Source: a virus. From it: DNA of 27,296 nt. The stretch is taken from positions 1 through 27,296 of the IMG/VR virus record IMGVR_UViG_3300043409_001380. One strand, written 5' to 3'. Position 1 is the first letter of the stretch; each line of letters opens with the position of its first letter. A program made the translations under genes and the position numbers. Positions 1-27,296 of the stretch are shown here, in pieces. The notes under the pieces were generated by a model. That model was not told where the DNA came from. It made no database searches and worked only from the letters and a program-made list of their open reading frames with translations.

Positions 1-1612
1 TCAACGTAGGAAATGAAGTAAGCCCAGCGGCGCTTCCTGTAGTGGTCAGATAAGTGCTGTTGTCGTAAGAGATAGCGCTTCCTGAAATCTTGACAAACCC
101 TGTACCCGAGAGTGCGTCTTGCTTTGCAGAGGTCGATAGTGCAGACCATCCCGCAAGGTTAGAAGAATAAGCCTGAACATTTACTCCGATTTGTAAGCCA
201 AGATTAATCCTTGACGTGGAGGCGCTTGCAACATCAGACAGGTTGTTCGTCGAAAGCAAATCGCCAGTTCCTCCTCCTATTGCCAAGTTCCCAATGCCCA
301 ATAACGAATTTCCGTTAATCGTTTTAATATTACTCCCTGAAACAAGAATAGCTTGCTTTGCAGCGAGATCAGATGAAAGATTGATCACATCGGACTGTGA
401 GATATTAGTTATATCATTCAGGCTTCCGTCGATCGTCTTATTAGTAATCTCGACAGTATTATCTTTATATAAGTACTCTCCTGACGCGTCTGGATGATAA
501 GCCTGTCTATTGTCTGTTAGTTCGTTCATGCGAACAGTGAGTCTATATATGCTGTTCGGATCAAAGATTTCAAGCTCTCCATTATACCAGTCAAGCACAC
601 TGTTAGTGCCTGTTCCATCAAAGAGCCTGCACCCTCCATAGTCAATTGTTGATCCAAGAAATCCATAAAGCTTTCTGCTGTTAACATCTATAGACGTGTC
701 GCCTACCGATGTGTTTATCGGTCCTGTGAATCGGACCCCCTCGATTGCATTCATTGAGATCAAAGGGCTGTTTAATATGATCTGCGAATTTTCGACATTA
801 ACACTACTCCCCGCATAGCCGATATTCGTAGCCTCGCCCGAAAGTGCTATAACACCTTTCGCAAACGCTCCATTATCATTACTGATCCGAAGTACATCGC
901 TCGCTGGAAAGTCGAATTGAACGGCTCCGTTAACCCTCTTCACATACCCTGTAAGGCTATCTGTCAGCAAAGAGTCAACTAGTAGCATTCCTGATTTGTT
1001 GGGGTACTGAAATTCTTGATCTCTAGATAACAGCTCTGTCTTAGATTTTGCCACATGTCCAGCCGCTGTAGTTGAAAGGTCTAATGAGTTGTCTTTTAGC
1101 TTTAAGTACTTATCGTTGTGTCGCAGGCTAACCTCGCTTGAATTAACAAGAAGCTCTCCAATGTCAGGGCCTGATACAACAGAAGACTGGAAGTAGTAAG
1201 GCAGGAATGTGGCCGTAGATGTTGCACCAGCTCCGTCGTCGCCAAATAGTATCATTTCATCCCTATATCGTGCGTAAATAGAAGAAGCGTTACTGCCTAT
1301 TGTTCCCCAATTGATAATGTAGCCAGCTGCTAGTATTGATACGTTTTGCGTCAATGTTCCTCCTAGCCTAACATTATTACTGGTTCTAGTTAGTCCACTT
1401 GAAAATGTTAGAGGCGCTTCGTAGTCGGAGCCGGGGATCGCGGGAGATGCCATTCCGTTTAATCCTATCTTTAAAAGCCCATTAGGAAATCCTCGAAGCT
1501 TAAACTTGCATGCAACAAGTGAGTCAACTCTGCTGTGCATTGTTGGACATGTCTGAGAGTAGCCAAAACCTGAAATAAGCAAGAGTGTTAATAATAATAT
1601 TTTTTTCATCAT
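1..1612 (-). CDS. Fibre-like protein with Sec signal peptide (partial, runs off left edge)
   Basis: An open frame of 537 codons starts at the ATG at 1612 and has no stop before the window edge, so the C-terminus is missing. The start overlaps the stop of the upstream gene in an ATGATG arrangement, so the two are probably translationally coupled. Residues 1-20 form a clear signal peptide (MMKK, a leucine-rich core, then GYSQ with cleavage near Ser-Gln). The rest is Gly/Ser/Thr/Asn-rich and beta-rich. Segments such as LTFSSGLTRTSNNVRLGG, NKTIDGSLNDITNI, TINGNSLLGIGNL and LLSTNNLSDVASASTSRI are typical of phage tail fibres and of Bacteroidetes 'tail fiber domain' proteins. Its place at the end of the virion operon suggests receptor binding. 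The signal peptide is unusual for a virion protein, because virions assemble in the cytoplasm, so a secreted role is possible. A C-terminal chaperone/peptidase S74 domain may lie outside the window. Confidence 0.8.
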   Translation of the reverse strand, partial: MMKKILLLTLLLISGFGYSQTCPTMHSRVDSLVACKFKLRGFPNGLLKIGLNGMASPAIPGSDYEAPLTFSSGLTRTSNNVRLGGTLTQNVSILAAGYIINWGTIGSNASSIYARYRDEMILFGDDGAGATSTATFLPYYFQSSVVSGPDIGELLVNSSEVSLRHNDKYLKLKDNSLDLSTTAAGHVAKSKTELLSRDQEFQYPNKSGMLLVDSLLTDSLTGYVKRVNGAVQFDFPASDVLRISNDNGAFAKGVIALSGEATNIGYAGSSVNVENSQIILNSPLISMNAIEGVRFTGPINTSVGDTSIDVNSRKLYGFLGSTIDYGGCRLFDGTGTNSVLDWYNGELEIFDPNSIYRLTVRMNELTDNRQAYHPDASGEYLYKDNTVEITNKTIDGSLNDITNISQSDVINLSSDLAAKQAILVSGSNIKTINGNSLLGIGNLAIGGGTGDLLSTNNLSDVASASTSRINLGLQIGVNVQAYSSNLAGWSALSTSAKQDALSGTGFVKISGSAISYDNSTYLTTTGSAAGLTSFPTL

Positions 1613-2046
1613 GGTAATAGTTCAAAATTAAAAGACCCGTCTAATATTGTTACTCTGTATCTGTCGCCTGAGCCGTTAGCGTCTGGGAGTATTAGTCCTT
1701 TCGTTATATCAGTGACCTCTACGTCTCCATTAATTCTTACGTCATTCCCATTTAATACCAATGGCTCAGAGAGCTCGTTTGTTCCTTGTGTTATCGATTC
1801 AATAGCAGCAATCAGGGAATCGACATATCCTTTGTAAACTATACTAAGAGGATCGGTCAATGTAAAAGAAGACGAGTAGAAAGATATGCTTTGTATCGTT
1901 CCACCGCTTTTTTTGTTTAGCGAAGAGTTTACAATAGCTTTTTCAATCGCATTGTGAATAGGAGCCGTAACTTCTCCATTGCCATTAACTCTTATGCCGG
2001 CATCAATAAGTCCATAAAGCTCTGCTTGTGTTTTTTCTCCCGCCAT
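1609..2046 (-). CDS. Putative fibre-associated virion protein, 145 aa
   Basis: I cannot assign a family with certainty. The N-terminus (residues 1-40) looks helical, with a segment near GEVTAPIHNAIEKAI. The C-terminal third is beta-rich and ends in SGDRYRVTILDGSFNFELLP. Endings with an R-Y-R-V/L motif followed by a short strand are frequent in small proteins encoded just before tail-fibre genes in Bacteroidetes phages. The gene begins one base after the upstream gene ends and overlaps the signal-peptide fibre gene by four bases. A tail-tip or fibre-base role follows from context only. Confidence 0.6.
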   Translation of the reverse strand: MAGEKTQAELYGLIDAGIRVNGNGEVTAPIHNAIEKAIVNSSLNKKSGGTIQSISFYSSSFTLTDPLSIVYKGYVDSLIAAIESITQGTNELSEPLVLNGNDVRINGDVEVTDITKGLILPDANGSGDRYRVTILDGSFNFELLP

Positions 2047-2047
2047 A

Positions 2048-2617
2048 TTATCTGCATCCTTGGTTTAAGTAACAAGAAAGATCACCCGAAATCTTAACCT
2101 CATAATCTATCGATATATATGAATAGTTGTAGTCGATAAACATTTCATATCCTTTATACTCATCTCTGAAAATCTGATCCCTATTTGTGTTTATCGACTT
2201 AACTAAAACAGATACAACACTTGCATTTAGCTCGTTTCTTAACTGCTTATTATTTTGAAATGAAATAACAGACCCTATGTTTTCTGCTATGTCCATGTCA
2301 ATGTAAGCATCGTTATTTTTGTAGACACTTTTCTTAACACACACAACAAGCCTCATTGGGTAAGCTCTTTCAGCATAAGTCGTGCAACCATCCAACTCGC
2401 TCTCTGATTCGGATATTTTAATGCTTCCAATTAATCTATGATATGCTGTTCCGTTTTGCTTGTCAAAATCGCTTACCTGTTTATATTCATTATTACAATA
2501 GAATGCAGGGAAAGACTTCTTGTCTTTTGAAATTATTTCACATAATCCAAATAGGCTTGAGAAAATATTCAGCTCTTTTAGATTGTTATTTATATGTGAT
2601 ATTATTTTCTCAACCAT
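2048..2617 (-). CDS. Putative tail terminator / head-tail joining protein, 189 aa
   Basis: The protein is soluble and mixed alpha/beta, with an N-terminal helix (residues 1-25) and a C-terminal strand-rich part ending near ISIDYEVKISGDLSCYLNQG. The size is typical of tail-terminator or tail-completion proteins. The gene follows an HK97-gp10-like joining protein, and the two overlap by eight bases. In HK97-type phages the order connector, gp10-like protein, tail terminator is common, and the assignment rests on that synteny plus the fold-like pattern. It could be another head-tail joining protein. Expression appears coupled to its neighbours, since no promoter or terminator is visible between them. 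Confidence 0.5.
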   Translation of the reverse strand: MVEKIISHINNNLKELNIFSSLFGLCEIISKDKKSFPAFYCNNEYKQVSDFDKQNGTAYHRLIGSIKISESESELDGCTTYAERAYPMRLVVCVKKSVYKNNDAYIDMDIAENIGSVISFQNNKQLRNELNASVVSVLVKSINTNRDQIFRDEYKGYEMFIDYNYSYISIDYEVKISGDLSCYLNQGCR

Positions 2618-3167
2618 TCTTGAAAGCCTCCCTCACTTCAAAAGCTAGTACTTGTTTAAAATTCGTCCGCTCCCCCGGCGTTAGCCTGAATATTGGCCCG
2701 TACTTTTTATTGAAACCTTCTATTTTTTTTGAATTCTCTTCTCTTGATACGCCACTTGCGTATGTTGCCTCGTCAATATTTATTACCCCTTTTCCAAAAT
2801 CTGATTGCAGGTTTCCAAATAGAACAAGGTTTACTTTGTCTGATTTTCGTCCAACCGTCTCTCGGAATTTTTTGTAAGATTCAAAATATCCAGTAGTATG
2901 TTTTTTGCCCTTGTTTCCCCCCCCAGAAAATATTGACCTGCCAGTTTTCCCAGTAGCTGGGAAGTTTCTTGGCGAATTTCTTGGATTGACATAAATCTCA
3001 TTTGAATCATTGTACGATCCAATGTCTGTATCATTAGCATTTTTTCCCTCGGTGAATATCCGGTCTACCATCATGACATGGGTGTCTTGTGCCGCAATAG
3101 ACAAGGCTTTATCCTTCACCTCTTGAAGCGCGCTATTTAGCTTAGATATGTAATCTTGCGTGGTCAA
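2610..3167 (-). CDS. HK97 gp10-like head-tail joining protein (TTG start)
   Basis: The chosen start is a TTG at 3167 that overlaps the upstream TGA as TTGA. The frame has an in-frame TAG seven codons earlier and no ATG in between. The next Met is residue 32, which would remove a conserved-looking N-terminal helix. The pattern is an N-terminal helix (TTQDYISKLNSALQEVKDKA), then a segment with MVDRIFTEG, a Gly/Asn-rich flexible stretch around residues 55-95, and a C-terminal helical part. This resembles the gp10-like/minor-tail family, which closes the connector and recruits the tail. Position after the capsid gene and before a terminator-like protein agrees. The family assignment is by pattern only. 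Confidence 0.6.
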   Translation of the reverse strand: MTTQDYISKLNSALQEVKDKALSIAAQDTHVMMVDRIFTEGKNANDTDIGSYNDSNEIYVNPRNSPRNFPATGKTGRSIFSGGGNKGKKHTTGYFESYKKFRETVGRKSDKVNLVLFGNLQSDFGKGVINIDEATYASGVSREENSKKIEGFNKKYGPIFRLTPGERTNFKQVLAFEVREAFKNG

Positions 3168-4162
3168 GGTATTTGTATTTGCTTTCTAACTCTTGAATCG
3201 CATTTAAAACAAATATCGTCTGGGATTCGCATTCCAGAGGTTATATTTCTCATAGCCTTCTCGTACTCTGTCTGAAAATAATCATACATCACTTCATTGG
3301 TTGAGGCGTCGATTGTCACAATGCTATTAAGCCTCCTACTGCACTTTAATTCCATCATGAGATCGGCTCCTACCCTAAATAGCAGCGCATAAGAAAGCAG
3401 TGAAGAGAGCGAGCAGATAAACGGCTCCAAGCTGCACGATACTGAGTAGTCAACAGTAAGCCCATTGCTTGTTGATGATACATTGAAGTTTGGGCCTATC
3501 TTCTGGTCAGAAACATTAATATATCCCGACTGAACATTTGAGTAATATTTTCTGCCACCACAGCTTCTGCAAGGCGCGCCACTATCGTAAGCGGTGCTGT
3601 TATATGCACCCGATAAAGACGAGTCGTAGCAAATAAATAGGCTAAGGTTTTGCCTTTCTGTTTGATAATTTTTATTTAAATTAACATAAACAATCTCTCC
3701 AGAAACGGAGGAAAATGGGACTGTGTCTAATAGGTTTCCACTATAAAGGTCGTATACAAAAACGTATGTGTCTATCGTTGATGTAAGCTTTATTCCTATG
3801 CGATGTATATTGAGTTGTAGGTAATCTCCTCTATCTACTTCTATTTTAAAGCCCTTTAGCTTCCCTGCTTCTATGCTACTAAAAGACTGGTCTTTCTTGT
3901 AAAAGCCAGCAACTTTATTTTCAAGCAGCGATGAAAAATTAAACTTCCCGTTTAGAAACGTTTTTATGTCATTGACAATATAGTCTTGAGAGGATTTTAT
4001 TTTCCTCTTAATAAGGGTTTCGCCAGAGACACCCTCTTCTGTGACTGCGGCGTCTGCTATTTTAATGGTAATACCGGGAAGGTCTTGTATATATCGTCCT
4101 GATGTTGGCGCAACCGCACTACACGCATTGTTTATCCCTATTAAATTGTCGAGGCAGTTCAT
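3164..4162 (-). CDS. Conserved virion protein of Bacteroidetes phages, 332 aa
   Basis: This looks like a family commonly found just after the capsid gene in Bacteroidetes phages, with an N-terminus of the type MNCLDNLIGINNACS, SGRYIQDLPGI and later VYVNLNKNYQTERQNLSLFI. Its molecular role is not established as far as I know. The middle (residues 100-185) is beta-rich. A CRSCGG pair (about residues 197-200) and a C-terminal CFKCDSR pair could bind a metal or form disulfides. The position suggests a head-tail connector or a head-surface protein. An intrinsic terminator-like hairpin lies just upstream, between it and the capsid gene, so expression may be lower than that of the capsid protein. 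Confidence 0.6.
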   Translation of the reverse strand: MNCLDNLIGINNACSAVAPTSGRYIQDLPGITIKIADAAVTEEGVSGETLIKRKIKSSQDYIVNDIKTFLNGKFNFSSLLENKVAGFYKKDQSFSSIEAGKLKGFKIEVDRGDYLQLNIHRIGIKLTSTIDTYVFVYDLYSGNLLDTVPFSSVSGEIVYVNLNKNYQTERQNLSLFICYDSSLSGAYNSTAYDSGAPCRSCGGRKYYSNVQSGYINVSDQKIGPNFNVSSTSNGLTVDYSVSCSLEPFICSLSSLLSYALLFRVGADLMMELKCSRRLNSIVTIDASTNEVMYDYFQTEYEKAMRNITSGMRIPDDICFKCDSRVRKQIQIP

Positions 4163-4167
4163 ATAAT

Positions 4168-4199
4168 AAAAACCTGCGGAGGGTCTCCCCTCTCACAGG
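4168..4199 (-). terminator. Intrinsic terminator / attenuator after capsid gene
   Basis: On the minus strand the sequence folds as CCTG-TGA-GAGGG-GAGA-CCCTC-CG-CAGG and is followed by five T residues. The five-base-pair inner stem has a GAGA tetraloop, and the four-base-pair outer stem is separated by a small internal loop. It sits between the stop of the capsid gene (4214) and the start of the next gene (4162). It probably reduces read-through after the most highly expressed gene. Confidence 0.6.
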
Positions 4200-4213
4200 C
4201 CATTAACTACGGA

Positions 4214-5281
4214 TTAAGAATTTGCAATCATGTACTTATTCACTCCGGTAATCCCTGAGTAAATATCTTCCGGCGCGTATAAGTCGTTAGGAACCCCAAC
4301 CAGTTTATAGGCGAGCGAAATAAAGAAAGACCATACTCCGCAATCCTTTGTGATTCTTAGGTCAAATTTTAAACCAGGAATCTCTGGATGTTCGATCGTC
4401 ATTTCAGAGTACGTTTGATCAGTTGCATCTAATGCAGCGTTTTCGTACGCCAAGTAAGACAGTAGTTGAACTTGTCCAGCGTCTACAGCGATAAATCTAA
4501 GCGGATCTCCAAGAGCAGAAGGAATATTTCTGTTAGGGATAAAGCGTATCCCGGATTGCGATTGCAATTCTGCAACGTTAATACCTTGGTCGGCACAGCA
4601 ATTAGCATCAAGCTTCTTGAAGTACTTATATAGCTCTCCATATCCAAAGATATATGGAGTGCCACACCAAGCTGCGTTATCCGCTGAAAAGTCAACCTCT
4701 GTGATAAGGTCGAATGAATTGGCAAGTCCAGCCTGTTGTGTTTTTACAACTTTTGTATTTGCCACGATCGCACTTCCATCAGAATTTCTATCGTTAGGCC
4801 CAAACGCTCCAGATAGCGCAATAATATCACCCGCAAGATCATCGTCCATTCTGCGAACCAGTACATTCATTCCTCTTGCGATTTGAGTCTGTATGTAATT
4901 CGCATCATCTTGACATACTCTTCTAAGGTCAGAGTCTTTAATCTTAAAGTCCCATTCTACTCCGACGTTCTCGTCTATGTCATAAGTTGTTGATGTGTTT
5001 CCTTCAACATTGTCAGAGACGCAAACCTCTCTATTGATAGATGTTTTTACGGCGCCTTTGGGAATTCGTGGCTGATACGTTAGCTCAACCTGCTTTAATT
5101 TTCCTCCCCCCGGAGAAATCATCTTCTGGAGAGTTCCATTCGTATTTGTTGGAGACCGAAGAAATTGAACAAGTGATGTTTCATTTAGCTTGTTGGTCAT
5201 TGTGTAGTTGCAGCCAAATACTCCGTCGAGGCCGGCTTGCATCTGGACACATTCGATGAATGACTTAATGTAATAAGACAT
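4214..5281 (-). CDS. Major capsid protein, HK97-fold type
   Basis: The 355-residue protein shows features expected of an HK97-fold capsid subunit. The N-terminal arm (residues 1-60) is followed by a region resembling the E-loop and P-domain. A long helix-like segment (QDDANYIQTQIARGMNVLVRR, about residues 122-142) and an A-domain-like C-terminal half complete it. The ending, around GLKFDLRITKDCGVWSFFISLAYKLVG, is typical of capsid proteins from Bacteroidetes phages. Portal, MuF-like and scaffold genes lie upstream and a joining block lies downstream. No protease gene is obvious nearby. A short coupled ORF overlaps its start by 17 bases. Confidence 0.8.
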   Translation of the reverse strand: MSYYIKSFIECVQMQAGLDGVFGCNYTMTNKLNETSLVQFLRSPTNTNGTLQKMISPGGGKLKQVELTYQPRIPKGAVKTSINREVCVSDNVEGNTSTTYDIDENVGVEWDFKIKDSDLRRVCQDDANYIQTQIARGMNVLVRRMDDDLAGDIIALSGAFGPNDRNSDGSAIVANTKVVKTQQAGLANSFDLITEVDFSADNAAWCGTPYIFGYGELYKYFKKLDANCCADQGINVAELQSQSGIRFIPNRNIPSALGDPLRFIAVDAGQVQLLSYLAYENAALDATDQTYSEMTIEHPEIPGLKFDLRITKDCGVWSFFISLAYKLVGVPNDLYAPEDIYSGITGVNKYMIANS

Positions 5282-5420
5282 ATATATTTTTGTAAAATAG
5301 TTTTTTTATCACACCTGAAAAATCCCTCAGGACTGGGAACACATTTGCCGGCTGTGGGGCCGAAAGTATGCTCAATACCGCCTGAGTTGTGCGACTTATT
5401 TTTGGGGATTCCGTTCCCAT
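5265..5420 (-). CDS. Small protein encoded between scaffold and capsid genes, 51 aa
   Basis: An ATG at 5420 opens a 51-codon frame that fills most of the 190-base gap upstream of the capsid gene and overlaps the capsid start by 17 bases. The protein begins MGTESPKISRTTQAVL and continues with a hydrophobic/basic helix-like part around NVFPVLRDFSGVIKKLF. Base composition is richer in G+C than the flanking spacer, as expected for coding DNA in this window. A short protein at this exact place suggests a minor head or assembly factor. The alternative is an untranslated structured leader, since several short hairpins can also be drawn there. Confidence 0.55.
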   Translation of the reverse strand: MGTESPKISRTTQAVLSILSAPQPANVFPVLRDFSGVIKKLFYKNIYVLLH

Positions 5421-5471
5421 AACGACGTTGATTATTATAGTCTAATCGAGACTTGCGTATGAATAGTATCT

Positions 5472-6305
5472 TTACTTTGCCAGAGCCTCCAACCTTCTCT
5501 TGGCGGCCTCCGACAAGTTCTTGTTTACAATTAAAGAACCAGACTTTGGAATAACAGACCCATTTTCACCTTGTGCTTGCCTCGATGTGTATCCGCTTGT
5601 TCCTTCTGCTTTCTTTAGCAGCCCAGCCGCTGCGGCTTCTGATTTAAGAAGATCTCCAAGAGTGATGAATGACCCCATCTTAGAAGTGTCCGCCACCCGC
5701 TCCTTGGTGGCCTTGTTATAAATTAATACCTCGTCATTCTCTCCAATGTCAAATGTGTAAGTGTCTGATAATTTCTTATCAAACCCGATCAGCTCCAACT
5801 CTTTTACTTGGCTGTGATATTGCGATGATATAGCCGATTTTTCTTTTGAAAAAACAGCATTTAGCTTCCAACTCTTTTCTTTGCCGCTAAATTCCTCTTC
5901 TTTCTGCTTTAAGGCTTGAGTGAAATTGTCTACCGACGACTTATATTCTAGCGCTTCTTTTTTTGCCTTTTCATATTTCGATTGCCATTCAGTCACAAGC
6001 TCGTCTTTGTTCTTTTTGCTATCGATCTCAAATGCCTCTATCTTAGACTTAACCTTTGCATGAGCTAAAGCGATAATATCTTCAACCTTTCTATCTTTAA
6101 CCTCGTCTTCGGCTAATTCAAAAAGAGAGGCTACTTTTCTGGCTAGTATCGCAGACACTTTGCCTGTTGCTTTATTCCTTACCTCTTCATCTTCAAAGGC
6201 CATTGATCTCACGACAAATCTTTTGTTGGCAGATTCAAGCAACTGCTCTTTTGTTTTGATCTCTCCCTCTAATCCGAGAGCTTCTTGTACTTCTTTGAAA
6301 TCCAT
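5472..6305 (-). CDS. Putative capsid scaffolding protein
   Basis: The 277-residue protein is highly charged and rich in Lys, Glu and Ala. Predicted coiled coil covers about residues 75-145 (KVKSKIEAFEIDSKKNKDEL onwards). A structured middle (FDIGENDEVLIYN) follows, then a short basic C-terminal helix (SEAAKRRLEALAK), the usual capsid-binding element of scaffolds. It lies two genes before the major capsid gene and just after the MuF-like and 77-aa genes. No Ser-His-Asp protease signature is visible, so a scaffold without a fused protease is the best reading. A head-vertex or capsid-stabilising protein is the alternative. Confidence 0.65.
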   Translation of the reverse strand: MDFKEVQEALGLEGEIKTKEQLLESANKRFVVRSMAFEDEEVRNKATGKVSAILARKVASLFELAEDEVKDRKVEDIIALAHAKVKSKIEAFEIDSKKNKDELVTEWQSKYEKAKKEALEYKSSVDNFTQALKQKEEEFSGKEKSWKLNAVFSKEKSAISSQYHSQVKELELIGFDKKLSDTYTFDIGENDEVLIYNKATKERVADTSKMGSFITLGDLLKSEAAAAGLLKKAEGTSGYTSRQAQGENGSVIPKSGSLIVNKNLSEAAKRRLEALAK

Positions 6306-6319
6306 AGTTAATTATCCGT

Positions 6320-6553
6320 TTATTTTTTTGTATTTTTCTCCACTTTAGTCTCTTCCTTCTTTGCTACTGCTGGTTCCGCGGCTACAATTTCGTGATTAAA
6401 AGTCTTTGACTTTCCCTCGACCTCCCGTTTCATTAATTCAATATCTTGAACCTGTAGCTCATTCCTGCTCATGTAGCTTGCGTTATTAGCAAGTGATTCG
6501 GGGATAAAAACCTCAAAGCCCCTCTTGTTGATGCATCTAATTTCTTTGCTCAT
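6320..6553 (-). CDS. Small virion-module protein, 77 aa
   Basis: I chose the ATG at 6553. An upstream in-frame ATG at 6601 would add 16 residues, but a TAAATTTG box overlaps that stretch and the natural-looking N-terminus is MSKEIRCINKRGFEVFIPE. The N-terminal half looks globular. The C-terminal 30 residues are low-complexity Ala/Glu/Lys. The gene lies between the MuF-like and scaffold genes and ends 14 bases before the scaffold start. Its function is unknown. Small genes at this site often encode head-completion or assembly proteins. Confidence 0.55.
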   Translation of the reverse strand: MSKEIRCINKRGFEVFIPESLANNASYMSRNELQVQDIELMKREVEGKSKTFNHEIVAAEPAVAKKEETKVEKNTKK

Positions 6554-6570
6554 GTTAACTTTGTGTGTAC

Positions 6571-6628
6571 CAAATTTAGCGATTAATAATATTCCACCCA
6601 TGTAATTATTAGCACTATCTCCGCACTA
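6571..6628 (-). promoter_or_regulatory. Direct-repeat motif plus TAAATTTG box (copy 1)
   Basis: Starting at the stop codon of the MuF gene, the minus strand reads TAGTGCGGAGATAGTGCT, a direct repeat of TAGTGC with an 11-base period. It is followed after 32 bases by TAAATTTG, which fits the Bacteroidetes -7 element TAnnTTTG. The same arrangement with identical spacing occurs at 22056-22113. No good -33 TTTG is present, which would fit an activator-dependent promoter. The next gene starts 17 bases after the box. Confidence 0.45.
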
Positions 6629-7549
6629 TGCGGCTTTCGTTGGTTTGTAATACCCCGCATCAATAGCTCTCTGAATTACAGAGCCAGGAACCGATTTCAC
6701 AGAGACAGGAAGTATCGAATCTTTGCAATTGTAGCCGCCTGCGAATATGAATATTGTAGCCTTATTCGTTGCGGAATTTCGGCCCTGCCACCCTTTAGAG
6801 TTTGGCCATTCAAGTCCGCAGCATGTTTCATTTTCACCCCAAAGTTCAATCTCTTTTTTGTGAAAATATTTACCACGCCTTTCATTGCAGAATGGCCGGG
6901 TGTCTTCTACTTCGACTCCTTGGTACTTATAGAATTGCAACCCAAGATCATTAGCGACTACATTTGTGTAGCTTCTATCTGACGCGGAGAACGCGTCATA
7001 GGCAATTCTTTTAACATAGCCTTGTAGCCTGCCGTCTACTTGGTCAGAGCCTTCTATGAAAGAGCGAAGTGATGAAAGTGTTTCAGTGAATGAAATTGAT
7101 GAATTAACACTACTCTGCAAGCTCTGTGTTATTGGGATAATTAATTGTTGACTGAATGAATCTTCTCCCAATAATGCTATTGCGTTTTTTTGAGAAGCCT
7201 CAAGGCTTAATTTATACACATCCTTGTTGTCGAATTTATCGGATAGCTCTGTAAAGTATGCGTTATTTAAGTTCGCCTGTTGCTTGAATTGCGAGATATA
7301 CTTTGTCAGCTCACTAGTATATTCGTCGTTAAATATTGTTTCTTTTAGCTTTTTTTCAATAGAGTTTATTAAAGAGAGGTTTTTTTCGTTTAATAAAAAA
7401 GTCTCCCCATCCCTGTCGAGGCTAAATATTATTGACTCTATATCTGCCATTACGCCCTTCTGAGTCTTTCCGATAGCATTTACGAATCTATCAGGTATGC
7501 TTTCAAGTCTCGATAACTTCTCTTTTATAATATCGTCAATCCTTGCCAT
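6626..7549 (-). CDS. MuF-like minor head protein
   Basis: The 307-residue protein has a helical N-terminal two-thirds. Its C-terminal domain (about residues 205-295) carries the pattern of the Mu gpF/SPP1 gp7 family: DTRPFCNERRGKYFHKKEIE, then GLEWPNSKGWQGR, then FAGGYNCKDSILPVS. These proteins sit inside the head near the portal and can be ejected with DNA. The gene starts in a TAATG overlap with the portal stop, so the two are translationally coupled. The usual His after the conserved GGYNC is a Lys here. No toxin domain is fused. Confidence 0.75.
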   Translation of the reverse strand: MARIDDIIKEKLSRLESIPDRFVNAIGKTQKGVMADIESIIFSLDRDGETFLLNEKNLSLINSIEKKLKETIFNDEYTSELTKYISQFKQQANLNNAYFTELSDKFDNKDVYKLSLEASQKNAIALLGEDSFSQQLIIPITQSLQSSVNSSISFTETLSSLRSFIEGSDQVDGRLQGYVKRIAYDAFSASDRSYTNVVANDLGLQFYKYQGVEVEDTRPFCNERRGKYFHKKEIELWGENETCCGLEWPNSKGWQGRNSATNKATIFIFAGGYNCKDSILPVSVKSVPGSVIQRAIDAGYYKPTKAA

Positions 7550-9366
7550 TACTCTGCATTTGCATTAGCTAGTATACTGTCTGGTTTTATCGCTTTTGCT
7601 GAAATCTCGTTAGCATAACTTTTCGCCTTATCCACTAGGATAGTATACCTCTCTTCGTTTGAAAGCTCCATAAAATTCTCGTTAAGACTTATCTGATGCT
7701 CAATGAATGAATATATTGAAGTGTGCAGAATATCTTCCCAGTTAGCAATACTCCCAGACGCTTTCTTGTTGGCAATTTCCAAGCTTGACAATGTTGCTAG
7801 TCTGTCGGTGAAGAAAACAAGGTCAATTACATCTTTGATATTTTCTTGAGCACTAAATCGTGTTGACAAGTACTCTTCAATAAGCTCTCTTATGATAATA
7901 TCGGGCATTCCTTTTTCTTTAGCGGCTGCAATCTCGCTTGTTAAGTCCTCTTCGTTTCTGATGGCGAAGTTTTTTGGATACGCTAAAGTAGGAGGCTCTG
8001 CGTTTTTCCCATAACGCATTTTCTGGATAGTCATTAGACTGAACTCGAACAATGAAAATACTTGTCCCGAAATTTTAAGCAAGAAAGAAAACATCTGCTC
8101 TCTATCTATCTGTTTCCCTAACGCTGTATCACTGCCTTTTACGTCAGAGCTAGAATCTGACAGGTTTAATATAGCAGCCCCATTCGCTATGTGCTTGTCA
8201 ATTTCTTCTCTCAAGAATCTTGGACTCTCAATGTCTGGCTGAATGAATCCACCCGGAGTTCCTTGTAGTTGAGTCGGGTTTAAAGAGTCTGGAACTGGAA
8301 TTTGTATGCTTTCAAATGGAGATAAACTTCTTGCAAATCCTGAACCATTGCAAGACGGACATACGTGATCTTTCCCGCTTGATGTTCTTATGATTCCTCG
8401 ATCGCATATCCCGTCATTGTCTTGATACTCGCACTTTGTAGCGTACTCCCACCACTTTGGAAATGCATGACGTGCCTTAGAAACAGTTAAGTATCCATTG
8501 TCTAGCAAGGCTAAATCCAAGTGTTCACAGGCTGGGGCAAAATGAGATTTATATAATATATTTCTGTCTTTTACCTTTGGCCTTGCCTTCAATTTTGTGC
8601 ACGGTAGAAATTCTAAGTCGTGCCTATAATAAAGGATAACCTCGAAATTATAGTCTTCTTTCTCTCCAACCTGATTAACCTTATATATAGCTACCTGATC
8701 ATAAAATTCGTACATAAGACCTTCTATAACCGTCTTATCTGCTTTTTTAACAGGCGATTTTTCTGGCAGCTCAATCAGGCAGAAATTCCCTTCTTTAAAA
8801 TCTATCACTCTTTCACACCCATATATATGAGCTATAGGATTTATCATGATTGATTCATCAAAAGATAAGCTCCCATCCGAATTTTCTACTGTTGGAATTT
8901 CTTGAGGATAATGAACTAGTACAGCGTTTGGGTCTTTCTCTTTTGTGTCAGTTACTATGTCTTTGTAGTACTCTTCTAGTGAACCTCCAACAGGATAATA
9001 TTTTTCAAAATAAGCCTGAGGTGATGCATCATTGAATTTTGAATCTACCTTTCCCCAGTTCTGAATAGACCAGTTTTTGTCATTCCAAATTCTAGCTATA
9101 GCAGAGGTGAATTTATCCCAAACTATATAAGTTATTGCTTTGTGATTAGCCCGCATGTAATCAAGCTCTTTTTGAGTTTGATTTGGGGACCGGTTAATAT
9201 ACAGGTCCTCTGGAAATACGTCCTCGTCGCTGTGTACGGCTATCCTTTTCTTATACTTTATGGCATCAAGATAGCCTTCGTTAAACTGAATAGGCTTGTC
9301 CTTTTTGCCCTTGTACAAGACCGCCTTATCCTTGGTTAATTTAAGTATTTCCTGTTCGGTGAACAT
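7549..9366 (-). CDS. Portal protein with a four-cysteine insertion
   Basis: I chose the ATG at 9366 (605 residues), because it forms a TAATG overlap with a tiny upstream frame and the only earlier start is a TTG. Portal-like features are the N-terminal approach (residues 30-150 with NRSPNQTQ and ITYIVWDKFTSAIARIW), a central beta region, and a long helical C-terminal half. The C-terminal half includes a segment, KGSDTALGKQIDREQMFSFL, that resembles the portal stem/crown region. Its position before the MuF-like gene and its length agree. An insertion at residues 312-339 has cysteines spaced C-x8-C-x14-C-x2-C (CPSCNGSGF), which resembles a zinc ribbon of the DnaJ CxxCxGxG type. The same gene order and domain are seen in uncultured Bacteroidetes phages as far as I recall. 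Confidence 0.75.
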   Translation of the reverse strand: MFTEQEILKLTKDKAVLYKGKKDKPIQFNEGYLDAIKYKKRIAVHSDEDVFPEDLYINRSPNQTQKELDYMRANHKAITYIVWDKFTSAIARIWNDKNWSIQNWGKVDSKFNDASPQAYFEKYYPVGGSLEEYYKDIVTDTKEKDPNAVLVHYPQEIPTVENSDGSLSFDESIMINPIAHIYGCERVIDFKEGNFCLIELPEKSPVKKADKTVIEGLMYEFYDQVAIYKVNQVGEKEDYNFEVILYYRHDLEFLPCTKLKARPKVKDRNILYKSHFAPACEHLDLALLDNGYLTVSKARHAFPKWWEYATKCEYQDNDGICDRGIIRTSSGKDHVCPSCNGSGFARSLSPFESIQIPVPDSLNPTQLQGTPGGFIQPDIESPRFLREEIDKHIANGAAILNLSDSSSDVKGSDTALGKQIDREQMFSFLLKISGQVFSLFEFSLMTIQKMRYGKNAEPPTLAYPKNFAIRNEEDLTSEIAAAKEKGMPDIIIRELIEEYLSTRFSAQENIKDVIDLVFFTDRLATLSSLEIANKKASGSIANWEDILHTSIYSFIEHQISLNENFMELSNEERYTILVDKAKSYANEISAKAIKPDSILANANAE

Positions 9367-9428
9367 TATCTTTTTGGTTTTGTCGGCTTTGGTCTTGAGC
9401 AAGACGAGCAAGCTTTTTTATTTTTCAT
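9366..9428 (-). CDS. Tiny coupled ORF, 20 aa, CxxC motif
   Basis: An ATG six bases after the methyltransferase stop opens a 20-codon frame. It ends in TAATG exactly at the portal start, so it fills the gap completely. The peptide MKNKKACSSCSRPKPTKPKR is basic with one CxxC pair, and a CxxC-K/R-P pattern also opens the protein encoded at 21671. It may be a real small protein or just a translational leader that delivers ribosomes to the portal gene. Confidence 0.4.
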   Translation of the reverse strand: MKNKKACSSCSRPKPTKPKR

Positions 9429-9433
9429 TTTAT

Positions 9434-10102
9434 TTATTTTTTTGGGTTGCAAATAATGTCCATCTGATACTCCTCTAATCCTTGGCCTTTATATATGTTA
9501 CTGTATTCATAACCAATAGAGCTAAGAAGATTATATATATCTGATCTTTTAATTCCAATCCTATCGAGAGTCATTTTATTAATCTCTATTAGCATGGTTG
9601 GCATGAATTTTTTAATAGTAGATAGCCCACCCCTTAATACTTCAAGCTCAAATCCCTCGCAATCTATTTTGACGAAATCAAGCGCGAACAAATCTAAATC
9701 GTCAATTGTCGTTATTGACACGTCAGTTCCATCTGTAAGGAAATTCATGCCGTCATTTCCTTTTATCTTCTTAATACCGGCCCTTCCTATTTCACTGCCT
9801 AACCCTTGATTAAAACATGTTACATTAGGATATTTCCTCATGTTTAATTGTAGGCATTCAAAGGCTTCTTTGCTAGGTTCAAAAGCAAATACAAACCCGT
9901 CTAATCCGGTAGCTTTAGAATAGGCCGCTGTGTGATCACCTATGTACGCTCCAACATCAAGAATTGTATCTCCTTTTTTTATGTGAGCTAAAATTAATGG
10001 CAGCATACTTTGATCGTGGTCAAGTCTGCCCGATTCTTTAACCCACTTAGAGATACATTCATCTCCGGGAAGTATTGCTATTCCGCTACGTGTGAAATTC
10101 AT
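9434..10102 (-). CDS. FkbM-family SAM-dependent methyltransferase
   Basis: The 222-residue protein carries the Rossmann methyltransferase motif I ILDVGAYIGDHT (about residues 47-58), the acidic end of strand 2 (FAFEPS, Glu75), and the FkbM hallmark DFVKIDCEGFELEVLRGG (about residues 142-159). Length matches the family. FkbM enzymes methylate sugars or sugar-bearing substrates. Here it closes a run of three glycosyltransferases, so it probably O-methylates the glycan they build. The tight gene packing with the structural genes on both sides implies late expression. It could act on a host surface polysaccharide or on glycosylated virion protein. Confidence 0.85.
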   Translation of the reverse strand: MNFTRSGIAILPGDECISKWVKESGRLDHDQSMLPLILAHIKKGDTILDVGAYIGDHTAAYSKATGLDGFVFAFEPSKEAFECLQLNMRKYPNVTCFNQGLGSEIGRAGIKKIKGNDGMNFLTDGTDVSITTIDDLDLFALDFVKIDCEGFELEVLRGGLSTIKKFMPTMLIEINKMTLDRIGIKRSDIYNLLSSIGYEYSNIYKGQGLEEYQMDIICNPKK

Positions 10103-10214
10103 TTACTGCGCCATTTGTTATGAATATATCTCCCTGCTCTTTGATATTTTGCTTCTCCCTTTTTATCATTCCGATAGCAAGGAAAAGGCTCACATTGTTA
10201 TAATTTTTTTTCAT
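10086..10214 (-). CDS. Small coupled ORF, 42 aa
   Basis: The ATG at 10214 overlaps the TGA of the upstream glycosyltransferase as ATGA. The 42-codon frame overlaps the methyltransferase start by 17 bases, so it bridges an otherwise unexplained 108-base gap. The peptide begins MKKNYNNVSLFLAIGMIK and is followed by a charged segment (REKQNIKEQGDIF). I recognise no family. The coupling on both sides argues that it is translated. Its role, if any, in glycan modification is unknown. Confidence 0.5.
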   Translation of the reverse strand: MKKNYNNVSLFLAIGMIKREKQNIKEQGDIFITNGAVNEFHT

Positions 10215-10924
10215 AAACCAGCCTCCTCCAATTCTTTTTTAATATCTCCAGTGATTCCACCCCAAGACCATTTTTGCTTTATGTAATCATTACCGCATCC
10301 TTCTTTTTCGGTATCTTTTATTACGTATAAATCGTTTTCGTTTATGTCTGCAAACGCTCCAAGGTAGTTGAACTCACTAAAATGCCTGCCTGGCTGTGAC
10401 ATTACGTATTCGCTAACCTCCTTGTCATGCTTTAGTCTTATGAACAAGCTGGCATCTTGTAGTGTTCTTCTCATGAACACCATAGGCATTCTCCTCATGT
10501 ATTCATAAGCAACCTCTGCCCCTACCGTATTCTCTGTAATTCCCTTCCATACAATAGCATCTCCGACTCTTTCGTATCTTGTTTTGTAAAGTATTGGCTT
10601 TCCGTTTTCAAAAATCTCTTCTTGAAGATTTGTTTTTCTTGTGAAATGACAATCCGAGTCAATAAATACTATACACTCTGCATTACTATATTTGTAAGCC
10701 TCTATCTTGCTTACTTGTTGCCCCAAATAATCCTCTTTGTACACCGGACATGTTACTATTTTCTCGGCGGTTAAATTCCAGTTGTCCAATAGTTTCTTTT
10801 GAGTCTCAGGTATGCAGACAATAATATCTCTGTACCCTGTCGCATACTTATGAATTGATCTAAGGCAGTATTTTAGCCATTCTAAGTCTTTCTCGTATGT
10901 TCTAATGAATATATCCGTAGTCAT
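10211..10924 (-). CDS. GT-A-type glycosyltransferase, third of the cassette
   Basis: The 237-residue protein begins MTTDIFIRTYEKDLEWLKYC, typical of GT-A nucleotide-sugar transferases of the DUF6492-like kind. It carries a DxD metal-binding motif in CIVFIDSDCHF (Asp89-Ser-Asp91). A candidate catalytic/acceptor region lies around residues 170-225 (RHFSEFNYLGAFAD, GNDYIKQKWSWGG). It overlaps the upstream transferase by four bases and a small downstream frame by four bases. The sugar donor and acceptor cannot be read from sequence. A host-cell-surface glycan or a virion protein are both possible. Confidence 0.7.
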   Translation of the reverse strand: MTTDIFIRTYEKDLEWLKYCLRSIHKYATGYRDIIVCIPETQKKLLDNWNLTAEKIVTCPVYKEDYLGQQVSKIEAYKYSNAECIVFIDSDCHFTRKTNLQEEIFENGKPILYKTRYERVGDAIVWKGITENTVGAEVAYEYMRRMPMVFMRRTLQDASLFIRLKHDKEVSEYVMSQPGRHFSEFNYLGAFADINENDLYVIKDTEKEGCGNDYIKQKWSWGGITGDIKKELEEAGL

Positions 10925-11631
10925 TTCTTTATACTTTCTATGATCTTTTGAAATACATAACTGCTCATTCTTGACACATCTCTAAAGCCTGCTATCTTCT
11001 TTTCTCTGCAACTCACTTCGCCTCTAAAGATTTCACCAGTCGCGAGCCAATTTTCTGTAGAATATTGAGCGCCGTGCGATCTGTGGTACAAGTACGGCTC
11101 CTGTATTTTGAAAACAGGAACTTTTGACAAGATTGACTGATATGGTATCCAGAAGTCCCAGAAGCATTGCCCCATACACAATACCGATTGAGGGAATATG
11201 TGTAACCATTTTTTGTTTATGAAAAACCCGTCAAATCCTTGTTCATACTTCTTTCCTTCCGATAGATCGTTTTCAAAGTCGTATCTATTTATTATTACAA
11301 TTCCTTCTTTAGAGATCGACTTTAAATACTCTGCTTGATTGCCTGAATCCTTTATGATGACATCAGAGTTAATAATAAGAACACATTCTTCATCCAATTC
11401 TTTTGCATAATCAATGATCGCAGATATTAGCACATACGGCTTCTTAAATAAAACCTCATTGGTGCGCGATGTTTCTACGAAATCGACCTCTACAAAACCT
11501 TTTAGCGCCTCAATCTCTTCTTTTGAATTTAAACTCACCACCTTATATCCAGCTTCAATCCACGAATTGATAGCATCGAATTGGCTTTGAAAATTAGCGT
11601 GACTTGGCGATATGCTCGTGATCGCAATCAT
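10921..11631 (-). CDS. Putative glycosyltransferase, second of the cassette
   Basis: The 236-residue protein opens MIAITSISPSHANFQSQFDA, a GT-A-like first strand with a nucleotide-binding loop, and has a hydrophobic strand ending in a variant DxD, LIINSDVIIKD (about residues 85-95; NSD instead of DxD). The segment FDGFFINKKWLHIFPQSV and the aromatic run CFWDFWIPYQ resemble acceptor-side regions of glycosyltransferases that act on surface polysaccharides. ATGA overlaps join it to the genes on both sides. The family is less certain than for its neighbours, because the metal motif is degenerate. Confidence 0.6.
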   Translation of the reverse strand: MIAITSISPSHANFQSQFDAINSWIEAGYKVVSLNSKEEIEALKGFVEVDFVETSRTNEVLFKKPYVLISAIIDYAKELDEECVLIINSDVIIKDSGNQAEYLKSISKEGIVIINRYDFENDLSEGKKYEQGFDGFFINKKWLHIFPQSVLCMGQCFWDFWIPYQSILSKVPVFKIQEPYLYHRSHGAQYSTENWLATGEIFRGEVSCREKKIAGFRDVSRMSSYVFQKIIESIKK

Positions 11632-12464
11632 TTTAATGCGTGGAATTTATTTCTGTACAGATGTGCGCCTTTTGCCGCTAAGCTAACACCGCTCTTGTTC
11701 ATTATAGAAGAAAGATGCCTATCATATAAGTCTATAGAATAAGGCCTTGATAGCCCAAACCCTCCATACTGGCTGAGTATGTAATACTTTTCAAATATCT
11801 CAGATGTAGGTACTTTGACATGCGGGTAAAATATTGGCTGTACACTTCTGTCGGGCATTATATTGAGTTGCGCAAGAGCTACCGAGAAATATAGCTCGTC
11901 TGGGTGGCTCGAGCTTCTACCCCATTGCGATATATACTGATCTCTTGAAAGTGCTTTCTTATAATTAATTCTCGCCTGATCAAACACCTTGTTGTTCTCA
12001 AAGTAGATAATAGAGGTTTGCGAAGCTGGAAGTGTCGCCAATTCATCAAGCTCGAAATGATGCCAGATAGTTTCATTTGTCGCCCATATAGAATAGTCTA
12101 TTTTATCTTTCTTGCCTCCAGCGTCAACTATTTGTGCGTAAAATTCGCTTCCTGATAACAAGTCAAATATAGGGTCGATATTTTTCAAGCATACACCATC
12201 AACATCTAAGTATAATGTCTTGTCGAATGGTGTGTACTTGTCAATATTAATCTTATTCTTAGCATAATCGTAATGGCCGTCTATTCTTTTTTCTGGATCA
12301 AACGTAATAATGCGATCAAATACGGAAGCGTCTACCCCCTCCGTATTTTCGCATAACAAACATATTGGTATAGCAGAAAAGTATTTTATGGAAAATGCCA
12401 TGTTATAGGCGTATTTTAAATACGCCTTATCGCCATACGCCATCAATAAAATGCCTTTATTCAT
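11628..12464 (-). CDS. Glycosyltransferase (GT8-like), first of the cassette
   Basis: The 278-residue protein has a GT-A N-terminus (MNKGILLMAYGDKAYLKYAY) and a clear DxD motif in TLYLDVDGVCLKNIDPIF (Asp87-Val-Asp89), as in GT8 retaining transferases. A later ELYFSVALAQLNIMPDRSVQ segment fits the acceptor-binding part. The gene starts nine bases after the upstream virion gene and overlaps the next transferase by four bases, so it is probably transcribed together with the structural genes. The donor is probably a UDP-hexose, by family analogy only. Confidence 0.7.
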   Translation of the reverse strand: MNKGILLMAYGDKAYLKYAYNMAFSIKYFSAIPICLLCENTEGVDASVFDRIITFDPEKRIDGHYDYAKNKINIDKYTPFDKTLYLDVDGVCLKNIDPIFDLLSGSEFYAQIVDAGGKKDKIDYSIWATNETIWHHFELDELATLPASQTSIIYFENNKVFDQARINYKKALSRDQYISQWGRSSSHPDELYFSVALAQLNIMPDRSVQPIFYPHVKVPTSEIFEKYYILSQYGGFGLSRPYSIDLYDRHLSSIMNKSGVSLAAKGAHLYRNKFHALK

Positions 12465-12473
12465 ATATCGATA

Positions 12474-13013
12474 TTATTGGAACAAAGTCCCTGGCGCTGC
12501 ATTAAGCTCAGGGAATGCATTATTTACCGAGGAGGTCCATTTCGCGGTTACGCTGTAGAATTGCTTCTCTTTATTGCTATTAGACTGAGCTGGAAGAGCA
12601 ACAAAAGACACTCTTCTGTCAATTACTCTGATCTCATCTTCTTGGCAATAATATAGGATTAGTCCATCAAATTCACTCTTGTTCAGCTCTACATAGAATA
12701 TGTCATTTAGCGCGGTCACGTTAAAGTCATTCCATGTAACGGTGTTATCGAATCCGTCCAGAATAGTTTCAGGTCCGCACGCACTTGGGTTTTCGCCCTC
12801 TACAGGCGATGCCGCTGGGTACAGGGCCTTGATAGATTTAATTATCTTTAATTTACCAGCATTAATGGCGGCCAATGCTTCTATTGGGCTGCTAAAATCA
12901 ACGATGTTATGTCCGGTCTTCAAAACTCCAACGGCAGAGATTCCGCCAAACCTGTAACCACAGCTTACTTTCTCGTGGTCAGAGAGATCTTCAAAAGCAC
13001 AATATTGTGACAT
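12474..13013 (-). CDS. Candidate major tail-tube protein or decoration protein, 179 aa
   Basis: The protein is a soluble beta-rich domain without signal peptide. A middle helix-containing part (SPIEALAAINAGKLKIIKSI) is followed by a beta sandwich (DGFDNTVTWNDFNVT, DIFYVELNKSEFDGLI, REYDRRVSFVAL-like strands). The size is usual for tail-tube proteins. No other tail-tube candidate is seen next to the tape measure, where the tube gene usually sits. The promoter-containing 154-base gap upstream would allow strong, separate expression. A head-decoration protein is an equal alternative. It stands immediately before the glycosyltransferase genes, so it is also a candidate for glycosylation. Confidence 0.45.
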   Translation of the reverse strand: MSQYCAFEDLSDHEKVSCGYRFGGISAVGVLKTGHNIVDFSSPIEALAAINAGKLKIIKSIKALYPAASPVEGENPSACGPETILDGFDNTVTWNDFNVTALNDIFYVELNKSEFDGLILYYCQEDEIRVIDRRVSFVALPAQSNSNKEKQFYSVTAKWTSSVNNAFPELNAAPGTLFQ

Positions 13014-13103
13014 ATATTTTATTTATTTAAGTTGTTATTGGCTTATATCTGCTAAGGCCCCGCAACTATTTATTACGCATTAGCAATTTACCATTTTATG
13101 ACG

Positions 13104-13135
13104 TTTGGATTTTAGAATTATAAGAACTATCTTGG
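13104..13135 (+). promoter_or_regulatory. Bacteroidetes-type promoter for the beta-barrel gene
   Basis: On the plus strand TTTG (13104-13107) is followed after 20 bases by TATCTTGG (13128-13135). This fits the Bacteroidetes sigma-factor consensus TTTG, 19-21 bases, TAnnTTTG with one mismatch in the -7 box. The transcript would start near 13140 and leave a leader of about 25 bases before the ATG at 13168. The rest of the 154-base divergent gap holds a six-base-pair hairpin at about 13040-13060 and no clear minus-strand promoter. Confidence 0.5.
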
Positions 13136-13167
13136 TACTATAATATATTCCTTTAAAACAAGAAATT

Positions 13168-13788
13168 ATGAAAAAACTAATTGTTATCTATTTGCTGTCA
13201 ATCTCAATTTCGTCTTATTCGCAGTCCGATTTTTCAATCGGCGCGTCTATTGGTGTTGGTAAAACATTAATGGCTGCTCCTTTTGGATATAGCGGGTTTA
13301 CCTCCTATAGGGCTGGAGTTGTAGCGCAATATAATATTGTAAGCTTTTTAAGCGCAGTTACTGAAATTGGAACTGAGTCATACGCTATAAGAAAACAAAA
13401 TACTATTGCTGGTAATAAGATTGAAAACATTGAGCGCTTTACAACTATAGACGTACCTGTAATGGCTAAATTTTCTACAGGGGAAAATATCAAGCCTTAT
13501 TTTTCTTTTGGAGTTGGTCCATCTTTTTTGCTTTCTGCAAAAGGATTTTCAAAGGGAGCCGACAACATTCCGGGGTCCACTAGTAATCCAGACGCTAAGA
13601 CAGATGTTTCAGAAAAATATAATTCTACTTATTGGTCGCTTTATTCTGTTGCCGGGGTAGACCTTAAAGGCGAAAAAGTAATTCCTTTCATTGAGTTTAA
13701 ATTAAAGCACTCTATTACTGACGTTGCGCCAGCTTTTGTATACAGTCCACTAAATTCGATAACGGCTAATATCGGATTCCGTTTCTAG
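13168..13788 (+). CDS. Outer-membrane beta-barrel protein (PorT/OMP_b-brl-like), moron gene
   Basis: The 206-residue protein starts with a Sec signal peptide (MKKLIVIYLLSISISSYSQ, cleavage after the Ser-Gln-type end). It continues with alternating amphipathic strands such as FSIGASIGVGKTLM, VVAQYNIVSFLSAVTEIG, YFSFGVGPSFLLSAKG and a final strand ending GFRF, the aromatic C-terminus needed for insertion by BAM. It resembles the eight-stranded OMP_b-brl/PorT family common in Bacteroidetes genomes. It is the only plus-strand gene and has its own promoter. It converges on a virion gene, and the two stop codons share one CTAG. It was probably acquired from a host. It may alter the surface, for example to block superinfection, or serve lysogenic conversion. 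Confidence 0.75.
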   Translation: MKKLIVIYLLSISISSYSQSDFSIGASIGVGKTLMAAPFGYSGFTSYRAGVVAQYNIVSFLSAVTEIGTESYAIRKQNTIAGNKIENIERFTTIDVPVMAKFSTGENIKPYFSFGVGPSFLLSAKGFSKGADNIPGSTSNPDAKTDVSEKYNSTYWSLYSVAGVDLKGEKVIPFIEFKLKHSITDVAPAFVYSPLNSITANIGFRF

Positions 13789-14681
13789 CAATTAGAATTT
13801 AATAAGTCTTGCTGTGACTGCCTAACCGTTAATGTTAGTGGGGCTAAATTGCTTGAATTTCTCCAAGATGGCGTTACCTCTTCGTCTTCAAAAACGGTCT
13901 TTACGTCGTTTATGTAAAATTCATCGCTGTTAATTCCTACAGCTAAGGCTCTATGTATATCTTCTGGTATTTCGCGCAATACTAGCTCTCGTTCTTCATG
14001 CACTCTTACATTAGTAATCTTGCTTTCTCCGTTTGAAAACTCGAACACTTTTTTATCAGACATGACAAATCTGGGCTTCCACAGCTTACCCTCTACCCTT
14101 AAATTAGGTGTAAAGTTTAGCCCTGTAAAGTTGAATCCAAAGGCATCTTGCTCATTAGTCCATTCCAATTGAAGGGTGCAATCGTGTGTGGCTTTGACAG
14201 AAAAGCAATCGCTCTTATATGTTAACACCCCGTCAGAAAACTCAATGTAGTAACACCCTTCTTGAATGCTAGTCCAGTCTATCTGATACTGTATATAATT
14301 CCTGTCGCCTGTAAGCCCCGTATTGGTAGACATAGTGTATATAATATCTCCAGCTAGATTTTTGATTACATAGGATGGCACTAAATTTACCTCTATATCC
14401 GTTACGCATCCGTCGAATACCCCAGCACCAAATAGTATAGGATTTATTATTAAGGAAGAAAACAGTGCTTTGTGGATAAATCCATGCTCTCCGTTTTCGG
14501 TTATAAGCGGAGCGTCAAGCAAGCTGTCAAATCTTAAAGCTCCTTGCGTCATTCCAGATACTGTAATTTTTACAAAATAAAATTTACCTGTAGTCATGAC
14601 ATTCTCTTGTACAAGAGAGAAGCCGGGCAATGTTGATATATAGCACACCGATCCTGATGTGTAATTCCACTCGTTAGCCAT
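13785..14681 (-). CDS. Tail-tip protein with carbohydrate-binding-like domain, 298 aa
   Basis: The N-terminal 100 residues look like the central part of a galactose-binding/CBM-like beta sandwich (GSVCYISTLPGFSLVQENVM, KFYFVKITVSGMTQGALRF). The pattern VFDGCVTDIEVNLVP is the usual final strand. A second domain (about residues 105-155) has an Ig-like beta pattern ending EGCYYIEFSDG. The C-terminal part is unassigned. The gene follows the tail-tip block and is coupled by TAATG to the upstream gene. A role in sugar binding at the cell surface is likely by analogy. The stop codon overlaps that of the opposite-strand gene. Confidence 0.6.
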   Translation of the reverse strand: MANEWNYTSGSVCYISTLPGFSLVQENVMTTGKFYFVKITVSGMTQGALRFDSLLDAPLITENGEHGFIHKALFSSLIINPILFGAGVFDGCVTDIEVNLVPSYVIKNLAGDIIYTMSTNTGLTGDRNYIQYQIDWTSIQEGCYYIEFSDGVLTYKSDCFSVKATHDCTLQLEWTNEQDAFGFNFTGLNFTPNLRVEGKLWKPRFVMSDKKVFEFSNGESKITNVRVHEERELVLREIPEDIHRALAVGINSDEFYINDVKTVFEDEEVTPSWRNSSNLAPLTLTVRQSQQDLLNSNC

Positions 14682-15088
14682 TACTTTAGATATTCTATAT
14701 ATAGAGTCCCTCTTGGTCCAATGCCAATATAATTGCTATTGTTTAAGGCATTATTATCAACCCACAACCATACAAAAGTAGGTTTTATCTCGTAAGTTAA
14801 ACACGCGGTTAAAGTTGAAGCATTTCTACTGCCGCTTAATATTCTTTCACTAAGATCGTTACTTACGACTACGTACCATACTCTAGTTATTTTTGCAAAA
14901 TCAAGTCCGTGAGGTATAGCCTTTCCATTATAGATACTAAAGTCAAAATTGGTGATTGGGATTTCTTTTACTGCAAACTTATTGCCGTTGGTAACAAGAT
15001 TTAACGCATCAATTGCAGCATTAAGCTTGTCGTAAAGGTTTTGCATTGGCTCGCCTGGCGAGTATGTTGTTTTTTCTAGTAGTGCCAT
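14681..15088 (-). CDS. Small tail-tip protein, 135 aa
   Basis: An N-terminal helix (residues 15-35, NLYDKLNAAIDALNLV) is followed by a beta-rich domain with AIPHGLDFAKITRVWYVVVSN and a C-terminal strand ending RGTLYIEYLK. The helix-plus-beta layout is typical of small baseplate or fibre-attachment proteins. The gene starts three bases after the upstream gene and is coupled to the downstream one. No specific family is recognised. Confidence 0.55.
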   Translation of the reverse strand: MALLEKTTYSPGEPMQNLYDKLNAAIDALNLVTNGNKFAVKEIPITNFDFSIYNGKAIPHGLDFAKITRVWYVVVSNDLSERILSGSRNASTLTACLTYEIKPTFVWLWVDNNALNNSNYIGIGPRGTLYIEYLK

Positions 15089-15091
15089 TTT

Positions 15092-15598
15092 TTATATAAA
15101 ATCAGAAGTTAAACAGTTTAGGAATTGTGATGTATTAAATGGTAATAGTTCGTTTGTATTATTGTATCCTCCGCATGTTACATTAGTATCAACGCAAGCT
15201 ATAGCAAATCCAATATTCCCAAGAGAATCTTTCACCACTATATTATAGCATCCTACGCAAATATCGGTAAATGTATTGGAGCTTGAAAATATTATACCGT
15301 CTATTGAATAGGTGTATGGCCCAGTTCCTGTTAATGCTGAAATTATTAATCCTCCATTACAAGCTCCGTCGGTCGATTCATTGGTAATATCAACAGAGAT
15401 AATTAGGGTTTCAGCCTGATCCCAATCACTAATATCACCCTCAAATGATCCATTCACTATTAGATTAGAGCTTAGTAGCTGCCACTGCGTAGCGTCATTC
15501 CTGTTCACTAATGAGCAATATTCTTTTTCGCCACAGCCGCAATATTCTTGCGCCGTCTTGAATGAAACTGGTTGATATTTTAATATACTAATTGGCAT
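15092..15598 (-). CDS. Tail-tip protein with SprB-like repeat, 168 aa
   Basis: Residues 67-130 match the SprB repeat pattern: a TNxS...DGAC-NGG start, SALTGTGPYTYSIDG in the middle and DICVGCYNIVVKDSLGNIG at the end. SprB repeats are known from Flavobacterium gliding adhesins and other Bacteroidetes surface proteins. The N-terminal part is Cys-rich (CGCGEKEYC). NLIVNGSFEGDISDW looks like the first strand of a galactose-binding domain whose remainder seems to be in the protein encoded at 13785-14681. The gene overlaps the large tail gene by 11 bases. A role in adsorption is inferred. Confidence 0.6.
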   Translation of the reverse strand: MPISILKYQPVSFKTAQEYCGCGEKEYCSLVNRNDATQWQLLSSNLIVNGSFEGDISDWDQAETLIISVDITNESTDGACNGGLIISALTGTGPYTYSIDGIIFSSSNTFTDICVGCYNIVVKDSLGNIGFAIACVDTNVTCGGYNNTNELLPFNTSQFLNCLTSDFI

Positions 15599-17867
15599 AA
15601 GCTCTCAATAATTTAAATGTACCTATTCCGTATACTGGCTTATATCTAATTTCTATGATGTATCCCTTTATAAATCCAGTATCACTTTCAGAAACTTCTA
15701 TACATCCGAATGGACTGTTTTTTATAGCCAAGTACTCCGAGAATTTCAAAGGGTATTCAAAATCTATATATTCCGGCACCCATATTGGATCACCGTTTAC
15801 GTTTGGACTATCCCATATAATATCTTGTCCCTCGTCAAATGTCTGGTTGTTATAATTGCCGTCGCATGTATTGCTGGAGTCCATATCGGAGGTCATTGTA
15901 TAATTGCCCTCGCCATAGACAAGCTTAATAGCACGGCCCGCAAACTTATATATGCTGCCCGATACAGTTCTCAGGTGTCTAAGCATATTCCTTGCCGGAG
16001 ATATTCTTAGATTATACGATGTTTCAGGGCTAATAACATTTGTTACCGAATCGAAATTTTCATTCTTCTCTACAATGTCCATCTGGCTTGGATTACCAGA
16101 CCCATCTACACCTCTTGCGGTGCAGATAATAAAGTTGTCCTTGTCAAAGTTAGAGTCAACAGTTGAGACGCCTTTTCTTCTTGTTAATTCTATTGAATAC
16201 ATAGATGCGATAGATGGAGATAGCTTGCTCCTCCTTGACTCTATTGCCTTTATTCCTGTGTTATACTGCCGCTGGGTATTAAATTCGTCTAGGCCGTTTA
16301 TATTTTCAGTCTCCCATTTTTCGTATCCTATCGTAACGTCAGAGGTGTAATATTCTTTTGCGGAGCTTATCTTTATCGTCGCTCTGGGACATTGCATTAT
16401 TACATCTTGACTATAGTAAGAATCCTTGCGATCTATCTTAACAAGATATTGGCTATCTTCTTTTACTACCGACAACCCACAATCAGAGATGCTGTCTATT
16501 GTCTTATAGTAATCTCGCATCGACATGAATAGCGGCGATCTGTCTACCCCGAATCCTCTTATATGCTTCCCGTTCACCATACCAGCGAATGATAGGCATC
16601 CATTAGATGGATAAGTATGAATAGCTGTATTTCTTCTGCCTAATAATTCGCTTCTGAACGAATCGTTTTGGCCTGATATTCTTTGAGCAATAGCAGAGCC
16701 AACTTCGTGAATCTTAAAGAATACAGAAGACGAAGGGTCGGTCACGTTTACATTTTTAATGGAAAACTTAAACACCGACGCGGTGAATGAGTTTACAGTA
16801 AATGTACTCGGAGCTACATTGTTGCCCTTTACGTCACTAACCAGCATTGTAAAGAATACCTTGTCACCACTGGCAATCGTGTGTGAGGCAGCATAGTTTA
16901 TTGAAATCGGAATATTTAACCCTGTTACTGTTAATCCTGTTATATTTTGCAATATTATCGCCTCTGGAACGTAAGCAAATTGAACTCCGTACGGTTGTAG
17001 GTATACTTTTATTTGTGTTGCTCCAGGAGTCACAGACCCCAAGGTGTTGTTAATAGCAAGGTTAGCAGTTATGTTAATATTGAAATCAAGCGTTATTGGA
17101 GCTCCAGTCGTATTTTCAAATATTGGCGGAGTAGCATCATATCCGCGCGGGCTGCCACTTTGAAAGAATGTAAAAGCAAGTGGTGGAAGTGAGTCGTTAG
17201 CACCTCCAATATCGTCAGATATTACCACCATTGGAATGTTTACGTTGACTGAGTCATTTGGATTTATAATAGCACAGGCATCTGTAGTATCATATTCAGC
17301 CCATTCGGTTTTCAATACGAGAGCTTTTGAGTGAAGCGTTATGTCGCTTGGGAATCCCGCTATTGGCGACAATTCGTTTCCGTCCAAGTCTTCATTCCTT
17401 GTTATCTCAACCGTAGTTTCTAACCTGTTTATTATTTTCTGAATAAAATCAGATTGAATAATATCTGTAACGGTGGAGTTTCTTGTTTGGCTATAATTCT
17501 CAAGATTTAGCACACCTTCGTATAGCGTCTCAAATAATGGCAAGCTAGAATCATTCAATGTTGATCCATAGTCGTCCGAATAGTCTACCGAATAATCAGG
17601 AGCATTTTGGCTTTCGGAGGCTGTAGTGCAGGAAATCTGTATAGTTAAGAAAACCTGCGCGTCTACCCCATACTCTCTGATAGCCTTGTCTATATACTCT
17701 TTGCCAGAGCTGCACGTGAACGCAAGCTGTGCCATTGCCTCATTGAATATCCCATGATACTCAAGACTTCTTTTGAAAAGAAACTCAACATCCTTCCATC
17801 CGTCTGGCTCTCTTTTTAAAACCAGCACCCCATAAGGCTCGCTATTTAATATGAATCTAAATCTCAT
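15588..17867 (-). CDS. Large distal-tail / baseplate hub protein, 759 aa
   Basis: It overlaps the tape-measure stop by four bases (ATGA), the usual place of distal-tail or hub proteins. The N-terminal 90 residues (MRFRFILNSEPYGVLVLKRE, GWKDVEFLFKRSLEYHGIF) form a family signature that I have seen in Bacteroidetes phages as an N-terminal tail-tip domain. The middle is composed of beta-strand repeats with Thr/Asn/Ala. The last 150 residues include MLRHLRTVSGSIYKFAGRAI and FIKGYIIEIRYKPVYGIG. No peptidase or lysozyme motif is visible. The role, joining the tail tube to the host-facing fibres, is inferred from position and size. Confidence 0.65.
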   Translation of the reverse strand: MRFRFILNSEPYGVLVLKREPDGWKDVEFLFKRSLEYHGIFNEAMAQLAFTCSSGKEYIDKAIREYGVDAQVFLTIQISCTTASESQNAPDYSVDYSDDYGSTLNDSSLPLFETLYEGVLNLENYSQTRNSTVTDIIQSDFIQKIINRLETTVEITRNEDLDGNELSPIAGFPSDITLHSKALVLKTEWAEYDTTDACAIINPNDSVNVNIPMVVISDDIGGANDSLPPLAFTFFQSGSPRGYDATPPIFENTTGAPITLDFNINITANLAINNTLGSVTPGATQIKVYLQPYGVQFAYVPEAIILQNITGLTVTGLNIPISINYAASHTIASGDKVFFTMLVSDVKGNNVAPSTFTVNSFTASVFKFSIKNVNVTDPSSSVFFKIHEVGSAIAQRISGQNDSFRSELLGRRNTAIHTYPSNGCLSFAGMVNGKHIRGFGVDRSPLFMSMRDYYKTIDSISDCGLSVVKEDSQYLVKIDRKDSYYSQDVIMQCPRATIKISSAKEYYTSDVTIGYEKWETENINGLDEFNTQRQYNTGIKAIESRRSKLSPSIASMYSIELTRRKGVSTVDSNFDKDNFIICTARGVDGSGNPSQMDIVEKNENFDSVTNVISPETSYNLRISPARNMLRHLRTVSGSIYKFAGRAIKLVYGEGNYTMTSDMDSSNTCDGNYNNQTFDEGQDIIWDSPNVNGDPIWVPEYIDFEYPLKFSEYLAIKNSPFGCIEVSESDTGFIKGYIIEIRYKPVYGIGTFKLLRAYAN

Positions 17868-20284
17868 GAGAATAGCTTTGAATTAAAGTAGCGCTCTCTA
17901 GCAACAGCACCAGCAAGATCAGATATATTCTTGATCGACACTGAATTGTTTTTCCTCAAATAAGATTCTATCTTAGAGGTATCGAAATTATTCACCTCTC
18001 TATTTCTGGATTCTCTCTTGGCTCTCTCTCTATTTTTAGCCCTTACCTCGTTCTCGTGTCTGTGTATGGCTGGAACTACGAAAGCAGAATTAATATACTT
18101 GTCTGCTGTGCCATTATTAATATTCTCGATCAGTTTATCATGCCTACTAGATTGTCGTCTATTTACAACCCATTCACCATCCTCAGCCTCGATCATCGTT
18201 CCTCCTTTGGAGTGTCTATTACCTTTAACCTTGCCGCCTTTTTCAAATTTCGGAGCCGGCTGAGCAGATATTACTGCCGCCTGAGCCAGCCCAGCGGCAG
18301 CAGCAAGTGCCGCGCCCAATACTCCTCCTATCGGGCCAAGTTGGGCGAATGCTTTTACTATTGAGGTCGCTGTGTCAATAGCGACCTGTATGAGTGCAGC
18401 TTTCTTGTTTGCCTCGAATTGCTTTCTCTTGATCTCTGCCTCTTTTTCGCTTTGCTTTTTTTCAAGAGCTATTTTTCTTTGGTTGAATTGATCTTGCGAA
18501 ATAACCCCGTTATCAAGTTGCGTTTGTAAATCTTCTTGCTTTCTTTCAGTCTCTAATCTACTATTGTTAAGCTCCTGATCAAGGTCTGTCTGTCTGTTCT
18601 GCGCTGCAATATCAGCGAATCCAGTAGCTAACTCATTGGCTATTGCAAAGCCTGTTTCTTTTATCGCACCAATTTTCTTCTGTTGTTCTTTTTCTTGCTC
18701 TTCTTCTTTCTTCCTTCTTTCGTCCGAAAGGCGCTCCTCCTCTTTGAGTCGCTCTTCTAGGCTGGCTAAAAAATCATCGTTGGCCTTCTTCTTGATAGCC
18801 GCAGCTTCTTTACTCTGCTTATCGAGATTAGCTAATTGTAAATCAAGAATTGCCTTGTCTATATCAACTACGTCTCGGCTCTCTTTTACGAGCAATTCCT
18901 TTTGATCAATCAGCCCTTTAAGCTTTATATTGTAAAGCTCTTGCTCTAGTTCTTCGGCAGAGGTAACGCCAGCTAGAAAATTCGCCTTGGCTACATTTTC
19001 TTGTAATACTTCTTGTTGAGAAATTCTCTTTACCTGATTCTGGAATATCTCTTCTAACTTAGCGTCTCTCCTATTGTTTACTTTTTCAAGAAGGTTATCG
19101 GATGCTTGTTGTATTGCGGTTATCTTGTTTATCTGATCTACCTCCTCTTGCGCTGAGTCATCATTGATAGACCTCAGCTCTTTAAGTATCGCCTTTTTCC
19201 TACTAGCAGATGTCTCTAAGGCAACTAATTCATCTGTTAGGTTTTTCTTTTCTTGATTTATCGACTCTCTTTCTCTTTGGTTTCGCTCTTGAATAAGCTT
19301 TAATTTCTCTTTTTCGTTAGCCAGTGTAATAGCAAGGTTTTGTTTTTCAAGCTTAGTAGCCTGATCCAAGAATTCAAGCGACTTTTCGTCTTCTATATTT
19401 TTGTTCCTAGAGGCGATTACAAGCTTTGTTATTGCAGCATCATTTTGAGCCAAAAGTTTTGATTCCTCACGAATCTTATCTTGTAGAGTGTCCATTCTTT
19501 GCTCCCACTCGAAAGCTGCGGCTGCGGCTTCTGTCGCTCTATCTATAAACCCCTCTGTTTTTTTTGTAATATCTGTTATGCCGGTGGCCATCTGAGTAGT
19601 GGCATCAATAAATCTTTTGCCAGCAGCCTCAAAGTTCCCCCCAATAGCAAGCTGTAAAGCCTCAAATGCGACAATTGGAGCTTTAAGTCTATTGAGTAAA
19701 TTGTTTACTATAAAATCACCAAGGTCGGATAGACCTTTCTTGAAGTTGTCTATACTTGTGAATGAATCGAAAACCGCCTCACCAAGCCCGATAACAATCC
19801 CTGTCACCAAGTCTGTAGCCGCTCCGAGTGCGCCCATTATTCCGGCCAGCCTTGTAGCTCCTTCGTCTGTTCTTTTGAAATAGGAAATAAGGCCTATTAT
19901 AGCGATTACCAAAGCTCCTATTCCTGTGCCAATTATGGCAATCTTTAAAGCTTTGAATCCACCTGTAGAAGTTTGCGCTGCACCTCCTAAGCCAGTAATA
20001 GCAGAGCCTAATTGTGTGACCTGTTGAATTTGTCCTGCAAATGGTAGTTGACCTGCTATGTCCTTGAGCTTATCGGAAAGCGCTGAAACCTTCTTTGTCT
20101 GCCCCTCTGTGGCATCGCTAAGCTTCTTTACTTGCTTAGTTTGATCGGAATAAGCTTTTGATCCTTCTCTTGTTGATTTCTTGGCAATAGCATCAGCCTC
20201 GAGGAGTGTTTTCTCGTATCTTTCTAAGTTTTCTTGACTCTTTTCTATATCAAGCCTATAGGCTACTACTATTTCATCCGACAT
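17864..20284 (-). CDS. Tail tape-measure protein
   Basis: This is the longest gene of the window, 806 residues. The N-terminal 90 residues are coiled coil (LERYEKTLLEADAIAKK). A hydrophobic segment near 115-135 (IAIIGTGIGALVIAIIGLIS) is followed by a long Glu/Lys/Gln coiled coil from about 255 to 640. A second Gly/Ala hydrophobic stretch (GPIGGVLGAALAAAAGLAQA) lies near 675-695, then a basic tail. This is the usual tape-measure composition. It starts 11 bases inside the end of the frameshifted chaperone frame and overlaps the distal-tail gene by four bases. If 1.5 angstrom per residue holds, the tail would be near 120 nm. Tail-tip release functions are not visible. Confidence 0.9.
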   Translation of the reverse strand: MSDEIVVAYRLDIEKSQENLERYEKTLLEADAIAKKSTREGSKAYSDQTKQVKKLSDATEGQTKKVSALSDKLKDIAGQLPFAGQIQQVTQLGSAITGLGGAAQTSTGGFKALKIAIIGTGIGALVIAIIGLISYFKRTDEGATRLAGIMGALGAATDLVTGIVIGLGEAVFDSFTSIDNFKKGLSDLGDFIVNNLLNRLKAPIVAFEALQLAIGGNFEAAGKRFIDATTQMATGITDITKKTEGFIDRATEAAAAAFEWEQRMDTLQDKIREESKLLAQNDAAITKLVIASRNKNIEDEKSLEFLDQATKLEKQNLAITLANEKEKLKLIQERNQRERESINQEKKNLTDELVALETSASRKKAILKELRSINDDSAQEEVDQINKITAIQQASDNLLEKVNNRRDAKLEEIFQNQVKRISQQEVLQENVAKANFLAGVTSAEELEQELYNIKLKGLIDQKELLVKESRDVVDIDKAILDLQLANLDKQSKEAAAIKKKANDDFLASLEERLKEEERLSDERRKKEEEQEKEQQKKIGAIKETGFAIANELATGFADIAAQNRQTDLDQELNNSRLETERKQEDLQTQLDNGVISQDQFNQRKIALEKKQSEKEAEIKRKQFEANKKAALIQVAIDTATSIVKAFAQLGPIGGVLGAALAAAAGLAQAAVISAQPAPKFEKGGKVKGNRHSKGGTMIEAEDGEWVVNRRQSSRHDKLIENINNGTADKYINSAFVVPAIHRHENEVRAKNRERAKRESRNREVNNFDTSKIESYLRKNNSVSIKNISDLAGAVARERYFNSKLFS

Positions 20285-20516
20285 TCTTACTTTCCTCTAT
20301 TCTCTTTTTTAAAATAAATTCCATTAATCCATAGTAATTTCTGGTGCTCATTCTATTTATGACCTCCGCCTGTGAAGGTATGCCATTAGCAAGCATTAAT
20401 AATTCTTTATTATTAGCCTCTATGGTCATTGCAATTTCTGATCGGTGATATAATGTTGCATTTGCGCTTGAATTGCCTTCATTTTGATCTGCGATTTCAG
20501 AAAATATTCGCTCCAT
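20274..20516 (-). CDS. Second tail-chaperone frame (GT-like part reached by -1 frameshift)
   Basis: The frame has its own ATG at 20516 preceded by GGAG, but it is open upstream to a TGA located next to a run of eight T residues. A -1 shift at that run would fuse residues 1-160 of the upstream chaperone to 98 residues of this frame (20570-20274), giving 258 residues in total. Its C-terminal part (NNKELLMLANGIPSQAEVIN) is helical and precedes the tape-measure start with an 11-base overlap, exactly as for lambda G/GT-type pairs. Independent initiation at 20516 would give an 80-residue protein and cannot be excluded. Confidence 0.7.
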   Translation of the reverse strand: MERIFSEIADQNEGNSSANATLYHRSEIAMTIEANNKELLMLANGIPSQAEVINRMSTRNYYGLMEFILKKRIEESKNVG

Positions 20517-21049
20517 TCTGTCTCCGATATTCCTAAGAAGGGTATGAACTCGATCAACCCGGCTGTGTAAAAAAAATCACGCAGCCCCCCTGTGCTGTCT
20601 TTTTTAAACTGCTCAATCTTTTCTAGGTGGATTTCCATATCAACTACACAAGGGTCTTCGTCTTCTCGCACGTACATGAATGCGACAGTATCGAATAATA
20701 AGTCAACATCAGTCCAAGCATCTACCCTTCTCTCTATTTCCACGATTAGATGGCCTACCATTGCTACATCAGGATTCTTTCCCTTGTTAAGGGCTTTCTT
20801 CATCGCTTCGCAAAAGAGCTTAATGTTATCGTCTGACATCCCAGCCTTTAGCCTCATTATTCTAACTTGAAGCTCCTTGCTACGTTGTATAGGAAGTGAT
20901 AAGTCGCTATCAGTGGTGTAGTAAGCTTTCCCGTTGCTATCGATAAAGCAATGCCTCATCTGTTCAAAGCCTGTTCTCTTAGACTGCTCTAGGAAGTAGT
21001 GCTTTATAAATATTGGCTTGAGTATTTGGTAGATTAGCTTGCTTATCAT
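20426..21049 (-). CDS. Tail assembly chaperone, zero-frame product (G-like), 207 aa
   Basis: It sits directly upstream of the tape-measure gene, the expected place of the chaperone that coats the tape measure during tail assembly. The protein is helical throughout, with segments RSKELQVRIMRLKAGM and FCEAMKKALNKGKNPDVAMV. A hydrophobic/acidic middle contains VDMEIHLEKIEQFK. Translation reads through a T TTT TTT run at codons 158-160 (GAT TTT TTT) and continues for 47 residues after it. The frame start overlaps the upstream gene by four bases. The two overlapping frames are the strongest evidence for function, since the sequence itself has no signature residue. Confidence 0.75.
   Translation of the reverse strand: MISKLIYQILKPIFIKHYFLEQSKRTGFEQMRHCFIDSNGKAYYTTDSDLSLPIQRSKELQVRIMRLKAGMSDDNIKLFCEAMKKALNKGKNPDVAMVGHLIVEIERRVDAWTDVDLLFDTVAFMYVREDEDPCVVDMEIHLEKIEQFKKDSTGGLRDFFYTAGLIEFIPFLGISETEWSEYFLKSQIKMKAIQAQMQHYITDQKLQ
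20540..20576 (-). promoter_or_regulatory. Programmed -1 ribosomal frameshift site
   Basis: On the transcript strand the zero frame reads GAT TTT TTT TAC, which contains the canonical heptamer T TTT TTT (20576-20570). The -1 frame is closed by TGA immediately before this run and open from it to 20274. Nine bases downstream lies a hairpin with a seven-base-pair stem broken by one bulged base (GGGTTGA, loop TCGAGT, TCA-T-ACCC; 20560-20540), suitable as a stimulator. Position upstream of the tape measure fits tail-chaperone frameshifting in siphophages. Confidence 0.75.
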
Positions 21050-21366
21050 TTTAGTATCACCATTCCGTTATGCCTCATACAACCAGCGTCTTTAGCTGCA
21101 AAATAATCCTCATAAAACTTGTCAGTCCAGGTCTTCCAGTCATGCCGAAGGTTTATCTTAGCTTCTGGTAGCGCATAGTATTTTATAGCAATATTTTCTT
21201 TCGTTATTCTACTATGATCGTCATTGGTTTCGTTAAGAGTTATTCTTAAACTGAACTGTGAATTACATACCGTTGCCTTTAGTTCCAGTAGGTAGTTTAA
21301 TTCCCTATCTAAAGCGCAGTAGCACTTTCGCCAAAACTGCCAATTAACATCTTCTTGTCTTATCAT
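21046..21366 (-). CDS. Unknown virion-module protein, 106 aa
   Basis: I chose the ATG at 21366, which overlaps the stop of the upstream membrane protein as ATGA and has GGA a few bases upstream. An in-frame ATG seven codons earlier would only add residues that overlap the neighbour. The protein begins MIRQEDVNWQFWRKCYCALD and has a C-terminal part with YEDYFAAKDAGCMRHNGMVI. It looks mixed alpha/beta and soluble. No family is recognised. It overlaps the tail chaperone by four bases, so a tail-assembly role is possible by context. Confidence 0.5.
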   Translation of the reverse strand: MIRQEDVNWQFWRKCYCALDRELNYLLELKATVCNSQFSLRITLNETNDDHSRITKENIAIKYYALPEAKINLRHDWKTWTDKFYEDYFAAKDAGCMRHNGMVILK

Positions 21367-21671
21367 TTTTCCGTAATTAACAACCAAATTTTATTCACGA
21401 ATGCCACACAGAATAAAGTGGGTATCCATAGTATAAAAGCTTTTCCACAAGGCGCATTAAGTATCCAGTAGACAATACTACCCCAAAATGAGGCGTAACA
21501 AATCGGACATCCGAAAACAGGCATATACACCCATGAGAAAAATGATTTCTCGTGAAATATCCTATCTCCCAATGATCTCAATGAACTCAATAACATGCCA
21601 TCGCTAGTAACCGTGTGCCAGCCCATGCAGAATAGCGATATATAAAATATGTCAAGTAATTGCTCTATCAT
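21363..21671 (-). CDS. Small membrane protein with CxxC motif, 102 aa
   Basis: Three hydrophobic segments are visible: residues 5-20 (LLDIFYISLFCMGWH), 45-70 and 75-97 (FILWIPTLFCVAFVNKIW). The second contains GCPICYASFWGSIVYW, a pattern seen in a small membrane family of Bacteroidetes phages that recalls DUF1360-type CxxCxGxW proteins. The gene is coupled by TAATG to the upstream gene and by ATGA to the downstream one. It could be a holin-like or membrane-assembly protein, although holins are normally not placed among tail genes. The two cysteines suggest a metal or disulfide. Confidence 0.5.
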   Translation of the reverse strand: MIEQLLDIFYISLFCMGWHTVTSDGMLLSSLRSLGDRIFHEKSFFSWVYMPVFGCPICYASFWGSIVYWILNAPCGKAFILWIPTLFCVAFVNKIWLLITEK

Positions 21672-22051
21672 TATTCTAGCTCTAGTGTATGTGAGTCATA
21701 TTCTACAGGAGAATCGCCGTAATATTTTTCAAATGAAACTTCTAGACAACTGGCACTTTCATTGCCAATACTTATATCCTCTCTTTGATCTGATCCGTTA
21801 GACTGAGCAGTTACCCATATCTCATAAAGGCTGTTTGGGTTATAAAAAGACGGGGCTGGGTATTGAAGATCAAGTACTACGCTGCCGTATCCGTATGAGC
21901 TTATAGCGCCAGAATCCTGCCTATAGATATATCCTGTCGCAAGGTTTTTTACGAAAATATAAATGGGATCGACTAGTGTGATAAAGCCTAACACTAGCTC
22001 ACTAGTGCAAGATGGCACTGGCTTCGCCCGCAAACAGTTGGAACATGACAT
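21671..22051 (-). CDS. Unknown beta-rich protein, 126 aa, N-terminal CxxC
   Basis: The protein begins MSCSNCLRAKPVPSC, with a CxxC pair and a third cysteine. It continues as a beta-rich domain (ELVLGFITLVDPIYIFVKNL, GYGSVVLDLQYPAPSFYNPN, LYEIWVTAQS). There is no signal peptide or membrane segment. It is the first gene after the terminase and is preceded by the direct-repeat promoter motif, so it may be the first gene of the tail operon. A small tail or head-tail protein is likely, but no family is known to me. Confidence 0.5.
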   Translation of the reverse strand: MSCSNCLRAKPVPSCTSELVLGFITLVDPIYIFVKNLATGYIYRQDSGAISSYGYGSVVLDLQYPAPSFYNPNSLYEIWVTAQSNGSDQREDISIGNESASCLEVSFEKYYGDSPVEYDSHTLELE

Positions 22052-22055
22052 GTGA

Positions 22056-22113
22056 GCAATTTACAACAATATAAAGATTGCCATTAATTAACCTCAGCAC
22101 TATCTCGGTACTA
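22056..22113 (-). promoter_or_regulatory. Direct-repeat motif plus TAAATT box (copy 2)
   Basis: Starting at the stop codon of the large terminase gene the minus strand reads TAGTACCGAGATAGTGCT, then 32 bases, then TAAATTGC. Sixteen of the first eighteen bases match copy 1 at 6571-6628, the TAAATT is at the same distance, and the 32 bases between are not conserved. The box ends four bases before the ATG of the next gene (22051), so a transcript would have almost no leader. This supports a shared phage promoter for the tail operon and the head operon. Confidence 0.45.
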
Positions 22114-23526
22114 CTTTGTCTTGCTGTCTATCTCTATCCACCGTTTTAAAAAAGTATTGATTAAATATCGCACAGTATCGAGATGGTCAGCCCTCTGAGC
22201 GGGGTCATTTCTATTTCTTTTTAGGATTGCCCCGTAAATATCAACTTGGACTGTTCTCATGTCCATGCAAGTGTTCGGACATCTCTTAGGGTTAATCTTA
22301 AAATCTGGATACTTGTGTAAAATGTAATTTACATCGGCCCGGCTATTCTCATGGGTAGGGTTCCCTATTACATGCAGTTGGCCTTCTCTCATGCCAAGTA
22401 ATCTTAATAACTGCACGTATAGTGTGGCATTATCTCGCTGTGATATGTCGCCCCTGTTGCCCATTGCGTCGCCTGTTAAATAAGCGGTTCTTAGATATTG
22501 TCCATACCGCTGCTTAATCAATTCCGACATCTTGTGTATCGAACCTCCTTGTATTGCGGCCTCGTCAAATATATGCAAGTGTTCGCCTTGTTCGTCTCTC
22601 CATATGTGGGAAAATGTAACCCCGAAAGGATTTAGATTAAAGTCTACAGATATCCTTATTGGCGTATCAGTCCTAAATACAGCATTAACAGACTCGTGCC
22701 TTTCTGGCCTATACTCTGATGCGAAAGGATTCTCTCCTCTATACGCGCCAAAGTCACCATTGGCCATTGCGTTAAGCTTCACCAAGTCTCCACCAGAAGA
22801 GAGCTTAAGCTTATTATAATAATCCTCCTGGTTAATAAAGTAATTGTCTGTATAGTTGCAGAAAACCTTTGTAACGCCCATCTTGTCGACCAGATCAATA
22901 AGCTCTCTTGATTCGTCGTTAAGTTCGCCTTTTTCTGGAAAAAACAACTTGATAATCCAATGGTCTGGCATCACAGGCTCTGTGTTGAACGCCCCATACA
23001 GCTGGAGATAGCCTTTCTCTGTTCTAAGGCGAGAAAGTATTACAGCAAAGTCTTTTAACGTAAATTGGTCCATCTCCTCTAAAAAGAAGTGCGTTGGGTC
23101 GTCTATAGACTTCAATGAGTCAGGCTTTGAGGCTCCGAATGGTAGAAATTGATTACCTGTTTTCCTGTGCCTGATAACCATTGATCCATTAGGCTGTTCA
23201 CTATAATCGAACTCAGATTGAAGATTGTTGTCTTTTATCAGGGAAACGAATTTTGAATGAACAGATCCCCTAACGTCTTCAAGTATCTTTCTCCCATAAT
23301 AACACTTGAAGTAATCTGGTTGGCGGCTCTTTTCTAATAGTTCGGTTTCCGCGAATACAGACTTGCCAGAGCCATAGCCTCCATAGAACAAAAGTATAGG
23401 GAGGTGGTTGCCCCACAGGTGAAAAAAAACGTCATTAACTGGCGTTATCCCAGATAGCCTTAACGCCTTCTTATCGACATCGCTTAGACCGCTTTTGAAC
23501 CATCCTGATGCCTTAACGGGCTGCAT
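22111..23526 (-). CDS. terL: Terminase large subunit
   Basis: The 471-residue DNA-packaging motor has the Walker A motif GGYGSGKS (residues 49-56), Walker B HFFLEEMD (146-153) with the catalytic Glu, and a motif III-like GAFNTEP (178-184). The C-terminal nuclease has acidic residues in RISVDFN (Asp295), LTGDAMG (Asp353) and RADHLDTVRYL (447-450). It overlaps the small subunit by 14 bases. The family is the common type of Bacteroidetes phages and is close to Sf6/P22-like large terminases. It cuts and packages concatemeric DNA. The next gene is separated by a 59-base gap that holds a candidate promoter. Confidence 0.95.
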   Translation of the reverse strand: MQPVKASGWFKSGLSDVDKKALRLSGITPVNDVFFHLWGNHLPILLFYGGYGSGKSVFAETELLEKSRQPDYFKCYYGRKILEDVRGSVHSKFVSLIKDNNLQSEFDYSEQPNGSMVIRHRKTGNQFLPFGASKPDSLKSIDDPTHFFLEEMDQFTLKDFAVILSRLRTEKGYLQLYGAFNTEPVMPDHWIIKLFFPEKGELNDESRELIDLVDKMGVTKVFCNYTDNYFINQEDYYNKLKLSSGGDLVKLNAMANGDFGAYRGENPFASEYRPERHESVNAVFRTDTPIRISVDFNLNPFGVTFSHIWRDEQGEHLHIFDEAAIQGGSIHKMSELIKQRYGQYLRTAYLTGDAMGNRGDISQRDNATLYVQLLRLLGMREGQLHVIGNPTHENSRADVNYILHKYPDFKINPKRCPNTCMDMRTVQVDIYGAILKRNRNDPAQRADHLDTVRYLINTFLKRWIEIDSKTK

Positions 23527-23983
23527 TCTTATTAATCTTATCAGCTATCAATACTAGTAGCTCTGGGGTAACAGGGTTAATTCTATCGTTATCGCTCGTG
23601 ACATCAATCCTATCACCGTATTTCTTTGGCAACAACTTAGACATTAGCCACTTGCGAGTATCTATTCTTATTTTCGATCTGTTGATGAACTCCCTATTCT
23701 CGACCTTTACAATCTCATCTCCGACAGCCTTATATATCATGTCATTACTTGTATCGTCAGCAATCTCCAATATTTCCTCTGCCATTATTGTAGCCTGAGC
23801 CTCGCGCGCGCGCGCGTATTTCTCCACAAACGAAGGATACAGGTTAAGCCACTTATACACAGCCGATTGTGACGGAAAGCCCTCTTCCTTGCAAAGAGCC
23901 TTGACGGATATAACCCTAGTACTCAAGGCTTCACAAATCTTGTCAGCCATTTCTTCCGTGTATTCAATTACCTTTTCTTTCAT
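23513..23983 (-). CDS. terS: Terminase small subunit (Sf6-like)
   Basis: The 156-residue protein has an N-terminal helix-turn-helix (about residues 20-48, ISVKALCKEEGFPSQSAVYK) for recognising the packaging site. A central oligomerisation helix (50-75) follows, then the family ending IDTRKWLMSKLLPKKYGD (residues 108-125), which closely resembles Sf6 gp1. It starts one base after the upstream DnaA-like gene ends and overlaps the large subunit. The helix includes ARAR (57-60), encoded by a 14-base run of alternating C and G. Function is to bind DNA and load the large subunit. Confidence 0.9.
   Translation of the reverse strand: MKEKVIEYTEEMADKICEALSTRVISVKALCKEEGFPSQSAVYKWLNLYPSFVEKYARAREAQATIMAEEILEIADDTSNDMIYKAVGDEIVKVENREFINRSKIRIDTRKWLMSKLLPKKYGDRIDVTSDNDRINPVTPELLVLIADKINKNAAR
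23803..23816. repeat. (CG)7 tract inside terS
   Basis: Fourteen bases of alternating C and G occur in an A/T-rich genome, inside the small terminase gene, where they encode Ala-Arg-Ala-Arg. Alternating CG runs can form Z-DNA and are prone to slippage, although this one keeps the frame. Confidence 0.7.
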
Positions 23984-23984
23984 T

Positions 23985-24434
23985 CTAATGCTGTGCTATA
24001 TTTTCATAATATTTCGCTAATGTGCCAGGAGTCGTCGCTCCCTTTATGGCATACCCCTCTTCAATAATTAGAGTCATACACCTCCTTATTAGATCGCACT
24101 CATGTCTTTCGTCCATTATGCGCTTCACTTCCGTCTTGTAGATAATTCCTTCAATTTTAACTTTCGCCCTTACAACATGTGTGTGTCCCATATTCAAAGC
24201 CTGATTCCCATGCCCAAGATACTCTGCTATATGATCATAACTATAGCAAGTGTTGTTGGCTGACAAGAAGTAGTATAGCTGCCTTGCGAATGATTCTAAA
24301 GAATTAGCCCGTCCCTTCTTACGTATTGCTGTCTTTTCTATCTTTAATTCGTCACAGACAATATCTTCAATTCTTTCTAGTGTTATCGCCCTGTACTTTG
24401 TCGAAAGCCCTGTGTGTTCGCCGTATTTTACCAT
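23985..24434 (-). CDS. DnaA domain-IV-like DNA-binding protein
   Basis: Residues 18-95 resemble the DNA-binding domain IV of DnaA: a first helix (ERIEDIVCDELKIE), the basic turn AIRKKGRANSLESFARQLYYFL (which matches the DnaA KxR...ARQ..YL pattern), and the helix-turn-helix YDHIAEYLGHGNQALNMGH followed by THVVRA. In DnaA this last part reads LGxRDHTTVxHA, so a two-residue change is seen in the loop. No ATPase domain is present. Similar stand-alone proteins occur near terminase genes in phages of Bacteroidetes. It could regulate replication or late transcription. Confidence 0.7.
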   Translation of the reverse strand: MVKYGEHTGLSTKYRAITLERIEDIVCDELKIEKTAIRKKGRANSLESFARQLYYFLSANNTCYSYDHIAEYLGHGNQALNMGHTHVVRAKVKIEGIIYKTEVKRIMDERHECDLIRRCMTLIIEEGYAIKGATTPGTLAKYYENIAQH

Positions 24435-24508
24435 ATCGCAATATAACGATTTTTAGCGAAATTCATATTCCCAATCCCTCCAACCAAAGTATATTCTATA
24501 TGTTGGTT

Positions 24509-24673
24509 TCATAATCTTTCTTTTAACCCTCTAACTATTTCAATGAATTCTTTTATATCCTTAGCTCTTTTCAAACATAAGCCCTCAACGATTACCCATG
24601 ATCCATTTTTAAAGCACTCAAATCCTACTACGTGATGATATTTATTGACAATATAATTTCTTTTTACTTTCAT
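24509..24673 (-). CDS. Small coupled ORF, 54 aa
   Basis: The ATG at 24673 overlaps the stop of the DUF551-like gene as ATGA, and the 54-codon frame fills the gap toward the DnaA-like gene. The protein begins MKVKRNYIVNKYHHVVGFEC and has a Trp-containing strand (GSWVIVEGL) and a helical end (KDIKEFIEIVRGLKERL). Its stop again overlaps an ATG as ATGA, and that frame (24453-24512, 19 codons) begins MKPTYRIYFGWRDW. The tight spacing supports translation of both, but no function is known. Confidence 0.55.
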   Translation of the reverse strand: MKVKRNYIVNKYHHVVGFECFKNGSWVIVEGLCLKRAKDIKEFIEIVRGLKERL

Positions 24674-25014
24674 AATATATATTTGTTCTTGTTGATAAAT
24701 TCATCCCACTCATTGTCTGTTGATAAATTGGCGTCGCCAGTATGCACTTCGCCTCCGTCGCTAAACCCCTTGTAGTATGCTTTCTCTGCCAGTTCTATAG
24801 CCTCTTCCTTAGTAGTTAGCCTGGACAGGTTGAGCCAGTGGGTAACATCGTCGATTATTTCTGTTCCACATAACCATATTTCGTATTTTTTGTTATATTT
24901 TAATTCTCTTGCTATTCCTATATAGCTCTTTATGACAACCATATAAAATCCATCTTTCTTGGGCGGCATATCCTCTACTTTAGTGAATAGGTGTAAGTTT
25001 CGTTCTATGTTCAT
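24670..25014 (-). CDS. DUF551-like protein, 114 aa
   Basis: The first half resembles DUF551, a short phage-associated domain: VEDMPPKKDGFYMVVIKSY, then a strand with YEIWLCG and IIDDVTHWLNL. The usual DUF551 ending is VTHWMPLP, so the last hydrophobic residues differ. The C-terminal part adds a helix (KEEAIELAEKAYYKGFSDGG) and a short acidic tail. Function is unknown for the family. The gene follows the repeat-containing spacer and is coupled to a 54-codon frame. Confidence 0.55.
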   Translation of the reverse strand: MNIERNLHLFTKVEDMPPKKDGFYMVVIKSYIGIARELKYNKKYEIWLCGTEIIDDVTHWLNLSRLTTKEEAIELAEKAYYKGFSDGGEVHTGDANLSTDNEWDEFINKNKYIL

Positions 25015-25046
25015 TATTTATATTTTTTTAAGTTAATTCATTGCAA

Positions 25047-25079
25047 TTTTTTGGGTTGAGTATATGCGGGCGTTAGGCG
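25047..25079 (+). repeat. Imperfect direct repeat, copy A
   Basis: The plus strand has TTTTGGGTT, GTATAT, then GCGGGCGTTAG. Copy B at 26189-26222 has TTTTGGGTT, GTATATAT, then GTAGGTGTTAG in the same order and orientation. The two copies enclose two genes and each lies a few tens of bases upstream of a minus-strand gene. The GGGCGTTAG end resembles the ends of integron attC sites, but no full attC structure is present. Confidence 0.45.
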
Positions 25080-25166
25080 TAATTATCTGACAACACCTTA
25101 GCGATGATACATTCATTTTTTCTTCTATAATCATAACATTTATCCTTTGTTCATTTTTAAAATTGC

Positions 25167-25192
25167 TATTTCGTTTAACCCAGAACGAAATA
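25167..25192. repeat. Inverted repeat, 9-bp arms
   Basis: TATTTCGTT and AACGAAATA form a perfect inverted repeat with an eight-base loop. It lies in the 247-base spacer. It could be an operator for a dimeric regulator or the stem of a leader RNA. It is followed by only four T residues, so a terminator function is doubtful. Confidence 0.5.
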
Positions 25193-25261
25193 ACTTAGCC
25201 TTGTGCATTGATCCTATTTTAAAGTCAACGGCTTATTAAAGTTTTTTCTGGCGCCCAATTG

Positions 25262-25741
25262 TTATGAATTGCAAAAGATTGGATGTTCGCAATTCTCTAA
25301 AGACCAGTCAACCCAGTACTTTAGCCACTCAATTCTTGTGGCATACACGTTCTCTTTTGGCCACTCAGGGTCTTGGAAAATCCCTTCCTTTATGTTAATT
25401 TTTGGCGAATATCCAGCTTTGCAGTTTGGGTATTTCCTATAAAAGCTCGCATAAGCCCTGTCAACTATTTTCTTATGCTCTTGCGTCAAATACACATTGC
25501 CCGGACGATTTCTTATTAACCCCGTTTCTTCGTTGAACATTAAATTATATAAGCCAACAAATCGCATTGATTCTGCCCAAGATGAATAAGAAGGCCATCT
25601 GCTATTTGAGTGATCTGTCGGTTCTCCAAATGCGGGCGCATCTTTATGTTCTTCTCCTTTTGCCGTTATTACGATGCGGATATCTAAGCCTTCGCCTTCG
25701 ATTATTCGATCTAATTCTCCTATTATCAATGTATATATCAT
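25262..25741 (-). CDS. Unknown protein, 159 aa
   Basis: I do not recognise a family. The N-terminus (MIYTLIIGELDRIIEGEGLD) is followed by a Trp/Tyr/Ser-rich middle (HSNSRWPSYSSWAESMRFVG) and a basic helical part (LTQEHKKIVDRAYASFYRKY). The C-terminus again has many aromatics (EWLKYWVDWSLENCEHPIF). It has no signal peptide or membrane segment and is probably soluble. The gene lies between the two copies of an imperfect direct repeat, together with the next gene. It may be an accessory early protein. Confidence 0.5.
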   Translation of the reverse strand: MIYTLIIGELDRIIEGEGLDIRIVITAKGEEHKDAPAFGEPTDHSNSRWPSYSSWAESMRFVGLYNLMFNEETGLIRNRPGNVYLTQEHKKIVDRAYASFYRKYPNCKAGYSPKINIKEGIFQDPEWPKENVYATRIEWLKYWVDWSLENCEHPIFCNS

Positions 25742-25763
25742 TTTTTTATTTATTTTAAATTTT

Positions 25764-26165
25764 TCATTTTAAAATTGCTGCTATCCGTTCAAGCTTCTTT
25801 CTATTATAATAATTGCGACTATATTCTCTCGACTTCTCAACGTTAGCGTAACGATACTTCCTGTAGCTCGCTCTAGCTGCTTCAATCTGCTCTTCTGTTC
25901 GCCTTGAGTCTACAGCGCCAATATCTTCAAGGTATCGAATTGCATTTAACTGATTGAACTCTTTCCCGAATGATTCGATTTGAGCGAAGTTTCTTTTCTT
26001 AGAGATTCGCAATGTGAATATTGTATCTTTCTTTATTGACAATGAATATACTGTATAGTCATTGAAGATTGAGCGTGTGACTACCGAGCTATCAAAGTCA
26101 ATGCCTGAGCGAGCCTTGAGTGAAAGTCCTCTTTTGAGCGTTGTTATTATTTGTTCTTTAGTCAT
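25764..26165 (-). CDS. Unknown basic protein, 133 aa
   Basis: No family is recognised with confidence. The N-terminal half looks mixed alpha/beta (SIKKDTIFTLRISKKRNFAQ). The C-terminal 45 residues are strongly basic and helical, with the pattern RKYRYANVEKSREYSRNYYN, which resembles the lead-in of some HNH endonucleases and AP2-like phage proteins, but no HNH residues are present. A nucleic-acid-binding role is possible. The gene is preceded at a distance of 23 bases by a copy of the TTTTGGGTT repeat. Confidence 0.5.
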   Translation of the reverse strand: MTKEQIITTLKRGLSLKARSGIDFDSSVVTRSIFNDYTVYSLSIKKDTIFTLRISKKRNFAQIESFGKEFNQLNAIRYLEDIGAVDSRRTEEQIEAARASYRKYRYANVEKSREYSRNYYNRKKLERIAAILK

Positions 26166-26188
26166 GTTATTCTTGCAAACTATCGTAC

Positions 26189-26222
26189 TTTTGGGTTTGT
26201 GTATATATGTAGGTGTTAGCTG
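26189..26222 (+). repeat. Imperfect direct repeat, copy B
   Basis: This is the second copy of the repeat described at 25047-25079. Its GTTAG end overlaps the stop codon of the gene at 26216-26428. About 25 of 32 aligned positions match copy A, with two small gaps. Confidence 0.45.
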
Positions 26223-26428
26223 TTATTTTCCACCACAGTTCTAACGTTCATATACGCGGCTTTCATAGCCGATGCCCTTGCTTTATGGATAACCATGCCC
26301 CTTTCAGAGAAAACCTTTTCTTCTTCTTGACAATCTTCTATCCATTTGTCTAACTGTTTAATTAAAATAATCGCTAATACAGGTTTTGCGTCAGTGGCGG
26401 TTTTGGTCTTCGGTTTAAATTTTGTCAT
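26216..26428 (-). CDS. Unknown small protein, 70 aa
   Basis: I chose the ATG at 26428 in preference to a TTG three codons upstream. The protein starts with a basic segment (MTKFKPKTKTATDAKPV), followed by one amphipathic helix (AIILIKQLDKWIEDCQEEEK) and a second helix (HKARASAMKAAYMNVRTVVE). It is soluble and helical. No family is recognised. It follows the probable spanin gene after a 55-base gap. Confidence 0.5.
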   Translation of the reverse strand: MTKFKPKTKTATDAKPVLAIILIKQLDKWIEDCQEEEKVFSERGMVIHKARASAMKAAYMNVRTVVENNS

Positions 26429-26483
26429 AATATTCAATTTTTGTTTTTCAAATTAATCTTAGCGCTTTACAGAAAGTTTTCGA

Positions 26484-26954
26484 CTACTTTCCAAACCCTT
26501 TTCTGGCGGCTATTGCTATTAACGCTACAATGAGTAACGATGCAAAAGCTCCTAGTGAAATATTCTTCCACCGATTCGCCTTCAATTCTTCGCGCCTTAT
26601 AGCCTTTGACTCTGCGCTCTCTATAGTATAATAATTACTTATGTTGTAATGCTTATTAATTATCGTGTCGCGCTTTGCGGTACTCTCTATGACAGTATTG
26701 TTATAGTGTCTATACACCTTCGTAATGATTCCATTCGAGTCTTTTATGATCGGATTATACTTGCTGGAATTAAATAGCAAGCTATCATGGATACTAGTAC
26801 TAAAATGCCTTTCACGAGTAATTATAGTATCTGCAACCAATGCTGAATCAGAGTCTAGTAAGTGCGGATATTTTTTTAAAAGATTTCCGAGCCTTCTTTC
26901 TGGGGAGCAGCCCATCACTATGATAGCCACTATTATTGATATTGTTCTTTTCAT
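26484..26954 (-). CDS. Probable unimolecular spanin (u-spanin), lysis lipoprotein, 156 aa
   Basis: I chose the ATG at 26954, which follows the upstream stop by one base. A longer frame overlapping the neighbour would hide the signal. Residues 1-16 form a lipoprotein signal (MKRTISIIVAIIVMGC, lipobox VMGC, Cys16). Ser17 fits outer-membrane sorting. Residues 132-150 form a transmembrane helix (ISLGAFASLLIVALIAIA) with a basic end (RKGFGK). Lipid anchor at the N-terminus plus membrane helix at the C-terminus, with a periplasmic part between, is the architecture of u-spanins such as T1 gp11. They fuse the inner and outer membranes at lysis. The gene is not next to a visible endolysin. Confidence 0.65.
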   Translation of the reverse strand: MKRTISIIVAIIVMGCSPERRLGNLLKKYPHLLDSDSALVADTIITRERHFSTSIHDSLLFNSSKYNPIIKDSNGIITKVYRHYNNTVIESTAKRDTIINKHYNISNYYTIESAESKAIRREELKANRWKNISLGAFASLLIVALIAIAARKGFGK

Positions 26955-26955
26955 G

Positions 26956-27296
26956 TTATTTCTTAATTCCAATTGCTGGTCTAGCCTCATAAATCTTGCC
27001 AATTCTTATCATTACATCCCCCTCTTCCATTTTAATTCGATCGCAGTACTGAGTGATGTATCTCGCCTCTCTTATTGTCTCTATTGACTTGCAAGCAGCT
27101 ACTATGTAGTATGGACTCTTTTGAAACCCGATAGTTATGTAAATGCAATTGAACGCACCCTCTTCTATAGACCTTATCAATTGCTTGTTGCGAGCCTTCA
27201 CTACGATTACAGTGCCGCCCAATTGCAGCGCGCGAAAACGCTGTACTGTGACTGGAATCCTGATTGCCTGACAGCCTCTTTCGATCTTCTCTATCA
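26956..27296 (-). CDS. Unknown protein, C-terminal part (5' end outside window)
   Basis: The frame is open to the right edge, and the upstream residues (IERGCQAIRIPVTVQRFRAL) read like protein. A TTG at 27222 is therefore probably internal, and the true start lies beyond the window. The visible 112 residues are mixed alpha/beta with VIVVKARNKQLIRSIEEG, a strand pair around YITIGFQKSPYYIVAACKS and an ending IGKIYEARPAIGIKK. No family is recognised. It precedes the spanin gene with a one-base gap. Confidence 0.6.
   Translation of the reverse strand, partial: IEKIERGCQAIRIPVTVQRFRALQLGGTVIVVKARNKQLIRSIEEGAFNCIYITIGFQKSPYYIVAACKSIETIREARYITQYCDRIKMEEGDVMIRIGKIYEARPAIGIKK

Follow-up and report, generated by a model that had tools for sequence, protein, structure and literature searches.

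A conserved T8 run preceded by a stem-loop as a likely -1 frameshift site in putative tail chaperone genes of an uncultured virus family

Analysis of a virus record of 27,296 bases, referred to here as the window, supported on sequence evidence a -1 shift at a T8 run in a gene pair at the tail-chaperone position, and the conserved signal accompanying the run lies upstream of it, not downstream. The slip at the T run is very likely real, since both the run and an upstream stem-loop have been kept in twelve related viruses. The account as a whole, i.e. a G-like chaperone gene of a Bacteroidota phage with a ribosomal -1 slip at U_UUU_UUU and an upstream signal that tunes it, is regarded as probable.

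Gene pair and proposed slip site

The gene pair, the T run, the hairpins and the tape-measure gene are all located on the minus strand of the window (Table 1). Zero-frame codons 158-161 read GAT TTT TTT TAC, and a back-slip of one base after Phe160 leads to a predicted fusion of 258 residues (160+98), versus 207 residues for the unshifted product. After the T run, the -1 frame is open to the TGA at 20276-20274 and so overlaps the ATG of the tape-measure gene (20284). The zero frame in turn continues for 47 residues beyond the slip (residues 161-207), and this extension is conserved, with a helix at residues 176-202 in the predicted fold. The order in which the pair adjoins the tape-measure gene is common to L002, L007 and L013-L017.

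An earlier note, made from the window sequence, had described the heptamer T_TTT_TTT in the zero frame with a TGA closing the -1 frame just before it, a -1 frame open as far as the tape-measure gene, 47 zero-frame residues past the slip, and a junction peptide ...RDFF-LHSR.... All of its sequence statements hold against the coordinates and translations, including the predicted junction; the strand (minus) had gone unstated there.

Table 1. Features of the proposed frameshift locus, in coordinates of the window.
Feature	Position	Strand	Remarks
G-like zero-frame ORF, proposed tail assembly chaperone	20426..21049	-	207 aa, directly before tape-measure gene
Upstream stem-loop	20581..20598	-	5-bp stem, 20598-20594 with 20585-20581; ends 4 nt before T run
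SD-like purine tract AGGGGGG	20585..20591	-	Mostly in the loop of the stem-loop; 8 nt before T run
TGA closing the -1 frame directly 5' of T run	20577..20579	-	
T8 run, putative slip site	20569..20576	-	Heptamer T_TTT_TTT at 20576-20570, zero frame
T-like -1-frame extension	20274..20570	-	98 residues after the slip and stop; conserved in relatives
Downstream hairpin	20540..20560	-	7 bp with one bulge, 9 nt past run; not conserved, probably incidental
Internal ATG of the -1 frame	20514..20516	-	Not conserved; GGAG at 20525-20522, 5 nt before it
Tape-measure protein gene	17864..20284	-	806 aa; PHROG tail length tape measure, E 3.8e-14

Coding of the -1 frame

No stop codon interrupted the -1 frame of the 40-codon overlap in any of 12 genomes, compared with 65 stops in +1, and in the 48 codons 5' of the run the -1 frame of these genomes held 62. 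Of 48-codon windows taken from other ORFs, only 1.6% were open in -1. Inside the overlap, the amino-acid identity of the -1 product (31%) was hardly higher than that of control frames (29%), and the case for -1 coding in the overlap therefore rests on the open frame together with the -1 protein, which is conserved in relatives past the zero-frame stop. The proposal of the earlier note that both frames are coding beyond the slip is supported. Conservation of the -1 frame begins with the residue that directly follows the T run, which places it upstream of the internal ATG. The second frame thus appears to be coding and would be made as a fusion, having no conserved start of its own.

Conservation of the T run in related genomes

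When used alone as a query, the 207-aa window protein gave no match in viral contigs or phage records, and a first genome scan with a G profile likewise gave none. Relatives were reached by way of a 75%-identical terminase, which led to L002, and subsequently by terminase and profile searches, which yielded nine further members (L007, L011, L013-L017, L025 and L027). A degenerate DNA pattern permitting TTC at both Phe codons, run against 2.9 million contigs, matched 11 stretches, comprising the ten known members and one new member, L036. Protein identity of these eleven relatives to the window was ca. 44-51%.

The T8 run was present in all 12 family genomes (the window and 11 relatives) at the identical residue and in the identical phase, although nucleotide identity before the slip site falls to 52% among the family. 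The distant relatives L018 (27% identity in the best segment) and L033 (31%) had T9 at the matching place. Loss of the run in homologues, named beforehand in the earlier note as the observation that would count against the shift, was accordingly looked for and found neither in the 11 members nor in these two.

If genome codon usage is taken into account, GAT TTT TTT would occur in all of 11 genomes with a naive probability of 7e-6, a figure of limited weight, because it ignores relatedness and because the other conserved Phe columns (28 and 35) are likewise always TTT, the commoner Phe codon (59-82%). Stronger evidence came from the depletion of T-runs elsewhere in coding sequence, where 10 runs of at least 7 were observed against ca. 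31 expected from synonymous shuffling in 11 family genomes, L018 and L033.

Sense-strand T-runs of at least 6 were depleted relative to synonymous shuffles in the window, its relatives, L018 and L033, and A-runs of 6-8 were not. As a separate observation, the codon of Tyr157, which immediately precedes the slip codons (alignment A8 column 43, window position 20579, minus strand), was always TAC in the 11 Tyr-bearing genomes, where TAC makes up only 23-45% of Tyr codons; the C of this TAC is not required by the proposed upstream stem.

Upstream stem-loop and purine tract

The upstream stem was found in the consensus fold of the family. Against a null of sequences with amino acids and codon usage preserved, no other local fold in the gene was as strong (Stouffer z -7.7, versus a gene mean of -0.4 and an sd of 1.4), and pair counts for the exact stem exceeded the synonymous expectation (z 6.1), with z-scores that treat as independent genomes that are not fully so. 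At pair 25-40 of the stem, nine genomes have C-G and three have U-A; at pair 28-37, five have C-G and two have U-A. The covariation score was higher than in all 500 shuffles and all slid versions of the stem. The third U-A case at pair 25-40, in L036, came to light once the stem had already been proposed. On the G-protein tree, at least two changes are required to account for U-A, although strictly this leaves room for one origin. In the window, the outermost A-U pair of the stem is broken (A-C). The stem was not significant or absent in the distant L033 and L018, which suggests that the stem is a feature of the family and that the T run predates it.

The loop carries most of a purine tract resembling an SD sequence, which in other members reads AGGAGG and stands 9 nt before the run. 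An SD-like tract was present in 11/12 genomes, 8-10 nt before the run, the sequence being broken to AGGACGGG in L036; it was absent in the distant L018. The tract was the best anti-SD match in the gene, with a family mean of -11.2 kcal/mol versus a gene mean of -4.3, but lay only moderately beyond the synonymous-codon expectation (z about -3.3).

An intrinsic terminator was also considered and was rejected; the stem is separated from the run by 4 nt, and no minus-strand terminator-like site was called there.

Downstream of the run

The 7-bp hairpin described in the earlier note does exist in the window, but a part for it as a stimulator is not supported, as folding here is at the level of shuffles and the hairpin is not conserved. 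The 71-nt stretch downstream of the run folded no better than shuffles (window z +0.97), and the z-scores of relatives lay between -1.3 and +0.9. Cells of the downstream hairpin paired in 65% across the family, versus up to 63% in slid versions, and the consensus fold left the stretch unpaired, with no conserved pairs. A stable conserved structure 5-9 nt downstream, which is the classic criterion of -1 PRF, was thus not found, 11 genomes folding at shuffle level.

Proposed tail-chaperone identity and neighbouring genes

Searches of Pfam and PHROG with the G and T proteins gave no confident match. The predicted fold of the G protein (pLDDT 81) gave no match with E < 0.001 in either PDB or BFVD; the HK97 tail chaperone 2ob9 scored Z 2.9, which is weak and at noise level, and several tail chaperones were among the weak BFVD matches. 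The model of the T part was predicted with pLDDT 77 and pTM 0.43. Among isolated phages, Leeuwenhoekiella phage Arctus_1, Tenacibaculum phage JQ and Rhodobacteraceae phage MD05 carry a related tail protein and were tried as comparisons, and were set aside; the genes before their tape measures are ordinary overlapping genes, and no slippery run was present in these overlaps.

Three glycosyltransferase-like genes and an FkbM-type methyltransferase gene occupy window positions 9434-12464 (minus strand), flanked by the tail genes on one side and by the presumed genes for portal (7549-9411) and capsid on the other. The order of the late genes is unusual, in that the tail genes stand between terminase and portal. 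A gene at 21363-21671 (minus strand) encodes a small protein, apparently embedded in the membrane and bearing a conserved GCPIC-like motif, and across the family it is kept between the terminase and G genes. Amid the minus-strand late genes, a lone plus-strand gene at 13168-13788 encodes an outer-membrane beta-barrel protein (PF13568), possibly host-derived cargo.

Host and initiation signals

The phage host is probably a member of Bacteroidota. The distant relative L033 is located in a Bacteroidetes MAG, and family PF13568 was found in the records of the window, L015 and L036 and, among 14 control genomes, only in Bacteroides. Gene starts in the window and L002 showed no SD enrichment over shuffles, nor did those of most relatives. 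In Bacteroidota the anti-SD is sequestered by bS21, bS18 and bS6, and prfB keeps an SD-like frameshift element (PMC8710568); the absence of SD at the phage starts fits such a host. An SD-like stimulator would be unexpected in these phages, as their starts lack SD and their probable host hides the anti-SD.

Mechanism and alternative explanations

Ribosomal slippage is the most likely cause of the shift, and transcriptional slippage at T8 is a live rival. A minority of ribosomes with two tRNA-Phe on U_UUU_UUU would move back by one base and read on in the -1 frame, giving the GT-like fusion of 258 aa, and the remainder would yield the protein of 207 aa. The upstream stem-loop, melted by the elongating ribosome, may either keep the G:GT ratio low or make the purine tract available to that ribosome, and the ratio itself would be set by pairing of the tract with 16S rRNA or by the stem refolding behind the ribosome. 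SD elements further upstream stimulate -1 frameshifting (PMC4066793). Upstream hairpins, however, attenuated it in tested systems including 70S (PMC6321510), so the upstream stem may not be a stimulator. The more specific proposal, that the shift is tuned or driven by an upstream stem-loop presenting its SD-like loop to elongating ribosomes in an SD-blind Bacteroidota lineage, is put forward as a tentative possibility.

Programmed transcriptional slippage, in which RNA polymerase adds one U (or drops two) within T8, would lead to the same fusion, with the upstream stem-loop as a nascent-RNA hairpin at the polymerase exit; we consider this unlikely, though deserving serious weight. Mass spectrometry cannot separate a ribosomal -1 slip from one added U, as both give DFFLHSR. 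The run is a pure T homopolymer in 12/12 genomes and never T_TTT_TTC, although the latter keeps the slippery heptamer and is silent in both frames, but the absence of TTC is weak evidence, given the invariable TTT of the two other conserved Phe columns. The T9 of the distant relatives has the length of known polymerase slippage, RNA polymerase slip sites being known as runs of nine A or T (PMC5009743), whereas T8 is one short of this usual threshold. The position of the upstream stem, about where a nascent hairpin could form, and the depletion of T-runs elsewhere in coding sequence also agree with polymerase slippage; the SD-like tract, by contrast, would have no role in it, and the studied tail-gene cases are nearly all ribosomal (PMC5009743). 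In favour of the ribosome over the polymerase are the purine tract and, as a precedent, the tail genes of lambda type.

Two further explanations dispense with slippage altogether. Dual initiation had been raised in the earlier note from the internal ATG and its GGAG, both of which are present in the window, and a separate 80-aa product from ATG 20516 would make the -1-frame protein with no slip. Start-like codons occur at this place in 5/12 genomes, being TTG in L007, L013 and L017 and GTG in L036, but ATG is restricted to the window, and in L002, L025 and L027 the 160 nt that follow the run contain none of ATG, GTG and TTG, so the conserved route would be the shift and not a second start. Internal initiation is improbable also in view of the -1-frame conservation upstream of this ATG and of the start sites of the family phages, mostly without SD enrichment, which also weakened the idea of dual initiation. 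Still less probable is that there is no recoding, the T8 run and the open -1 frame being by-products of the conserved peptide DFFY and AT-rich codon usage: DFFY is indeed highly conserved and TTT the commoner Phe codon, but this leaves aside the stop-free -1 frame, its protein conserved beyond the zero-frame stop, and the upstream synonymous sites chosen for pairing.

Relation to known frameshift systems

A -1 frameshift in tail genes is known from many tailed phages, and the tail-assembly frameshift of dsDNA phages is conserved according to Levin 1993 and Xu, Hendrix and Duda 2004, as cited in PMC5009743. What is new in the window family is the upstream stem-loop with its SD-like loop, the host context, and the fact that no downstream structure is conserved. 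As in lambda G/GT, the gene lies directly before the tape measure and has a short zero-frame product, a -1 fusion and a slippery heptamer, so that in position and coding the window pair agrees, as judged from sequence, with the lambda frameshift. Unlike lambda G/GT, the window gene has no detectable sequence relation to it, its slip site is U_UUU_UUU, 47 zero-frame residues follow the slip, and an upstream stem-loop with a purine loop is present. In phage P2, the E/E+E' frameshift takes place at T_TTT_TTG in tail chaperone genes, and the two frames overlap at length. The window shares with P2 the T-rich heptamer in tail chaperone genes and the long overlap, whereas its protein is of a different family and the P2 heptamer ends in G; we know of no upstream stem-loop of such a kind in P2 E/E+E'.

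Among cellular genes, E. coli dnaX likewise has an SD-like tract, there a stimulator, upstream of its -1 frameshift heptamer at similar spacing (PMC5009743, PMC4066793), but it also has a downstream stem-loop, whereas the window family has no conserved one and carries its purine tract in the loop of an upstream hairpin. An SD-like element kept at a frameshift site where ribosomes hide the anti-SD is also found in prfB of Bacteroidia (PMC8710568), although prfB is a cellular gene whose shift is +1 and takes place at a stop codon, and the window would shift -1 in a phage tail gene. Upstream hairpins whose refolding modulates frameshifting are similarly placed just 5' of the slip site; in test systems they attenuate -1 frameshifting (PMC6321510, PMC3639245). 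Transcriptional slippage at the T9 of Thermus dnaX (PMC5009743) resembles the window in its homopolymeric T run and in products in two frames, and differs in that the window has T8, not T9, together with an SD-like tract.

Biological significance

The results add an uncultured virus family with a well-conserved predicted tail-gene frameshift, which was not named by the annotation libraries used, and the long overlap, with both frames open and conserved, makes it a good case of dual coding. They also move attention from the downstream hairpin to the upstream element. If this element acts via the anti-SD, it would be a compact natural probe of SD pairing during elongation by SD-blind Bacteroidota ribosomes, a question remaining from the work on prfB of Flavobacterium johnsoniae. 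If the proposal is true, either the hidden anti-SD or a refolding upstream hairpin would act in elongation in Bacteroidota.
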